From Tritonibacter multivorans (GTDB taxonomy: Bacteria > Pseudomonadota > Alphaproteobacteria > Rhodobacterales > Rhodobacteraceae): a DNA stretch of 64,000 nt. The notes beneath the pieces were generated by a model. It saw only the letters and a list, made by a program, of their open reading frames with translations, ran no database searches and was not told where the DNA came from. The stretch lies in the NCBI RefSeq assembly GCF_001458415.1, contig NZ_CYSD01000014.1, positions 124,001 to 188,000 on the forward strand, written 5' to 3'. The first letter of the stretch is position 1; each line of letters opens with the position of its first letter. A program made the position numbers and the translations under genes. This document shows positions 1 to 64,000 of this stretch, in pieces.

Positions 1-1105
1 GGCCCGGCGGGTGGCGCAGCACATTGGCCCGCAGGGCGCGCGCCTGACGAATAAACGCCTCGGACCCCACCAAATAGCCCAGCCGCAGACCCGGAAACAG
101 CGATTTGGAGAAACTGCCGAGGTAGATCACCCGCCCATCCGCATCGATCGATTTCAGCGCCGGCGAGGGGGCCGCGCCAAAGGACATCTCGAATTCATAG
201 TCATCTTCGACCACCACCGCGCCAATATCCCGTGCGCGCGCCAGCAGCGCCTTGCGCCGCGCCATCGGCATGGTCACAGTGGTCGGGCTCTGGTGGCTGG
301 GGGTGGTGAAGATCACATCGGTGTCGTCGCCGATCTGGTCGGGGGGCAGGCCCGCATCATCGACGGGGATAATATCCAGCTTGCAGCGGCGATGGGCCAG
401 CTGATCGCGCAGGGTATAGTAACAGGGGTCCTCAATCGCAGCCTTGCGGTTGCGGTTCAGCAGCAGTTCCGAGGTCAGCCACAGCGCGTTCTGCGCCCCA
501 AGGGTGATCAGGATCTCTTCGGGGCGGGCAAGGATGCCGCGCCGGGGCAGGGTATGGCGCGAGATATATTCGAGCAGAAGCGGGTCGTCCTGATCGAAGT
601 AATCGCCGGTCATGGCGGCAAAGTCTTTTTGCCCCAATGCCCGCAGCGCACAAAGCCGCCAGTTGGCGTGGTCAAACAGGGTCTCGTCCGCCTGCCCATA
701 GATGAACGGATAGCGATAGCTGCGCCAGTCCTGCGGCTTGCGGGGGGTATCCCCGCCAGTAAAGCTGCGGGTCAGATGGCGCTGCCAGTCCAGCTGGTCG
801 GCGCTGTCGCGCAGATGCTGGGGCGCGGGCGCATAGCTGGGCGGCACCGGCGCGCTGTCCGAGACAAAATACCCCGACCGGCCGCGCGCAGACAGATAGT
901 CGTTGGCCACCAGTTCCGTATAGGCGAGCGTCACCGTAATCCGACTGACCCCAAGGTGTTTGGCCAGCTTGCGCGAGGAGGGCAGCTTGTCGCCCACCCC
1001 AAAGCGGCCCGACAGAATACCGGCGGCGATCAGCTCTTGGATCTGCGCTTGCAGGGTGCCTTGGGCTTCGGGGTTCAGGAAGAAGGTGTCAACGGAAAGG
1101 GCCAT
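1..1105 (-). CDS. MocR/PdxR-type transcriptional regulator, 3' end outside window
   Basis: The reverse strand is open from an ATG at 1105 to the left edge, giving the first ~368 residues of a protein that is usually 450-500 long. Residues 1-80 form a GntR-type winged helix (LPSSRKLAKHLGVSR is the recognition region). The rest is a fold-type I aminotransferase domain; near the window edge the motif GSFSKSLFPGLRLGY carries the lysine expected to bind pyridoxal phosphate. Family knowledge: MocR proteins use PLP or an amino-acid adduct as effector and usually regulate a neighbouring gene, often divergently. The divergent neighbour here is arsR-like, about 200 bp away, but a link is only a guess. 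The long plus-strand frame across this stretch is a shadow: it is Arg/Gln/His-rich and has no recognisable domain. Confidence 0.85.
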   Translation of the reverse strand, partial: MALSVDTFFLNPEAQGTLQAQIQELIAAGILSGRFGVGDKLPSSRKLAKHLGVSRITVTLAYTELVANDYLSARGRSGYFVSDSAPVPPSYAPAPQHLRDSADQLDWQRHLTRSFTGGDTPRKPQDWRSYRYPFIYGQADETLFDHANWRLCALRALGQKDFAAMTGDYFDQDDPLLLEYISRHTLPRRGILARPEEILITLGAQNALWLTSELLLNRNRKAAIEDPCYYTLRDQLAHRRCKLDIIPVDDAGLPPDQIGDDTDVIFTTPSHQSPTTVTMPMARRKALLARARDIGAVVVEDDYEFEMSFGAAPSPALKSIDADGRVIYLGSFSKSLFPGLRLGYLVGSEAFIRQARALRANVLRHPPG

Positions 1106-1264
1106 GCGGCGGAGCCTAGACTGGACTTATGTTGGGGGCAATCTGGACTGTGGCTTGATTTGGCATTTTTATCCGGATCTGCTGTGCAATCGGGCGGCTG
1201 TGGCGGCTTGCAACCCGGCCCCTTGTATTGGGGGCGTCTTGAGGGCTTGGCGCGCCGTTCAAAT

Positions 1265-1288
1265 AACCATATAACTAGTTTTGTGGTT
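1265..1288. promoter_or_regulatory. candidate operator of the ArsR-type regulator
   Basis: An 8-bp palindrome AACTAGTT (1273-1280) lies inside outer arms AACCA (1265-1269) and TGGTT (1284-1288). Both share the same centre, giving a 24-bp composite two-fold site that ends 17 bases before the arsR-like start codon. ArsR-family repressors commonly bind such AT-rich dyads over their own promoter, so autoregulation of the regulator-permease pair is a reasonable inference. Confidence 0.45.
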
Positions 1289-1305
1289 GTGATTCGAGAG
1301 GCGAC

Positions 1306-1638
1306 ATGAACAGTGCAGAGGCAGCGGCAGGATTTGCCGCCATGGGATCAGAGGCGCGGCTGTCGGTGCTGCGGCTGTTGATCCGCGCAGGGGACGCAGG
1401 GCTGAGTGTCGGGGATTTGCAGACCCGCAGCGGGCTTGCCGCCTCAACGCTGGCCCATCACCTCAAGGTGCTGGCAGAGGCCGGGGTTGTGACCCAGGAA
1501 CGTCAAGGGCGCAGCACCCTGTGCCGCGCGAATTTCACCCCGCTGGAGGCACTGGCGGGGTTCATCCTGAGTGAATGCTGCGCCGATGCAGAGGCCAGCA
1601 CACAAACGGGCCCTCAGATGGAGCAAGCCAATGGTTGA
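1306..1638 (+). CDS. ArsR-family transcriptional regulator
   Basis: A 110-residue winged-helix protein of the ArsR/SmtB family: GSEARLSVLRLLIRAG forms the first helices, then SGLAASTLAHHLKVLAEAGVV is the helix-turn-helix and ERQGRSTLCR the wing. A cysteine pair (ECCAD) sits near the C-terminus and could bind thiophilic metals or arsenicals. That is family knowledge and position only; no canonical alpha-3 CVC motif is present. The stop codon overlaps the next gene's start by 8 bases, so the regulator and permease are cotranscribed and probably translationally coupled. A composite palindrome lies just upstream. The inducing ligand is not determinable from the sequence. Confidence 0.85.
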   Translation: MNSAEAAAGFAAMGSEARLSVLRLLIRAGDAGLSVGDLQTRSGLAASTLAHHLKVLAEAGVVTQERQGRSTLCRANFTPLEALAGFILSECCADAEASTQTGPQMEQANG

Positions 1639-2671
1639 ACAGACACAAAACGCGCCTGCGATCAGCCTGGCGCAGGTCCTGAAAAAATGGCTCTGGAGCC
1701 CCTGGGCGCTGGGTGCGGCGCTGCTCTTGGCGGTGGCGCTGCTGGATCCGGCGAACCTTGGATCCGTCGCAGGATTTGCCGGATCGGCGCTGGTGTCGAC
1801 GGCGAAATATATCCTCTTTGCGGTGCTCTTGCTGGCCTATCTGAAGGCCACGGGGGCCGAGGTCATGGTGGCGCGCGCCTTTGAAGGGCGCGAAACGCGA
1901 ATGATCGTGATGGCCGCGCTGTTTGGCGGGCTTGCGCCGTTCTGTTCCTGCGAAGTCATCCCCTTTGTGGCCGGGCTTCTGGCGCTGGGCGCGCCTTTGT
2001 CGGCGGTGATGGCCTTCTGGCTGTCCTCGCCGCTGATTGACCCGCCGACCCTGTTAATTACCGCAGCCGCGCTGGGCTGGCCCTTTGCCATTGCCAAGGC
2101 AGTGGCGGCAGTGGCGCTCGGGTTGTTTGGTGGCTTTGTCATCAAGGCGCTGATGGGGCAGGGCGTGTTTGCCCAGCCACTGAAGGCCGCGCCCAAGCAA
2201 AGCTGCTGTGGCTGTGGCGCTCCAAAAGAAGAGGAAAAGCCGCTGTGGCGGTTCTGGCAGGAGGCCCCGCGCCGCGACGTGTTCCGTCGGGAGTTCATCC
2301 AGAACGGTCTGTTCCTGCTGAAATGGCTGGCCTTTGCCTATGTGCTGGAAGCACTCTTGGTGCATTATGTGGCTGCGGAAACCATTGCCGGTCTGGTCGG
2401 TGGCGAGGGCATTGGCCCGATCGCGATTGCCGCTGTGGTCGGGATGCCTGCCTATCTGAACTCTTATGTGGCACCGCCGATGCTGGCGGGGCTGATGACC
2501 CAAGGCATGAGCGGCGGCGCGGCGCTGGCGTTCATGGTGGCGGGGGCGGTGAGCTCGGTTCCGGCGATGGCGGCGGTCTGGTCGCTGGTCAAGCCGCAGG
2601 TGTTCGCTACCTATCTGGCGCTGGGGGTGACGGGGGCGATTGCGTCGGGGGTCATCTTCCAGCTGATGTAG
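1631..2671 (+). CDS. COG0701 permease (ArsP/YraQ family)
   Basis: A 346-residue integral membrane protein with about eight hydrophobic segments. The start is taken at ATG 1631 because a GGAG ribosome site precedes it; the upstream in-frame ATG at 1571 lies inside the regulator gene. The motif PFCSCEVIPF in the fourth helix region and its repeat-like counterpart near GMPAYLNSYVAPP are typical of the DUF318/UPF0718 permease family. A cytoplasmic loop around residues 195-205 carries a CCGCG cysteine cluster. Some members (ArsP) export trivalent organoarsenicals; others have no known substrate. With the overlapping ArsR-type gene, a metal(loid)- or thiol-responsive efflux role is inferred, but the substrate is open. 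Confidence 0.8.
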   Translation: MVEQTQNAPAISLAQVLKKWLWSPWALGAALLLAVALLDPANLGSVAGFAGSALVSTAKYILFAVLLLAYLKATGAEVMVARAFEGRETRMIVMAALFGGLAPFCSCEVIPFVAGLLALGAPLSAVMAFWLSSPLIDPPTLLITAAALGWPFAIAKAVAAVALGLFGGFVIKALMGQGVFAQPLKAAPKQSCCGCGAPKEEEKPLWRFWQEAPRRDVFRREFIQNGLFLLKWLAFAYVLEALLVHYVAAETIAGLVGGEGIGPIAIAAVVGMPAYLNSYVAPPMLAGLMTQGMSGGAALAFMVAGAVSSVPAMAAVWSLVKPQVFATYLALGVTGAIASGVIFQLM

Positions 2672-2759
2672 GCGCCTGAGGCCACTGTTGCGAGGGGGCG
2701 CCCCGCCCCCCCCCTTCGCCGGACGCCCAGCCTGCGGCCATCCGCCCACAAGGGGTCAG

Positions 2760-4330
2760 TTGCGTATAGAGGTGTCTAAAGGGGCGACATCCTGTGGCGA
2801 AATTTGGGGTTTCTGTCCCAAGTGAACTGCAAGGCAATGCGCGCAGCAAGCCTTTGATCTGCCCAACAGCGTTTTGGGTCAAGGTTGAGCGGAGTTCAAT
2901 TGGAACAGCGAAGGTCGGCAGTGCGGATGGGGTGGATGGCGTCTGCACCAAGCGTCGCATTTTGCGGCACACTGCAGAAGTCATCTTCTGTCAGGAAAGG
3001 AGCCCCATCATGGAAGTTACGACAATAGGATTGGATCTTGGGAAGGACGTTTTCCAAGTTCACGGTGTCACAGCTGACGGCACGGTTGCCTTCAATCGTT
3101 CGATCCGGCGGCGACAATTGCTCAAGTTCTTCGAAGCGTTGCCGCGTTGTCTGGTTGGTATTGAAGCCTGCGGATCTGCGCATCATTGGGCACGTGAGCT
3201 GACTGCGATCGGTCATGATGTACGGTTGATGCCTGCCACCTACGTTAAGCCGTATGTTAAACGCGGCAAGACAGACGCCGTTGATGCTGAGGCGATTTGC
3301 GAGGCCGTCACACGACCAACGATGCGGTTTGTCGCTGTGAAGTCGAAAGAGCAGCAGGCCCTACTGACCATCCACCGGGTGCGCCAGCTTGTCGTTCGCC
3401 AGAAGACCCAGATGTTGAATGTGATCCGTGGTCTTCTGCGTGAGTTTGGTCATGTAATCGGGAACGGACCAGTCGCCGCAATGCGCTTCATCAAGACGTT
3501 CCAGACGGATAACTGCCTGGACATGCCTGACGTGGCAAAGAGCATGCTCAAGACGCTCTGCGAACAGGTTAATGCGCTCGATGACCGGGTCACGTTTTAC
3601 GATAAACTGATCGAGTATCATTCTCGGATCGATGAACGCGCCAAACGCATTAGGACCGTTCCTGGCGTCGGCCCCATCACTGCTTCGGCCATTGTCGCAA
3701 CCATCGGCGACGGCCAACAGTTCAAGAATGGACGCGAGTTTGCTGCTTGGCTGGGACTTACGCCGCTGAACAAGTCGAGCGGTGGTAAAGAGCGCCTGGG
3801 CCGCATAAGCAAGAAGGGAGACCGATACCTTCGACGATTACTCGTGATCGGCATGACCTCTCAAGTTCAGCGTGCCCGTGGCTATCCAGAACGTGTGCAC
3901 CCTTGGATCATGCAGCTTCTTGAACGCAAACCCGTTCGCCTCGCAACGATTGCTATGGCGAACAAGGCGGCCAGGATCATTTGGGCGATCCTCACCAAAG
4001 ATACCTACTACCGCCAATCGGCGGCATAGAAGGAGCCGAGAAAACACGAATTGCAAGACGAATGCCATGATGGCACGTGCGGTCATCCGAAAACCTGAAA
4101 TCCCGTGCTTTGTCCTGAACTCTCAGGTTCGCGTCGCCGATTGGGAACAGGTTTGCGGAACCCATCAAGGCCAGCGGCAAATATCCACGCCGCGATCAAA
4201 GGCCGGACACAGGACTGTACTGACCAACCGAGCAATCAACGCATTTTTCTCTTGCAAAGCAGACGCCATCCACACAGGACAAAGCACCATTTCGCTGCAT
4301 ATGTACCAATGGCGGCTTCCAATGTGTTGT
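2760..4330 (+). mobile_element. IS110-family (IS1111 group) insertion sequence, ends not resolved
   Basis: One complete IS1111-type transposase gene (3010-4029) is flanked by about 250 bp and 300 bp of non-coding DNA that belongs to neither neighbour. The gap 2672-3009 also holds a C-rich homopolymer near 2700-2720. Elements of this family make little or no target duplication and often lack simple terminal repeats, so I could not place the ends; the limits given are approximate. IS110-family elements encode a structured guide (bridge/seek) RNA in a non-coding end, described downstream of the transposase in the IS1111 group. Within 4030-4330 a 7-bp stem AACCTGA (4092-4098)/TCAGGTT (4123-4129) is visible. 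Apart from this I see nothing in 4030-4372. Confidence 0.55.
3010..4029 (+). CDS. IS110-family transposase, IS1111 group
   Basis: A 339-residue DEDD transposase. The RuvC-like N-terminal domain shows D9 (GLDLGKDVF), E52 (GIEACGS), D89 and D92 (KTDAVDAEAI). The stretch AVTRPTMRFVAVKS is characteristic of the IS1111 group. The C-terminal transposase-20 domain has VPGVGPITASAIVATIG (helix-hairpin-helix-like) and the conserved serine region LNKSSGGKERLGRISKKGD. The start at 3010 follows an AAGGAG ribosome site and matches family N-termini (MEVTTIGLDL); the in-frame start at 2794 has no support. The gene looks intact and could be active. It lies between the permease gene and the T6SS cargo operon, a plausible mobility scar at the left border of the accessory region. 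Confidence 0.95.
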   Translation: MEVTTIGLDLGKDVFQVHGVTADGTVAFNRSIRRRQLLKFFEALPRCLVGIEACGSAHHWARELTAIGHDVRLMPATYVKPYVKRGKTDAVDAEAICEAVTRPTMRFVAVKSKEQQALLTIHRVRQLVVRQKTQMLNVIRGLLREFGHVIGNGPVAAMRFIKTFQTDNCLDMPDVAKSMLKTLCEQVNALDDRVTFYDKLIEYHSRIDERAKRIRTVPGVGPITASAIVATIGDGQQFKNGREFAAWLGLTPLNKSSGGKERLGRISKKGDRYLRRLLVIGMTSQVQRARGYPERVHPWIMQLLERKPVRLATIAMANKAARIIWAILTKDTYYRQSAA

Positions 4331-4372
4331 CAGTTGAAACAACTCCCAATCTGTAAACCACAGGAAATAGGA

Positions 4373-4663
4373 TTACCCGCCGATAAACACGTCTCCAGAC
4401 CCATTGGAGATGGAACCGCCACAGTCGATGGCATCGCCGACGCGGCCAGCGGGTTGACCATTGATGAACACGCTGCTGGATCCTGCGGCCAAAGCCCGAC
4501 CATGCGGCGGGTGTTTGGGCTTTGAATGCGCCGCAAAGGCATCGCCCTTGCGCAGAGCCTCAACGCCATTGGTAAAGACATCGCCACTCCCGGATGTTGC
4601 CGGGGTTGGTGGAAAGCCATCGTGACCTGATCCTGTATCGCCATTGCGTCCTGCTGCCGGCAT
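4373..4663 (-). CDS. PAAR-domain T6SS tip protein
   Basis: A 96-residue glycine-rich protein with the PAAR architecture: MPAAGRNGDTGSGHDGFPPT at the N-terminus, repeated SGSGDVF/SSSVFING strands, and PAGRVGDAIDCGG before the last strand. PAAR proteins form the sharp cone on the VgrG spike of a type VI secretion system and bind a metal through conserved His/Cys residues. No toxin domain is attached, so it would act as a plain tip or recruit cargo. Its ATG overlaps the previous stop as TAATG, making it the last gene of the minus-strand vgrG operon. No tss sheath or baseplate genes are in the window, so it must serve a system encoded elsewhere. Confidence 0.88.
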   Translation of the reverse strand: MPAAGRNGDTGSGHDGFPPTPATSGSGDVFTNGVEALRKGDAFAAHSKPKHPPHGRALAAGSSSVFINGQPAGRVGDAIDCGGSISNGSGDVFIGG

Positions 4664-5295
4664 TATACGCGCTCCAATGTATCAAATTCAGTATCTTTAA
4701 ATGCGGTCGACCAGGCTGTGAGGAGCTCTTGGTCCGGCTGCGGCACTTGGCGCATCTTTGCGTGCAAAAAGGCGGCGATCTCAGGCGGCGCTTTGACCAT
4801 TATTTCGCGTGGCATGTCAAACACCAGCGGCTCCTTGAGAGCTGCGAGCATGGCGCAAATTGCAATGTGCGAATTGCTGCCTGCTTCGACAATCTCGCTC
4901 AAACTATTGGCTTTGGTCAGAAGCGCGGGGTTGAGTAACCGCGCGGGCCGTTCGAATTCTGGTAGCGGTTTGAGAGGAAACCCAGACGTCTCCCAGCCCT
5001 CCCACACGTGGGAAATTTCTGCGTCTTTGCACCAAGAACAAGCGATCGCGCTATAAGCAGTCCACCCTGTTGCGGCGCTGAGAGCGCACCAGTTTTCGAT
5101 TGGCACAGCTTCAAGTCCAGATAGCAACTCTCTCGAGCTGCGGTCCAAATGTCTACGCTCATATTCCAAGTCATCCGACTTCCAAAGATCGCCCCAGCCA
5201 CGTGCCAATCTGTGCAATTTAGCCCAGATCTCAGGCAATGTTGTATCGTTGACCATGTTCGCGCCCTGCATTGGGCTATAATTTGTATGTGCCAT
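4663..5295 (-). CDS. unknown T6SS cargo-operon protein
   Basis: A 210-residue protein that I do not recognise with confidence. It is soluble, rich in Trp and Ala helices (ENWCALSAATGWTAYSAIA, SHIAICAMLAALKEP), with no signal peptide or membrane segment. The start is placed at 5295, where ATG overlaps the upstream stop as TGATG; the in-frame ATG at 5307 lies inside the upstream gene. The 3' end overlaps the PAAR start in the same way. A conserved-looking helical protein between a putative effector and PAAR could be a chaperone/adaptor, an immunity protein or a DUF6931-like T6SS accessory protein. I cannot choose between these from sequence alone. Confidence 0.7.
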   Translation of the reverse strand: MAHTNYSPMQGANMVNDTTLPEIWAKLHRLARGWGDLWKSDDLEYERRHLDRSSRELLSGLEAVPIENWCALSAATGWTAYSAIACSWCKDAEISHVWEGWETSGFPLKPLPEFERPARLLNPALLTKANSLSEIVEAGSNSHIAICAMLAALKEPLVFDMPREIMVKAPPEIAAFLHAKMRQVPQPDQELLTAWSTAFKDTEFDTLERV

Positions 5296-6239
5296 CAATG
5301 ATTCCAATCAGGCAAATCTTCAGGGCCCGCGTCTGTAAACAAGTCATCCAGGCTGTTCCACTTTTGACCGCTCGGGCGTTCGCCACCGAAAGGATTGACA
5401 CGGGGCAACGGAAGTGAGTCATCGGTATCAAAGCCGAGTATGTTTTTCTCTGACGGGTCGCGTTTTGTATGCAGGCGGTTCCATTGGGTTATGCTGTAAT
5501 CTGTTCGATAGGTGTCACGGAAAAAACCCTCTTCCTCGATCAAGAGGTCGCGGGCCTCGGGCATGAAATCCACACAACGCGTTGCACGGATCGGTCCGAC
5601 AAAGTTTCCGTCTGCATTGATTTTCACAGTGATTAGGGTGCCGCCCAGAAGATGCTGTGCGTTATAGGCAAGCTGCCCCGCCGCATACCCCATCCGATGA
5701 TGCGTATTCAGCATGATGGGCGTGTCGTTGCTGTCGATTATGAAAACTTCGGAATTCGGGAAGCCGTCTCCGCGCAACGTCGAAGTAATCTGCATTTCCA
5801 ACACATCAGGGTCGCGATCGATTGCAAAGACAATGGTGCCGCTCAAGTCCAGATAGGGCACCACGAGGTTGTTGAAGGCCCGATTGGGCGTAAAAGCGTG
5901 GTTGATTCCACGAAAGTTCCATTGGAAATTACCCGTCTGCATGCCATTTGGGGCGAAGGGGCTGGAAACAAAACTAGCATGTCCTTCAGGCTTGGTTTCA
6001 GCTTCAATGTACTCTTCTCTAGTGCCCCCCAAAAACCAAGGCGCAGTACTGGGATCGGAGTTAACATCAAATTCAGTCCATGTAGAGGTCATAAAGTCGA
6101 CTTGACCAAACGCATATATACGTGATGTCGAACTTAGACTCGCTGAGAATCCACGATTGTCGCCGTGAAAACCTAAGCCACCCAATCCGAATTTTTTATC
6201 AGGATGAAACGCTCGCGCGTGGATCACGTAGGCGCTCAT
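5295..6239 (-). CDS. putative T6SS cargo/effector protein, second copy (intact)
   Basis: A 314-residue protein without signal peptide or membrane helices. It opens with HARAFHPDKKFGLGGLGFHG followed by DNRGFSASL, a block repeated almost identically in the truncated copy at 6932-7039. The rest is beta-rich (GTIVFAIDRDPDVLEMQITS) with many Asp/Asn and aromatic residues and ends in a polar tail. No catalytic motif is recognised. Its position, directly behind a VgrG spike and its partner gene and ahead of PAAR, makes it the best candidate for the delivered protein; the conserved N-terminal block could be a delivery or recognition module. Start and stop both overlap neighbours (TAATG, TGATG). Function is unassigned. 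Confidence 0.7.
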   Translation of the reverse strand: MSAYVIHARAFHPDKKFGLGGLGFHGDNRGFSASLSSTSRIYAFGQVDFMTSTWTEFDVNSDPSTAPWFLGGTREEYIEAETKPEGHASFVSSPFAPNGMQTGNFQWNFRGINHAFTPNRAFNNLVVPYLDLSGTIVFAIDRDPDVLEMQITSTLRGDGFPNSEVFIIDSNDTPIMLNTHHRMGYAAGQLAYNAQHLLGGTLITVKINADGNFVGPIRATRCVDFMPEARDLLIEEEGFFRDTYRTDYSITQWNRLHTKRDPSEKNILGFDTDDSLPLPRVNPFGGERPSGQKWNSLDDLFTDAGPEDLPDWNH

Positions 6240-6775
6240 TATTCAATCCATTTGAAAGAGGTGCCTGTTAACAGGAAATACAAATTTGACCTAGAAACGC
6301 TTTCTACGTCGTTTTCACATCCCCCTGTCGTATCAATTTCAAACTCATTGTAATCGATAAAGCCGTCGGTACGTGTTGAGGTCCGAAGATGCCCATTTTC
6401 AAGCATTTCTCTGGTGCCAGATACTGCGGTGATGCCAGTCCCCGTTCGCTTGAAAACCGGATTTCTGCCCAACTTCCCCTCTTGCCCAGAATAAATGAAC
6501 TGCAGTCCGGCCCGCTCATAGGGTTCGGGCAGATTTATCACCACTGCATTGGGATGTGTTGGATAGATATTGTAGCTCAGAAATTCTGGCGGTTCATCAA
6601 CAGGCGGCGTGTTTTCGCCCCAGAACACCACGAACTCGCCACAGTAGCCATCCGGAAGAAAAACATGCACTTCGGGTTTGTCCGGTTTGGACGCGCGAGC
6701 CCCGTTAATGAATTGCGTACCAAGGCTGATGATCAACGCCAGGGACAGCAAGGCGAGAAAAATATTCTTGAGCAT
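6239..6775 (-). CDS. DUF6843-like anchored protein, second copy
   Basis: A 178-residue protein with an N-terminal hydrophobic segment (residues ~4-22, IFLALLSLALIISLG) that is a signal anchor or uncleaved signal, so the body is probably periplasmic. The segment VHVFLPDGYCGEFVVFWGEN resembles DUF6843-type domains. It is a paralogue of 7036-7581: the first ~107 residues are nearly identical, while the C-terminal ~70 residues differ strongly (here GITAVSGTREMLENGHLRTS, there GSMATFGTRKVLADGTITTS) though both end in LTGTSFKWIE/LTGSTFQWIE. One conserved half with one variable half, next to a presumed effector, suggests a specificity protein such as a periplasmic immunity protein. This is inference. 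Confidence 0.75.
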   Translation of the reverse strand: MLKNIFLALLSLALIISLGTQFINGARASKPDKPEVHVFLPDGYCGEFVVFWGENTPPVDEPPEFLSYNIYPTHPNAVVINLPEPYERAGLQFIYSGQEGKLGRNPVFKRTGTGITAVSGTREMLENGHLRTSTRTDGFIDYNEFEIDTTGGCENDVESVSRSNLYFLLTGTSFKWIE

Positions 6776-6931
6776 TAGTTCAAATCAATCCGTGATCCAT
6801 TGAGAGTGATATGGCTACCTTTGATGTTAATCGTTCCATCGCTTTGCGCTTGTATGAGAGTGTCGCCGCAACGAAATTCGATCTCTTCGCCGACAGTGAC
6901 CTTCAGCTTCTTTCCGACCTCTACACGTTGC
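6447..6931. repeat. 485-bp direct repeat, left copy
   Basis: This stretch matches 7253-7737 at a constant offset of 806 bp with about a dozen differences by eye. It covers the 3' tail of vgrG and the 5' two thirds of the anchored-protein gene. It begins at CGCTTGAAAACCGG and ends at CACGTTGC. It is the footprint of a tandem duplication or of recombinational import of a second cargo cassette. Confidence 0.92.
6775..6931 (-). pseudogene. detached vgrG 3' tail
   Basis: This reads as the last ~52 residues of VgrG (QRVEVGKKLKVTVGEEIEF to NGSRIDLN), almost identical to the C-terminus of the full gene at 7581. It is fused upstream to unrelated sequence and has no VgrG body. Its stop overlaps the start of the next gene exactly as the true vgrG stop does. 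It is not expected to make a functional spike. It marks the point where a second vgrG-linked cassette was joined. Confidence 0.85.
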
Positions 6932-7039
6932 TTCGAGGCTGGTCGAAAATCCGCGTTTGTCACCATGGAAGCCAAGACCGCCCATGCCAAATTTCTCGTC
7001 CGGGTGAAACGCACGTGCGTGAAGCGAATAGACCGTCAT
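6932..7039 (-). pseudogene. truncated first copy of the putative cargo gene
   Basis: Starting from an ATG at 7039 that overlaps the upstream stop by four bases (ATGA), 36 codons encode HARAFHPDEKFGMGGLGFHG followed by DKRGFSTSLEA, nearly the same as the N-terminus of the intact gene at 6239. At 6931 the sequence switches to the vgrG tail in a different frame, so the product degenerates into a basic chimera ending at 6827. I treat the open frame 6827-7051 as a broken gene. Confidence 0.8.
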
Positions 7040-7581
7040 TCCTCGATCCACTGGAAGGTTGAACCCGTCAATTCAAAGTATAGGTCTGGCGTGGGTTCTA
7101 TCACCGGTTTTGCCGGGCTTTCACATACGATCGTTGTGCCGACAGAATACTCGTCAAATTGGATCCCACCGACCGTAGACGAACTCGTCGTGATTGTACC
7201 ATCGGCCAGTACTTTTCTGGTCCCGAAGGTCGCCATAGATCCAGTGGAGGTGCGCTTGAAAACCGGATTTCTGCCCAACTTCCCCTCTTGCCCAGAATAA
7301 ATGAACTGCAGTCCGGCCCGCTCATAGGGTTCGGGCAGATTTATCACCACTGCATTGGGATGTGTTGGATAGATATTGTAGCTCAGAAATTCCGGCGGTT
7401 CATCAACAGGCGGCGTGTTTTCGCCCCAGAAGACCACGAACTCGCCACAGTAGCCATCCGGAAGAAAAACATGCACTTCGGGTTTGTCCGGTTTGGACGC
7501 GCGAGCCCCGTCAATGAATTGCGTAGCAAGGCTGGTGATCAATGCCAGGGACAGCACAGCGAGAAAAATATTCTTGAGCAT
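7036..7581 (-). CDS. DUF6843-like anchored protein, first copy
   Basis: A 181-residue protein translated from an ATG that overlaps the vgrG stop (TAATG), so it is translationally coupled to the spike gene. It has an N-terminal hydrophobic anchor (residues ~4-22), then the VHVFLPDGYCGEFVVFWGEN segment shared with its paralogue at 6239-6775. The last ~75 residues are specific to this copy and contain a Pro-rich insert (PAKPVIEPTPDLYFE). If these proteins are immunity or chaperone factors, this copy would match the now-truncated cargo gene that follows. The partner assignment is inferred from order only. Confidence 0.75.
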   Translation of the reverse strand: MLKNIFLAVLSLALITSLATQFIDGARASKPDKPEVHVFLPDGYCGEFVVFWGENTPPVDEPPEFLSYNIYPTHPNAVVINLPEPYERAGLQFIYSGQEGKLGRNPVFKRTSTGSMATFGTRKVLADGTITTSSSTVGGIQFDEYSVGTTIVCESPAKPVIEPTPDLYFELTGSTFQWIEE

Positions 7582-7737
7582 TAGTTCAAATCAATCCGTG
7601 ACCCATTGATAATGATATGGCTACCTTTGATGTTAATCGTTCCATCGCTTTGCGCTTGTATGAGAGCGTCGCCGCAACGAAATTCGATCTCCTCGCCGAC
7701 AGTGACCTTCAGCTTCTTTCCGACCTCTACACGTTGC
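7253..7737. repeat. 485-bp direct repeat, right copy
   Basis: Partner of 6447-6931 (offset 806 bp). This copy is in its native context: the 3' end of the full-length vgrG followed by the first anchored-protein gene. Repeats of this length are expected substrates for homologous recombination, which could delete 806 bp and regenerate a single-cassette arrangement. Confidence 0.92.
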
Positions 7738-9665
7738 GTCTTACCCACCGAAGTACGGCTGTTGCGGCGGGTTTGATCCATGCGATCTCTGGCAACGGTA
7801 TCTGTGCGATCATTGCCTGCTGAAATACTGACATCAGCTCCGGCATCCAAAATCGCGTTTTTGCGGGCAGACAAGTATATGGTTCCAACAGCATTCATTA
7901 TGAGATTGCCGACACCTTGCATCGCGCTTTTGCCGCGACCAATCAAGTAACCGATCTTGCGCACGCCTTCCCAATGTTTAGCAACCTCACCAGTTGCAAA
8001 AGTTTCTCGATTGGAACCGCTGACAGAGAGCGTGAAATCGCCCCCAACATGCTGCGTAGCCTGCCCCGCCACTTCGACCATACTATTGTGACCTATCGAA
8101 GTGAAATGGTTTGCATCAATACGCATGGTGGAGTTGTTTTGAATTTTCTGTGTCAGGTCCTTTTGCGCCCGCAGCATTATTTCTTCTTCGCCCGTTTGAT
8201 CTTCGAACCGTAGTTCATTAAAACCGGGGCCTTTGTGGCTTTGCGAGCGGAAAGCGGATGCTGTCTTTCGAGCTGGCAGCTCATACGGCGGGGTGTTGTG
8301 GCCGTTGTAGACACAGCCCGTCACGATCGGTTTGTCGGGATCGCCGCGCAGGTGCTCGACGATGACTTCCATGCCGATGCGGGGGATGACCATGCCGCCC
8401 CAGCCTTTGGACGCCCAGTTCTGGCTGACCCGCACCCGCATCGAATGCGCGCCGTCGAGGTCCCAGTGGTAGCGCACCAGAATGCGGCCGTGTTCGTCGC
8501 AGTCGATCTCGCCGTCGCCCACAACCACCGCCGTCTCGGGGCCCTGCACCCGCGGGGCGGGTGTGCGCCGTTCCGGCCGGTAAGGCGCGCTGTCGGGCAT
8601 CAGGACATAAGCGCCCTCATAGGGGGTCTCATCGCCGCCTGCGTCGCCTGAGCCATAGCCCTGCGCGCGAAATTGATGTTCGGCCCGCAGGCAGACAAAG
8701 CCTTGCCCCGTAGCGCCCGACACCGGATCTCCCGCAAGGGTCACCCGCCAGCCCGCGCCCAGCGAGACCACATCGCCGACCGCCTCGTGACGCGGGGCCT
8801 GGCCGCGTTCTTCGTCCAGGCGGCGGGTCACCACATGGCGGCCCTCGTCCTGGGTCAGATAGTCGCCGGGCCAGTCGTAGCTTTCCACATCGCCCTGCGG
8901 ATGCGCGGCCTCGCCCATCTGGTCAGCCTCTTGGGTCGCATGGGGAATTTTGAAGTTATACTCGGTCAGCCGCACCGCGCCGGTGGTGATCCGGGCGGCG
9001 GTTGACCATTTGCGGAAATGTTCGTCCTCGTGGCGGTGAAACCCCTCGACCCCATAAAGGGGGCGCGTGCCGCCGGGCACTTCGGGCAGCTGAAACGTCG
9101 CATCGCTCAGCACCAGCGTGTGCGAGCCAGGGGCGTGTTTCCACGACCAGCTGATGCCATGGCGCTCCAGCTGGCGGCGGATAAAATCGGCGTCGCTTTC
9201 GCCATATTGGACGGTGTATTCCAGCACCGGATAGGCGCTCGAGGTCACGATCTCCAGATGCGGATTGCCCATGGCGCCATAAGTACTCAGCACCTCTTCG
9301 ACGATTTCGATCACCGATTTATTGTGAAAGATCCGCATGTTACGCCGCAGCGAGGCGAGATGCAGCCAGGGCCGCAGCACCAGATCATAGCGAAACCCGT
9401 TCTCAAACGCGCCCCGGCTTCTGGCCTCGCAGACAATCCCGTCAAAGGCACGACGGCCCTGGGCGTGGTCGATTTCCACGGTGGCATGGGTGCCCAGAAG
9501 CGCGCTGAGATCCAGCTGATTGTTGAAAGAAAGCGCCTCAACACGCCATTCAAACGACCCCGAGATCTCCTCGCTGCCATCCATGCGCAACAGCACCAAC
9601 TGGTCCCCGCCAAGCGCCGTCACCAGCCGACCCTGACGGTCCTGCTGCGAAAAATGCCTATTCAA
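7581..9665 (-). CDS. VgrG/TssI type VI secretion spike protein
   Basis: A VgrG protein of about 695 residues. The N-terminal gp27-like part (FSQQDRQGRLVTALGGDQLV onward, with SDADFIRRQLERHGISW) is followed by a gp5/OB-fold region (VRVSQNWASKGWGGMVIPRIG, GDPDKPIVTGCVYN) and a beta-helical DUF2345-like tail with Gly/Asp/Val repeats. VgrG trimers cap the Hcp tube and carry effectors into target cells. I place the start at TTG 9665, just before the conserved N-terminus; the ATG at 9779 would add a basic, hydrophobic 38-residue extension not seen in VgrG. Base composition changes inside the gene near 8240: the spike body is GC-rich and the tail plus cargo genes are AT-richer. It heads the operon down to PAAR. 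Confidence 0.92.
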   Translation of the reverse strand: MNRHFSQQDRQGRLVTALGGDQLVLLRMDGSEEISGSFEWRVEALSFNNQLDLSALLGTHATVEIDHAQGRRAFDGIVCEARSRGAFENGFRYDLVLRPWLHLASLRRNMRIFHNKSVIEIVEEVLSTYGAMGNPHLEIVTSSAYPVLEYTVQYGESDADFIRRQLERHGISWSWKHAPGSHTLVLSDATFQLPEVPGGTRPLYGVEGFHRHEDEHFRKWSTAARITTGAVRLTEYNFKIPHATQEADQMGEAAHPQGDVESYDWPGDYLTQDEGRHVVTRRLDEERGQAPRHEAVGDVVSLGAGWRVTLAGDPVSGATGQGFVCLRAEHQFRAQGYGSGDAGGDETPYEGAYVLMPDSAPYRPERRTPAPRVQGPETAVVVGDGEIDCDEHGRILVRYHWDLDGAHSMRVRVSQNWASKGWGGMVIPRIGMEVIVEHLRGDPDKPIVTGCVYNGHNTPPYELPARKTASAFRSQSHKGPGFNELRFEDQTGEEEIMLRAQKDLTQKIQNNSTMRIDANHFTSIGHNSMVEVAGQATQHVGGDFTLSVSGSNRETFATGEVAKHWEGVRKIGYLIGRGKSAMQGVGNLIMNAVGTIYLSARKNAILDAGADVSISAGNDRTDTVARDRMDQTRRNSRTSVGKTQRVEVGKKLKVTVGEEIEFRCGDALIQAQSDGTINIKGSHIIINGSRIDLN

Positions 9666-9929
9666 AATAAAAATCCAACAAACAGTTAATGCAAGAGAGG
9701 TAGCAAGCCGAACGCCCGCACGCAAGACGTGTGTTAAGCGGTGTTGCAGCAAAGCAGCCCTAAGAACACAACGAAGCATTCAGTAAAGTGGGCTCAGACC
9801 GGACCAATGCCAGCGCGGCAACGACTGACATCGCGCGTCTCTGACACCGGTCATTCCTTCAGACTGTAGAGTCGTCCCGTCAGCGCGGTGCTGATGCTTG
9901 GGTGCGGAGGGCGGATCGGAGGGCATATT

Positions 9930-10562
9930 ATGCCACGAGTTCAACTTCCCGCAGTCACCCCCAAGCGCAAGGCTTGGAACAAAGGACGCATCATTGGTCA
10001 GAAGAGGCCGCTGTTACCAAAACAGGTCTGGGCGATCCGGGCCAGGCTCGAACTTGCGGGCTACCTACGCGATCTGGCTTTGTTCAACATCGCCATCGAC
10101 AGCAAGCTGCGTGGCTGTGATCTGGTTAAACTGGCAGTTCCTGATCTCGTCAAAGGTGACCGCGTCCGTGAACGTGTGTCGGTCATCCAGAGTATGACCA
10201 AGCGACCGGTTCAATTTGAACTGACAGAAAACACGCGCGAAACCGTGCTGGCTTGGGTCAAATCACCGGAGATGTTTGCGTGTCGGTTTATGTTTCCCAG
10301 CCGTTTCCATGATCGGCCTTACATCTCAACCCGCCAGTATCGACGGCTCGTTCGTGATTGGGTTACGGCGATCGGACTGGAGCCCAGCGGATATGGCACC
10401 CATTCGCTCCGCCGAACAAAGGCAGCGGAGATCTACCGAAAAACCGGCAATCTCCGTGCCGTTCAACTGCTGCTTGGCCACACCAAGGTCGACAGTACTG
10501 TTCGGTATCTTGACGTCGAACTCGAAGATGCCCTGAGCATCTCTGAGCGTATCGATATCTGA
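9930..10562 (+). CDS. lone tyrosine recombinase (integrase-like)
   Basis: A 210-residue protein consisting almost only of a tyrosine recombinase catalytic domain. Visible active-site residues are R61 (KLRGCDL), K91 (SMTKRPVQFEL), H158 and R161 (THSLRRTKA), H184 (LLGHTK) and the nucleophile Y193 (VRYLDV). The start at 9930 follows a GGAGGG ribosome site. Full phage integrases are 350-400 residues with an N-terminal arm-binding and core-binding domain; here the core-binding part is minimal. Such ~200-residue proteins are frequent in alphaproteobacterial plasmids and islands, with unknown substrates. No phage genes or attachment repeats were found around it. Confidence 0.88.
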   Translation: MPRVQLPAVTPKRKAWNKGRIIGQKRPLLPKQVWAIRARLELAGYLRDLALFNIAIDSKLRGCDLVKLAVPDLVKGDRVRERVSVIQSMTKRPVQFELTENTRETVLAWVKSPEMFACRFMFPSRFHDRPYISTRQYRRLVRDWVTAIGLEPSGYGTHSLRRTKAAEIYRKTGNLRAVQLLLGHTKVDSTVRYLDVELEDALSISERIDI

Positions 10563-10934
10563 ACCATCTTGGCGAACGGTCCTGCCGTTCGCCTTTCCGA
10601 AGCGGGTGTTTGTCCCTTTTGCGGCGTTGGTCGGTGCTGAGCCCAGACTCACCGATGCTGCAACACAGGTGAATGTCTGGTTCCAACAAAACTCGCCCTT
10701 ACCTGGAGTTACTCAAGCACGTCCGCCTGATTCTTACACTTACTAGATAAGTAGTAGGACCGATGTTTTATTACGAGAAATCGGACACAGATGCGAGCTC
10801 ATGGAAATGAGCGGGCCATTAGGCATTGAAATTAAGGGGGAAAATAACCCGAGTAGATCGTCAGATTATTTTGAAAGGAAAAATCGCCTCTCGTTCAGAC
10901 TTAGGAGACAGATCATAAACAGTGGAGAACTTTC
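10563..10934. other. intergenic region, no gene seen
   Basis: The 372 bp between the recombinase and hydrolase genes hold no convincing coding frame on either strand. The right half is AT-rich and presumably carries the promoter of the hydrolase gene. No strong dyad or terminator was recognised. Confidence 0.5.
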
Positions 10935-11567
10935 ATGAATAAACGACTTTATAGCCTGATCCTTTCAGTCAGCGTTGCCTTGGGAGGGGCGGCCTCGGCG
11001 CAGTCGAAAGAAACACTGGAAACAGGGATCGATAGCGCGTTTTACATGAGCGACGCCGCATATTATCCTGCGGAGGGGAAAAGGGCCGTGGTTTTTGTGC
11101 CCGGTTTCATCTTCAACAAAGAAAGCTGGAAAAACCTTGCTACAAGATTGCAACAGGACGGCATTGCCTCAGTTGCGATCAGCGCCAAGTCCGAAGCCCC
11201 CATACGTCGCGCGATTCAAGAACTTACGCGTCGCGGGCACGGTGAGGTTGTTCTGATCGGCGGAAGCAGCGGCGCAGCCGCCATTCTAAATACCATGGAA
11301 CAGGTCGTCGCGACGGACCACGTTTCGGGCGTTGTGCTGATGTCACCTGTTCGTGGCAATCCGATGGATGATCAACCCGTCAATAAATTATTCATTGTTT
11401 CTGAGGGGGAAAAGTCATTTGAAAAAGTGCAGGCGCTGCACGAGGGATCCATGGAGCCCAAATCTCTGATGACTATTCCAGGCAAGGCCCACGCACAGTT
11501 TCTGTTCTATGGACCTGACAAGGCTGACGTTGAAGCCGCAATTGTTGAGTTTGTAAAGGCGCAGTAA
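10935..11567 (+). CDS. secreted alpha/beta-hydrolase-like protein
   Basis: A 210-residue protein with a Sec signal peptide (MNKRLYSLILSVSVALGGAA, cleavage likely after ASA near residue 22). The core shows an alpha/beta-hydrolase layout: the oxyanion strand VVFVPGFIFN, the nucleophile elbow GGSSG with S111, and a late histidine in PGKAHAQF. The length is short for the family but the fold elements are present. The substrate is unknown; dienelactone-hydrolase-like and lipase-like roles are possible. The gene ends 9 bases before a sensor kinase gene, so the three genes 10935-13753 probably form one transcript. That placement suggests an envelope or signal-related role, by context only. Confidence 0.72.
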   Translation: MNKRLYSLILSVSVALGGAASAQSKETLETGIDSAFYMSDAAYYPAEGKRAVVFVPGFIFNKESWKNLATRLQQDGIASVAISAKSEAPIRRAIQELTRRGHGEVVLIGGSSGAAAILNTMEQVVATDHVSGVVLMSPVRGNPMDDQPVNKLFIVSEGEKSFEKVQALHEGSMEPKSLMTIPGKAHAQFLFYGPDKADVEAAIVEFVKAQ

Positions 11568-11576
11568 TCTGTTGGG

Positions 11577-13181
11577 ATGAAGAGAGGTTGGATCTATGTG
11601 TTGGCTTGTGCCGTCATCGTTGGCATGTCCACGGTGGCGGCCGGCTACTTCGGGCTTTCACGTGAACGGGCCGACCTCATCAAAGAGGCAGCGCGTTTGG
11701 AAAGTCAGCTTTCTGATGTGCTGTCTCAGAACCTGCGCGTGGCGTCGTTACTGTCGGGGCATCGTGAGGTTCATGCGGCACTTGCTGCGCATGACGGCGG
11801 GTCATCCGATCCGGATGCGCTAGGTCGATTGACGATCGAGACGGCCCGCGCGGCGATCCTTGTCGCGGATCGAAACGGGCAAGTCATTGCGGCTGGCCTG
11901 CGTGATCCAGAAGATGCGCAATTTATGACGGCTTTGCCGGAAACTTTGCGTCAGACGCTTAGGGGCTCGGCTTTGTCGCGACGGTTTATCACAGCCGACC
12001 CCATAGGCTGGGTATTTGAGGTCGGAAAACCCGTCTTTGGTCCGGGGCGAGAAAGGCTGGGATTCGTCTTGTCCTATCAATCTATCGACGACTTGGCACA
12101 GACCTGGCGCGCGCTGCCCGACAACCTTATCGTTGCGACTACTGATGGGAAAACACTCTTTGCGCACCGTCACTTTGCCAAGCCAGACTGGGGGCTGTTG
12201 CGCGAAACTGTCACCTCGCAGGTGCATGCAACACGTCTTTCTTTGCAACGAAATCCGCGTGTGCTGCTTGGGTATTCCGGGGTTGGTTTTCTGCTCGGCC
12301 TGGCAATATATCTGTCAGTCTTTTTTGCCCTTCTGAGCGCGACGCGGCGGCGGGCATTGGCCCAGGCACGGATTGATGCATTGGCTGAAGACGCGGCCAT
12401 GTTAGAGGCCAGAGTCAAAGAACGCACCCAAGACCTGCGCGATGAGATCCAGCAGCATAAGCACACCGAACAAGCCCTCAAAGAAAGCCAGTCTCAGCTG
12501 ATTCAAACCGCGAAACTCAAGGTGTTGAATGATATGGCGACGGGGCTCAGCCACGAATTATCGCAGCCTCTCTTTGCCTTGGAGGCGAGCCTGGATACGT
12601 TGGGATATCAGTTAGGCACATTGCCAACAGAGGCCAGCACCTTATTGGAGAAATCCCGCGCGGTTTGTCGGCGCATGGGGCAGATACTGAATAATCTCAA
12701 GAGCTTTGCCCGAAAGGATGACGCGCCGCCGGTCCTGACAGACCTGTCAAAACCGGTCGCAGCGGCAATTGATATTCTTGACTATGAGGCCAGGCGCAGC
12801 CAAATCATTGTTAAGCATCAGCTTCCGGACGATCTGCCAATAGGGGTCGCCACATCGCCGCGTTTGCAGCAAATTATTGTGAACTTGCTGGCAAACAGCT
12901 TTGACGCGGTTGCCAAGGATGGCACCGGCGCTGTCGTCATCGAATACCTCACGGGCCCTCAAATTCGGATCAGCGATAATGGTCCCGGCTTCTCCAACAT
13001 CAATACCGCTCTCACCCCCTTTGTGACCACAAAAGCGGATCGGAACGGGCTTGGCCTGGGGCTTTCAATTTCGGCGGAGATTATGCAAAGTTTTGGCGGC
13101 GCGCTTGATCTTGCTTCACCCCCTGAAGGTGGTGCCTCTGTTACCCTGACCTTTGACCCCGGTGGGGAGGCGCGACAATGA
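11577..13181 (+). CDS. DctB-like sensor histidine kinase
   Basis: A 534-residue membrane kinase. Transmembrane segments at about 5-25 and 232-254 flank a periplasmic Cache-like sensor (30-230). A coiled coil (~265-310) leads to the HisKA box GLSHELSQPL with H326, then the HATPase region with N-box IIVNLLANSFDAV and G-boxes SDNGPGF and GLGLGLSISAEIM. The architecture and H-box match the DctB group, which in other bacteria senses C4-dicarboxylates and works with a sigma-54 activator. Here the partner response regulator overlaps by four bases but lacks the sigma-54 AAA+ domain. The ligand is therefore not safely dicarboxylate; the upstream secreted hydrolase hints at an extracellular signal. Confidence 0.88.
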   Translation: MKRGWIYVLACAVIVGMSTVAAGYFGLSRERADLIKEAARLESQLSDVLSQNLRVASLLSGHREVHAALAAHDGGSSDPDALGRLTIETARAAILVADRNGQVIAAGLRDPEDAQFMTALPETLRQTLRGSALSRRFITADPIGWVFEVGKPVFGPGRERLGFVLSYQSIDDLAQTWRALPDNLIVATTDGKTLFAHRHFAKPDWGLLRETVTSQVHATRLSLQRNPRVLLGYSGVGFLLGLAIYLSVFFALLSATRRRALAQARIDALAEDAAMLEARVKERTQDLRDEIQQHKHTEQALKESQSQLIQTAKLKVLNDMATGLSHELSQPLFALEASLDTLGYQLGTLPTEASTLLEKSRAVCRRMGQILNNLKSFARKDDAPPVLTDLSKPVAAAIDILDYEARRSQIIVKHQLPDDLPIGVATSPRLQQIIVNLLANSFDAVAKDGTGAVVIEYLTGPQIRISDNGPGFSNINTALTPFVTTKADRNGLGLGLSISAEIMQSFGGALDLASPPEGGASVTLTFDPGGEARQ

Positions 13182-13753
13182 AAAACGTGCTCTTGGTCGA
13201 TGATGACAGGGATGTGCTCGAAGCGCTGGAATCGCGGCTTATGATCGCCGGATACAATGTGATCGCCTGTGCGTCTTATATCCATGCCAAAGACCATCTT
13301 GTACCTGGGTTTGAGGGATGTGTCGTCACCGATATCCGAATGCCGGGGAAAACCGGGCTTGATCTGATCGCGAGAGCCAACGCGGTGGACCCGGAATTGC
13401 CTGTTATTGTGCTGACAGGCTTTGCCGAGACCGAGACCGTGGTGAGGGCCATGCGCGAAGGAGCGGTAACGGTATTGGAAAAACCATGCCCGATGGAGAT
13501 GTTGATCGAGACCATCGCCGAAGCCTTGGCCCGACGGGGCGCAGTTCTGAAGTTACGCAAATCCCGGGTCAAACGCGCCGTCGCGGGAAGACCGCCCAAA
13601 GACAGGGCGCTTTCACCACAACTCGCCGAATACGAGGCAGAATTGGTCCGGCGTGCGCTGAAACGCAATGATGGTAACAAAGCCAAAACCGCACAGGAAC
13701 TTGGCATTTCAAGAAGTCAGCTTTATGCAAAGATCAAGATCTTGGGACTATAG
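13178..13753 (+). CDS. RegA/ActR-like response regulator (receiver plus Fis HTH)
   Basis: A 191-residue response regulator. The receiver domain has the acidic pocket VDDDRD, phospho-acceptor D52 (TDIRMPG), the switch threonine in VLTGFAE and the lysine in EKPCP. A short Pro/Arg linker leads to a C-terminal Fis-type helix-turn-helix (NKAKTAQELGISRSQLYAKI). This receiver-Fis layout without an AAA+ module matches the RegA/PrrA/ActR group rather than DctD/NtrC, so it should act at sigma-70-type promoters. Its start codon overlaps the kinase stop (ATGA). Target genes are unknown; the cotranscribed hydrolase is one candidate. Confidence 0.87.
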   Translation: MKNVLLVDDDRDVLEALESRLMIAGYNVIACASYIHAKDHLVPGFEGCVVTDIRMPGKTGLDLIARANAVDPELPVIVLTGFAETETVVRAMREGAVTVLEKPCPMEMLIETIAEALARRGAVLKLRKSRVKRAVAGRPPKDRALSPQLAEYEAELVRRALKRNDGNKAKTAQELGISRSQLYAKIKILGL

Positions 13754-14174
13754 CGACCGTAGGATGGATTTGAAGATTAGACTGAATATTCCAGTTTCCA
13801 ACGGAAACGTCGGTCTGAATTTCAGGCGCGTTTCATCAAAGCTGCGATCTTTCTCCTGCCTGTCAGTGCCACGTTTGTGGCAGTTCGACAAATGAAAACC
13901 AGACATTGCCCTTTGAACAACTAAAGGCGGCAAAGCGGACAAACCGCCATTTCGCTGCGGATACGCCAAGGTCTGTTTTCGATAGGACAGTGGGAAAAAG
14001 CCGACCATCGTTAGGGGGCAATCGTGCCAAATCACATTTCAATAATGGACGAGCAAGGCGCCGTCGAAGAGCTTCATTGGTACACCTAAGTGAGTGTTGA
14101 GCGGCATTCGGTCGTTGGCTGAGGCCATGCCTTTAACATCACTTCGCCTAACTGGTGAGGCCAAAGCCTCCGCA
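13754..14174. other. intergenic region, no gene seen
   Basis: The 421 bp between the convergent response regulator and Imm11-type genes show only short, unconvincing frames. No clear terminator with a T-run was found, nor repeats linking it to other parts of the window. Confidence 0.5.
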
Positions 14175-14795
14175 TCAAATGACGCGGCAGCGGACCAGCT
14201 TGAACTTCCGGGCGAGGCCGGCTTCTTTTAACCCTTGTGCCAAGCGGTCGCTCAGAAATGTGCCTTTGTGCAAAAAACGCTCGCGCCAGACATCAGGTCC
14301 GACAAGGCAATCGCGCGACAAGGCAATTGTGTCGTCTTTGGGAAAGATCGGCGGATAGTAGACATGCTCACCTGGCTTTTCGTATCCAAAGTTCGACTTC
14401 TTCAACTCCTGGCTTTGCTCAGGCATCAGATGACTGGCCACGTTTCCGAAATTCCAGAAATAGAACTGCCCGGAAGAGGTCATGTTGCCGTCAGCGTCAT
14501 ACACATCCAAAGGATACACATTCCCTGCCCCCAGATCGTACCCTTTCAGCAATGTCGCCAGTTTCGGCCCGATCACCAAAAACCGGTTGCGGATCAGGTT
14601 CAGCTCTGACAAAGCGCCGCCTCGCTTCGTTCTTTGACGAATCCCCTTGGGGATAGCGACGGGCGGCACCGGATCTCCTTGCCAGTTGAAGCCTGCGGCA
14701 ATGTCTTCGTCAGATGACAAACCCTCGGCATCCGCCGAAGCATAGTCTCGAATGGCGTCCAGCCCGTCGAGATCAGAAAACCAAACCTGTGTCAT
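14175..14795 (-). CDS. Imm11 (DUF1629)-type immunity protein
   Basis: A 206-residue cytosolic protein. The C-terminal block DCLVGPDVWRERFLHKGTFL followed by SDRLAQGLKEAGL and ending in FKLVRCRVI is typical of the Imm11/DUF1629 immunity family, which protects against polymorphic toxins delivered by secretion systems or contact. The aromatic-rich middle (SGQFYFWNFGNVASHLMPEQ) also fits. No intact toxin gene is adjacent: the only upstream candidate is a short frame that ends in a four-base overlap with this start. It is best read as an orphan immunity gene kept for defence against neighbours. The call is by motif recognition and needs a profile search to be certain. Confidence 0.68.
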   Translation of the reverse strand: MTQVWFSDLDGLDAIRDYASADAEGLSSDEDIAAGFNWQGDPVPPVAIPKGIRQRTKRGGALSELNLIRNRFLVIGPKLATLLKGYDLGAGNVYPLDVYDADGNMTSSGQFYFWNFGNVASHLMPEQSQELKKSNFGYEKPGEHVYYPPIFPKDDTIALSRDCLVGPDVWRERFLHKGTFLSDRLAQGLKEAGLARKFKLVRCRVI

Positions 14796-15046
14796 TGCAA
14801 CATTTTCCCAATGGGCGTCACTGTTGCGCCCAGCTGGACCAATCTATAGGAAATCAGCGTTGTTTCAGCAAAGTCCAATGTGTTTGAACGCACCGGTTTA
14901 TTCAACGGGTGTGTCGCGGAAACATTTCCCTCCAATCTACACAATTCTCGCATTTCACAAAAGCCGCCCTTGAACCATTTCGCAGCATCATACACTTCGG
15001 GCTCTTTGCCGCCATTAGATTGAGCGCAGCATGTCGAAGCAACAGA
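14792..15046 (-). pseudogene. possible toxin-gene remnant upstream of Imm11
   Basis: An open stretch of ~84 codons with no obvious start (GTG at 14995 is one option) ends in TGA at 14794-14792, overlapping the Imm11 start by four bases (ATGA). This coupling resembles toxin-immunity pairs. The residues (YDAAKWFKGGFCEMREL and on) match no toxin that I recognise, and an in-frame stop lies just upstream at 15049. It could be the 3' stump of an effector gene or chance. The rest of 14796-15248 shows no other feature. Confidence 0.25.
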
Positions 15047-15248
15047 TCACGTTCCCGGGAAAGGATCGGCCCTAAGCTGCCTTCCGACTACGGTAGCTGT
15101 CGCTGCGGTGCGGCCCGTCAAAGGAGACATTCATAAGAACAATGACTTCCGCGTAGGGGTTAGGTCGGCCCCAACGGTTGAATTGACGCCATCCAGCGAC
15201 CACATGTTGTGGGTGCTCGTTGGTGCTGGACGATCTAGGGGAAGGCTG

Positions 15249-15737
15249 ATGATTGAATACGCTCAGTACTTGTTGCTGACAAATCCGCTGGAGTTCTACA
15301 CAGCCATCGTCGCGACGCTTGGTGTCGCATTCTGGATGCTCGATCGGAGATCAATGAAGGCGGCACTCAAAGCAACTAAAGGGGCCGAGATCAACGCATT
15401 GCGATTGGAAAGGCAAAAGACTGAAGCAAGCGTTGAACAGAGCTTCGCCACGTTCCAACTAAGGTGCCAAGCCTCTCGAGACGCCTGGCGCGACCACGAA
15501 TGGCGAAATGGGCCAACACTTCGTTCACCTTTACACTCCTCCGAAGGGCAAAAAGAGATACAGCAGCTTGAGCTGGCCGCGAGGGCATATCTGGAGCAGT
15601 TCAAAGCATCGGCACCAGACCCCGGTAGCTGCGATATCGAGAAACTGGCAGCTTACTTCTCGGAAGCCAATCGCACATCGTTGGAGTTCGCTAGGCTTGC
15701 TTCACAACTGCCTGAACCTAAAAACCGTTTTCACTGA
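15249..15737 (+). CDS. small single-pass membrane protein with coiled coil
   Basis: A 162-residue protein. Residues ~13-30 (PLEFYTAIVATLGVAFWML) form one transmembrane helix, followed by a positively charged and then strongly helical cytosolic region (ALRLERQKTEASVEQSFATF) likely to be coiled coil. The start at 15249 follows GGGGAAGG; the longer frame from 15108 has a low-quality N-terminus. No known domain was recognised. It sits 111 bp upstream of the ~1300-residue nuclease-fold gene on the same strand, so the two may be expressed together. Small membrane-anchored coiled-coil proteins are common partners in defence systems, but nothing in the sequence proves such a role here. Confidence 0.65.
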   Translation: MIEYAQYLLLTNPLEFYTAIVATLGVAFWMLDRRSMKAALKATKGAEINALRLERQKTEASVEQSFATFQLRCQASRDAWRDHEWRNGPTLRSPLHSSEGQKEIQQLELAARAYLEQFKASAPDPGSCDIEKLAAYFSEANRTSLEFARLASQLPEPKNRFH

Positions 15738-15848
15738 CCCGCTAGGAACCGATAACCAAGTACTATTGAGTATGCTGCGTGCGTAGCCTAAAGGTCGACC
15801 TTTGCGGAAAACGAAAATGCGTATGTGTCAACTCCCTGCGAGGGTATT

Positions 15849-18800
15849 GTGTCTAAAGACGATGATGATCTGTTAAAACTGATCTCTGATTTTATAAAGG
15901 GAAAAGCAGGCCCGCCTGATGCAACAATGGCGAGCTTAAATCTTGGCGAGAATGTCAATCTGGAGGATTTCGCACCTTTTCCCCTCAGCAAAACATTTGG
16001 GGATTTCTCAAAAGAATACAAAACAGTCTGTAGGGCACTGAAAAAATACGGTCGTGTGAATTGTTTGCGCATTATTGGCGCTATGATGACTATCCCTGAA
16101 TTGCAGGCTAACCACTATCGTTTGGAAGTCCTGATCCACTTAGTGTTCCTTCATGCAGAAGGAAAATCTCGGCCTACGCCAGCGAATGTAACAGCTTGGT
16201 TTAACGCACTCGACAAGGGGACATGCGGAAGGCAAGAAGACGCGACCGAAGATGTATTTGTTGCCCCTGTCACATTTGAAGGGCGGCAATATAGACTTTT
16301 TGAGGGAAGTGCTGAAGGCAATCGCTTCCACACTCAAATGTTCTTGACGATCCTACAGGACATGCCGAATGGTGGACCTTACACCATGATGAAAAATGGT
16401 GTTCGCTCGATCCTCTTACTATCCGAGCTGATTGCAGAGCGATTTGGTGTCCCGCCTTACTATGTAGGGGCCACAACACCAAAATCGGGGATCGGCAAAC
16501 CCTCACCAGAGACGTGGCGAGAGTTACGCCAAAGGGTCGTCTTCTCGCTGAGTGAGCTTGAAGACCATACGATTGATCTGTCAACGCTTGAGCCCTTCTT
16601 TATTCAGAAAGATCACTCGAAAGGTCTCCAAGACCATAAGCCTGGTCATAGCCCTTTGGATTGGCATCCTCTCATCCTGCATAAGGCTGAACTGGTCGTC
16701 TTCCATCCGACGATGATCGGCACGGCGATCCGTCATATGATGATAACGCTATGTCAAAGGATGGAGATGGAAAGAGAGCTGCACGAAGCGCTTGCCAATG
16801 TGTACGTGCAACTTTTTGCCAATAAAGGCTTACTCAAGAAAAATCCGCCGCCACTTCAGATGCAGTATTGTGGCCCGTTCCATGCCGCACAACTCGTGCA
16901 GGAGCTGGATAAAGGGCGATACCTACACCTCTTGTTCTTTGTTGATGGCTTTGAGGGCTTCGCAGAAGAAACATTTATCGGCACGAACTCAGTAGACCCG
17001 ATTTCGGATTATGTGGGGAAATCAATCGAAGAAGCGCATAAGAAATGCGTTGAGGCGTCGGACTTCCGCGAGGGCCTGACACTTGTTATTCCATGCGGCT
17101 GGGGTCGATATGTCGGATTTAGACCACCTGAACTCCCTCAAAGTTGGCGCGTTGAATTGATGCCCCCTCATGATGCGCTTGCTTTTCATGACATGCCTAA
17201 ATTCAAGACCACTGACTTATTCAAGATATTGGATGCTCAAGACGCCGTGTCAGAACAGAATATCGTCCTGATCAATGCAAACGGCATTTTAAATTTGTGG
17301 GCTTGGATGATGAATAACGATGGACACATCGTCCAACATGAGAAGTTGGAGCATGATTTTGTTACTGCGGACCATCCCGGCATGATGCATATTCCAACAA
17401 ATAGTTTGTTGGATGCTCGCATTGAATCCTATCTCGCGTCTGACATTCGGACCTTGGAGCGTCCAGATGGTACATTTGCAGAAGCACAACGCGCACATGC
17501 AACGCCAAGATACGGTACGCGATCTCTATCGCCATTTTACGTTGATGTTACTGGCTACCGCGACGGTGAATATCGAAATGTCTATCTTGGTGAAAAGGGG
17601 CAATACTGGATAAGCGTGAGCAGCAAGGATGGCTTGGACCGACATAGCGCTTATCAGCTTCTTTCTCTGACTATGCACTGGGCCGAGAAAGTTTTTCGCA
17701 TGATTGATGCACAAGATGAGACCCCGCAGGGTGTTCAGATGTCTCACCATGTTGCCTTTGGTGACGATGAGATCGCGATTGATGGGACTGCACCAAGACC
17801 AACCGATGAAGAAATTTCTTCCCTGATCGAGCGACGCTCTGGCACTCAGTCCGAGCGTGTGGACGTTGTCATCAATGTCAAGGAGGGCTTCATGTCGGCA
17901 GGTCGTCGTGCGGACAATTTCGGAGAGCGACAACTTGTTGGGGCGCTGATCAGCGCATGTGCTGAGGCGCAAGGGCGCGAGCTAGACCGAGATGAACTTG
18001 AAACGCTGATTTGGTCGGTAGTGAAGTCAGAGAAAGCGCGGCACTTGCACGCGTTCTCTGAGCCAGATTTGCGCGACTATGTTCGTGATCATTTGCCGTC
18101 ACCTTTGGTCGTTGAACAGCTAGACGATGCCTTCACACGGATCGGACTAGGATGGTCGTGTCGCGACCGCTCGGACGGTCACAAAATTGAAGGCAAAGGC
18201 CCGTGTGCCGCTTATCTCACTCAGTTGCTCGATGTGCTTGCTGCGCGGTTCAAGGAACAGGTGGCAACCTTTGATCGCGAAGCTTTACTTGAGCGCGCGT
18301 TGCTCAATCACGAGTCTTGTTCGCACGAAAGTGACGTATGGAAGCGCACCTTTGGTGCGGTTGAGGCACTGAGCGATACGGACGATTTTGCAGTTCAAGA
18401 TGCCTCCGAAGAAATCGGACGCCTATTTGCTGGAAGCATGGCATCGAGGATCATTGCTGAGGCTGCCATATGCGAAGCGCCATTAGACAAAGGCTTCGAA
18501 CCTAGCGATATGGACATCAATAGACTCCTTGCTGATGCCTCACAGATGCATCACCTGGGCGGGTACCGCGCAGCTATGCTTGCGGGCATTATGCCTCCAG
18601 AGATCGTGATCTCACCTGCTGGTGAAGTCATGATGGATCACGGGTTCAGTGACGCTGTGATAAGACCGTTTGGTCAGCATTTTACCGCACACTCCCTCGC
18701 AGGAGAGAAGAAAAAATACGCCTCTCGCTACGAGTCCAGGGAAGCAAACCAAACACCGCCCGATCTTTCCGAGAAAGAACAGAAAGATAAGGATGCCTTT

Positions 18801-19745
18801 GAGATTGCTTGGCTTGATGAGTTCGGCTTCAGCGCCGAAGATTTTCTCAGATTTATCGGCGGCTTTTGGATGATCTTGCAGGCCGATGGCAAGCCGATCA
18901 TCAAAGAGCCACGCTCAGCTCTTGTTGAACGGATCGGGAAGGAGATCGAACTTGACTATGAAATAGTCGGTAAGTGTCTCAATAGCTTTACGCTTCAACC
19001 GCGCCCATCATGGACTGACTTGCCAGATGGTTATCCTGACCACGCGTGGCATCCGTGGCGATTTCAAAGACAACTGTCATTGGTGACGAAACCCATTGTT
19101 CAGGTGAATGATGAAGAAGACCCAACGCTGATGATCGCTCCCGCTATGTGCGTTCTGCACTTGGAACGGTTCTATGCGAATACGCTTGAAGGCGTATTCT
19201 CGCATGACATGTTCAGAACGAACGGGAAACTTTTTAAGTTGATGGACGCGATCAATAGCGAGGTCGGCGAAGAGTTCAATAGCATTGTAGCGAAGAAGTT
19301 TATTGAGATCGGCTGGGAAGCCAAGTCAAATCAATCGGATGGTCAGATTTTCGACAGGCAGAAATCGCCGACGTTTGGTGATGTGGATGTGCTGGCATGG
19401 AACAAAGCTGGCAAGCGTCTTCTCATCATCGAATGCAAAGATTTGTCGTTTGACAAAACAATCGGCGAAGTCGCAAATCGGTTATCGAAGTACCAAGGCA
19501 TCATTAAGCGCAACGGTAAGCCAGACGACCTCAAGAAGCACTTGAACAGATGTGAGGAGATTGAGGCGAACCTCGATAAGGTGGGCAACTACGTTGGCAT
19601 GGAGATTGCAACAGTGGAGCGTGTCTTATTGCTCAGCCAGCCCACTCCTTTGATTTTTGCGGAATTGGCTGACAAGCACTCCGTGGAAGTCGTCACATTT
19701 ACGGATATTGAAACGCGCTTCGAAGATCCTTCAAAGGGTGAGTGA
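15849..19745 (+). CDS. ~1298-residue protein with C-terminal PD-(D/E)XK nuclease fold
   Basis: A very large soluble protein whose first ~1120 residues I do not recognise: no Walker A, helicase or methylase motifs are visible. The C-terminal ~150 residues carry a restriction-endonuclease-like core: an upstream helix with Glu (KKFIEIGWEAKSN), then GDVDVLAWNKAGKRLLIIEC with D1180, E1195 and K1197 (D-x14-E-x-K), then a helical region. I prefer GTG 15849, which follows GAGGG at good spacing, over GTG 15825, which has no ribosome site (numbering from 15849). The GC content is visibly lower than in the metabolic genes, suggesting transfer. With the upstream membrane protein and downstream TniQ-family gene it forms a candidate undescribed defence or mobile-element module. 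Confidence 0.8.
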   Translation: MSKDDDDLLKLISDFIKGKAGPPDATMASLNLGENVNLEDFAPFPLSKTFGDFSKEYKTVCRALKKYGRVNCLRIIGAMMTIPELQANHYRLEVLIHLVFLHAEGKSRPTPANVTAWFNALDKGTCGRQEDATEDVFVAPVTFEGRQYRLFEGSAEGNRFHTQMFLTILQDMPNGGPYTMMKNGVRSILLLSELIAERFGVPPYYVGATTPKSGIGKPSPETWRELRQRVVFSLSELEDHTIDLSTLEPFFIQKDHSKGLQDHKPGHSPLDWHPLILHKAELVVFHPTMIGTAIRHMMITLCQRMEMERELHEALANVYVQLFANKGLLKKNPPPLQMQYCGPFHAAQLVQELDKGRYLHLLFFVDGFEGFAEETFIGTNSVDPISDYVGKSIEEAHKKCVEASDFREGLTLVIPCGWGRYVGFRPPELPQSWRVELMPPHDALAFHDMPKFKTTDLFKILDAQDAVSEQNIVLINANGILNLWAWMMNNDGHIVQHEKLEHDFVTADHPGMMHIPTNSLLDARIESYLASDIRTLERPDGTFAEAQRAHATPRYGTRSLSPFYVDVTGYRDGEYRNVYLGEKGQYWISVSSKDGLDRHSAYQLLSLTMHWAEKVFRMIDAQDETPQGVQMSHHVAFGDDEIAIDGTAPRPTDEEISSLIERRSGTQSERVDVVINVKEGFMSAGRRADNFGERQLVGALISACAEAQGRELDRDELETLIWSVVKSEKARHLHAFSEPDLRDYVRDHLPSPLVVEQLDDAFTRIGLGWSCRDRSDGHKIEGKGPCAAYLTQLLDVLAARFKEQVATFDREALLERALLNHESCSHESDVWKRTFGAVEALSDTDDFAVQDASEEIGRLFAGSMASRIIAEAAICEAPLDKGFEPSDMDINRLLADASQMHHLGGYRAAMLAGIMPPEIVISPAGEVMMDHGFSDAVIRPFGQHFTAHSLAGEKKKYASRYESREANQTPPDLSEKEQKDKDAFEIAWLDEFGFSAEDFLRFIGGFWMILQADGKPIIKEPRSALVERIGKEIELDYEIVGKCLNSFTLQPRPSWTDLPDGYPDHAWHPWRFQRQLSLVTKPIVQVNDEEDPTLMIAPAMCVLHLERFYANTLEGVFSHDMFRTNGKLFKLMDAINSEVGEEFNSIVAKKFIEIGWEAKSNQSDGQIFDRQKSPTFGDVDVLAWNKAGKRLLIIECKDLSFDKTIGEVANRLSKYQGIIKRNGKPDDLKKHLNRCEEIEANLDKVGNYVGMEIATVERVLLLSQPTPLIFAELADKHSVEVVTFTDIETRFEDPSKGE

Positions 19746-19937
19746 TCCGACATAATGTCCTGAATAGGGTCCGCCGGTTAATCGTTTGCCGCTCAATGTC
19801 TGCTCAAAACGTTTAAGTCCTAGCCGTTGTCATCTGCAGCGAATGACGGCTTTCCGCCCTTCGTGTTGAAAATTGAGGATACTCAAGATATCGGTAGGCC
19901 TTGTTAAGCCTCCGGAAAATGTTGAGGGGAAGATATC
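19746..19937. other. intergenic spacer before the tniQ-like gene
   Basis: A 192-bp non-coding spacer. It ends in GAGGGGAAG, a strong ribosome site that decides the GTG start of the next gene. No terminator or long dyad was recognised, so readthrough from the nuclease-fold gene is possible. Confidence 0.4.
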
Positions 19938-21800
19938 GTGCCCTCTTTGTGTCTTACGCTTGCCCCCAACGCGCGGGAGACTTTGCCGTCTTTTGTATCT
20001 CGGTTGGCAGCGGCGAATGGGCTGGATGCTGCCTCATTTTCGAAAGACATGGGCTTTTCATTCAAACGCATTTTGAACTTTGAAGAGACCGCGCTTCGGG
20101 CGTTGGCGGAGGTCGCGGGCCTCTGCGGTGAACAGATGGACGAACTTGTCTCTTGGACTGGGCGTCCGACAGGTGACATCCGCATTCAGTATCGTGGCGA
20201 GCTTGTCCCTTCGCGTGCTCTGCGCAGCCCTGTGGTCATGGGATGTCCGTTGTGCTTGCGGGCTGATATCGACACCCAGCCTGCAGCGCCCTTGCAGGCC
20301 ATGTCATATCGCGGGGATTGGCAGCTCGCCTACACCAAGGTCTGCGCGGCGCATGGCCATCCGCTAGTCCCACTTTGGGACGAGGATACGCCGTCAAAGC
20401 GGTGGGATTTCCAGGCGCGGTTCTCGGATTTGCTGGGCGCGCCCATTCTGGCACAATCCAAACCATCCAGCTCCCAGGTTTCAGAATACGACCGCTGGCT
20501 GCATCAGCGCATGCTGACGGGGAAAGACGAGACATGGTTGCAAGCGCATACCATTTTTGCAGCCTCCCGCCTCTGCCTGCACATCGGGCAACAAATCATA
20601 CGCCACGACATTGCAGGGCGTTTCAGGACAGCGGGACAAGAGCGGCCCGAGGTGGTTGGCTTTGATGCGCTGAGCGACGAACCATCGCGCCTGCCAGCTG
20701 TTCTAAACGCCCTGGCAGCAGCAGCATCGGGTCCAGGAGATGGGCCGAAGAAGGCCTTTGGTGCGCTTCATCCAATGCTGAACCGCGATTACGCAGATGC
20801 GGAAGAGTTTGCGGAATTCCGCAACGTTTTATGCGTCTGCATTCTAGACAACTGGCCCCATGCCCCGGGGGACGTCGTCCTTGGGCATGTTGTCAAGGAA
20901 CGCAGGATCCATTCGGTCGCCAGCGCCGCAAAAGAAATTGGCGTTTGGGAGGAGCTTTTGGACCGGGTGTTGACCGAGAACGGGGCCTTCACCGACGGTG
21001 ACCAGCGCCCCCCAACGCGCAAGACGTTTGATGCCATCCGTTTCAACGATCTACTTCAGGACATCCCGCGATGGGTCGGGCCGAAAGTCATTTACAAAAT
21101 ACTCGGCGCGACCAAGGACCAATTCCAAAGGCTGGTGGAACAGGGCTTGCTGACACCAGCGGTCAGTGACCCCAAGGTCCAGGCACGGTGGCAACCAAAC
21201 CAAGCCCAAGATCTTCTGAGTACTCTGGTCAACGCATCGAAAGATATTCCGCAGGACGCAGCAGGTTGGATTCCTCTGCACAATGCAGGTGGGCTAGTTA
21301 AGGGCGGTCTAAGTCGTTTGATCGACGAGATTGTGTTGGGAACGCTCCCCATTGGATATCTGCCAGACCGGCGGGGGTATCGTTCACTGATGGTACCGAA
21401 GTCAAAGGTGATTGAGTTCAGCGCTGAAAGGCCTAAAACCGTGTCCTTTCACTGTCCCACTGCAGTTGCTTTTGCCCGCAGCATCGGGTTGCGCCAAAAA
21501 GGGATCTTTGTCGCCTTTATTCAGGACGGACATACCCCCGCCACTCAGGTCGAGCACCCCAATGCGAACCAGCTTACCTATATTATGACGGATGAGGACA
21601 TTGATGCGTTCAAGGCGCGCTTTACGACGATCACAATTCTGTCTGGGGAAACAGGTCTGCACCGAAACACAGTTCGGCACGCTCTAAAGATCGCTGGTGT
21701 TCACCCCTTCACACAGAACAGCCGGGACTATGGTGGCATCTACTTGCGTGAAGATGCTGTTAACGCGGTTTCTAAAATAGGCCTGAAAGCAAAAGGTTAG
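19938..21800 (+). CDS. TniQ-family protein, standalone
   Basis: A 620-residue protein starting at GTG behind GAGGGGAAG. The N-terminal region matches TniQ/TnsD proteins: a helical start, then a zinc-finger set C103-x2-C106 (GCPLCLRAD) with C136-x2-H139 (KVCAAHGHPLVPLWD) around a conserved Gly-Asp-Trp. The C-terminal half has several helix-turn-helix-like stretches (IYKILGATKDQFQRLVEQGL and LSGETGLHRNTVRHALKIAG). TniQ proteins select target DNA for Tn7-like and Tn5053-like transposons and recruit TnsC/TniB. None of TnsA, TnsB, TnsC or a Cas complex lies nearby, so this copy either works with genes elsewhere, is a remnant, or has another DNA-binding role. It ends 134 bp before a tRNA-Arg gene. 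Confidence 0.8.
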   Translation: MPSLCLTLAPNARETLPSFVSRLAAANGLDAASFSKDMGFSFKRILNFEETALRALAEVAGLCGEQMDELVSWTGRPTGDIRIQYRGELVPSRALRSPVVMGCPLCLRADIDTQPAAPLQAMSYRGDWQLAYTKVCAAHGHPLVPLWDEDTPSKRWDFQARFSDLLGAPILAQSKPSSSQVSEYDRWLHQRMLTGKDETWLQAHTIFAASRLCLHIGQQIIRHDIAGRFRTAGQERPEVVGFDALSDEPSRLPAVLNALAAAASGPGDGPKKAFGALHPMLNRDYADAEEFAEFRNVLCVCILDNWPHAPGDVVLGHVVKERRIHSVASAAKEIGVWEELLDRVLTENGAFTDGDQRPPTRKTFDAIRFNDLLQDIPRWVGPKVIYKILGATKDQFQRLVEQGLLTPAVSDPKVQARWQPNQAQDLLSTLVNASKDIPQDAAGWIPLHNAGGLVKGGLSRLIDEIVLGTLPIGYLPDRRGYRSLMVPKSKVIEFSAERPKTVSFHCPTAVAFARSIGLRQKGIFVAFIQDGHTPATQVEHPNANQLTYIMTDEDIDAFKARFTTITILSGETGLHRNTVRHALKIAGVHPFTQNSRDYGGIYLREDAVNAVSKIGLKAKG

Positions 21801-21934
21801 AGCGAGGCGCTCACCGTCCGTTGCCATTTTCTTTTCTGGGAGCAGCCAATCAGAACAAATGCATTGACAGCCAATTGGCACGCTTATGCCCAAAACGGGC
21901 ACTGTTATGCTGTAAGAACACAAAAAGATGAAAA

Positions 21935-22012
21935 TGGCGAGCCCTGGAGGACTCGAACCCCCGACCTGAGAATTAGAAGTTCCCTGCTCTAATCCAGCTG
22001 AGCTAAGGGCCC
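21935..22012 (-). tRNA. tRNA-Arg (anticodon UCU)
   Basis: Reading the minus strand, a full cloverleaf is present: acceptor GGGCCCT pairs with AGGGCTC (one G-U), D-arm GCTC/GAGC, anticodon stem GGGAA/TTCTC around loop CTTCTAA (anticodon TCT), five-base variable loop AGGTC, and T-arm GGGGG/CCTCC around TTCGAGT. Discriminator G and an encoded CCA complete the 3' end. UCU reads AGA and possibly AGG, rare codons in a GC-rich genome. The gene lies on the replicon that carries rep-parAB, and tRNA genes are frequent integration targets, yet no duplicated 3' end was found elsewhere in the window. Confidence 0.95.
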
Positions 22013-22123
22013 GCACTTCTTGTGGCTGTATCGGGCAAATCTCGGGGCTTGTCAACTTGATAGGCGGCCAGAAATGGCACGGACAAAAGCCCCCGTTTTC
22101 ATGTGCTTGCCAGAACAAAGCCT

Positions 22124-22160
22124 GCTCTGACCCCAGCGTCTATCGGCATGGGATCAGAGC
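22124..22160 (-). terminator. probable terminator after the asparaginase-like gene
   Basis: GCTCTGA-C-CCC (22124-22134) pairs with GGG-A-TCAGAGC (22150-22160): ten base pairs with one mismatch. It lies just downstream of the minus-strand stop at 22174. The T-run on that strand is short, so termination may be partial. Confidence 0.45.
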
Positions 22161-22173
22161 CTAATAAGGGGAA

Positions 22174-22683
22174 TTACCCAGCAGGCACGACCATGGTCAG
22201 GGCCACGCGGTCTTTCTCAACCGCGCCGCCTTCAAACACCTGATTGTGGAAGGCGGTGCGCACACCCGCATCGCTCAGCCGCAGGACCGTCAGCGCCTGC
22301 GTCAGGTTCTGCGGCGCGTCCGTGCCCTTCACCGACAGCGGCACCATGGCGCCGGTCAGCACCGTGACACCGCGCCCCCCTGCCCCATCCTCGCAAAGCT
22401 TTTGCGCCAGATCCGGCAGCCGATCGGTGCCGCAGATCAGCAGAACCTTTTCCCCTGCCCTGTGGGCCTCGGCCACGGTGCGCAGGATCAGGGCAAAGTC
22501 CTCTTCGGTGAAATCCAGGGAATCCTTCTGCAGCAGATCGACAAAACGCACGTCCATCCCGTCCAGACACAGATCGCCAAACAGACGGGCCGCATCATTG
22601 TCGGCATTGACCATATTGCCGGTCGACGCCTCATAGGTTTTGGCCAGCGTGCCGCCGGTCAGAATGATGGATATCTTCTGCAT
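22174..22683 (-). CDS. short asparaginase-domain protein
   Basis: A 169-residue protein equal to the N-terminal domain of type I/II L-asparaginases. The first catalytic motif is present as LTGGTLAKTYE and the second as ICGTDRLPD (in place of the usual GTDT). The C-terminal asparaginase domain is absent; full enzymes are ~330 residues. Single-domain members are known in proteobacteria, without a defined reaction, so asparagine hydrolysis should not be assumed. The gene follows the chemoreceptor gene on the same strand, separated by a strong terminator, and is probably transcribed alone. Confidence 0.72.
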   Translation of the reverse strand: MQKISIILTGGTLAKTYEASTGNMVNADNDAARLFGDLCLDGMDVRFVDLLQKDSLDFTEEDFALILRTVAEAHRAGEKVLLICGTDRLPDLAQKLCEDGAGGRGVTVLTGAMVPLSVKGTDAPQNLTQALTVLRLSDAGVRTAFHNQVFEGGAVEKDRVALTMVVPAG

Positions 22684-22710
22684 GTCTCTGCTCTCCCCGG
22701 ATCAAAAGAA

Positions 22711-22745
22711 GATGCCCCGAAACGGGGCAACCGTTCCGGGGCATC
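22711..22745 (-). terminator. intrinsic terminator of the chemoreceptor operon
   Basis: GATGCCCCG (22711-22719) pairs with CGGGGCATC (22737-22745), continued after one mismatch by AACGG/CCGTT around the loop GGCAA. On the minus strand the stem is followed by TTCTTTTG. It lies 44 bp beyond the chemoreceptor stop codon. Confidence 0.75.
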
Positions 22746-22788
22746 CTATGGTCAATTTACCCAAACGCCGCAAGAGCGCCAAAGCGGC

Positions 22789-24975
22789 CTAGGCGGCAAA
22801 GACATCCGCCTGTTGCGGCGCAGACCGCGCCTGCCCCTGCCCCAGCTCAAAGGTCTCCACGATCTGCGCCAGATCACGGCTCTGGCCTTCGACCATCTGC
22901 ACCTTGCTGTGGTTCTCGCGGAAATTGGCGGCGATCTGCTGGGTGGCCTGATCCAGCTCGCTTGTGGCGCTGTTGATTTCACCAATGCCGGTTGCGGTTT
23001 CGCGGGTGGCGACCACAATTTCCTGAATGGTGTCGTCACTTGCCCGTACCGAGGTGACGATTTTCTCGAACGCCGCGCCCGTGTCTTCGACAATCTGCGC
23101 GCCCGAGGTCACGGATTTCGACGAGGTGCGGATATGGTCCGAAATCTCCAGCGCCGCCTCTGCCGACCGCTGCGCCAGCGCCTGCACTTCGCGCGCCACC
23201 ACCGCAAAGCCACGGCCCGCATTACCCGCCCGCGCCGCCTCGACACCGGCGTTCAGGGCCAGAAGATTGGTCTGGAACGAAATGTCTTCGATCACACTCA
23301 GCACTTTGGCAATGGTGTCGGACGAGGCCTGAATTTCCTTCATCGCCGCAATCGCCCGGACCATCAGTTCCGATCCAGATGTCGCCTCCCGCGAGATCCG
23401 CTCGACCGAGGTGCGGACCTCATCGACGGATTTAGTTACACCTGTAACCGTTTGCGACATCTGCTCCAGCGCCGCGGCGGTTTCCTCGACCGAGGCCGCA
23501 TTGCGTTCGGTGTGCAGGGCCAGAACGTCAGAGTTTGCCGACATCTCTGCGGTGCCCCGGTCAATCTGGCTGGACGCTACCGCGATCCGGCCAATCACCC
23601 CGCGCAGACTGTCCAGCGTGGCATTCATGGAATTGGCAATCTCGCCAAAAACGCCGTTCAGATCCTCGGACATCTCGTGGGTCAGATCACCCTTGGCCAA
23701 ATAGTCCAGCGAGGTACGGATCTCTTCGAGACCGCCATTGGCCGCATCGCTGATCCGGTTCACATCGGCGCAAAGATCGGCAAACAGCCCCTCTTTGTCG
23801 TCGGTGCGCAGACGCTGGGTGAAGTCCCCCGCCGCGCAGGCTGCAACCACCACGGACATTTCCGCCGCCGCCTGCTGCTCGGCCGCGCGTTTGCGCAGCA
23901 GCGCATCAATCGCGGTGTTCAGCGCCACGATTTCACGGGCCGAGCTGCGGGCCCGGATTGGCGAGGGTTCGCGGTCAGACGCGGCGGCTTTCAGCGCCTT
24001 GGCGCTTTCGCGCAGGGGCAGCATCAGACGGTTCAGGAAGACCACAAGAAACGCGACGAAACCCAAAACGCCCAAACCAACCAGCGCCCCAGTCCGGCGC
24101 AGCAGCGCGTTTTCCTCTTGGCGTTGCGCGGTGTAATCCATCGCCAGAAACAGCTCATCTGCGGCGACATCAGCCGCAGCAGAGAACCGTTCACGGGTGA
24201 CCACAAAGTGATGCCCGCCTTCGGCTACAATCGCAAAAGACTCTGTACTGTCCTGAAAGGCGCTGAATACCGCAGGCGCCAGGGTCTCATTGGCGACCAC
24301 GACCTGGTCTGCACCGTCGTTCAACGCGGGATCCGACGCCTCAGCCTGCAGCGCATAAGCCGCCCCTGCCCCGCCGTCGCGGCGCGCCACAAAGACAGAT
24401 CCGCCCAGACCGCCAGCCAGACTTGCGGCCTTGCTGTCCAGATCCTGCGCCAGCAGAAGGAAACCGATCTTCTTGCGCCCTTTCATCACCGGCTGCGTAT
24501 AGCCGACGCCAAAGCGGTGGGTATCCAACCGTGTCAGGTCAAAGGCCCGGCGGCCGCTGTCGATGCTTTGTTGTACCAAAGGCGGCAGCAGGTTGCCCCC
24601 TGCCGCGCGGGTGCTGGCGGATTTGGCATAGAGCAGATCGCCACTGGCAGAGTACACCTGCAAGTCGGTGACATCGCCCCGCGCGGAAATCCGGTTAAAG
24701 GTCGAAGCCAGCGCCTCGTCCAGCGCGGCGGTGTTTTCGTTCAGCACCGCTTCGGTCAGGGCTTTGTTGCGCGTGATCAGGCGCGCGTGCTGCGACAGCA
24801 CCCCTTCGCCGCGTTTCAGCAAAGAGGAGGCCGCCGCATTGGTGTTCTGCGCATTGAGCGAGAGCATCGACCCCTCGACGCGCTCTAACACTGTCATTGC
24901 GCCAAAACCGACACCAACCATCAACAGAACGGTAAAGGCCACGACGCTGAAGGTAATTCGGCTCGTCAAGGTCAT
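22789..24975 (-). CDS. methyl-accepting chemotaxis protein
   Basis: A 728-residue receptor. Transmembrane helix 1 (about 8-30) and helix 2 (about 307-328) enclose a ~275-residue periplasmic sensor that looks like a Cache-type domain ([39 protein letters not shown]). A HAMP region and a second HAMP-like segment ([29 protein letters not shown]) precede the coiled-coil signalling domain with the nearly invariant tip [20 protein letters not shown]. It should feed a CheA/CheW complex encoded elsewhere. No C-terminal CheR-docking pentapeptide is evident (ends QQADVFAA). The ligand is unknown. A rhodanese gene lies 21 bp upstream on the same strand. Confidence 0.93.
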
Positions 24976-24996
24976 GTGAAACTCTCCCTGACTGGC

Positions 24997-25407
24997 TTAT
25001 TCGACGGGCAGGCCGGCCACGTCCCAGCCGGGCATACCATCGCGGAAGTAATAGACATTGCTGTAGCCCCAGGCGACGGCCTGTTCGCTGGCTTTGGACG
25101 ACCGCAGGCAGGACCAGCCATTGCAGTAGAACACAACCGCATCCGTTTTCTGTGCCACCTCGGCCAATGCGCCCTCGTTGAAGGTGCTTTTCAGGTCCAG
25201 ATGCACCGCTTCGGGGATATGGCCGCTGTCAAAATCAGACGGTTTGCGCACGTCCACAAAGATGGCTTCCTGTTCAAACAGCGCATAGGCTTCTTCGACA
25301 GAGACGGTGCTTGCACCTGCAACGGACACCGGGGATTCTTGCGCCTGCACGGCAAGAGGAACCACTGCGAGGGCGACAACCCCGCAGAATCGCTGGAAAA
25401 ATGACAT
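24997..25407 (-). CDS. periplasmic rhodanese-like protein
   Basis: A 136-residue protein with a Sec signal (FFQRFCGVVALAVVPLAVQA, cleavage likely after VQA) and one rhodanese domain: IFVDVRKPSDFDSGHIPEAV opens it and VVFYCNGWSCLRSSKA contains the active-site loop with a cysteine at the catalytic position. The start at 25407 has GGAG at good spacing; the ATG at 25437 would hide the signal peptide. Such proteins transfer sulfane sulfur or bind sulfur/oxyanion species in the periplasm. Being 21 bp ahead of the chemoreceptor gene, it may be cotranscribed with it, which raises the idea of a sulfur-linked signal, as inference only. Confidence 0.82.
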   Translation of the reverse strand: MSFFQRFCGVVALAVVPLAVQAQESPVSVAGASTVSVEEAYALFEQEAIFVDVRKPSDFDSGHIPEAVHLDLKSTFNEGALAEVAQKTDAVVFYCNGWSCLRSSKASEQAVAWGYSNVYYFRDGMPGWDVAGLPVE

Positions 25408-25543
25408 CTTGGAATCTCCAATTCGAAATGACGTCACTTCTTGGCGCGGCGAGGTTTAACCTGCGGTAAATGGCGGGGCTGAAATGTGCCTTTTTGATCC
25501 CGCCCAGACCTAGAACTTTAGGCGTTGTGCGAAACGCAGGCAT

Positions 25544-25558
25544 GTTTCGCGGCGAAAC
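25544..25558. promoter_or_regulatory. parS-like palindrome 1
   Basis: GTTTCGCGGCGAAAC: two 7-bp arms around one central base. It is preceded by additional half-sites (GCGAAACGC and ATGTTTCGC from 25529). It lies in the non-coding gap 25408-25585 beyond the rep stop codon and matches the other four copies within 3.5 kb. Confidence 0.75.
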
Positions 25559-25585
25559 CTCTCCGCGTCCCCGTCTTTGGTCCGG

Positions 25586-26860
25586 TTAGTCGGCAAAGGC
25601 GTCGGGCTCCAGCTCCTGCCAGAAACTGATAATCCCAGCCGCATTCAGCGCGGACCGCCAGCCGTGCTGACGGAAATGTTCGCGGTCCAGATCGCTTTCG
25701 AGGCTGGTCATGAACAGCCGCTTGTCCGCATCACGTTGGGTGGGGTTTCGCCGCGAAACCAGGTCCTGCACAATATCAAGCTGTCGCGCCCGATTGCGGC
25801 GTTCGATGGCCCGCGCCTCAAACGCTGCGGCTTCTTGCGCCTGCTCTACCGCGCGGGCTGTCAACGTTGCATCAACCTGCGCCTGTTGTTCCGGGGTCAT
25901 GCGTGGTTCTGACTCGACCGGGGTGTAATCCCCTTTGATGGCGGCCTGCAAATAGCCCAGCCGCGATTTCACCCCATCTTGGGACGCCACATAATCGAGC
26001 TTTTCCTGCACATACTCCGACCCATGTTCGGTGATCCACTGCCGCGCCAACCGGTCCGAAACCCCCTGCCCGCGCAAGGCCTTGTAGACCGGCAGATTGC
26101 GCATGCCTTCGCTGTCGTCGATCTGGAACATTGCCATCTGCGGGTTTTCGCGGATCAGGAAGCGGATGTCGCTGACCGAGCGGCCCTTTTTGCGGATCTC
26201 GGGTTCGACAATAATGTCTGAACTTTTGTTGACCTCGGCCACCGCCGGTTTGATGATCTTGGCGTTCAGATGTTTGTAGCTTTGGTAATAGTCAGAGCCA
26301 TCGACCCCCATCAGCTTGCGAAAGATCTCGAGGCTCCACCAGCCGGTCGACCCCGTGCGCACAAAGCGATAGCAGTTCTCATAGAGCGCAAGCCCATGTC
26401 CCGAGGAAAAGTTGCGCTGAATATGCACATTGATCAGGGCATAGATTTTCGGGTCATGCAGTTTCGCCGCCAGCGCCGGGGAATAGGCGTATTCGCAGAT
26501 CCCGTTCTTCAGCTTGGCATAGGACAGCAGCGCCGAGACGCCCCATTCCTGATGGCCTTGTTCGTCCAGCATGTCCCATTCGGCCACCGTCTCCGCCAGC
26601 GTCTTCAGGCTTGCGCGCAGGGTGTCAAAATCGTTCGAATTATACCCGACCATCATCGCCAGCGTGCGCGCATCGATCGTATGTTCGCGCGCCGTGGTCA
26701 GCGTGTCATAGGCATTCAGCAGCAACACGTTCGACAGCTTGCGCTGCAGCAATGTCAGCTTGCCCGAAATGTGAATGGCGGCAACGTTCTTTTTGACCGT
26801 CTCGCGCGTCAAAGCGCCGGTCAAACGATCGCGGTCGATCTCTGTACCCTGGTCTGGCAT
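25586..26860 (-). CDS. plasmid replication initiator, Rep_3-like (RepB type)
   Basis: A 424-residue initiator. Two winged-helix units typical of Rep_3 proteins are visible: the first around LTLLQRKLSNVLLLNAYDTL to YAYSPALAAKLHDPKIYALI, the second beginning GHGLALYENCYRFVRTGSTG and continuing through WWSLEIFRKLMGV to KGRSVSDIRFLI. An Arg-rich helical C-terminus (~330-424) is of unknown role. The start at 26860 follows AGGACAGG; the ATG at 26944 would run through the inverted repeats of the promoter. Rep_3 proteins bind iterons to open the origin and bind inverted iteron cores to repress themselves; both arrangements are present here. Other Rhodobacterales initiator classes (DnaA-like, RepA) were considered and fit less well, though assignment by eye is not final. 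Confidence 0.82.
   Translation of the reverse strand: MPDQGTEIDRDRLTGALTRETVKKNVAAIHISGKLTLLQRKLSNVLLLNAYDTLTTAREHTIDARTLAMMVGYNSNDFDTLRASLKTLAETVAEWDMLDEQGHQEWGVSALLSYAKLKNGICEYAYSPALAAKLHDPKIYALINVHIQRNFSSGHGLALYENCYRFVRTGSTGWWSLEIFRKLMGVDGSDYYQSYKHLNAKIIKPAVAEVNKSSDIIVEPEIRKKGRSVSDIRFLIRENPQMAMFQIDDSEGMRNLPVYKALRGQGVSDRLARQWITEHGSEYVQEKLDYVASQDGVKSRLGYLQAAIKGDYTPVESEPRMTPEQQAQVDATLTARAVEQAQEAAAFEARAIERRNRARQLDIVQDLVSRRNPTQRDADKRLFMTSLESDLDREHFRQHGWRSALNAAGIISFWQELEPDAFAD
25745..25759. promoter_or_regulatory. parS-like palindrome 2 (inside rep)
   Basis: GTTTCGCCGCGAAAC, a perfect 15-bp match to the set, located within the coding sequence of the replication initiator and encoding part of LVSRRNP in it. 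Presence inside a conserved coding region supports selection for DNA binding. Confidence 0.72.
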
Positions 26861-26939
26861 CAGCCTGTCCTGTTGTTGGCCCTCGGTCCGAATTCTGAAA
26901 TGTTCGGAATCACGGGCTTGCTCTTTGGCGTCAGACTGG

Positions 26940-26983
26940 CACAAAGGAACCCACCCATCAATTGGCCTTGGGTTCCTTTTGTG
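26940..26983. promoter_or_regulatory. inverted iteron cores at the rep promoter (autoregulation site)
   Basis: CACAAAGGAACCC (26940-26952) is mirrored by GGGTTCCTTTTGTG (26970-26983), with one extra T in the right arm. The arms resemble the GGGTCCCTTT core of the origin iterons. The site lies 80-123 bp upstream of the rep start codon. In Rep_3 plasmids such inverted cores are bound by Rep dimers to repress rep. Confidence 0.65.
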
Positions 26984-27269
26984 GATTTAATCTGCGCCCG
27001 AGAAAGGGACCCGTTTACAGGATATGCCCCAAAAGGGCGGCACCCTTAGGGGACCCATTTACAGGACGTGACGCCCCCGCGCCGGGGCAGGTGCCGCAGG
27101 CCGTTGCGAATCAAATCCCCGCAGACCGCCAGAGCGGCCCCCTGATGCAGAGCCTGTTTCAGGGTCTAAAAGAGTCAAAACAGAGCGTTCTTTCACCCAT
27201 GGGCCTCTGTGCGTGTTATACGCACAACAGTCGCAAACCCCGAAGGCAAAAACACCGTATCCCGTAAAA

Positions 27270-27357
27270 AGGTGCCCTAAATCCCGCGCGCAGGGCCCTT
27301 AGATCCCGTGTCTGGGTCCCTTTGATCCCGCAGATGGGTCCCTTTCAGACTGTATTC
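27270..27357. repeat. 22-bp iterons (four direct copies)
   Basis: Cores GGGCCCTT (27293), GGGTCCCTTT (27314), GGGTCCCTTT (27336) and a further GGGTCCC at 27358 recur every 21-22 bp, and the second element ATCCCG recurs at 27281, 27303 and 27325, exactly 22 bp apart. A degenerate first unit begins near 27270 (GGTGCCCT). A 22-bp period is two helical turns, as in iteron origins where Rep monomers line up on one face. The fifth copy is partial. Confidence 0.82.
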
Positions 27358-27470
27358 GGGTCCCCAAAGACAATTAACGCCTTGAAATAAAACGTTTTCC
27401 TAGTGGCAAAGATTCTAAATATTCTAAAAATCAATAAACGTTCAGTACGCTTTCTTAGGATTAGGTACAT

Positions 27471-27485
27471 GTTTCGCCGCGAAAC
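27471..27485. promoter_or_regulatory. parS-like palindrome 3 (upstream of parA)
   Basis: GTTTCGCCGCGAAAC, perfect match, between the AT-rich part of the origin and the parA ribosome site, 121 bp before the parA start. This position could also allow ParB or ParA control of the parAB promoter. Confidence 0.75.
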
Positions 27486-27606
27486 TTAGGTGCCTGAGCG
27501 CGAGATCGGCCAAACATTGGCGCAAAGACCTAGGCAAGGCGCAGAATGTTCTCTAGTCTGCACGACATAAGCGGAAACAGCGCACATTCTTTGAGGCAGA
27601 GCATCT

Positions 27607-28974
27607 ATGTCCACCACGCCCCTCCCGCCCTATTTCAATTTGGATCCCAAGGCTGCATCGGAAAAGCTGCCGGATCCTATTCAGACCTCGCGATTTGCCA
27701 AGGCTGCAGCCTTCTGTGCAAAGGGCCGCGAGGATCTGGCCCGGCGCGGCTATGCGCCGGATGGTGAAAAGCGGCTGCGAAAATTCTCCACCTGGGAGAT
27801 CACAAAATACCTTATCCCCGTTGCGCCTGCGCATCTGCGTCGCGTGCTGAAAGCCAACCCCGATCTGCCGCAAGGCGAAGGGGAAGGGGGATCGAAATGG
27901 TTCACGTTGGAAGAGGTGCTGACCCTGCGACAGCATTTCGCCAGCGAAGGCATTTCGACAAAAGAATACCTGCCGTATCGCCCCGAAGGTGCCCCGGCCA
28001 AAGTGACGGCTGTGGCGAACTTCAAAGGCGGCGTTGGCAAAACCTCCACCGCGGCGCATCTGGCCATGTCGGCGGCTTTGGACGGCTATAAGGTTCTGGT
28101 CATCGACCTGGACAGCCAGGGCTCTATGTCGTCGATCCTTGGCGGCACGGTCGAGGACGAATGGTCCACGGTCTTCCCGCTGATTGCCAAGGATTATGCC
28201 AAGGCTGTTCTGGCAGAGAACGAGGTCCGCCGGGCCGCCGGCAAGCCCGAGATCCCGCTGGATGAAACCCTGGAAGAAGCGCTGAATGTTTCGCCGCGAA
28301 ACGTCATCCAAAACACGCATTGGCCGAACATTGATCTGATCGGTGCGCAGCTGAACCTCTATTGGGCGGAATTTCAGATCCCGGTCTGGCGGATGGGGCT
28401 GCGCAGCTGGCCGCTGTGGGATGCGCTGACCAACTTCCTCGAGGATGAGGGCATTCTGGAGGACTATGATATTGTCTTCCTCGACACGCCGCCCGCGCTT
28501 GGCTATCTGACGATCAATGCCTTGGCAGCGGCGGATATTCTGCTGGTGCCGTTGGGGGCGTCGTTCCTGGAATTTGATTCCACGGGACGCTTCTTTGATA
28601 TGCTCTATTCGACCTTTGCCTCGATCGAGGAGGGGGAAAACGTGGCGCAACGCGCGGCGGGTTTGCCCGAGGTGAAGTTTGAATGGGACGTGGTCCGGGC
28701 GCTGATCACGCGGTTTGATGCCAGCCAGCAGACCGATATGGCCAATGTCATTCAGGCCTATTTTGGCGACTTCATGAATGCCTATCGTCAGGACGTCACG
28801 GCGCTTGTTGGGCAAGCAGGCGAACAGGTGAACGGGATTTACGAGGCAGATTACCGCGACTTCAACCGCGACACTTACGTGCGGGGCCGCGAGACTTTTG
28901 ACAGAACCTATGCCGAGTTCAAAGAGATCCTGATCGGCAGCTGGTGGCGCGACGCGCATATGGAAGGAAACTAA
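27607..28974 (+). CDS. parA: ParA partition ATPase
   Basis: A 455-residue type Ia ParA. An N-terminal ~125-residue domain with a MerR/HTH-like helical region (FSTWEITKYLIPVAPAHLRR) precedes the deviant Walker A motif KGGVGKTST (residues 140-148), Walker A' (VLVIDLDSQGSMSSIL) and Walker B (YDIVFLDTPPALGYL). Type Ia proteins both segregate plasmids and repress their own operon through the N-terminal domain. The start at 27607 is preceded by a GAGG site. It is followed after three bases by parB. A perfect parS-like palindrome lies inside the gene at 28288. Length and arrangement agree with plasmid or chromid partition loci of Rhodobacterales. Confidence 0.93.
   Translation: MSTTPLPPYFNLDPKAASEKLPDPIQTSRFAKAAAFCAKGREDLARRGYAPDGEKRLRKFSTWEITKYLIPVAPAHLRRVLKANPDLPQGEGEGGSKWFTLEEVLTLRQHFASEGISTKEYLPYRPEGAPAKVTAVANFKGGVGKTSTAAHLAMSAALDGYKVLVIDLDSQGSMSSILGGTVEDEWSTVFPLIAKDYAKAVLAENEVRRAAGKPEIPLDETLEEALNVSPRNVIQNTHWPNIDLIGAQLNLYWAEFQIPVWRMGLRSWPLWDALTNFLEDEGILEDYDIVFLDTPPALGYLTINALAAADILLVPLGASFLEFDSTGRFFDMLYSTFASIEEGENVAQRAAGLPEVKFEWDVVRALITRFDASQQTDMANVIQAYFGDFMNAYRQDVTALVGQAGEQVNGIYEADYRDFNRDTYVRGRETFDRTYAEFKEILIGSWWRDAHMEGN
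28288..28302. promoter_or_regulatory. parS-like palindrome 4 (inside parA)
   Basis: GTTTCGCCGCGAAAC, perfect match, within the parA coding sequence (encoding VSPRN). Together with the copy inside rep it shows that the sites are not restricted to intergenic DNA. Confidence 0.72.
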
Positions 28975-28977
28975 CCC

Positions 28978-30039
28978 ATGGCCAAACGCAGAAGACTGGT
29001 TGCCCCGGACAGTGCTGAACTGGACAAGATCGAAGAAGGGTTCGCCGCGAAACCGCAGGTGAACCCCTTTGCCGGCAGCCAAAACACAGTGCCGCCAATT
29101 GCCAAAGTCGCCGCCGAGACGGCGCAGGCCAACAGCATGGCCAGCCTCACTGATCGGGTGGAAGCGGCCAAAGACAAAGCCGACGCCGAGAAATGGCGCG
29201 AGGCCGAAGGGCAGGGGCGTGCGGTGCAGATGGTGCCCGTGGCCGCAGTCGACCGCGACTATCTGCGCCGGGACCGCATGGGGCTGGATGGCGAAGAAAT
29301 GGCAGAGCTGATCAGCTCGATCGAAGCCAACGGTCTGCGGTCGCCAATCGAGGTGGTGCCACAGGACGAAGGCTTTGGTCTGGTGTCGGGCTATCGCCGT
29401 CTCGAGGCGTTTGGGCGCCTTGGTCTTGACGAGATCCCCGCCTTTGTCCGCGTCGGGCAAGAGGGCGCGGACGCCTATGTGTCGATGATCGAAGAGAACG
29501 AACTGCGCGCGGATCTGAGCCCCTATGAACGGGGCCGGATCGCGGTGCTGGTTGTGGGGCAGGGGGTGTTTGCCTCGGTCGAGGACGCCGTGGATGCGCT
29601 GTTTGCGGCCGCCTCGCGGGCGAAACGGTCCAAGGTCCGCAGCTTTGCCGTTGTGCACGAAGCGCTGGGGGACATGCTGTCTTTCCCAAGCCAGATGTCC
29701 GAACGGCTGGGCTTGAAACTGGCGGCGGCATTGCGCGCGGGCGGTCAGGTGGCCTTGCGGTCTGCGCTGGCGGCCAGAGTGCCGGGCACTGCCAATGAGG
29801 AAATCAACCTGCTGGAGGGTGCGCTGCGCGGGCTCGAGGAAGCCGAGCCAGAGAAAGACCCGGCGCGCGGCGGGCGGCCCAAAGAGGTGGTCAAAATTGA
29901 CGGCGGCAAAATTGCGCGGGGTGGTCGGATCTCGGCCGAACTGGGCGCAAAGGGGCTGCGCATTGATCTGAAAGGCTGCGACCTTGAAGCTGGTGAAACC
30001 GAGGCGCTGTTGCAGGTGATCCGCGATCATCTGGGCTGA
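28978..30039 (+). CDS. parB: ParB partition protein
   Basis: A 353-residue ParB/Spo0J-like protein. An N-terminal basic tail is followed by the ParB/Srx nuclease-fold domain with LRSPIEVVPQDEGFGLVSGY RRLEAF and the CTP-binding-type box ENELRADLSPYERG, then a helix-turn-helix centre (about 190-265) and a C-terminal dimerisation region. ParB loads at parS, spreads, and is moved by ParA. It begins three bases after the parA stop. The five GTTTCGCSGCGAAAC palindromes in the rep-parAB region are the natural candidates for its binding sites, which is inference from position and symmetry. Confidence 0.92.
   Translation: MAKRRRLVAPDSAELDKIEEGFAAKPQVNPFAGSQNTVPPIAKVAAETAQANSMASLTDRVEAAKDKADAEKWREAEGQGRAVQMVPVAAVDRDYLRRDRMGLDGEEMAELISSIEANGLRSPIEVVPQDEGFGLVSGYRRLEAFGRLGLDEIPAFVRVGQEGADAYVSMIEENELRADLSPYERGRIAVLVVGQGVFASVEDAVDALFAAASRAKRSKVRSFAVVHEALGDMLSFPSQMSERLGLKLAAALRAGGQVALRSALAARVPGTANEEINLLEGALRGLEEAEPEKDPARGGRPKEVVKIDGGKIARGGRISAELGAKGLRIDLKGCDLEAGETEALLQVIRDHLG
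29039..29053. promoter_or_regulatory. parS-like palindrome 5 (inside parB, one mismatch)
   Basis: GGTTCGCCGCGAAAC matches the set at 14 of 15 positions and lies at codons ~21-26 of parB. It is the weakest copy and may be coincidental, but its position continues the cluster. Confidence 0.5.
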
Positions 30040-30050
30040 TTTGAATTTGG

Positions 30051-30074
30051 GCGGCCCTGTCCCGATGGGGCCGC
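30051..30074 (+). terminator. possible terminator after parAB
   Basis: GCGGCCC (30051-30057) pairs with GGGCCGC (30068-30074), starting 12 bp after the parB stop. The trailing sequence is only TT, so this may be a weak terminator or mRNA-end hairpin. Confidence 0.5.
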
Positions 30075-30280
30075 TTCCGCTGTATGCGGATCGGTGGAAT
30101 TCGGGTCTGAATTAGGCTCTAATAAGAGGAAATGCCGACCAAGAGATCTATTTGGGCTCTGTAGGTCGGAAGATGGGCGGGCACAGATTATGGTAGCGCT
30201 AAACTTTGCCAGTTGATCCAATCTTTTAAATCGTTTTAAACGCCTCTAACCTTGCGGAATGCCAGTGGAAGGAAACGGCG

Positions 30281-31213
30281 ATGATTCTGTGCTGCGGTGA
30301 AGCGTTGATTGATATGATCCCAGCCCCGACGACCACGGGGGGCGAGGGGTTTGTGCCCCATGCGGGCGGTGCCGTTTTCAACACGGCGATTGCATTGGCG
30401 CGGCTGGAGGCGCCGACGGCGCTGCTGACGGGGCTGTCCACGGATATGTTTGGGCAGATGCTGGACGCAACCCTGGCCGACAATGGGGTGAACCGGGATC
30501 TGATCATTCGCGCGGATCGGCCTTCGACCTTGGCTTTTGTGCAACTGGTCGACGGCAGCGCGCAGTACACGTTTATGGATGAAAATTCAGCCGGGCGGAT
30601 GTTGCGGGCCGAGGACATGCCCAAGCTGGGGGCTGATATTGAGGCGCTGTTTTTTGGCGGCATCTCACTGGCGTGCGAGCCGGGAGCCGAAGCCTATGCC
30701 GCATTGCTGGCGGAAAATGCGGACACGCGGCTGGTGATGATGGACCCCAACATTCGCCCCGGCTTTATTGCTGACCGCGACCGCTATGTGGCGCGGCTCA
30801 AGGCGATGCTGGCAAAAACCGATATTGTAAAACTGTCGGACGAGGATCTGGGCTGGTTGCTGCCGGAGGCGGCACCGCTGGAGGAGAAGGCGCGCGCGGT
30901 GCAGGCGATGGGGCCTGCGGTGGTGCTGGTGACGCTGGGCGGGGCGGGGGCCATGGGCCTGCTGCCGTCAGGAGACGTGGTGCGGGTGGCGGCCGCGCAG
31001 GTCACGGTGGCCGATACAGTTGGCGCGGGCGACACGTTCAACGCCGGTGTGCTGGCGCAGTTGCACGCAGACGGGCTGCTGCGCAAAGCGGCGGTGCGCG
31101 ACCTGGGGGCAGGGGCCTTGGAGGCCTGTTTGCGCCTTGGCGTGGCGGCTGCGGCGGTGACGGTGTCCCGCAGCGGCGCCAACCCACCCCGACGCGCAGA
31201 GCTGAGCGTTTAA
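30281..31213 (+). CDS. PfkB-family sugar kinase, fructokinase-like
   Basis: A 310-residue ribokinase-fold protein. The N-terminal signature appears as PHAGGAVFNTAIALARL and the C-terminal signature as VADTVGAGDTFNAGVL, containing the catalytic aspartate of the GAGD motif. The start CCGEALIDMIP is typical of fructokinases rather than ribokinases or 2-keto-3-deoxygluconate kinases. It stands alone between the partition locus and betI, and its stop overlaps the convergent betI stop by four bases. No sugar transporter is adjacent, so fructose as substrate is inferred only from family resemblance. Confidence 0.82.
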   Translation: MILCCGEALIDMIPAPTTTGGEGFVPHAGGAVFNTAIALARLEAPTALLTGLSTDMFGQMLDATLADNGVNRDLIIRADRPSTLAFVQLVDGSAQYTFMDENSAGRMLRAEDMPKLGADIEALFFGGISLACEPGAEAYAALLAENADTRLVMMDPNIRPGFIADRDRYVARLKAMLAKTDIVKLSDEDLGWLLPEAAPLEEKARAVQAMGPAVVLVTLGGAGAMGLLPSGDVVRVAAAQVTVADTVGAGDTFNAGVLAQLHADGLLRKAAVRDLGAGALEACLRLGVAAAAVTVSRSGANPPRRAELSV

Positions 31214-31803
31214 GCCGCCATTGAGACGTCGCTGAGCAGACGGGTCACAACCCGGCGCGCCTCGCGGCGGGCGGCGGCGGCATCCAGCGCCGCTTCGGAC
31301 TGGGTGGCCTGCAGCCAGACGCCGTCCATGTAGCATTGAATGGCGCTGCGCACGACCTCGGCCTGATCGGCGGGCATCTGGGCGCGCAGTTCGTGACGCA
31401 GATGGCTGCGCACCCGCGAGCGGTTGATCCGATGCAGCCGCGCAAACCGGGGCGTATAGGGGGCAGAGCCCCAGAACTGCATCCAGATGCTGCATTGTTC
31501 AACGGTGAACAGCGAATCATCAAAGTTGGCGTCGACAATCGCGTACAGCCGGTCTTCGGGGGTGGCAGCAGATTTAAATCGCTGAATCAATGAGCGTTGC
31601 AAAATCCGCAGCAGATAGCGCATCGTGGCCTCTAACAAGCCTTCCTTGGAGCCGAAATAATAGCTGATCGACGCCGCCGAGGTGCCTGCCTTTGCGGCAA
31701 TTTCCGCCATAGTAACAGACTGGTAGCCGCGTTCGTACACGGTCTGGATGGTGGCGGCGATCATTGCCTCATTGCGGATATCACGGATGCGTTTCTTGGC
31801 CAT
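31210..31803 (-). CDS. betI: BetI, TetR-family choline-responsive repressor
   Basis: A 197-residue TetR-type regulator. The N-terminal HTH is seen in TIQTVYERGYQSVTMAEIAA to ASISYYFGSKEGLLEATMRY, a pattern shared by BetI proteins, and the ligand domain continues with WMQFWGSAPYTPRFARLHRI. The ATG at 31803 gives the family-like start MAKKRIRDIRNEA; a TTG at 31821 in the same frame is an alternative. BetI represses bet genes and is released by choline. It is transcribed divergently from the choline transporter gene, and a perfect 10-bp inverted repeat lies in the shared promoter region. Confidence 0.88.
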   Translation of the reverse strand: MAKKRIRDIRNEAMIAATIQTVYERGYQSVTMAEIAAKAGTSAASISYYFGSKEGLLEATMRYLLRILQRSLIQRFKSAATPEDRLYAIVDANFDDSLFTVEQCSIWMQFWGSAPYTPRFARLHRINRSRVRSHLRHELRAQMPADQAEVVRSAIQCYMDGVWLQATQSEAALDAAAARREARRVVTRLLSDVSMAA

Positions 31804-31860
31804 GGCGCCAATGTGGTCCAAGGCGGCTCTCTGTTCAATATCTCATCGCCGCAAACTGAA

Positions 31861-31886
31861 AAAACTTGAATGGCTGTTCAAGTTTT
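31861..31886. promoter_or_regulatory. candidate BetI operator
   Basis: AAAACTTGAA (31861-31870) and TTCAAGTTTT (31877-31886) are perfect inverted arms around a 6-bp spacer. The TTGAA...TTCAA core matches the kind of dyad known for BetI operators in enterobacteria. It lies 58 bp upstream of the betI start and 111 bp upstream of the transporter start, so it could control both. Confidence 0.7.
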
Positions 31887-31996
31887 GGTTCTTTAGGGAC
31901 ATCCAACATCAAGGATTGGGTGCGGCCGCCGTGGTGGCTGCCATAACAACACAATTGGAAACCGGATGGGGTTGTGCCCCGGAAGGGGAGGTACAA

Positions 31997-33205
31997 ATGA
32001 CATATCTGATATCGGCAGGGATTCTGCTGGCGTTCGCGCTGGTGATTTTCTGCACGTTGAAATGGTGGAACCTCAAAGTGGTCGGCGTGACGCCGGTGCC
32101 GCTGTTCACCTTTATCGCAATTCTGTTCACATCCGGTCTGGACGTGGGCCTGATCATGTTCCCGCTGGCCTGGGACTTCCCGCTCTATGCGGACACAGCG
32201 GCCGAGCCTGCCTATGGGTTCACCAACCCGCTGGCGATGGAGTTCGGGTTCTGGGGCTTTTTGATCTGGGGCTTCTATTTCCTGACCACCTTCTATTTCT
32301 GCGTCATCGAGCCGAAGGTGAAGTTCTTTGAGATCGGCATTGTGAAGCTGATCAACAATATCGTCATCATTGGCACCTGTGCCTTCACCGGCGCGCTGTT
32401 CCTGATCTATCTGCCCTATTACGCGACCTTCGTGGGTGATGGTGAGAGCGTGATCCTGCCGTTCTACATCCTGACCGCACTGGTCATTCTGTTTGCGGCG
32501 TTCTCCTCCACTGACATCAAATACGTGCGGATCCTGTCTGTGGGCTCTACCGTGGTCTTTGGCCTGCTGATCGCAGGCATGTGGGCCTATGCCGGTATGG
32601 GCTTTGGCGAGTTTGCAACCACCGCGTCCAACATTGGCGGCTACTTTGCGAACATCCACAAATTCGTGCTGCCGCTGACCGATTACCACGAATTCTACCT
32701 GTTCTGGTGGTTCGCTTGGTCCATCATGATCGGCCAGTTCACCTCCCGTTTTGTCGGCGGTCTGCGCACCTGGCAGGTTCTGGCGTCGCTTCTGATCTTC
32801 CCGTCCATCCCGCTGGGGATCTGGTTCTCGGTGCTGTATTACTACCACCTGAACGAGATCGCGACGACAACCATGATCAATATCTCCATGGTGGTTGTGG
32901 GCGTGCTGTTTGTGATCAACTCGTTTGACTCGCTCATCCGTCTGTACACCGACAACCTGAACCTGACCGCGAAGCGTTTTGGCAAGCCTGTCTATATCCT
33001 TGGCAATGCGGGTGTTCTGTTCCTGCTGACCCTGGCGTTCCAGAGCCAGTGGCTGCAGATCCAGTGGATCGGCGCGGTGGTGATTGGTCTGTACGTGGCC
33101 TGCCTAGTTTACATCGTTCTGTTCAAAGGCCGCGAGGTCATGGCGATTGAAGCAAGCCCCGAGGAAAACACCCTCGACTACACCAAGATCCAGAGCGTGC
33201 ACTAA
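31997..33205 (+). CDS. BCCT-like choline transporter, short and diverged
   Basis: A 402-residue protein with about eleven or twelve transmembrane segments. The segment FYLFWWFAWSIMIGQFTSRF corresponds to the Trp-rich substrate-binding motif of betaine/choline/carnitine transporters. The start at 31997 is set by GGGGAGG. Classical BCCT carriers are 500-700 residues; this protein lacks the long terminal extensions and its motif is diverged, so it may be a distinct subfamily. Position directly upstream of betB and betA and divergent from betI makes choline the likely substrate. Probably Na+ or H+ coupled, by family. Confidence 0.78.
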   Translation: MTYLISAGILLAFALVIFCTLKWWNLKVVGVTPVPLFTFIAILFTSGLDVGLIMFPLAWDFPLYADTAAEPAYGFTNPLAMEFGFWGFLIWGFYFLTTFYFCVIEPKVKFFEIGIVKLINNIVIIGTCAFTGALFLIYLPYYATFVGDGESVILPFYILTALVILFAAFSSTDIKYVRILSVGSTVVFGLLIAGMWAYAGMGFGEFATTASNIGGYFANIHKFVLPLTDYHEFYLFWWFAWSIMIGQFTSRFVGGLRTWQVLASLLIFPSIPLGIWFSVLYYYHLNEIATTTMINISMVVVGVLFVINSFDSLIRLYTDNLNLTAKRFGKPVYILGNAGVLFLLTLAFQSQWLQIQWIGAVVIGLYVACLVYIVLFKGREVMAIEASPEENTLDYTKIQSVH

Positions 33206-33218
33206 CGCTTGAAATCCC

Positions 33219-33247
33219 CTGTCCCGGCGCCACATGTGCCGGGGCAG
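33219..33247 (+). other. intercistronic hairpin between transporter and betB
   Basis: CTGTCCCGGC (33219-33228) pairs over ten positions, including one G-U, with GCCGGGGCAG (33238-33247). There is no T-run, so it is more likely an mRNA-processing or stability hairpin than a terminator. It could uncouple transporter and dehydrogenase expression. Confidence 0.6.
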
Positions 33248-33397
33248 ACCCCTGAAACCGGACGGATGTTCAATCGATTCATTCACTGGTGGCAATCGAC
33301 CAAACCGATTGAAGTCGCGCCACGGCTGTATGCATCGCTTCGGACCAAGGGACTAGGGTCCCGCAGTCCAAAAACACGTTCAAGGAAAGAACACGAC

Positions 33398-34855
33398 ATG
33401 ACCCACCCGGCACAACCGACCGCGAGCCATTTCATCAATGGTACCTATGTGGAAGACACCGAGGGCACCCCGATCCCGGTGATCTATGCCGCGACCGGTG
33501 AGCAGATCGCCACCGTGTACGCCGCGACCCCGTCGATCGTGGAGCAAGCGATTGTCACCGCCAAAGAAGCGCAGAAAGAATGGGCCAAGATGACCGGCAC
33601 CGAGCGGGGCCGCATTCTGCGCCGCGCCGCCGACATCATCCGCGAGCGCAACCACGAGCTGTCGGTTCTGGAGACCTATGACACCGGCAAGCCGCTGCAG
33701 GAAACGCTGGTGGCGGATGCGACCTCGGGTGCGGATGCGCTGGAATATTTCGGCGGTCTCGCGGCCAGCCTCACCGGCGAGCACATCCCGATGGGCGAAG
33801 ACTGGGTCTATACCGTGCGCGAAGCGCTGGGTCTGTGTGTCGGCATTGGCGCCTGGAATTACCCGACGCAGATCGCCTGCTGGAAAGGTGCGCCTGCGCT
33901 GGCCTGTGGCAACTCCATGGTGTTCAAACCGTCGGAAACCACCCCGCTCTGCGCGTTGAAAGTGGCGGAGATCCTGCACGAGGCAGGTCTGCCTGCGGGT
34001 CTGTATAACGTCATTCAGGGCCTCGGTGAGGTTGGCGCATCGCTGGTCACCGACCCGCGCGTCGACAAAGTGTCGCTGACCGGTTCGGTGCCGACCGGCA
34101 AGAAAGTCTATGCCGCCGCGGCCGCGGGCATGAAGCATGTCACCATGGAGCTGGGCGGCAAATCCCCGCTGGTGATCTTTGACGATGCGGATCTGGAAAA
34201 CGCCGTCAGCGGTGCGATCAACGCAAACTTCTATTCCTCGGGTCAGGTCTGTTCCAACGGCACCCGCGTGTTTGTGCAGAAAGGCATCAAGGAAAAGTTC
34301 CTCGCCCGTCTGGCAGAGCGCACCGCCACCGCGAAGCTGGGCGATCCGATGGACGAGAGCGTGAACTTTGGCCCGATGGTGACCGAGAACCAGATGAACA
34401 TCGTTCTGGGCTACATCGAGAAGGGCAAAGAAGAAGGCGCGCGTCTGGTCTGTGGCGGCAAGCGCGCGGATATGGAGGGCTACTTTGTGGAGCCGACCAT
34501 CTTTGCCGATGTCACCGACGAGATGACCATCGCCCGCGAAGAAATCTTTGGCCCGGTTCTGTCCGTGCTGGAGTTTGAAACCGAAGAAGAAGTTGTGGCG
34601 CGCGCCAATGACACAGAGTTCGGCCTGTCGGCGGGGGTCTTCACCCAGGACATCAGCCGCGCGCACCGTGTGATCGGCAACCTCGAGGCAGGCAGCTGCT
34701 TTATCAACTCTTACAATGATGCGCCGGTCGAGGCGCCCTTTGGTGGGGTCAAAGCCTCCGGCGTGGGTCGCGAGAACTCCAAAGAAGCAATCAAGCACTT
34801 TAGCCAGGTGAAATCTGTCTACGTGCGGATGGGAGACTGCGAAGCGGCGTTCTAA
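33398..34855 (+). CDS. betB: betaine aldehyde dehydrogenase
   Basis: A 485-residue NAD(P)+-dependent aldehyde dehydrogenase that oxidises betaine aldehyde to glycine betaine in the cytosol. Catalytic residues are visible: N154 (GAWNYP), E251 (TMELGGKSP) and C285 ([10 protein letters not shown]). The Cys-Ser-Asn-Gly-Thr-Arg sequence around the nucleophile is typical of BetB. The start at 33398 follows AAGGAAAG and gives a full-length enzyme; the in-frame start at 33209 has a low-quality N-terminus. The gene lies between the choline transporter and betA, 192 bp after the transporter, with hairpins on both sides. Confidence 0.95.
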
Positions 34856-34951
34856 GCGCCCTTTCCAGCGGCTCCTGCCCACCCACCCCGCCGCGTCGAG
34901 AGGGCGAAAGCCAGACACGGCGCGGTGGTTTCACTCAAATGACGCAGATCT

Positions 34952-34981
34952 CCGGCATCCCTAAGAAGATAGGGGTGCCGG
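34952..34981 (+). other. intercistronic hairpin between betB and betA
   Basis: CCGGCATCCC (34952-34961) pairs with GGGGTGCCGG (34972-34981) over ten positions around a 10-base A-rich loop. It ends 12 bases before the betA GTG start, so it probably stabilises the betA message rather than terminating it; no T-run follows. Confidence 0.6.
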
Positions 34982-34993
34982 ACCAAGAAAGAT

Positions 34994-36661
34994 GTGAGTA
35001 CGGAAATGAATGCGGATTATGTCATCGTAGGGGCGGGCAGCGCAGGTTGCGCCATGGCCTATCGTCTGTCAGAGGCCGGTAAATCGGTGCTGGTGATCGA
35101 ATTTGGCGGCACCGATGCGGGGCCCTTTATTCAGATGCCCGGCGCGCTGAGCTATCCGATGAATATGAAGCGTTACGACTGGGGCATGAAGTCCGAGCCG
35201 GAGCCGCATCTGGGCGGTCGCCAGCTGGTGACCCCGCGCGGCAAAGTGATTGGTGGGTCGTCTTCCATCAACGGGATGGTCTATGTGCGTGGTCACGCGG
35301 GCGACTACAATCACTGGGCTGAAAGCGGCGCAACCGGCTGGTCTTATGCCGACGTGCTGCCCTATTTCAAACGGATGGAGCACTGGCACGAAAGCGGCCA
35401 GGGCGGCGACCCGGATTGGCGCGGCAAGGATGGCCCGCTGCACATCACCCGTGGCCCCCGCGACAACCCGCTGCACGCGGCCTTTGTTGAGGCAGGCGAA
35501 CAGGCGGGCTATCCGGTCACCAAAGACTACAACGGCGAGCAGCAAGAGGGCTTTGGCCCGATGGAGATGACCGTCTACAAGGGCCGTCGCTGGTCTGCGG
35601 CCAATGCCTATCTGAAACCGGCGCTGAAGCGCGAGAACTGCGATATTATCCGGGGTCTGGCCCGCAAGATCGTGATCGAGGATGGCCGTGCGGTCGGCGT
35701 TGAGGTTGAACGCGGCGGCAAGGTCGAGGTGATCCGCGCCAAGGAAGAGGTGATCGTCTCTGCCTCGTCGCTGAATTCGCCCAAGCTGCTGATGCTGTCC
35801 GGCATTGGCCCGGCAGCGCATCTGGCCGAACATGGCATTGAATGTCTGGTCGACCGTCCGGGCGTGGGTCAGAATCTGCAGGACCATCTGGAGTTCTATT
35901 TCCAATATGCCTCCAAACAGCCGATCACGCTGTATAAATACTGGAACCTCTTTGGCAAGGCGCTGGTGGGCGCGCAGTGGCTGTTCACCAAGACCGGTCT
36001 GGGCGCGTCGAACCAGTTCGAAAGCGCGGCCTTCATCCGGTCCGACAAAGGCGTGGACTATCCGGATATCCAGTACCACTTCCTGCCGATCGCGGTGCGT
36101 TACGACGGCCAGGCGGCGGCCGAAGGGCATGGCTTCCAGGCGCATGTGGGCCCGATGCGGTCGCCCTCGCGCGGGTCGGTGACCCTGCGCAGCGCGGACC
36201 CCAAGGATGACCCCAAAGTGCTGTTCAACTACATGTCCGAGGAGAAGGACTGGGAAGACTTCCGCAAATGTATCCGCCTGACCCGCGAGGTCTTTGGCCA
36301 AGACGCGATGAAGCCGTTTGTGAAGCACGAGATCCAGCCGGGCAATGATCTGCAAACCGATGAGGAGTTGAACGGCTTTATCCGCGAACATGTGGAGAGC
36401 GCTTATCACCCCTGTGGCACCTGTAAGATGGGCTCCGTGACCGATCCGATGGCGGTGGTTGATCCCGAATGCCGGGTGATTGGGGTGGAAGGGCTGCGGG
36501 TTGCAGACAGCTCCATCTTCCCGCGCATTACCAATGGCAACCTCAATGGCCCGTCGATCATGACCGGCGAGAAGGCCTCGGACCACATTCTGGGCCGCCG
36601 CCTGCCGTCGTCGAACGCGCAGGCCTGGTTCAACCCGAACTGGGAAACCGCGCAGCGGTAA
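34994..36661 (+). CDS. betA: choline dehydrogenase
   Basis: A 555-residue GMC-family flavoprotein that oxidises choline to betaine aldehyde, normally membrane-associated and feeding the respiratory chain. The FAD dinucleotide fold is at the N-terminus ([20 protein letters not shown]), the GMC signatures follow ([35 protein letters not shown]), and the catalytic histidine region is [12 protein letters not shown]. The GTG at 34994 has AAGAAAG before it; an ATG at codon 5 is an alternative. It is the last gene of the bet operon and is followed by a strong terminator. Confidence 0.95.
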
Positions 36662-36701
36662 GCCTTGGTTAGAGCCAGACTTAGGGTCTAATATAGCGAA
36701 G

Positions 36702-36729
36702 CGGCATCTCTTTGGAGGTGCCGTTTTTT
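36702..36729 (+). terminator. intrinsic terminator of the bet operon
   Basis: CGGCATCTC (36702-36710) pairs with GAGGTGCCG (36715-36723) around the tetraloop TTTG, followed by six T residues. It begins 40 bp after the betA stop codon. Confidence 0.88.
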
Positions 36730-36787
36730 GTTGCGCGCGGCGTGCGGCCTGCTTGCCGCGTCGAATATTCTATTCCGGCAAAAAAGA

Positions 36788-36813
36788 ACGGCGCCCCCGG
36801 GTGGGAGCGCCGT
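36788..36813 (-). terminator. intrinsic terminator of the solute-binding protein gene
   Basis: ACGGCGC (36788-36794) pairs with GCGCCGT (36807-36813), extended inward by CCC/GGG with a bulge. On the minus strand it is followed by TTCTTTTTT. It lies 25 bp beyond the stop codon of the gene at 36838. Confidence 0.82.
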
Positions 36814-36837
36814 CTTTGGTCAGACTGTGAGGTCTGA

Positions 36838-38487
36838 TTAGCTTTCCAGTGCCAGCTTGTGGACGTGGATTTCCGCGATTGGGTGCATGTCTGCGCCGAT
36901 CACGCCCGGACGGGAGTGACGGTAGAGCGAGCGCCAGTAGGGCTGGATCATGGTGCCGTCGTCGCGCAGGAACTCTTCGAGTTCTTTCATCAGCTCGCGG
37001 CGGGTGTCCGCGTCTGCGATGGCGGAGGCCGCTTCCAGTTTCTGGTCGAACTCTGCGCTGGCCAGACCGGTTTCGTTCCAGGCCACACCGGTTTTATAGG
37101 CGAGGCTCAGCACCTGCACACCCAGCGGGCGGTGGCCCCAGTCGGTGGAGGAGAACGCGTATTTGTTCCAGTCGTTCCAGAAGGTGGAGCCCGGCAGAAC
37201 AGTCCGCTTTACCTTCATGCCCGCGTCGCGCATCTGCGCGGCCAGTGCATCGGTGGTGTTGCGGCGCCAGTCGTCATCGATGGAGACGATCTCGTGCTCG
37301 TAATCGGCCATGCCTGCCTCAGCCATCAGGGCCATTGCCGCTTCTGCGTCCCGCTTGGGGGCGCCGATGTCGGCGTATTCCGGGTGGATCGGGCAGACAT
37401 GGTGGTTTTCAGCCAGGGTGCCGCGGTTGGCATAACCCAGTTCCAGCAGAACTTCGTTGTCGCAAGCCAGCGCCAGCGCCTGACGGACGCGCTTGTCGGC
37501 ATAGGGCTTTGCGCCGTTCACTTCGGTTTCGCGGTTGGTGCGCAGAACCATGGTGTTGGCCGAGACAGATTCACTCTGCTGCCAGCCGATGGCTTCGAAC
37601 AGATCCACAAATTCGCCGACCGTTTCATAGGTCATGTCGATTTCTTCGGATTCCGCCGCTGCAAAATGCGCCGCACCATCGGTGCCGAAGTCGATGAATT
37701 CGATGCGGTCCACATAGGCGCCTTCGCCCCACCATTCGTGGTCGGTGTTCTTTTCCAGAACAGCCTTCACGCCAACGACGTATTCCACCAGCTTGTAGGG
37801 GCCGGTGCCAACCGGGTCTTCGGCCAGATCGCCGTTCCAGCCGTCGGGCAGAACTGCGGCCGGGTATTCGGTCACGGCGGGGATGATGGTGATGTCGGGG
37901 CGGGTCAGCTTCAGCTTCAGGGTCAGGTCGTCGATCACTTCGATCGCGCCTTCGGCCGGGCCGTCGCCTGCTTCGTTCTGCAGGGAGCTCATCCGGGCGG
38001 CCATGGAGTTGCCTTCCCAGGTGCCATCACACCAGCGCGAGAAGTTGTAGGCGACGTCTTTGGCGGTCAATGCGCCGCGGCCGTCGTTCCAGCTGACGCC
38101 CGGGCGGACCTTCAGCAGGTATTCGGTGGCGTCGGCGTTGACTTCCCAGCTTTCCAGCAGGCGGGGTTCAAAGGTGCCGTCAGCGTTGTACTGAACGAGG
38201 TATTCCAGGAAGCCACGGACAACATTGCCCAGCTGCGGCCAGCTGAACAGGGCCGGGTTGACCAGGCCGCGCACGTCCTGCTGGATGCGGATGGTGCCGC
38301 CCATCGGCAGGGTAGAGGCCTGTGCCGGAGCAGCAGCGCCGATCAGCCCGTAGGCTGCAGTGGCGGTAACACCGAGCGCAGTTGCGCGGGACAGAAATTC
38401 CCGGCGGCTCAGTTCGCCCTTGGCAACCTCTTCGACGTGCATTTGCACGGCCGGATGCATTTTGGACTGATTGTAGTACTCTGTCAT
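36838..38487 (-). CDS. orphan Tat-exported ABC solute-binding protein (SBP_bac_5)
   Basis: A 549-residue binding protein of the oligopeptide/dipeptide (DppA/OppA) family. It has a twin-arginine signal (R28-R29 in [13 protein letters not shown], hydrophobic core to about residue 57, cleavage near AQA). Family motifs include [20 protein letters not shown] and [15 protein letters not shown]. The start at 38487 follows GGGAG; an in-frame ATG at 38850 is not credible. No permease or ATPase genes lie nearby, so it must use a transporter encoded elsewhere or act as a stray binding protein. Flanked by choline and inositol genes, its ligand is unknown; many SBP_bac_5 proteins bind non-peptide solutes. 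Confidence 0.85.
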
Positions 38488-38853
38488 AGTTGTCTCCCTG
38501 TGACGTTTTGACATGTGTTCCCCGGCGAAAGGCTGATCCGCAGATGTCGCGAACCGCCCCTTTTTTGGAGCCGTGGGGTCCGGTGGTTCAGCGGTGATCG
38601 CAAGAGTGCGGTCGGCTTGGCCCGGACAGTTTTTTCGTTTTGCAAAAACACTTTCAAATGGTCGTCTGGAAAAACTTGAAGATGCTTTCGTAAACCGACC
38701 GGATAAGTGATCTTTGCGACATTGGGTAACTTCCGCGACGGAAAATGTCCAGATGTCGTGATGTAACGAAATTTTATGCCCAAATGATAAGCAGACGCCC
38801 GCAGGGGAGTCTGCGGGCGTCTGGAGTGTCGCAATTTTACAAGTCAGCAAGGC
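38488..38853. other. intergenic region with SBP promoter and iol terminator
   Basis: A 366-bp non-coding gap. The left part must hold the promoter of the Tat-exported binding protein. It includes CTTTCAA (38651-38657) and AAAACTTGAAG (38671-38681), which resemble halves of the BetI-type dyad upstream of betI but are not a symmetric site. The right end holds the terminator of the iol operon. Confidence 0.4.
38793..38822 (-). terminator. terminator of the iol operon
   Basis: AGACGCCCGCAG (38793-38804) pairs perfectly over 12 bp with CTGCGGGCGTCT (38811-38822) around GGGAGT. It is 31 bp beyond the iolB stop. The T-content on the minus strand after the stem is moderate (TGCTTATCATTT). Confidence 0.72.
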
Positions 38854-39684
38854 TCAGGAGGCGTTGTCCCGTTGGTAAATCCAGTCGTGATCGGGGTGGT
38901 TTTTGAACCGCCAGTTGCGGCGCGGACCGGCCATGACGTTGAGGTAATACAACTCGTAGCCGTAAGGCGCGGCGCAGGGGTGGTGTCCTTTGGGGACCAG
39001 AACCACGTCGTGATTCTCTGGGCTGAGGGCCACATCCAGGCTGCCGTCTTCGGTAAAGACCCGCTGGTGGCCATAGCCCTGCGCGGGGTTCAGCCGGTGA
39101 TAATAGGTCTCCTCCAGATAGGTCATATGAGGGTAGTCGTCTTCGTCATGACGATGCGGGGGATAGGAGGACCAGTTGCCTTGGGGGGTGAAGACCTCGG
39201 TCACCAGAAGGCTGCCTGCGACGTCGCGGTCCTCCATGGCGATATTGTTGATGTGGCGCAGATTGGCGCCTTGGCCGCGTGGGGTCAGGGTGATGCCCTC
39301 GGGGCCGAGCCGCTGTGCTGTGTGGCCGCCCTTGCCCGGCGCGGTGCAGACCGCGAGCGTCAGGTCGGTGGTGGCCGTGGCCTGCCAGTCGCTGCCCGAG
39401 GGCACATAGAGGCAATGGGGCGGAGTTTTTTCAAACACATCCATCCGGTCGCCCATGTCGCCAAAGTCCTGCCCGGCGGCGGTCAGGCGCGCCTTGCCTT
39501 CGACGATGACAAGGATGGCTTCCATGTCACCCGTGGCCTCCCCCACGGTTTCGCCGGGGGCCAGACGGTAGAGGCCAAAGCCCACATAGCCCCAGTCGGG
39601 GCTTTCGGGCCCGCGCGCGCTGGCGGGGGTGATGTCATGCACCTTGCCGGATTGGCCGGTGGGTTTGCGCAGCAGATCGCTCAT
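38854..39684 (-). CDS. iolB: 5-deoxy-glucuronate isomerase
   Basis: A 276-residue bicupin of the IolB family, converting 5-deoxy-D-glucuronate to 2-deoxy-5-keto-D-gluconate. The metal-binding cupin region is recognisable in [20 protein letters not shown] followed by [14 protein letters not shown], and the late [20 protein letters not shown] is typical. Its start overlaps the iolE stop by four bases. It is the last gene of the seven-gene transporter-iol operon on the minus strand. Length matches the family. Confidence 0.93.
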
Positions 39685-40577
39685 GTCAGGCCGACCTCCG
39701 ATGCGATGGATTTCAGGGTTTTGAGGCCCAGCGACTGGTACTCAAACGGGTTGCGTTCATCGGGGTCCTGTTCGGCTTCGATCACGATCCAGCCCTGATA
39801 GTCTGCGTCCTTCAGGATTTGTAGCAGGGGGCCAAAGGCAACGCCGCCTTCGGTATCACCGGGCACGGTGAACACACCAGCGCGCACGCCGTCCATAAAG
39901 GACAACCCCTTGCTGCGGACCTCGGCCATCACGGCAGGGCGGACGTTTTTGGCATGCACATGAGCCACGCGGTCGATGTATTTCGCCAGCACGGGTGCGG
40001 GATCCTGACCATGAGCGCCGAAATAGGCGTGGCCTGCGTCAAACAGCAGCTTGGTCGCGGGGCCGGTCGCCGCCATGAAGGCGTCGATTTCCTCGGGCGT
40101 TTCCACCACGGTGCCCATGTGGTGGTGATAGACCAGCGCAATGCCTTGGTCGGCGCAATAGGCGGCGATCTCTTCGACCTTGGCGCCAAAGGTCGCCATG
40201 GCGTCGGGGCTGAGGACGGGCGCGGTGTTCACCGCCACATCGAGGCCTTGGACGGAATTGGAGGTCTCGCAGACAATGCAGACCTTGCAGCCATTGTGTT
40301 TCAGCCGGTCCAGATGCGGCTGGATGGCGGCTTTTTCCGCCTCTACGCTGTGGGTCAGCAGGTTCAGGGAATGCCAGCCCGAGATAAAGGCGAGGTCATA
40401 GGACGCCATCAGTTGGCGCAGCTCTTCTGGGTCCGCAGGCCAGCGGTGGCCGTTTTCAATCCCGTCAAAGCCGATCTCGGCGGCCTCGGCCAGGATTTGG
40501 TCGGTCGGGATATGCGCGCCAAGGGTCTGGTCGTCGTCATTGGCCCAGGCGATCGGGTTGGTGCCAAAAAGGATCAT
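39681..40577 (-). CDS. iolE: inosose dehydratase
   Basis: A 298-residue TIM-barrel protein of the IolE family that dehydrates scyllo-inosose (2-keto-myo-inositol) to the trione precursor. Visible features are the start [20 protein letters not shown], the metal-site regions [16 protein letters not shown] and [14 protein letters not shown], and [11 protein letters not shown] followed late by [11 protein letters not shown], all normal for IolE. It lies 15 bp after iolD and overlaps iolB. Cytosolic. Confidence 0.94.
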
Positions 40578-40592
40578 CTCGTGTTTTTCCTG

Positions 40593-42422
40593 TCAGTTTA
40601 GGCGGGCACGCAGCGCGGCCTCGTAAGCGCGGCGGGCGTCGTTTACCTCGTCCCGGTCCGAGACCTCGGGCACCGCCACATCCCACCAGTGGCCCCCATC
40701 CGGAGTGGAGGGGTAGGGGTCTGTGTCGATCACCACCACAAAGGGGCCGGATGCGGATTTTGCCTGTATTAGGGCCTGTTCCAGAGCCTCAATGTTGGAG
40801 ACTTTCACGGCGGTTGCCCCCATGGAGGCCGCATGGGCGGCAAAGTCGATTTGCGCGGGGGTCACGTGGTGGGCGTGGTCCAGAAGGTTGTTGAACTCTG
40901 CCCCGCCGGTGCCCATCTGCAGCCGGTTGATGCAGCCAAAGCCGCGGTTGTCGGTGATCACAACGGTGATCTTGATCCCCATCATCTGGGCGGTGGCGAG
41001 TTCAGAGTTCGCCATCATGTAGGACCCATCGCCCACCATACAGATCACATCGCGGTCGGGTTGGGCCATTTTGATGCCCATGGCACCGGCGACCTCGTAC
41101 CCCATGCAGGAATAGCCGTATTCCATGTGATAGGCGCCGGGGCGCGGGGCTTTCCACAGTTTGTGCAGCTCTCCCGGCATGGTGCCTGCAGCGCACATGA
41201 CCACGGTGTCGGGGGTGGCCGCACGCTGCACCGCGCCGATCACCTGCTGGTCACTGGGAAGGGCGTTGCCGTCTGTAGGCGGGGCGGTCAGCGGATCCAC
41301 GGCAGCAAACCAGCTGGCCTTCAGATCTTCCGACGGCGCAGTGAAACGGGAGTCGCCCAATGCGTCTGTCAGGTCTGCCAGACCGACGCCCGCATCCGCC
41401 ATCAAGGGCAGCGCGCCATGTTTCATCGCGTCATAGGCGGCGACATTCAGGCTGACCAACTGGCGGTCGGGGTTTTTGAACAGCCCCCAGGACCCGGTGG
41501 TGAAATCCTGAAACCGTGTGCCAACGCCCAGCACCAGATCCGCGCCTTCGCAGTGGGTGTTGGCGCTGGCCGCCCCGGTGACACCAACGGGGCCAAGGTT
41601 CAGCGGGTGGTCCCACGGCAGCGCGGATTTCCCGGCTTGGGTTTCAACCACGGGGATCTGGAAGCGTTCGGCAAAATCTTGCAGCGCCGTGCAGGCCCCG
41701 GCGTAATGCACACCGCCCCCGGCGACGATCACCGGGGATTGAGCGCTTTTGAGGGCCGCGACCACGCGCGTCAGTTCGCCCAGATCCGGGCGCGGGCGGC
41801 GTTGGTGCCAGACGCGGGGTTCAAAGAATGCCTCGGGCCAGTCGTAGGCCTCGGCCTGGACGTCCTGACAGAAGGCGAGCGTCACGGGGCCGCAGTCGGC
41901 GGGGTCCGTCATACAGGCGAAGGCGCGGGGCAGGGCGGTGAGCAGCTGTTCGGGGCGGGTGATCCGGTCGAAATAGCGGCTGACGGGTTTGAAACAATCA
42001 TTGGCGGACACGGTGCCGTCGCCGAAGTCTTCGATCTGTTGCAGCACCGGGTCGGGTCCCCGGTTGGCAAAGACGTCACCGGGCAGCAGCAGCAGGGGCA
42101 GGCGGTTCACATGGGCCAGCGCGGCCGCCGTGACCATATTGGTGGCGCCGGGACCAATGGATGAGGTCACCGCCATCGCCCGCTTGCGGCCCGATTGTTT
42201 GGCATAGGCAATGGCGGCATGGGCCATGGTCTGTTCATTGTGGCCGCGCCAGGTCTGGAAGGTTTCGCGCGCACCATAGAGCGCCTCGCCCAGCCCGGCG
42301 ACATTGCCGTGGCCAAAAATCGCCCAGCAGCCCGCAATAAAGGGGTCGCCGTCTTCGTTCAGCTGGGCGGCGACATAGCGCACCAGCGCCTGGGCTGCAG
42401 TGAGGCGGAGGGTTTTGGTCAT
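40593..42422 (-). CDS. iolD: 3D-(3,5/4)-trihydroxycyclohexane-1,2-dione hydrolase
   Basis: A 609-residue thiamine-diphosphate enzyme. The N-terminal Pyr domain carries ARETFQTWRGHNEQTMAHAA with the conserved glutamate region, the central domain follows, and the C-terminal PP domain shows the ThDP motif MVGDGSYMMANSELATAQMM ending in DNRGFGCIN. It hydrolyses the cyclic trione ring of the inositol pathway to 5-deoxy-glucuronate. Start and iolC stop overlap by four bases. Full length for the family. Confidence 0.95.
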   Translation of the reverse strand: MTKTLRLTAAQALVRYVAAQLNEDGDPFIAGCWAIFGHGNVAGLGEALYGARETFQTWRGHNEQTMAHAAIAYAKQSGRKRAMAVTSSIGPGATNMVTAAALAHVNRLPLLLLPGDVFANRGPDPVLQQIEDFGDGTVSANDCFKPVSRYFDRITRPEQLLTALPRAFACMTDPADCGPVTLAFCQDVQAEAYDWPEAFFEPRVWHQRRPRPDLGELTRVVAALKSAQSPVIVAGGGVHYAGACTALQDFAERFQIPVVETQAGKSALPWDHPLNLGPVGVTGAASANTHCEGADLVLGVGTRFQDFTTGSWGLFKNPDRQLVSLNVAAYDAMKHGALPLMADAGVGLADLTDALGDSRFTAPSEDLKASWFAAVDPLTAPPTDGNALPSDQQVIGAVQRAATPDTVVMCAAGTMPGELHKLWKAPRPGAYHMEYGYSCMGYEVAGAMGIKMAQPDRDVICMVGDGSYMMANSELATAQMMGIKITVVITDNRGFGCINRLQMGTGGAEFNNLLDHAHHVTPAQIDFAAHAASMGATAVKVSNIEALEQALIQAKSASGPFVVVIDTDPYPSTPDGGHWWDVAVPEVSDRDEVNDARRAYEAALRARLN

Positions 42423-44332
42423 GGCTGCGCTCCTTCTTGTGCAGCAGTTCGTGCCGCGTCCCAGATGCCGCAGAGGCGGCGGTAGTTTTCAGCCATGGCA
42501 GTCACGGCGTCTGCGGGGCTGATCTGGTCCAGCATATAGGCCTTGGCGGGTTCACCAAAGAGCGTGCGACCCACGGCAAAGCCTTTGACCAGATCGTATT
42601 TGGCCGCGACCGCGAAGCTCTGAGCGAGGGCGGCCTCCTCTGCGGCCAAGCCCAGAACGACAATGCCACGGGTGTAGGCATCATTGCGGGTGATCGCATC
42701 CACAGTCGCGGCCCAGGCGGCATCTGTTGTCAGCGGTTCCAGCTTCCACCAGTCGGGGTAGACGTCAATGTCATAGAACCGCTGGATCACATCCGCGGTG
42801 GTGTCATCACCCACCGGGCCTGCTTTGGAGGGGATGACCTCGAGCAGGAACTCCAGACGGTTGCGACGGGCGGCGTCAAACAGGCGTTTGACGGTGGCTT
42901 CCTGTTCCAGCCGCATCTCTTCCGTGTCGCCCGGGTGATAGAAGCACAAGGCTTTCACCACATGTTCGAGCGGCCATTCCGACAGCCCGCCAAAATCGCT
43001 GCCAAGCTCCGGTTCGACCTGCAAAGGGCGCGAGCCCGGCCATTCCACGGGGTGCCCGACCCAGAGCCCTTGCCCGGCGGCGCGGTGCAGCGCCCGGCGC
43101 CCCAAACGGCTGTCACAGAGCAGGCCATAACCCGGCTGGCCGTCGGCGACCTGTTCTGTGGCCTCAAGACACAGTTCTTTGAAGGCGCTGATTTTTTCGG
43201 GCGTTGCGCCCTCCAGTTCCTCGAACTGCATACGGTGATCAAAGGCAAAGACCCGCATGGTGGACCAATTGCCTTTGCGGTTGGTGGACCAGTGGATCTG
43301 TTCGAGTTCGGCATCATGGCGCAGGGCCGGGGTTTTGATGCCGCGTTTCAGGAAGAACTGCAGTTCTTCCCAGCTGGGGTAGGCTGGGGTGCAGCCGTGG
43401 CGGCTGACGGCGAACGCGCCGCAGGCATTGGCATAGGTGAGCGTGGTGGGCCAGTCTTCGCCATCGAGCCAGCCTTTCAGGAGGCCCGACATAAACCCGT
43501 CACCGGCGCCAAGGACATTGAAGACCTCGATCGGGAAGCCGGGGCCGCTTTGGCCGTCGTCGAGGTTGGCGGGAATGTCACCGGTAAAGGCCACGGCACC
43601 CATGGGGCCGCGTTTGCAGACCAGTGTGGCTGCGGTTTTGGCGCGCACCGCGTTCAGCGCCGCGATGGTATCGGTGCTGCCGCCTGCGATGTGGAACTCT
43701 TCCTCGGTGCCGACGATCAGGTCAAAGAGATCCAGCGTGGACTGGAGTTTTTCGGTCACCGCATCGGAGGCAATAAAGCGGTTTTCCCCGTCGCCATGGC
43801 CCGACAGGCCCCAGAGGTTGGGGCGATAGTCGATATCCAGCGCGGTTTGCTGGCCGCCGTCGCGGGCGAGGTGCAGGGCTTTTAGAACCGCCGCTTCGGT
43901 CTGGGGATTGGACAGATGGGTGCCGGTCGCCACCACCGCGCGGGCGGATGCGATGAAGGCGGGGTCAATGTCGTCAGGGGACAGCGCCATATCAGCGCAG
44001 TTTTCGCGGTAGAAGATCAGCGGGAACTGATCCTCGTCGCGAATGCCGAGCAAAACAAGGGCCGTCAGCCGGTCCGGGTCGGTGATGACGCCGGAGGTGT
44101 CGACCCCTTCACGGGCCAGTTCTTCGCGGATAAACCGGCCCATATGTTCGTCACCGACGCGGGTGATCAGCGCCGATTTCAGCCCAAGCCGCGCGGTGCC
44201 TGCAGCCATATTTGTGGGCGAGCCGCCTAAGTATTTACTGAAGGAGCCCATATCCTCGAGCCGCCCGCCGATCTGCGCGCCGTAAAGATCCACAGAGGAT
44301 CGGCCAATGGTGATTACGTCGAGAGGTTTCAT
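42419..44332 (-). CDS. iolC: bifunctional IolC kinase fused to DUF2090 aldolase-like domain
   Basis: A 637-residue fusion. Residues 1-~330 are a PfkB-type kinase ([37 protein letters not shown]) that phosphorylates 2-deoxy-5-keto-gluconate. Residues ~345-637 are a DUF2090 domain ([40 protein letters not shown]), thought to supply the following aldolase step (IolJ-like). This fusion is known in many proteobacteria and removes the need for separate iolJ. It overlaps the ABC ATPase gene upstream and iolD downstream by four bases each. Confidence 0.93.
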
Positions 44333-45108
44333 ACCGTGCCTCCCAGACTGCCTTCGAGCTGGGCCATTTCCTGACCGCCGGCCATGAGGTCCTGCAGCTG
44401 TTCGGGGGTGATTTCGCCCCGCCCGGCGGTGCCCAGCGTCTTGCCCCGGTTCAGCACGGTAAAGCGGTCGCCCACCGCCAGCGCGTGGCGGACATTGTGG
44501 GTGATGAACACGACGCCAATGCCCTTTTTACGGACCTTGTCGATGGTGGAGAGTACATTGGCGGTTTGTCGAACGCCAAGCGCTGATGTGGGTTCATCGA
44601 GGATCAGCACCTTGGCCCCGAAATAGACCGCCCGCGCGATGGCCACTGTCTGGCGTTCGCCCCCGGACAGCGTGCCAACGGCCTGGTCGGGGGACCGGAG
44701 GTTAATGCCCATCTTTTTCATCTCGTCCATGGTGACTTGATTGGCATGGTCGAAATCAACGCGTTTGAAGGGGGCAAAGCCTTTTTCCGGCTCGCGGCCC
44801 ATCCAGAAGTTTCGCGTCACACTCATCAGCGGGATCATGGCGAGGTCCTGATAGACGGTGGCAATGCCTGCCTCCATCGAATCCCGCGGGCTGTCAAAGG
44901 ACATCGGTGTGCCTTCAAACAGGATCTCGCCTTTGGTGGGTTTATGGACGCCGGCCATGGTTTTGATAAAGGTCGACTTGCCTGCACCATTGTCGCCCAG
45001 AAGGCAGTGGCATTCGCCGGGGCGGATGTCGAAGCTGACGCCCGCCAGGGCAATCACCGGGCCAAAGTGCTTCTCGATGGATTTCATTTCAACGATAGGA
45101 GTGGACAT
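44329..45108 (-). CDS. sugar-type ABC transporter ATPase (inositol uptake)
   Basis: A 259-residue single-cassette ATPase. Walker A is GDNGAGKST (residues 38-46), the signature is [15 protein letters not shown] and Walker B is [13 protein letters not shown]. Carbohydrate class 2 importers often use a duplicated ATPase of ~500 residues; this is the single-domain variant found with inositol and ribose-type systems of alphaproteobacteria. It overlaps the permease stop by one base (TGATG) and iolC by four. Inositol as substrate is inferred from operon context. Confidence 0.9.
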
Positions 45109-46205
45109 CAGCGTTCTCCTGTAATCATGCGGCGGATGTAGGTGTTGAGGATCACGGCAAGGATCAAAATAGTGCCAAGGAAGACCCTAAACAGGGAACT
45201 TTCCGCCCCAGAGAAGAACAGACCCTGCTGCACCACCCCAAAGATCAGCGCGCCCAAGGCGGCGCCAATGACCGATCCATAGCCGCCCGTCAGCAGCGCG
45301 CCGCCGATGACGACGCAGATGATCGCCTCGAATTCCTTCAAGAGGCCCCGGTCGGCGGCGGCCGAGCCGAACTCCATCACCTGACAGGTGGCAAAGACGC
45401 AGGCGCAGAAGGCGGTGAACATGAACATCAGGATTTTGACGCGGTCGACGGGGACACCGACGTAGCGCGCGGCCTGCTTGTCGCCACCGGCGGCAAAGAT
45501 CCAGTTGCCGAATTTGGTTTTGGTCAGAAGGAAATGCCCAAAGACAATGAGTGCGAGCGCCCAAACCACCAGCATGGGCACACCTTCGACCACCGGCTGA
45601 CCGGCGCGGGTGCCACGGGTGAATGTGTCGATGAGGCCAATATCGGCCAGCCACTGAAACACCGGTTTCAGGATCACGCCACCAAAAGCCCATGCAAGCG
45701 GGTCACCTTCGGCCACGTCTTTGACGCCGCCAATAATGGTCTGACGGGTGGTGAGGATCGACAGCCAAATGGTCAGGCCGCGCAGGATGTAGAGAAACGC
45801 AAGCGTCACAATAAAGGACGGCAGGCCGGTTTTGATGACCAGCACGCCATTGACAAACCCAAGCGCAAGGCAGATCGCAAAGGCGACAATGATCGACGCC
45901 CAGACCGGCCAGCCCCATTGGACCGACAGGATGGCAATAACCACCCCGGCAAAGCCGATCATCGAGCCGACCGAGAGGTCAAATTCACCGGCGATCATTA
46001 GCAAACAAGCGCCCACTGCGATGATCGCAAACTGCGCCGACACAACGGTCCAGTTCTGAATGCCCTTGGGGCCGAACATGCCGCTGTCGCCAGCAATCAT
46101 CAGAAAGAACACAAAAACCAGGATCGTGCCGGCAATCGCGCCCAGTTCGGGGCGGATCATGGCACGGCGCAGCCGTGAGACTTCGCGCAAGCGCTCGTCC
46201 GTCAT
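45108..46205 (-). CDS. sugar-type ABC transporter permease (inositol uptake)
   Basis: A 365-residue permease of the RbsC/XylH class with about ten membrane helices. Typical segments are [20 protein letters not shown] and [20 protein letters not shown] near the C-terminus, and the loop [20 protein letters not shown] that contacts the ATPase. It pairs with the binding protein encoded 89 bp upstream and the ATPase encoded directly downstream. Confidence 0.92.
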
Positions 46206-46294
46206 TTTTCCCTCCGGGAAGTCATCAAATGTAGGAATAGGGTGCGTGTGACGGGGGGAGGGTGTCTACCCCCGCCACCGGGTGTGTCGAAGGC

Positions 46295-47248
46295 TTAGCG
46301 GTATTCGCCCGCGTATTTTTCGACCAGTGCGATATTGTCTTTGGTGACAAATCCGGGGCCAGAGTTCACGGAGTTGCCCGGAACCACGCCGTAGCGCGCC
46401 AGGTTGGTCAGCACGACCACCGGCAGGTAGCCCTGCAGGAAGGGCTGCTGGTCAATGGCAAATTCAATCACGTCGCCTTTGATCGCCTCGGCAATTTCAC
46501 CCGACAGGTCAAAGGTGCCAAAGAAGATCTCGCCGGACAGGCCGTCGGAATCCAGCGCCCGCAGGGTTGGATGCGCCGAGGTCGGGCCGAGCGTCAGGAT
46601 CGCATCGGTTTCCGGATTGGCCGACAGATAGGCCGAAACCTTGTTCTGGATCTCGGAGGGGTCCTGACCGCTGTCGATCATCTGGCTGCCCATCTCGACG
46701 CCAAGCGCATCGGCAAAGCCCTGGCAGCGTTCCACCGAAGCCGGGTTGGTGATGTAGTGGTTCACACAGAGGAAGCTGTCGGCGCCCTGCGCCTTGGCTT
46801 TCAGGCCCGCGCCGTAACCGGCGTCATATTCGGGCTGGCCCACATGCATCAGCGCGCCAAGGGCGCGGGATTGCTCGGCGGTGCCAGAGTTGATGGTGAT
46901 GACCGGAATGCCCTGATCCACGGCGGCGGTGATCGGCCCTTCGAGCACGTCAAAATCGGCGATGGTGACAATAATGCCTGCCGGGTCGGTGGCGGCGGCC
47001 TGTTCCACAATGCGTGCCATATCCGCAAGGTCGCCGGTGGGCGGGTTGCGGTAATCCACGTCTGCGCCCATCTGTTCACCTGCCAGCGCAATGGCGTTTT
47101 TGATGGTGTTCCACCAGCTATCGCTGTCTGGCGCATGGCTGACCAGAACGATTTTTTCGCCTTCGGCAAAGGCGGGCAGTGCAGTGCCCGACAGGGTTGC
47201 GGTGACGGACAGTGCGCCGACGGCCAGCGCGGTCAAAGTCTGTTTCAT
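46295..47248 (-). CDS. periplasmic sugar-binding protein (inositol uptake)
   Basis: A 317-residue periplasmic binding protein of the RbsB class. A Sec signal peptide occupies residues 1-28 (cleavage after AFA). The ligand-site strands follow the family (VLVSHAPDSDSWWNTIKNAI; INSGTAEQSRALGALMHVGQ; LTLGPTSAHPTLRAL). It is the first gene of the minus-strand transporter-iol operon; a candidate RpiR-type operator lies 85 bp upstream of its start. The ligand is most likely myo-inositol, by context. Confidence 0.9.
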   Translation of the reverse strand: MKQTLTALAVGALSVTATLSGTALPAFAEGEKIVLVSHAPDSDSWWNTIKNAIALAGEQMGADVDYRNPPTGDLADMARIVEQAAATDPAGIIVTIADFDVLEGPITAAVDQGIPVITINSGTAEQSRALGALMHVGQPEYDAGYGAGLKAKAQGADSFLCVNHYITNPASVERCQGFADALGVEMGSQMIDSGQDPSEIQNKVSAYLSANPETDAILTLGPTSAHPTLRALDSDGLSGEIFFGTFDLSGEIAEAIKGDVIEFAIDQQPFLQGYLPVVVLTNLARYGVVPGNSVNSGPGFVTKDNIALVEKYAGEYR

Positions 47249-47332
47249 GGTATCCTCCCTATATGTCAGGTCCGGTGGGCTCCTCTTCCTGCCGGACCTT
47301 TTGTGCCGCGTGATTCCAATTCGGCGGCTACA

Positions 47333-47348
47333 TAGAATATTTATTCCA
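47333..47348. promoter_or_regulatory. candidate IolR/RpiR operator, ABC-iol promoter
   Basis: TAGAAT-ATTT-ATTCCA shows the same arm-spacer-arm layout as the perfect copy at 48245-48260 (one mismatch). It lies upstream of the binding-protein start and just beyond the 3' end of the rpiR-type gene. The pairing of two such sites at both iol promoters supports a common regulator. Confidence 0.6.
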
Positions 47349-47367
47349 AAAAGAAAGAATGCAAGCT

Positions 47368-48189
47368 TTAAATTCTATTTTCACTCTCGCGCCGCGTGCC
47401 AACGGCCACCGCAAGGGTGATCGCAAGGGACAGGGTGGCCGAGAGCGCGCGGAAAGCACCAAAGTCGACCTCGGACACCGACAAGGGCAGAATGCCGGGC
47501 GATTGCACCGGGCTCATCACGGTGTCGGTGATGGCCACCACGGGCAGGCCACGGGCGGCGGCGGCCTGGGCCATGTCGACGGTTTCGGTGCTGTAGGGGG
47601 CGAAGGTGATGGCGATCACCGCATCGCCTGCGCGCACCGCGTGGCTGTGGTCGAGCTTGCCGGTGCCATCGTGCAACATGGCGGCAATGCCCATTTTCTC
47701 GAAGGCATAGGACAGGTAGCTGGCCACCGGAAAGGCGCGGCGCAGGCCAACCACATGGATCATCTGCGCGCTGGCGAGGGCCTCGACCGATTGGTCCAGC
47801 ACGCGGGAATCCACCGTATGGGTCAGGTTTTCAAGCGACATGCGGCCTGCGTCGACAAATTCGGCAAGCAACGCCGAGGGGCTGCCCGCACCGCGGTCGC
47901 GCAGGTTCGACAGCCGCGTGCCATAGTCGGGCAGGGCGGGGCTGTAGACGTCGCGGAACATCTTTTGCATATCGGAAAACCCCGAAAACCCCATCAATTG
48001 GCAGAACCGCATCAGGGCCGAAGGCTGGACCTCCGCCCCGGCGGCGAGCTCGGCCACGGTCGACACCGCGATCCGTTCGGGATTGGCGCCAAGGTATTCG
48101 GCGCATTGCTTCATCCGCTTGGGCAGAGTTGGCATCAGATCCTGAAGTTGGGCGCGGAACCCGTCGAGCGTGGTGGGGGCAGTTGGCAT
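47368..48189 (-). CDS. RpiR-family regulator of inositol genes
   Basis: A 273-residue protein with an N-terminal RpiR-type HTH (LPKRMKQCAEYLGANPERIA to EVQPSALMRFCQLMGFSGFS) and a C-terminal SIS sugar-phosphate domain (MIHVVGLRRAFPVASYLSYA; ARGLPVVAITDTVMSPVQSP). RpiR-type IolR proteins control myo-inositol genes in alphaproteobacteria and respond to a phosphorylated pathway intermediate. Position between the ABC-iol operon and the divergent dehydrogenase genes, with dyads of equal design at both promoters, supports that role here. Confidence 0.87.
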   Translation of the reverse strand: MPTAPTTLDGFRAQLQDLMPTLPKRMKQCAEYLGANPERIAVSTVAELAAGAEVQPSALMRFCQLMGFSGFSDMQKMFRDVYSPALPDYGTRLSNLRDRGAGSPSALLAEFVDAGRMSLENLTHTVDSRVLDQSVEALASAQMIHVVGLRRAFPVASYLSYAFEKMGIAAMLHDGTGKLDHSHAVRAGDAVIAITFAPYSTETVDMAQAAAARGLPVVAITDTVMSPVQSPGILPLSVSEVDFGAFRALSATLSLAITLAVAVGTRRESENRI

Positions 48190-48244
48190 ATTCGGACCTT
48201 CGGAAGTGTCTTGACAGAATGGCTACACCTCATGTTAGCCAAAA

Positions 48245-48260
48245 TGGAATAAAAATTCCA
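48245..48260. promoter_or_regulatory. candidate IolR/RpiR operator, divergent promoter
   Basis: TGGAAT-AAAA-ATTCCA is a perfect 6-bp inverted repeat with a 4-bp spacer, centred in the 138-bp gap between rpiR and the divergent dehydrogenase gene. It would allow autoregulation and control of the plus-strand genes. Confidence 0.65.
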
Positions 48261-48327
48261 CCGGTGAATCGCAGAGGAGACGCACCGTCGGATGTGAACA
48301 GGACACGCATTGTAAAGGGAGAAGACA

Positions 48328-49488
48328 ATGCAGACAGAGCAGCCAAGCCCGCTGCGGGTTGGCCTGATTGGCACGGGGTTCATGGGCAAGACCCATGCTT
48401 TTGCCTGGCGCAACGTAAAGGCCATATTGGGTGGGCAGCCGGGGGAGCTGCCCGAGATCGCGCTGCACACGCTGTGTGATACGCCGAAACCGCAGGCCGA
48501 GAAATTCGCCGCGCAGTTCGGCTTTGCCAAGGCCACCGATGACTGGGAAGCGATGGTCAACGACCCGGAGATCGATGTGGTGTCGATCACCACGCCAAAC
48601 CAGATGCACAAGGACATGGCGCTGGCGGCGATCGCAGCCGGAAAACACGTCTGGTGCGAAAAGCCGATGGCGCTGACCGCTGAGGACGCGGCAGTGATGA
48701 CAACTGCCGCCGAAGCGCGCGGTGTGCGCACCATGGTGGGGTATAACTACATCCACAACCCGGCGTTTCTGCATGCGCAGGCGTTGGTGAAATCCGGCGC
48801 CATTGGCCGGATTGTGCATTTTCGCGGCTGGGTGGACGAAGACTATCAGGCCGATCCTGACCTGGCCTGGACCTGGCGCGCGCGTCTGGCGGATGCCGGT
48901 CTGGGCACGCTGGGGGATCTGGGCTGCCATCTGGTGTCGATGGCCTATGGGCTGTGCGGCCCGGTGGAGAGCCTGATTGCCGATATGCAGACCGTTCATG
49001 AAACCCGGCCCCTGCCCGATGGCACTGGCAGCGGCGTGGTTGAGAATGAGGACACCGCCACGGCGCTCCTGCGGTTTCAGGGGGGCTTTCAGGGCTCGAT
49101 CTCGTCATCGCGGTCGGCCTGGGGGCGGAAGAACCGGCTGGCCTGGGAGGTGCATGGCACCAAGGGCATGATCTGTTTTGATCAGGAGCGGATGAACGAG
49201 CTGCAGCTTTATGTGAACGAAGGCCCCAAAGCGACGCAGGGCTTTCGCACCATTCTGACCGGGCCGGAACATGCGCCTTATGGCGCGTTTTGCCCCGCGC
49301 CCGGGCATCAGCTGGGGTTCAATGACCTGAAGGTGATCGAACTGGCCGCGTTCCTGAAGGCGATGAAGGCCGGGCAGGCGGCGCACCCGGATTTCCGGGC
49401 GGCTTATGAATTTGAACGGGTGATCCACGCGGTGGCGCAGTCGGCACGCGGCGGTGGGCAGCGGATTCTTTTGGGAGGAGACATGTGA
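48328..49488 (+). CDS. Gfo/Idh/MocA-family oxidoreductase (inositol-type)
   Basis: A 386-residue NAD(P)-dependent dehydrogenase. The Rossmann motif is VGLIGTGFMGKTHAFAW, the active-site lysine motif CEKPMALT, and the catalytic histidine region GDLGCHLVSMAYGL. It overlaps iolG by four bases, so the two are cotranscribed. Paralogous pairs of this kind often oxidise different stereoisomers (for example scyllo- and myo-inositol) or act in epimerisation; the substrate of this copy is not fixed by the sequence. Confidence 0.88.
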   Translation: MQTEQPSPLRVGLIGTGFMGKTHAFAWRNVKAILGGQPGELPEIALHTLCDTPKPQAEKFAAQFGFAKATDDWEAMVNDPEIDVVSITTPNQMHKDMALAAIAAGKHVWCEKPMALTAEDAAVMTTAAEARGVRTMVGYNYIHNPAFLHAQALVKSGAIGRIVHFRGWVDEDYQADPDLAWTWRARLADAGLGTLGDLGCHLVSMAYGLCGPVESLIADMQTVHETRPLPDGTGSGVVENEDTATALLRFQGGFQGSISSSRSAWGRKNRLAWEVHGTKGMICFDQERMNELQLYVNEGPKATQGFRTILTGPEHAPYGAFCPAPGHQLGFNDLKVIELAAFLKAMKAGQAAHPDFRAAYEFERVIHAVAQSARGGGQRILLGGDM

Positions 49489-50477
49489 TGGTCAAGATTG
49501 CTCTGATCGGGCTGGGGCGCATTGGGCAGGTTCATGCCCGTGCTATTTCCCGCACGCCCGGCGCGCAGCTGGTGGCGGTGGTGGAGGCCAACGCAAGTGT
49601 TGCCGCAGAAACCGCAGCGGCCTTTGGCGCTGAAGTCCGCGATCTGGACGCGGTTCTGGCCGCCACAGATGTTGAGGCTGCGATCATCTGCACGCCCACC
49701 GACACCCATGCGGATCTCATTGAACGGTTCACGCAGGCGGGCAAGGCGGTGTTTTGCGAAAAACCTGTGGACCTGAGCCTTCAGCGGGTGGAGGCCTGTC
49801 TGGCATCGGTCGAGGCCGCCGCAGGCGCGCTGATGATCGGGTTCAACCGCCGGTTTGATCCGCATTTCGCGGCGCTGAAGGCGGCGATTGATGCGGGCGA
49901 GATTGGCGCGGTGGAACAGATCACGCTGACCTCGCGCGATCCCGGCCTGCCGCCTGCGGAGTATATCAAAGTGTCGGGCGGGATCTTCCGCGATATGACG
50001 ATCCATGATTTTGACATGGCGCGGCATCTGTTGGGCGAAGAGGTCGCATCGGTCTATGCCACGGCGTCGGCACTGGCGGATCCGGCGGTGCGTGATTTGA
50101 AGGATTACGACACAGCAACCGTGGTGCTGACCACCCACAGCGGCAAGCAGGCGACGATCCTGAATTCGCGGCGGGCGACCTATGGCTACGACCAGCGGAT
50201 CGAGGTTCACGGCAGCCTGGGCATGGTGCAGGCAGAAAACCAGCGGCCTGCGGATATTGTCATTGCGCGGGGCGACGGGTTCACCAAACCGCCGCTGCAT
50301 GATTTCTTTATGACCCGTTACACCGCGGCCTATGAGGCGGAGATCCAGGCCTTTGTGGCCACGCTGAACACGCCCGGTGCGGATCTGTCGCCGTCGGGTC
50401 AGGATGGGCTGGCAGCCCTGCAACTGGCCGAAGCGGCGGTGAAATCTGTGGAAACCGGGCAGGTGGTGGCGCTTTAG
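49485..50477 (+). CDS. iolG: myo-inositol 2-dehydrogenase
   Basis: A 330-residue Gfo/Idh/MocA enzyme of the IolG group, oxidising myo-inositol to 2-keto-myo-inositol with NAD+. The N-terminal GLGRIGQVHARAI binds the cofactor, the lysine lies in CEKPVDLSL, and the active-site region FNRRFDPHFAALKAAIDAGE followed by MTIHDFDMARHLLGEE is typical of inositol dehydrogenases. The stop overlaps that of the convergent regulator gene by four bases. With IolE, IolD, IolB and IolC-DUF2090 the window covers the pathway to dihydroxyacetone phosphate plus malonate semialdehyde; only iolA is not in view. Confidence 0.92.
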   Translation: MMVKIALIGLGRIGQVHARAISRTPGAQLVAVVEANASVAAETAAAFGAEVRDLDAVLAATDVEAAIICTPTDTHADLIERFTQAGKAVFCEKPVDLSLQRVEACLASVEAAAGALMIGFNRRFDPHFAALKAAIDAGEIGAVEQITLTSRDPGLPPAEYIKVSGGIFRDMTIHDFDMARHLLGEEVASVYATASALADPAVRDLKDYDTATVVLTTHSGKQATILNSRRATYGYDQRIEVHGSLGMVQAENQRPADIVIARGDGFTKPPLHDFFMTRYTAAYEAEIQAFVATLNTPGADLSPSGQDGLAALQLAEAAVKSVETGQVVAL

Positions 50478-51397
50478 GCGCCGCGCAGATCCTTGAGGCT
50501 GCGCTGGTAGGTCTGTTGAAACGACCGCGCCAATGCGACGCCCGAGGAAAACCCGCATCGCAAGGCGATCTGTTCCTGGCTGAGGGTTGTTTCCTCGGCC
50601 AGGAGCCGCGCGCGGCCAAGGCGCAGCAGTTTGTAGTATTTGCCCGGCCCCATGCCGAGCTCGCGGTGAAACAGCCGGTTCAGCGTGCGTTCGGCAAGGC
50701 CGACCTGATCGGCCAGCTCAAACGTGGTGAGCGGCGTTTCAATATGGCTGGCCATGGTATCGAGCGCGGCCAGCAGTTTCGGTGATCCCCGGTCACGCAA
50801 CCGTTGCGGCCCATGTGCCTGCCGGTTGGGATCATAGAGGAACATGTTTGAGGCCTCGAACGCGGCGGCCGCACCGAACTGGTCGTGGATCAGATCCAGC
50901 ATCATATCCAGCGCGGTGCTCGCGCCACCGCAGGAGAGGAATTTGCCGGAGCGCACAAAGCGCGCGGGCGTGACCGCGACATTGGCAAAGCTTTCCTGAA
51001 AGCTGTCGAATTCCTGCCAGTGAATGGTGGCCTGATGCCCCTCGAGCAGCCCAGCAGCGGCGAGGATCCAGGGCGCGGTATCGGCGGCCACAACCAATGG
51101 CGCGGCACGGGCGGCCTGGCGGATGCGGGTCAGGGCAGCGGGGGCAAGCTGGTCGCGCATATGGTAGCCTGCGACCAGAACCAGGGTCGCCCCCTGGGCA
51201 GGCGCAAAAGCGGCATCCGGCGTCACGGTCAAGCCGCTGGAGCTGCGCACGGCGGCCCCATCCAGCGTGGTGATCCGCCAGCTGAGGTCCGCATCCACAC
51301 CACGCAGGCCAACATCGCGCAGGGGTTCCAGCGCGCTGGCCAGAACCATATTCGAGAACCCCTCGAACAGCAGAAATTCAAACAGATGTGACGACAT
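50474..51397 (-). CDS. GlxA-type AraC regulator, probable carnitine regulator (CdhR-like)
   Basis: A 307-residue regulator. The N-terminal ~180 residues form a DJ-1/PfpI-like domain (FEFLLFEGFSNMVLASALEP, TLVLVAGYHMRD) and the C-terminal ~110 residues hold two AraC helix-turn-helix units (TFELADQVGLAERTLNRLFH and QEQIALRCGFSSGVALARSF). This architecture is that of GbdR/CdhR/ArgR-type activators of quaternary-amine catabolism. It is divergent from the carnitine genes at 51515, 117 bp away, so control of carnitine-to-betaine conversion is the natural inference. A second, equally long paralogue lies at 53943. Confidence 0.85.
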   Translation of the reverse strand: MSSHLFEFLLFEGFSNMVLASALEPLRDVGLRGVDADLSWRITTLDGAAVRSSSGLTVTPDAAFAPAQGATLVLVAGYHMRDQLAPAALTRIRQAARAAPLVVAADTAPWILAAAGLLEGHQATIHWQEFDSFQESFANVAVTPARFVRSGKFLSCGGASTALDMMLDLIHDQFGAAAAFEASNMFLYDPNRQAHGPQRLRDRGSPKLLAALDTMASHIETPLTTFELADQVGLAERTLNRLFHRELGMGPGKYYKLLRLGRARLLAEETTLSQEQIALRCGFSSGVALARSFQQTYQRSLKDLRGA

Positions 51398-51399
51398 TT

Positions 51400-51416
51400 A
51401 TCGCAAATATGGCGAT
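51400..51416. promoter_or_regulatory. candidate operator in the divergent carnitine promoter
   Basis: ATCGC-AAATATG-GCGAT, a 5-bp inverted repeat, abuts the regulator's start codon in the 117-bp divergent gap. An overlapping pair TATCGC/TATGGC also gives a direct repeat 10 bp apart. This is the only clear symmetry there; binding is not shown. Confidence 0.3.
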
Positions 51417-51514
51417 GAATGAGTGTATGGCAAGGGATTTTCGCGCCTAGCGTGGGGGCAAGCGGGTGCCTTCGGGCGACCCGATACGCCAACCTAAAGA
51501 ATGGAAAGACCCCC

Positions 51515-52432
51515 ATGCCCCTCTCTATGAACCGCGACGTCTTTATCACTGCGGCCGTGACCGGATCGGGCGGCACGCAGGACCGCAGCCCGCATGTTCC
51601 GCGCTCTCCCGAGCAGATCGCAAATTCGGCCATTGCCTGCGCCAAAGCGGGCGCCGCCGTGGTGCACTGCCACGTGCGCGACCCGGAAACCGGCGCGCCG
51701 AGCCGGGATCTGGCGCTGTACCGCGAACTGACCGACCGCATTCGCGAGTCGGAGGTTGATGTGGTCCTGAACCTGACCGCTGGCATGGGTGGCGATATTG
51801 TCTTTGGCACCACCGAAGCGCCGTTTCCGGTCAATGAAGCAGCCACCGATATGATCGGTGCGAGTGAACGTATGGCCCATATCGCCGAATGCCTGCCCGA
51901 GATCTGCACGCTCGACTGTGGCACCATGAACTTTGCCGAAGCCGATTATGTGATGACCAACACGCCCGGCATGCTGCGCGCCATGGGGCAGATGATGACC
52001 GATCTGGGCGTGAAGCCCGAGATCGAAGCCTTTGACACCGGTCATCTGTGGTTTGCAACCCAGCTGGTGAAAGAAGGCATTCTGACAAGCCCCGCGCTGG
52101 TTCAGCTGTGCATGGGGGTGCCGTGGGGCGCGCCCAATGACCTCAATACCTTTATGGCGATGGTCAACAATGTGCCGTCCGACTGGAACTGGTCGGCGTT
52201 CTCGCTGGGTCGTGATCAGATGGCCTATGCGGCGCAGTCGGTGATTGCGGGCGGCAATGTGCGGGTGGGTCTAGAAGACAACCTGTGGCTCGACAAGGGC
52301 GTTTTGGCCACCAATGAACAGCTGGTCGAGCGCGCCGTGGGCGTGATCGAAGGCATCGGGGCCAAGATCATTGGCCCGGCAGAGGTTCGCGAGAAGCTGG
52401 GCCTGACCAAACGCGCGCCGGTGGCGAAATGA
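51515..52432 (+). CDS. beta-keto acid cleavage enzyme (BKACE), dehydrocarnitine-type
   Basis: A 305-residue TIM-barrel enzyme of the BKACE/DUF849 family. The zinc and substrate motif VVHCHVRDPETGAPSRD and the N-terminal FITAAVTGSGGTQDRSPHVP are diagnostic. These enzymes react a beta-keto acid with acetyl-CoA to give acetoacetate and a new acyl-CoA. The start at 51515 follows GGAAAG. The stop overlaps the carnitine dehydrogenase start by four bases, and that enzyme makes 3-dehydrocarnitine, so the expected reaction is dehydrocarnitine + acetyl-CoA to betainyl-CoA + acetoacetate. Kce (3-keto-5-aminohexanoate cleavage) is a paralogous activity, disfavoured by context. Confidence 0.9.
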   Translation: MPLSMNRDVFITAAVTGSGGTQDRSPHVPRSPEQIANSAIACAKAGAAVVHCHVRDPETGAPSRDLALYRELTDRIRESEVDVVLNLTAGMGGDIVFGTTEAPFPVNEAATDMIGASERMAHIAECLPEICTLDCGTMNFAEADYVMTNTPGMLRAMGQMMTDLGVKPEIEAFDTGHLWFATQLVKEGILTSPALVQLCMGVPWGAPNDLNTFMAMVNNVPSDWNWSAFSLGRDQMAYAAQSVIAGGNVRVGLEDNLWLDKGVLATNEQLVERAVGVIEGIGAKIIGPAEVREKLGLTKRAPVAK

Positions 52433-53868
52433 GCGCCCGCAAGACAGCCGCGATTGTCGGCGGTGGCGTGATTGGCGGCGGTTGGGCCGCGCGGTTTCTG
52501 CTCAATGGCTGGGATGTTCAGGTCTTTGACCCGGATCCCGAAGCCGAACGCAAAATCGGCGAGGTGCTGGACAATGCCCGCCGCGCGCTGCCTGCGCTTT
52601 ATGACAAAGCGCTGCCTGCCGAGGGTCAGCTGAGCTTTCATGACAGCATGGAAGAGGCGCTGGCGGATGTGTCCTGGGTGCAGGAAAGCGTGCCAGAGCG
52701 GCTGGATCTGAAACATAAGATCCACGCGCAAATCAATGAATTCGCACCTGCGGATGCGATCATCGGTTCGTCCACTTCGGGGTTCAAACCGTCCGAGCTG
52801 AACGAAGGCGGCGACACCCGTGTGATTGTGGCGCATCCGTTCAACCCGGTCTATCTGCTGCCGCTGATCGAACTGGTGGGCGATGCAGCGATCTGCGCCA
52901 AGGCAGGCGACATCCTGCGGTCGGTTGGCTGTTTCCCGCTGACCGTGCGCAAGGAAATCGACGCCCATATTGCCGACCGCCTGCTGGAGGCCGTGTGGCG
53001 CGAGGGGCTGTGGCTGATCAAGGACGGGATCTGCACCACGGAAGAGCTGGACGAGGCGATCCGCATGGGCTTTGGCCTGCGGTGGGCGCAGATGGGTCTG
53101 TTTGAAACCTACCGGATTGCCGGCGGTGAAGCGGGCATGAAGCATTTCATGGCGCAGTTCGGCCCGGCGCTGGAATGGCCCTGGACCAAGCTGATGGACG
53201 TACCGGAGTTCACCGATGAGCTGGTGGACCTGATCGCAGATCAGTCGGATGCGCAATCGGGGCATATGTCGATCCGCGCGCTGGAACGCCTGCGCGATGA
53301 CAATCTGGTGGGCATGATGCGCGCGTTGAAGAAATCGGGCACCGGGGCAGGGGGCGTGTTGAACGCCCACGAGGCCCTGCTGCCGACCGCCCCGCAAGGG
53401 GATCTGCCGGTCACCGTGGACCGCGTCATTCCGCAAAGCTGGACGGACTACAACGGCCATATGAACGAGGCGCATTACCTCGAGGTTTCGGCGCAGGCGA
53501 CCGACCGTTTCATGGAGATGATTGGGGCCGATGCCGACTATGTGGCGGCGGGCAAAAGTTATTTCACCGTGGAAAACCACATTCGCTATCTGGACGAGAT
53601 GCACGCAGGCGAAGCCGCAAAGGTCACCACGCAGGTGCTGGCCGGTGCGGGGAAGAAAATGCATCTGTTCCACAGTCTGCTGAAAGCCGATGGCAGCGTG
53701 GCCGCCACCGTGGAAACCCTGCTGCTGCATATGGATCTGACGGCGCGCAAGACCAGCGTGCCGGATGACCCCGTGGCAGCGGCGCTGGCGACCTATGCAA
53801 GCGCCCACGAAACCCTGCCCCTGCCGGATGGCGCAGGGCGTCATGTGGGGCAGAGAGACCCCTCCTGA
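52429..53868 (+). CDS. L-carnitine dehydrogenase fused to betainyl-CoA thioesterase domain
   Basis: A 479-residue fusion. Residues 1-~310 are a 3-hydroxyacyl-CoA-dehydrogenase-like NAD enzyme (GGGVIGGGWAARFLLNGWDV; VVGSTSG-type loop as IIGSSTSGFKPSEL; VAHPFNPVYLLPLIELV). Residues ~325-479 are a hot-dog thioesterase (VIPQSWTDYNGHMNEAHYLE with the D-x-NGHMN pattern). L-carnitine is oxidised to 3-dehydrocarnitine; after the BKACE step the thioesterase can release glycine betaine from betainyl-CoA. The fusion joins first and last step around the overlapping BKACE gene. A strong terminator follows. Confidence 0.9.
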   Translation: MSARKTAAIVGGGVIGGGWAARFLLNGWDVQVFDPDPEAERKIGEVLDNARRALPALYDKALPAEGQLSFHDSMEEALADVSWVQESVPERLDLKHKIHAQINEFAPADAIIGSSTSGFKPSELNEGGDTRVIVAHPFNPVYLLPLIELVGDAAICAKAGDILRSVGCFPLTVRKEIDAHIADRLLEAVWREGLWLIKDGICTTEELDEAIRMGFGLRWAQMGLFETYRIAGGEAGMKHFMAQFGPALEWPWTKLMDVPEFTDELVDLIADQSDAQSGHMSIRALERLRDDNLVGMMRALKKSGTGAGGVLNAHEALLPTAPQGDLPVTVDRVIPQSWTDYNGHMNEAHYLEVSAQATDRFMEMIGADADYVAAGKSYFTVENHIRYLDEMHAGEAAKVTTQVLAGAGKKMHLFHSLLKADGSVAATVETLLLHMDLTARKTSVPDDPVAAALATYASAHETLPLPDGAGRHVGQRDPS

Positions 53869-53893
53869 TCCGCACGTATGGACGGGAAACTCC

Positions 53894-53929
53894 CCCCGGC
53901 ACCTTTGCCCGAAGGTGCCGGGGTTTTTT
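53894..53929 (+). terminator. intrinsic terminator of the carnitine operon
   Basis: CCCCGGCACCTT (53894-53905) pairs perfectly over 12 bp with AAGGTGCCGGGG (53912-53923), loop TGCCCG, followed by six T residues. It is 26 bp beyond the dehydrogenase stop. Confidence 0.93.
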
Positions 53930-53942
53930 GTTTGTGCCTGCC

Positions 53943-54866
53943 TTACCAGGCCTCGCCCTTGCGCAGCTGGCGCGGGGTGCAGCCGAATTGGACCTTGAAG
54001 GCGCGGGTCAGGGCGCTGGCGTTCTCGTAGCCGCAGCGGCCTGCGATCTCGGCCACGGTTTGGTCCGTTTCGGCCACCAGTTTACGCGCAAGGTTCAGCC
54101 GCAGCCGCCGGTAAATTGCGTTTGGCGTGCCTTGCAGTTCGGCCTGCATGCGCACCTCGAGCAGTTTCTGGCTGCACCCCATGCGGCGCGCGATTTCAGC
54201 AATCGGCAGGGGGCTTTCCAGATTGTCCTGCATCAGATGCAGCACCCGGTCGACCATGCGGCCGCCGGGGCTGGGGGCAAGGGTAAAGGCGCGGGCGGAG
54301 GCTTCGGTCATGAATATCTGCGCCACCTCTACGGTGATAAGCGGGCCGTGGGCCTCTCCGATCAGCGCCATCACCAGATCAAAGGCCGCCATGGCGCCGG
54401 AACAGGTGATCCGGTCGCCGCTGATCACATATCGCGCGCGCAGGGCGTCGATGTCGGGAAAGGTTTCCTCAAAACTGGCCAGTTCCTCCCAATGGATCGT
54501 GGCCTGATGCCCGTCCAGAAGCCCCGCCCGCGCCAGAAGCCAGCTGCCGGTGTCAAAGCCTGCGAGCTGGGTGTAGCGGCTGCGTGCCTGTTGCAGGGGG
54601 CGGGTGACGGCGCGGTTGTCGAGGTCGCGAAAGCCATAGGACGGCATCACGATCAGCAGATCCCCGCCGCCATCCGACAGCGCGCCGTGGGGGGTGACCG
54701 AAAGCCCGCTGGAGCTGACGGCAGGCGCGCCATCCAGTGTCAGGAATCGCCAGTTGTACAATATGCGCCGCGCCACGGTATTGGCCGCGCGCAGGGGTTC
54801 CACCGTATTGGCGAGGCAGTGATTGGAGAAATTGTCGAAAAGCAAAAGGTCAAATTGCTGCGCCAT
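53943..54866 (-). CDS. second GlxA-type AraC regulator
   Basis: A 307-residue protein, the same length and architecture as the regulator at 50474: DJ-1/PfpI-like N-terminal domain (DLLLFDNFSNHCLANTVEPL, GDLLIVMPSYGFRD) and two AraC HTH units (PIAEIARRMGCSQKLLEVRM and VAEIAGRCGYENASALTRAF). The start at 54866 follows AGGAAA; the upstream ATG at 54923 is less likely. It is divergent from the acyl-CoA dehydrogenase gene, 103 bp away, so it probably activates the 54970-59044 operon. Its effector is likely carnitine or a related betaine, by analogy. Confidence 0.83.
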   Translation of the reverse strand: MAQQFDLLLFDNFSNHCLANTVEPLRAANTVARRILYNWRFLTLDGAPAVSSSGLSVTPHGALSDGGGDLLIVMPSYGFRDLDNRAVTRPLQQARSRYTQLAGFDTGSWLLARAGLLDGHQATIHWEELASFEETFPDIDALRARYVISGDRITCSGAMAAFDLVMALIGEAHGPLITVEVAQIFMTEASARAFTLAPSPGGRMVDRVLHLMQDNLESPLPIAEIARRMGCSQKLLEVRMQAELQGTPNAIYRRLRLNLARKLVAETDQTVAEIAGRCGYENASALTRAFKVQFGCTPRQLRKGEAW

Positions 54867-54885
54867 CTGGGTGTTTCCTGCGATT

Positions 54886-54914
54886 TCTGCACGAAAACTA
54901 TCCAAGTCTGCACG
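54886..54914. promoter_or_regulatory. candidate AraC-type direct-repeat site
   Basis: TCTGCACG occurs at 54886-54893 and again at 54907-54914, exactly 21 bp (two helical turns) apart, in the gap between the GlxA-type regulator and the acyl-CoA dehydrogenase. AraC-family activators bind such tandem half-sites. Confidence 0.5.
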
Positions 54915-54969
54915 GTGTGCCAAGGCAAGAGGTGCTCTGCTGTGAAAAACGAAGACAGGAGCCTACCCC

Positions 54970-56130
54970 ATGCATTTTGGCCTGAGTGAAGAACAAGAGA
55001 TGATCGTCTCGACCGTCCGCAGTTTTGTGGAGAACGAGATTTACCCCCATGAGGCCGAGGTGGAGCGCACCGGCCATGTGCCCCACGAACTGGGTGAAGA
55101 GATCAAGCGCAAGTGCATTGATCTGGGGTTTTACGCGACCAATTTCCCGGAAGAGGTCGGCGGCGGTGGTCTGAGCCATTTTGACTTCACGCTGGTGGAA
55201 CGCGAACTTGGCCGGGGGTCGATGGCGCTGACCCATTTCTTTGGCCGTCCGCAGAACATCCTGATGGCCTGCAACAAAGAGCAGCGCGAACGCTATCTGC
55301 TGCCTGCGGTGCGCGGGGAGCGTATGGACGCGCTGGCGATGACCGAACCGGATGCGGGGTCGGACGTGCGTGGCATGAAATGTCAGGCGGTGCGCGATGG
55401 CGGCGACTGGGTGGTCAATGGATCTAAACACTTTATCTCGGGGGCGGAGCACGCGGATTTCTTCATTGTGTTCATCGCCACTGGTGAAGATGACACGCCC
55501 AAGGGCCCGAAGAAACGCATCACCACCTTCCTTGTGGACCGCGACACCCCCGGTTTTGAAGTGCGCGATGGCTATAATTCGGTCAGCCACAAGGGTTACA
55601 AGAACTACATCCTGACCTTTGACGACTGCCGCCTGCCGGATGCGCAGGTTCTGGGCGAGGTCGATGGTGGCTTTGCGGTGATGAACGAATGGCTTTATGC
55701 CACCCGCCTGACTGTTGCCGCCTTTAGCGTGGGTCGCGCGCGGCGCTGTTTTGACCATGCGCTGCAGTATTCCGCCGAACGTCAGCAGTTCGGCCAGCCG
55801 ATTGGCAAGTTTCAGGGCATTGGCTTTCAGATCGCCGACATGGTCACCGAAATTGACGCCGCTGACTGGCTGACCCTGTCTGCGGCCTGGCGTCTGGATC
55901 AGGGGCTTCCGTCAAACCGCGAGATCGCTTCGGCCAAGCTTTATGCCTCCGAAATGCTGGGGCGGGTCACTGATGCCACGCTGCAGATCTTTGGCGGCAT
56001 GGGTCTGATGGATGACTTCCCGATCGAACGGTTCTGGCGCGATGCAAGGGTCGAGCGGATCTGGGACGGCACCTCGGAAATCCAGCGTCACATCATTTCC
56101 CGCGATCTGCTGCGTCCCCTCGGGGCGTGA
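54970..56130 (+). CDS. acyl-CoA dehydrogenase, probably crotonobetainyl-CoA reductase/gamma-butyrobetainyl-CoA dehydrogenase type
   Basis: A 386-residue flavoprotein of the acyl-CoA dehydrogenase family: N-terminal helical domain, the beta-domain signature AMTEPDAGSDVRGMKCQAVR with WVVNGSKHFISGAEHADFF, and the C-terminal LQIFGGMGLMDDFPIERFWR with DARVERIWDGTSEIQRHI. It needs an electron-transfer flavoprotein encoded elsewhere. Next to carnitine genes, an acyl-CoA ligase and an enoyl-CoA hydratase, the likely substrate is gamma-butyrobetainyl-CoA or crotonobetainyl-CoA (CaiA-like), as inference. The start at 54970 follows AGGAG. Confidence 0.85.
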   Translation: MHFGLSEEQEMIVSTVRSFVENEIYPHEAEVERTGHVPHELGEEIKRKCIDLGFYATNFPEEVGGGGLSHFDFTLVERELGRGSMALTHFFGRPQNILMACNKEQRERYLLPAVRGERMDALAMTEPDAGSDVRGMKCQAVRDGGDWVVNGSKHFISGAEHADFFIVFIATGEDDTPKGPKKRITTFLVDRDTPGFEVRDGYNSVSHKGYKNYILTFDDCRLPDAQVLGEVDGGFAVMNEWLYATRLTVAAFSVGRARRCFDHALQYSAERQQFGQPIGKFQGIGFQIADMVTEIDAADWLTLSAAWRLDQGLPSNREIASAKLYASEMLGRVTDATLQIFGGMGLMDDFPIERFWRDARVERIWDGTSEIQRHIISRDLLRPLGA

Positions 56131-56248
56131 GGCAGCGCCTACGCGGGGATCAAGTTGCTCTGGCGGTGAGGTGTGCGTCTTCCTTGCTCTCACTTCAGCC
56201 ATGCCTTGCTGCCGGGGCGCCTTGCAATAATCGGGCAAAGGACCAGAC

Positions 56249-58261
56249 ATGAAAAAAGATCTGAACAGGCTATTCAAACCCGCCGCTCTTGCGGTGATTG
56301 GCGGGGGCGCGTGGTGCGCGCAGGTGATCCGCCAGTCGCGCGATATGGGATATACGGGCGAGATCTGGCCCGTGCATCCAAAACAGGCCGAGGTCGAGGG
56401 GCTGCAGGCCTATCCTTCCGTCGCGGATCTTCCGGGCGTGCCGGATGCGGCCTTTGTTGGCGTCAACCGGCATCTGACGCTGGAGATCGTCGGCGCGCTG
56501 TCGGCGATGGGTGCGGGCGGCGCGGTCTGTTTTGCCAGCGGGTTTTCCGAGGCCGCGGCCGAAGACCAAAGCGGCGATGATCTGCAGGCGCAGCTGGTGG
56601 CGGCGGCGGGCGAGATGCCGATTTTGGGGCCGAACTGCTATGGGTTTATCAATGCGCTGGATGGCGCTTTGCTGTGGCCGGATCAACATGGCTGTACCCG
56701 CGTGGATCGCGGTGTTGCGATCCTGACGCAAAGTTCCAATATTGCCATCAACCTGACCATGCAGAAGCGCAGGTTACCGGTGGCTTATACCGTGACCTGC
56801 GGGAACATGGCGCAGACCAGCCAGGCCGAGGCGGCGCTGGCGCTGTTGGATGATCCGCGCGTGACGGCGATTGGCCTGCACATCGAAGGCTTCGGCGATC
56901 TGCGCGGCTGGGAGGCGCTGGCGGCGGCGGCACATGCAAAAGACATCCCGTTGGTGGCGCTGAAGGTTGGCGCCTCTGAGCAGGCGCAAAAAGCCACCGT
57001 GTCGCATACCGCATCGCTGGCGGGCAGTGATGCAGGCGCGCAGGCGTTTTTGGATCGGCTGGGAATTGCGCGGGTGCCGTCACTGCCAGCCTTCCTTGAG
57101 ACCCTGAAACTGCTGCATGTCCATGGGCGGCTGGAGGCGGCACAGATTGCCTCGATCAGCTGTTCGGGGGGCGAAGCAAGCCTGATTGCCGACATGGCGC
57201 TGCCGCATGGGGTGACGTTTCCGGCCCTTGAGGATGGCCAGAAAACCCACCTGCGCGCTGCGCTTGGCCCCATGGTCGCGTTGAGCAACCCCTTGGATTA
57301 CCACACCTATATCTGGCGTGATGAGGCCGCGATGACGCAGGCCTGGTCCGGCATGACCGGTCCCGAGATCGCGATGACCCTGTCGATTGTCGACTATCCG
57401 ACCACCGATCCGACCGACTGGCATGTGGCCACACGGGCGGCCTGCAATGTGCGGGCGCAGACCGGGGCGGGCTTTGGCGTGGTGGCCACCCTGCCCGAGC
57501 TGATGCCTCAGGAGACCGCCACTGATCTGATCGCCGGCGGGGTGGTGCCTTTTATGGGCCTGGAGGAGGCGCTGGTGGCCATCAAGGCGGCCAGTCAGAT
57601 CGCTGCGCCATCCACCCTGCCGGTGGCCTTGCCCGGACAGGTCGCCCCCGATCACACGCTGACCGAAGGCGAGGCGAAAGCTGCGCTTGCGGGCTATGGC
57701 GTGCCGGTGCCGCAGTTCCGGCTGACCACAGCTGACACCATCGCGGTCGATGCCGCCGATCTGACCGCACCTTTTGCGATCAAGGGCGTGGGACTGGCGC
57801 ATAAATCGGAACATGGGGCGGTGCGACTGGGCATCAGCGCTGAGGACGCCCCCAAAGTTGCGGCTGAAATTGGCACCGACCAGATCCTGATCGAGGAAAT
57901 GGCAAGCGGCGCACTGGCAGAGCTGCTGGTGGGTGTCACCCGTGACCCGGCCCATGGCTATGTGCTGACCGTGGGGGCCGGGGGGGTGCTGACGGAGGTG
58001 CTGCGCGACACGGCATCGCTGTTGTTGCCCAGCACCCGCGCCGAGATTGACGCCGCCCTTGACCGGCTGAACTGCGCCCCGATCCTGCGTGGCTATCGCG
58101 GCAAACCACCGGTGGCGCGCGCGGCGCTCTTGGACGCGATCGAGGCCGTGTCGGCCTATGTCTTGGAAAATGCCGAGACCCTCGGTGAAGTTGAAATCAA
58201 TCCGCTCATCTGTACTGCTGACCGTGTGGTTGCAGTTGATGCGCTTATTCGAAAGGGCTGA
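56249..58261 (+). CDS. ADP-forming acyl-CoA synthetase-like protein
   Basis: A 670-residue protein of the acetate-CoA ligase (ADP-forming) superfamily. Domain order: CoA-binding Rossmann domain (FKPAALAVIGGGAWCAQVIR), two succinyl-CoA-synthetase-like domains with NCYGFINALDG and the phosphohistidine motif ATVSHTASLAGS (H253), and a C-terminal ATP-grasp domain from about residue 470 (FAIKGVGLAHKSEHGAVRLG; EVEINPLICT). These enzymes form acyl-CoA with ATP to ADP. Between an acyl-CoA dehydrogenase and a crotonase it probably activates carnitine, crotonobetaine or gamma-butyrobetaine, the job done by CaiC or CaiB elsewhere. Confidence 0.85.
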   Translation: MKKDLNRLFKPAALAVIGGGAWCAQVIRQSRDMGYTGEIWPVHPKQAEVEGLQAYPSVADLPGVPDAAFVGVNRHLTLEIVGALSAMGAGGAVCFASGFSEAAAEDQSGDDLQAQLVAAAGEMPILGPNCYGFINALDGALLWPDQHGCTRVDRGVAILTQSSNIAINLTMQKRRLPVAYTVTCGNMAQTSQAEAALALLDDPRVTAIGLHIEGFGDLRGWEALAAAAHAKDIPLVALKVGASEQAQKATVSHTASLAGSDAGAQAFLDRLGIARVPSLPAFLETLKLLHVHGRLEAAQIASISCSGGEASLIADMALPHGVTFPALEDGQKTHLRAALGPMVALSNPLDYHTYIWRDEAAMTQAWSGMTGPEIAMTLSIVDYPTTDPTDWHVATRAACNVRAQTGAGFGVVATLPELMPQETATDLIAGGVVPFMGLEEALVAIKAASQIAAPSTLPVALPGQVAPDHTLTEGEAKAALAGYGVPVPQFRLTTADTIAVDAADLTAPFAIKGVGLAHKSEHGAVRLGISAEDAPKVAAEIGTDQILIEEMASGALAELLVGVTRDPAHGYVLTVGAGGVLTEVLRDTASLLLPSTRAEIDAALDRLNCAPILRGYRGKPPVARAALLDAIEAVSAYVLENAETLGEVEINPLICTADRVVAVDALIRKG

Positions 58262-58264
58262 CAG

Positions 58265-59044
58265 ATGTCTCCGATCAAAACCCGCCGTGATGGCGCGATC
58301 TTCGAGGTCATCCTCGACCGTCCGAAAGCAAATGCCATTGATCTGGCCACCAGCCGGGTCATGGGCGAGGCTTTTGCCGAATTCCGCGACGACCCAGAGC
58401 TGCGCGTGGCGATCCTGACTGGCGCGGGCGAAAAATTCTTCTGCCCCGGCTGGGATCTGAAGGCGGCTGCGGGCGGCGATGCGGTGGATGGCGACTATGG
58501 CGTGGGCGGCTTTGGCGGCCTGCAGGAACTGCGCGATCTGAACAAACCGGTGATTGCGGCGGTCAATGGCATCGCCTGCGGTGGCGGGCTGGAGCTGGCG
58601 CTGTCGGCGGATATGATCCTTGCCGCCGATCACGCCACCTTTGCCCTGCCAGAGATCCGGTCTGGCACGGTTGCCGATGCGGCCAGCATCAAATTGCCCA
58701 AGCGCATCCCCTATCACATCGCGATGGAACTGCTGCTGACCGGGCGCTGGTTTGACGCCGAAGAAGCCCATCGCTGGGGGCTGGTGAATGAAATCATCGC
58801 GCCCGATCAGCTGATGGATCGCGCCTGGGAGCTGGCGCGGCTCTTGGCCTCGGGGCCGCCGCTGGTTTATGCGGCGATCAAAGAGGTGGTGCGCGACGCC
58901 GAAGACAGCAAATTCCAGGACGCGATGAATCGGATCACCACGCGCCAGCTGCGCACGGTTGATGTTCTTTATGGCAGCGAGGATCAGCTGGAGGGCGCGC
59001 GGGCCTTTGCCGAAAAGCGCGATCCGGTCTGGAAAGGGCGCTGA
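58265..59044 (+). CDS. enoyl-CoA hydratase, CaiD-like (carnitinyl-CoA dehydratase)
   Basis: A 259-residue crotonase. The oxyanion-hole strands are KFFCPGWDLKAAAGG and VNGIACGGGLELALSADMIL, and the catalytic glutamate region is ALPEIRSGTVADAASIKLPK. The length and the FFCPGWDLKAA segment resemble CaiD, which interconverts carnitinyl-CoA and crotonobetainyl-CoA. The gene starts three bases after the ligase stop, so it is the third gene of the operon. Together with the upstream carnitine dehydrogenase route this would let crotonobetaine and gamma-butyrobetaine feed into glycine betaine. Confidence 0.85.
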   Translation: MSPIKTRRDGAIFEVILDRPKANAIDLATSRVMGEAFAEFRDDPELRVAILTGAGEKFFCPGWDLKAAAGGDAVDGDYGVGGFGGLQELRDLNKPVIAAVNGIACGGGLELALSADMILAADHATFALPEIRSGTVADAASIKLPKRIPYHIAMELLLTGRWFDAEEAHRWGLVNEIIAPDQLMDRAWELARLLASGPPLVYAAIKEVVRDAEDSKFQDAMNRITTRQLRTVDVLYGSEDQLEGARAFAEKRDPVWKGR

Positions 59045-59092
59045 GGTCTCGGGCTTTTTTGGATGAAAACAAAGGCCTTTAGGCCTGCAAAT

Positions 59093-59118
59093 ATTCTGGG
59101 CGGTTTTCCGCCCGGAAT
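59093..59118 (+). terminator. hairpin after the caiD-like gene
   Basis: ATTCTGGGCGG (59093-59103) pairs over 11 positions with CCGCCCGGAAT (59108-59118) around the loop TTTT. It is 49 bp past the stop codon. No T-run follows, so termination is likely but not certain. A TTTTTT stretch at 59055-59060 precedes it. Confidence 0.5.
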
Positions 59119-59285
59119 AGGCGGATAAATTCCGAAAATCAAAATCTAATGAAAATCCAGACTTGACGGCGGCTTTTGGACAATTGGCCCTTGGCGGGCG
59201 CCTCATATTGCGACACATTTGTAAAAGGCAAATCCCCATGCCTTTCGATTTTAAGTTTCCTCTGTGTTGTTAACGAGGTCCAGTT

Positions 59286-61493
59286 ATGTTCAATTCTCCC
59301 TCTCTTGACCGTTTGTTGCCCTTTGGGGCTGGCGCGCCTGCCCTGCTCGCCCCCGGTCGTACCGAAGCCGAAGATCTGAAGTTTGTCCGCGGGTTTAAGG
59401 AGGTCTCAAACCCTCATGCCTCGGGCAAGGCCTTTGCGCAGGCCAATGGCGATCAATCCCTGATGCGCGGGCAGTTTGATGGGCCCGAAGGCTATTATGA
59501 TCTGACCTTTGGCTATTTTGATGAAACTGATGGCGTGTCGCAGATGGCGATCCTGCTGAACGGGACGGTTCTGGATCAGTTCCTCTGGGACAGTCCGGAC
59601 GGTGATGAGATCGCCACGCGCAACAGCCGCGCCGAACACGAGATCAAGTCGATCTACCTCAAACCCGGCGATCGTCTGGCGTTTGAAGGCTGGGCTGACG
59701 GGCGGGAACCGCTGCGCAGTGACTATATCGACCTGACGCCCGGCTCAGAGCCCGATGATCCGCCTGATGATCCACCGGACGACCCTCCGGATGACCCAGA
59801 TCCCGGCAATTCTTTCCGGGTGGAGGCCGAGACATTAGAGATCCTGTCGGGACTGCGCGTGGTCAACAATCGCGCAGCCTCGGGGGATGCGTATTTGCAG
59901 TCCAAAGGCAGTTCGCCCGCCAATCCCGGTCGGGCGGTCTATGTCGTCGAAGAGGACGGCCGGTTTGACCTGACCCTTGGCTATTACGACGAAAGCGATG
60001 GCGTTTCGTTTCTGCGGATCCTGCTGAACGGCGAAGAGATCGACAGTTTCGACTGGGACGCAGACACCGGCCAGAAGCTGGCCAATGCAAAGAGCCTCGT
60101 GGAACGCACGTTGGAGGGGCTGGACCTGGAAGAGGACGATGAAATCGTGCTGGAGGGCTATGCCAATGGTGGCGAGCCGCTGCGCATTGATTACCTGCAG
60201 TTTGACCCGGCCGCAGGCGGTGATCCTGACCCTGATCCTGACCCTGATCCTGATCCGGACCCAACGCCCGAAGACCTGCCCGATCTGTGGTATCAGGATG
60301 CGGGCGAGGTGAAGCTGGCCCTGAACCTGGGTGGGGACAGCGACAGTTTTGCGTTCGAGGAACGCGCAACCGGCATCACGGTTGGGGCGCTGGGTATTGT
60401 GGCGGCGGATTTTGACGACGATGGCGATGTCGATTTCCTCAATAGCGAGTTGATCGACCTGCTGGTGAACCCCAGCACCGACGAGATCGAGCTGACCTTT
60501 GCCGTGACGGTTCTGGAAAACGACGGGGACGGCAACTTCAGCGAAGGCACCCGGTCGGAGATCGAGATTGCCCCGGCCTCTGGCGCGCAGTTCTTTGACG
60601 GCAGCGTTGAGCAGAACTTTACCCTGCTGGCAGCAGGCGATCTGACCGGCGACGGAATTGCCGATGTCTATGCCAGCGAAGGGCTGGGGGGCACGTCTTA
60701 CTTCCTTGAAAACGATGGCAATGGCGGCTTTAGCCTGCTGTCCGAACTGGCGTTTGTCGATGGCGGCCTGCGCGATGCGGCGCTGATTGGGGATCTGAAC
60801 GGGGATGCCTTTGGCGATGTGGCGTTGGCCAGTTCGCTGAATGCAAGCACCGTGCATGTGCTGACCAGCACTGGCGGTGGCACTTACGAGATTGCGTTGA
60901 GATCGATCCCAACACCCGAAGACAATGGCGATCCCAACCTGATCGATCTGGATGGGGATGGCGATACGGATTTTGTCTTTGTGTCCGATGGCGAAGGCGC
61001 TGGTATCAGCACCTTCTTCAACGATGGCAGTGGCGGGCGCCAAGCCGGCACACCCTTTGTCCTGCCCCTGGATCTGGGGGAAAACGGCAACCCCGGATCG
61101 GTTGAGGTCGGAGAGTTCGACGGGGATCCGGGCATAGAGGTCATTGTTGCCGGCGCCCGAGAAGGCGATGCCGACCCGATTGCGCCGGGGCTGAGGATCT
61201 TTGATCTGGTAGAGGATGGCAGCGGGCTGGCCTTTGAGCAGAGCGCGTTTGATCCGTCCATCGTTGGCAATGTGCTGGGGGCGGCGGACTATGACGGGGA
61301 TGACGATCTGGACCTGCTGCTGGCGGGGCTGAATTTCTCTGGCACCCACGACCTGCGCCTGTTGCTGAACGATGGCAGCGGTGATTTCACCGATGCTGGT
61401 GTGGTCGTGGACCCGTTTGATCCGGGAACGCTGACCTTCTTTGGGCCGGCGGTTGGGGTTGAGTTCTTTGACGATCCGCTGATGGTTGCGTGA
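59286..61493 (+). CDS. large FG-GAP/VCBS-type calcium-repeat protein with two carbohydrate-binding-like domains
   Basis: A 735-residue acidic protein. Two similar ~115-residue beta domains (residues ~30-150 and ~185-305; each with GYYDLTFGYFDETDGVS or FDLTLGYYDESDGVS and a closing GEPLRIDYLQFD) resemble family 6/35 carbohydrate-binding modules. They are joined by Asp/Pro linkers made of short tandem repeats. From ~345 to the end are several FG-GAP/VCBS-like repeats with calcium loops (DFDDDGDVDFL, DLTGDGIADVY, DLDGDGDTDFVF, DYDGDDDLDLLLA). The start at 59286 follows GAGG. No Sec signal or clear type I secretion tail is visible, yet the composition is that of an extracellular protein. Role unknown; polysaccharide binding is plausible. 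Confidence 0.75.
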   Translation: MFNSPSLDRLLPFGAGAPALLAPGRTEAEDLKFVRGFKEVSNPHASGKAFAQANGDQSLMRGQFDGPEGYYDLTFGYFDETDGVSQMAILLNGTVLDQFLWDSPDGDEIATRNSRAEHEIKSIYLKPGDRLAFEGWADGREPLRSDYIDLTPGSEPDDPPDDPPDDPPDDPDPGNSFRVEAETLEILSGLRVVNNRAASGDAYLQSKGSSPANPGRAVYVVEEDGRFDLTLGYYDESDGVSFLRILLNGEEIDSFDWDADTGQKLANAKSLVERTLEGLDLEEDDEIVLEGYANGGEPLRIDYLQFDPAAGGDPDPDPDPDPDPDPTPEDLPDLWYQDAGEVKLALNLGGDSDSFAFEERATGITVGALGIVAADFDDDGDVDFLNSELIDLLVNPSTDEIELTFAVTVLENDGDGNFSEGTRSEIEIAPASGAQFFDGSVEQNFTLLAAGDLTGDGIADVYASEGLGGTSYFLENDGNGGFSLLSELAFVDGGLRDAALIGDLNGDAFGDVALASSLNASTVHVLTSTGGGTYEIALRSIPTPEDNGDPNLIDLDGDGDTDFVFVSDGEGAGISTFFNDGSGGRQAGTPFVLPLDLGENGNPGSVEVGEFDGDPGIEVIVAGAREGDADPIAPGLRIFDLVEDGSGLAFEQSAFDPSIVGNVLGAADYDGDDDLDLLLAGLNFSGTHDLRLLLNDGSGDFTDAGVVVDPFDPGTLTFFGPAVGVEFFDDPLMVA
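59751..59804. repeat. short tandem repeats encoding Asp/Pro linker 1
   Basis: Degenerate 12-bp units (GATGATCCGCCT-like) repeat about four times and encode a DDPP linker in the calcium-repeat protein. Codon variation between units argues that the peptide is under selection. Confidence 0.7.
60222..60260. repeat. 6/12-bp tandem repeat encoding Asp/Pro linker 2
   Basis: GATCCTGACCCT units repeat about three times (a DP dipeptide every six bases). It is nearly perfect at DNA level and therefore prone to slippage in steps of six bases, which would change linker length without a frameshift. Confidence 0.75.
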
Positions 61494-61503
61494 CCCTCAG
61501 CCT

Positions 61504-61529
61504 GCGCGCCGATTGGAAAACCGGCGCGC
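61504..61529. terminator. bidirectional hairpin between convergent genes
   Basis: GCGCGCCG (61504-61511) pairs with CGGCGCGC (61522-61529). It sits in the 52-bp gap between the convergent calcium-repeat and choline-sulfatase genes. T-runs are absent on both sides. Confidence 0.5.
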
Positions 61530-61545
61530 GCCCAAAGGGCTGGGT

Positions 61546-63054
61546 TTACTCCCCTCGGGGAAAACGCTGGGTTTCTTCGACGGTGTTCAGGTCCATGTGA
61601 TTGCGCATGTAGCGTTCGGAGGCTTTTTGCAGCGGCTGGTGGTCCCACGGGTAATACCCGCCTTCGCGCAGCGCCTCGTAGACAACCCAGCGCCGCGCCT
61701 GACTGGCACGGACCTCAGCATCGAAACGGTCCAGATCCCAACGGGCGCGGACCTTGTCCTGAAAGCTCTGCACAACGTCCTGATAATCGGGATCCTGTGC
61801 CAGATTGCGCAGCTCGTGCGGGTCGGCGTCCAGATCAAACAGCTGGTCTGCGTCCAACTGGCACTGGGTGAACTTCCACTGGCCTTCGCGCAGGGACACC
61901 ATCGGCGCATAAGAGGCCTCGGCCGCGTATTCCATGGCGACGGGGGTGGTGCGTGTTTCGCCTTTGCCCAATCCAACCAGCGATTCCCCGGTGGTCCATT
62001 GGGCGACCTCTTCCATGCTGATGCCAGCCAGATCACAGAGGGTTGGGCACACGTCGATATTGCTGACCGGCGTGGTTACAAGGCCGGGCGCCATGTCGGG
62101 GGCAGAGACCATAAGGGGCACCCGGGCGGAACCTTCAAAGAAGGACATTTTGAACCACAGCCCCCGTTCACCCAACATGTCACCATGGTCCGAGACAAAC
62201 AGGATAATCGCCTCCTGACGGGTTCCTTCCAGGGCTGTCATGACCTCGCCGATTTTGTCGTCGATGTAGGAAATATTGGCGAAATAAGCGCGGCGGGAGC
62301 GCTGGATGTCTTCTTCGGAGATATCAAAAGACCGCCAGTCATTTGCGTCAAAGATCCGCTTGGAATGGGTGTCCTGATCTTCGTAGGGGAGGGCGGGGAC
62401 CTCGGGCAGAAGATGTGCGCAATCCGCGTAGAGATCCCAGTATTTCTTGCGGGCGACATAGGGGTCGTGGGGGTGCGTGAAGGACACGGTCAGACACCAC
62501 GGCCGGTCATCCTTGCCGCGCGCCAGATCATAGATTTTGCGCGTCGCGTGATAGGCGACCTCGTCATCATATTCGAGCTGATTGGTGATTTCTGCAACGC
62601 CTGCCCCGGTGACCGAGCCCATATTGTGATACCACCAGTCGATCCGTTCGCCCGGTTTGCGGTAATCCGGCGTCCAGCCAAAGTCCGGCGGATAGACATC
62701 GGTGGTCAGACGCTCTTCGAAGCCATGCAGCTGGTCCGGGCCGACAAAATGCATCTTGCCCGACAGCGTGGTCTGGTAGCCGGCGCGGCGCAGATGGTGG
62801 GCATAGGTCGGCAGGGAAGAGGCAAATTCCGCCGCATTGTCATAGACGCCGGTGTCGCTGGGCAATTGACCGGACATGAACGACGCTCGTCCCGGCGCGC
62901 AGAGGGGCGAGGCGGTATAGGCATTTTGAAACCGGGTCGACCGCGCGGTGAGCTTTTTGAGATTTGGCGCATGGAGCCAGTCGGCTGGGCCATCCGGGAA
63001 CAGGGTGCCGTTCAGCTGATCGACCATGAATATCAGAATGTTAGGTTTTGTCAT
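61546..63054 (-). CDS. betC: choline sulfatase
   Basis: A 502-residue type I sulfatase that hydrolyses choline-O-sulfate to choline and sulfate. The formylglycine motif is SPLCAPGRASFM with C52 as the residue to be modified (CxPxR). Metal ligands include D12 (IFMVDQ) and the later VSDHGDMLGERGLWFKMSF pair. The C-terminal RRWVVYEALREGGYYPWDHQ followed by PLQKASERYMRNHMDLN is characteristic of choline sulfatases. It is divergent from a LysR-type gene 120 bp away. The product choline feeds the bet operon 25 kb to the left. Confidence 0.92.
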   Translation of the reverse strand: MTKPNILIFMVDQLNGTLFPDGPADWLHAPNLKKLTARSTRFQNAYTASPLCAPGRASFMSGQLPSDTGVYDNAAEFASSLPTYAHHLRRAGYQTTLSGKMHFVGPDQLHGFEERLTTDVYPPDFGWTPDYRKPGERIDWWYHNMGSVTGAGVAEITNQLEYDDEVAYHATRKIYDLARGKDDRPWCLTVSFTHPHDPYVARKKYWDLYADCAHLLPEVPALPYEDQDTHSKRIFDANDWRSFDISEEDIQRSRRAYFANISYIDDKIGEVMTALEGTRQEAIILFVSDHGDMLGERGLWFKMSFFEGSARVPLMVSAPDMAPGLVTTPVSNIDVCPTLCDLAGISMEEVAQWTTGESLVGLGKGETRTTPVAMEYAAEASYAPMVSLREGQWKFTQCQLDADQLFDLDADPHELRNLAQDPDYQDVVQSFQDKVRARWDLDRFDAEVRASQARRWVVYEALREGGYYPWDHQPLQKASERYMRNHMDLNTVEETQRFPRGE

Positions 63055-63174
63055 CGGATCCGGGCATGTTGCGGAACCAGAGGCGCGGGTGAAACACCTG
63101 CCAAGGTTCTAGGTTTTTGCTATGGTTCTGCTAAGGTAGGCGTCCCAAAATAGACGAAAAAGACCAAATGTCTG

Positions 63175-64000
63175 ATGGCTGATACAGGAAATTCCTATAC
63201 CAAACTGGCGCGCAGCGCGGCGGATCTTTGTGCGTTCATGATGGTGTGCCGACATGGGCAGCTGTCGGCAGCAGCGCGAGAGATGAAGCTGTCCCAGCCC
63301 AGTCTCAGCCAGCGCATCCGCAATTTGGAAACCGCGCTGGATCAGCAGCTGTTTGAGCGCGGGCCAAAAGGCGTGACGCTGACGCGGGACGGGCAGGCGC
63401 TGTATCGCAAACTGCACCGCCCCCTGACCGAGCTGGCCGAACAGTTCTGGGAGGTCTCGAACAGCAAAAGGCCGGACAGGCTGCTAATCGCGGTGGATTT
63501 TGCCTTTGCCTATTTCTGGCTGCTGCCCCGGTTGCCGGCCATTCGCGAAAAGCTGGGCGATGTGGATGTCTGTGTTCTGACCTCGCAGGAACCCAGCGTG
63601 GATTTGGTCAGCGGCACGGATCTGATTATTCAGATGGGCGAGGCGGGACAGGCCCTCGCGGATGCGACCTGGCTGATCAAGGAAAAGGTCAGCGTTGTCT
63701 GTAGCCCTGCGTTCAAGGATCTGCATCCCGAACTTCGCACCCCCGGTGATCTGAAGGACGCCAAGGCGTATTTGCTGCACCTCAACGCGCCGTCGCGGAC
63801 GACCCATTGGTGCAACTGGGAAGAATGGTTGAACGCTTGGGGGGTGGATACGGCGGGTTTGGGCAAGGGCACGGTCTTCAACAATTACGAAATGATCGTG
63901 CAGGCCACGGTCCGGGGGCAGGGCATCGCATTGGGCTGGCAGGGGCTGGTCGATGACCTGATGCGCAGCAATGCGTTGACGGAACTTATGCCGCAAGTGT
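63175..64000 (+). CDS. LysR-family regulator of choline sulfate use, 3' end outside window
   Basis: The frame is open from ATG 63175 to the right edge (275 codons). An N-terminal winged helix (SAAAREMKLSQPSLSQRIRN) is followed by the LysR effector domain, with motifs such as NNYEMIVQATVRGQGIALGW near the window edge. The divergent arrangement with the choline sulfatase gene is typical for LysR regulators and their targets, and this pairing is known for choline sulfate utilisation regulators. About 20-30 residues are probably missing at the C-terminus. Confidence 0.87.
   Translation, partial: MADTGNSYTKLARSAADLCAFMMVCRHGQLSAAAREMKLSQPSLSQRIRNLETALDQQLFERGPKGVTLTRDGQALYRKLHRPLTELAEQFWEVSNSKRPDRLLIAVDFAFAYFWLLPRLPAIREKLGDVDVCVLTSQEPSVDLVSGTDLIIQMGEAGQALADATWLIKEKVSVVCSPAFKDLHPELRTPGDLKDAKAYLLHLNAPSRTTHWCNWEEWLNAWGVDTAGLGKGTVFNNYEMIVQATVRGQGIALGWQGLVDDLMRSNALTELMPQV

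Follow-up and report, generated by a model that had tools for sequence, protein, structure and literature searches.

The locus described here appears to hold a displaced effector–immunity module, that is, two alleles of one toxin–immunity module stacked within a T6SS VgrG cargo cassette; judged from its sequence and from comparison with relatives, this reading is given a probability of about 0.78. The locus lies in a 64 000-nucleotide stretch of the Tritonibacter multivorans genome (the window) and runs on the minus strand in the order vgrG – X1 – start of cargo 1 – vgrG tail – X2 – cargo 2 – 214-residue protein – PAAR. In other words, it probably comprises one toxin and two immunities. Its features are as follows.

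7581..9779, minus strand: full-length vgrG of the T6SS spike, 732 aa (Pfam Phage_GPD 1.3e-74 and others; NCBIfam TIGR03361 8.6e-145)
7253..7737, minus strand: repeat copy 1, 485 bp, comprising the vgrG end and the first two thirds of X1
7036..7581, minus strand: X1, 181 aa, an intact ORF with an N-terminal hydrophobic segment (hydrophobicity 2.54 at residue 5, 15-residue window); probably an immunity protein bereft of its toxin
6932..7039, minus strand: cargo-1 stub, 36 codons (65.7% of nucleotides shared with the 5′ end of the intact cargo gene)
6926..6931, minus strand: putative illegitimate junction, the six-nucleotide word GCAACG (also at the attached vgrG end, 7732–7737)
6447..6931, minus strand: repeat copy 2, 485 bp, comprising the detached vgrG tail and the first two thirds of X2
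6775..6931, minus strand: detached vgrG tail, 51 codons and a stop (from the ORF list and the repeat alignment)
6239..6775, minus strand: X2, 178 aa, N-terminal hydrophobic segment (hydrophobicity 2.71); probably the cognate immunity protein of the 314-residue cargo
5295..6239, minus strand: intact cargo (cargo 2), 314 aa, a probable toxin (without a family name in Pfam, NCBIfam or PHROGs)
4663..5307, minus strand: 214-residue protein, possibly an accessory or adaptor (relatives in loci L007, L008, L014, L028 and L037)
4373..4663, minus strand: PAAR protein, 96 aa (Pfam PAAR_motif 1.7e-12)

The repeat, its edges and the order of events

The direct repeat, which the initial annotation had put by eye at ~97%, aligns without gaps between 6447–6931 and 7253–7737 at an offset of 806 bp, with 472 of 485 positions identical (97.3%, 13 mismatches), an identity far above chance. 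The final 140 bp of the block carry no mismatch between the copies, and identity drops sharply right behind them: the last thirds of X1 and X2 share 108 of 204 nucleotides (52.9%), and the stub matches the opening of cargo 2 at 71 of 108. Mismatches thus stand at 13/485 within the block and 133/312 outside it (Fisher p ~6e-48), such that the 806-bp unit consists of 485 bp at 97.3% and a remainder at 53–66%. Since both the 3′ third of X and the start of the cargo diverge outside the 485 bp, what is seen appears to be two alleles stacked, with a young block common to both, and the downstream cassette is no copy of the first. The earlier description of it as a second copy arising by tandem duplication is accordingly given up, its X and cargo outside the block being a different allele; plain tandem duplication as the whole story is ruled out by the divergent flanks. 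Within the block itself, 11 of the 13 mismatches fall in the first 226 bp (p 0.008), a clustering which may reflect either a mosaic or constraint.

The other anatomical points in the initial annotation stand. Cargo 1 is indeed cut after 36 codons, whereupon its reading continues into the vgrG tail, out of register with the vgrG frame (ORF 6827–7039, 70 aa), and the detached vgrG tail is present as described. Moreover, the likening of the locus to a polymorphic VgrG cargo locus with a displaced module is supported by the occurrence of a stub and an intact cargo gene within a single vgrG locus.

The arrangement would be explained if the cassette has the general form vgrG 3′ part – X – cargo – 214-residue protein – PAAR, the cargo being a toxin that rides the VgrG–PAAR spike and X its immunity protein. 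Divergent alleles of such a cassette would recombine with one homologous end, either in the vgrG core or on the side of the 214-residue protein and PAAR, and one illegitimate end, at the six-nucleotide word where codon 36 of cargo 1 meets the vgrG tail; GCAACG would then presumably have been present in the missing part of cargo 1 also. The product would be vgrG – X1 – cargo-1 stub – vgrG tail – X2 – cargo 2, which leaves a single functional toxin paired with X2, and X1 as an extra immunity gene. Whether a cassette was joined behind the first, as originally proposed, or inserted before the second is a distinction which the window fits alike.

A course in which duplication came first must be weighed against this. 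Here an 806-bp unit (vgrG tail – X – 36 cargo codons) would have been doubled via the six-nucleotide word, an incoming allele later replacing the 3′ part of X and the cargo in one of the copies. The observed gene order does follow from this junction in one step, and the repeat end inside X, with 140 bp of exact identity and then 53%, resembles a crossover point. Two events are required, however, the near-identity spans 485 bp and not 806 bp, and the stub is closer to the cargo of an uncultured member of the Rhodobacteraceae (L007; 78/108 nucleotides) than to cargo 2 (cargo 2 and the L007 cargo share 61/108 over the same stretch); we consider this course rather unlikely. That the double cassette is an artefact of assembly is hardly credible: the genome is a draft of 45 contigs, some of which end in other pieces of vgrG, but 13 sites and both flanking regions distinguish the two copies, the locus sits inside a contig of 240 728 bp (C14) and, because the new junction has just ~6 nucleotides in common, there is no repeat there for an assembler to misjoin.

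The cassette in relatives and the exchanged unit

Cargo relatives were sought, and found, in 2 of 18 genomes of the genus (its own included), 5 of 394 of the family, 5 of 390 of the order and 3 of 385 of the class, these genome sets overlapping and those of family, order and class being samples. Further searches gave 4 of 56 genomes in the genus of G310, 1 of 2 in the genus of G098, two loci among GTDB contigs and 2 of 72 556 plasmid records at E 1e-5. Single cassettes in the order vgrG – X – cargo, which the initial annotation had suggested looking for, are indeed present in relatives and on plasmids, for example at L007. All nine full-length cargo genes are immediately preceded by an X gene, and this in turn by vgrG sequence, the end of X overlapping the start of the cargo by 1–4 bases in each. 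A PAAR gene follows the cargo in seven of these nine cassettes (as judged by eye for L039 and L057); the 10-kb locus of L007 showed none, and the contig of L018, where vgrG is split into two frames, ends before one could show.

Counts of intact and lost cargo below are made over 16 loci: copies 1 and 2 of the window, L007, L018, L019, L008/L031, L030, L028, L029, L039, L057, L037, L038, L065/L069, L066/L068 and L067. Records occurring in two collections are counted once (L037 and G1056:C4, as checked; presumably also L007 and G303:C12, and L008 and G098:C23), and L065/L069 and L066/L068 are taken as one lineage each. L029 and L039, from two genomes of one genus, differ little in their genes and are not independent. 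Outside the count are two records whose X is 100% identical to that of L067, as well as L014 (unrelated cargo), G920 (L045; a weak, partial match) and the Rhs loci L044 and L056.

The extent of the exchanged unit can be judged from a complete cassette on another contig of the same genome (L014, G000:C28, 849–5449), which has an unrelated X and cargo together with a related 214-residue protein and PAAR. The vgrG genes of the window and of C28 agree in at least 83 of 90 nucleotides per block from nucleotide 91 to 1440, and in only 33–56 of 90 per block from nucleotide 1531 on; the two PAAR genes are 80% identical at the nucleotide level, and the C28 relative of the 214-residue protein is distant (37% over 134 residues). 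The G+C content of the cassette is 47–55%, as against 63% for the vgrG core and 61% for PAAR. From this comparison and the base composition, the exchanged unit therefore appears to be vgrG 3′ – X – cargo – 214-residue protein, with homology on both sides, and the 3′ third of the full-length vgrG would itself be part of the swapped cassette. A further rearrangement was observed in Nereida sp. MMG025 (L008, 6727–9561), in which a detached vgrG tail is joined to the X gene, followed by a frame-broken cargo and an intact relative of the 214-residue protein; it stands behind a gene that by eye is transposase-like and another vgrG–PAAR cassette.

X as a candidate immunity protein, and the cargo remnants beside it

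X probably is an immunity protein, because it has a hydrophobic N terminus, precedes each of the nine full-length cargo genes and also occurs without intact cargo; a membrane-anchored or periplasmic location is proposed. The X proteins form two families without a profile match to each other, in both of which the N-terminal hydrophobic segment is present, with 15-residue means of 1.5 in L007, the weakest, and 2.3–3.2 in the other ten. In L019 the segment falls near residue 51 of the open reading frame, and the Rhizobium X carries the motif LSSC, which we take to be lipobox-like. The X families track subgroups of the cargo, cargo identity being 44–73% inside the group with the X-A family (3 pairs) and 32–38% between groups (12 pairs). 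Placement of an immunity gene upstream of its toxin, as X is here, is the less common order.

The cargo is full length and open at nine of the 16 loci and lost or broken at seven; X is open at six of these seven (counting L008, where its frame is open but joined to the vgrG tail) and broken in one lineage (L066/L068). It is because of this persistence that X would be the retained, and hence immunity, part; the count, small and with the cargo as the longer target, favours X as the partner kept after cargo loss. The proposal that the 314-residue protein is the swapped and thus selected component consequently stands in part: it is likely the weapon of the module, but it changes jointly with the C-terminal third of X, and as to selection, it is mostly X that stays once cargo is lost.

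A different role for X, as a secretion partner, chaperone or co-effector that is kept or lost along with the cargo, has the gene order on its side. Adaptor genes often stand between vgrG and cargo, which is where X is found in all nine full-length cases, and a search for a named immunity domain in X gave none (eight X proteins were without a match in Pfam at E up to 10). An N-terminal hydrophobic segment is, however, unfit for a cytoplasmic adaptor, and in all 21 pairs compared it is X, not the cargo, that diverges more. Moreover, X persists on Agrobacterium and Rhizobium plasmids with no annotated vgrG or PAAR nearby, in one case near a Rap1a immunity gene, and the family of the 214-residue protein is the better accessory candidate because it recurs beside the unrelated cargo on C28. 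A partner role is on these grounds improbable. A possible membership of X in DUF6843 was also rejected, a Hymenobacter protein reaching 2.2 bits with the X-A profile, where the best of 2000 shuffles reached 8.5; the 'P-x-x-Y-x-G' look common to X and DUF6843 is not significant, and a literature search on DUF6843 was without result.

X without an intact cargo occurs on the plasmids just mentioned. In R. tumorigenes, and in A. tumefaciens LMG 305 and A. fabrum 2788, only a short cargo remnant lies behind X. On pAt1D1460 (L067, NZ_CP032928.1 93437–101838) no cargo was found beside X, the Rap1a immunity gene lies ~660 bp downstream and transposase genes lie upstream; this region looks like an immunity island. 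The X-A family, by comparison, was never found away from cargo or stub at its 4 places in 3 of 335 genomes, and was without a match in the plasmids; therefore no X-A orphan is known outside the window.

The remnants themselves have a common look. In four lineages the cargo remnant next to X breaks, or has its first stop, at codon 32–47 of about 285–335: after 36 codons in the window, ~47 in G005:C1 (L019; then an unrelated open run to 97), 43 in R. tumorigenes L069 (its sister L065 losing likeness after 21) and 32–34 in A. tumefaciens/fabrum (L066, L068). These breaks fall just behind a conserved FHPD...GDxRGFS segment. The pattern was noticed after the fact and with n = 4 lineages, and since likeness to the L007 cargo continues beyond the stop to about codon 65 in L069, and a weak alignment to codon 60 in L068, the clustering at codons 32–47 is softer than it looks. 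The broken cargo genes of L008 and L030 are full length with frame breaks, off this early-break pattern, and tblastn gave no further cargo pieces behind the remnants at convincing E-values. It is a long shot that the first few dozen cargo codons are a kept element, with a toxin–immunity family, unnamed in the libraries searched, common to VgrG cargo and Rhs tips; in that case the stub might mark a site at which toxin exchange preferentially breaks, aid X expression or act as a small spike-binding peptide. As to the N-terminal 41–50 residues serving as a module fused to other toxins, this was not seen in plasmids, where the matches are full-length genes, stubs and two records at E > 1 (Novosphingobium, Nostoc).

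The cargo family and known systems

The gene of the intact 314-residue cargo lies in the interval from vgrG to PAAR, and the genome carries T6SS genes (three matches to the sheath family PF05943); delivery of the cargo by the T6SS is predicted. Neither the cargo nor X nor the 214-residue protein has a meaningful family in Pfam, NCBIfam or PHROGs, and no cargo relatives were found in viral contigs. Profile searches of solved structures returned no matches for A6 and three only, at E 1.4, for A8, and AlphaFold models of cargo and X, built from 2- and 3-row alignments, were too poor for use (pLDDT 34 and 41). The best-conserved stretch of the cargo lies around GDGFPNxExF.

A link to a carrier of another kind comes from two Bacteroidota. 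In Chryseobacterium balustinum (L044) a tblastn match to the cargo (27% identity, E 2e-7) lies directly behind an Rhs core (TIGR03696, 1.6e-11); this tip scores 83.8 bits against the profile of seven cargo proteins, the best of its 1000 shuffles reaching 12.2, and aligns to the cargo family in hhalign at E 2.5e-21. In Hymenobacter canadensis (L056, 269–4857) a cargo match of 54.5 bits ends a protein annotated with DUF6443, in which an Rhs core is seen by eye. The domain thus occurs both as free VgrG cargo and as the C-terminal tip of another carrier, and it is therefore a polymorphic toxin by anatomy; toxicity of the 314-residue cargo is accordingly probable. In the two Bacteroidota it is fused to the Rhs core, whereas in the window it is free-standing, and neither of the gene products after the two tips is detectably related to X. 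The gene behind the L056 tip is a DUF6843 protein (35.1 bits against a cut-off of 27) with, by eye, a lipobox-like start. The L044 tip (4839–6099) is without an annotated gene, and behind it stands a 130-residue protein that is hydrophobic by eye.

The process appears to be one already known from Vibrio and the agrobacteria; novelty lies more in the toxin family, which together with the toxin-less X genes is also the more useful part. For the V. cholerae T6SS, the excerpted text of Kirchberger et al. (PMC5361080) proposes displacement through homology on one side and illegitimate joining on the other. The immunity arrays described there are alike in that an incoming module displaces the toxin of a VgrG cargo locus, the older immunity is kept and vgrG pieces of variable length travel with the module. 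They differ, on the same excerpt, in that the immunity candidates of the window precede the toxin, a toxin stub and a vgrG tail are left over, and the modules are alleles of one family with a near-identical block in common. In agrobacteria, as far as the extract of PMC8546570 goes, recombination within vgrG takes along its C-terminal part with every gene downstream, and orphan immunity genes and immunity clusters are described; the within-vgrG recombination is alike, and the window belongs to another host family. The vgrG clusters of Neisseria subflava likewise have partial vgrG genes, duplications and duplicated immunity genes in the portion of PMC10210955 consulted, but their effectors are, as far as that portion goes, different and duplication is preferred by its authors.

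What the window would add is a single locus in which repeat edge and junction are both legible, showing module displacement and the gain of an extra immunity gene, and this outside the species covered by the excerpts of PMC5361080, PMC8546570 and PMC10210955. It further links an Rhs tip domain to a VgrG cargo that stands alone, and yields immunity candidates open to testing, among them the toxin-less X genes of Agrobacterium and Rhizobium plasmids.

Parts of the locus recur elsewhere in the genome. One contig end (G000:C18:99543–99762) repeats window 4300–4519 at 100% and another (G000:C3:13221–13551) repeats the vgrG start at 93%; given such repeating ends, more cassettes may be hidden in assembly gaps. 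The vgrG cassette is itself flanked by an IS110-type transposase and a phage-integrase-family gene (window 3010–4029 and 9888–10562, from Pfam), a setting which is mobile-island-like.
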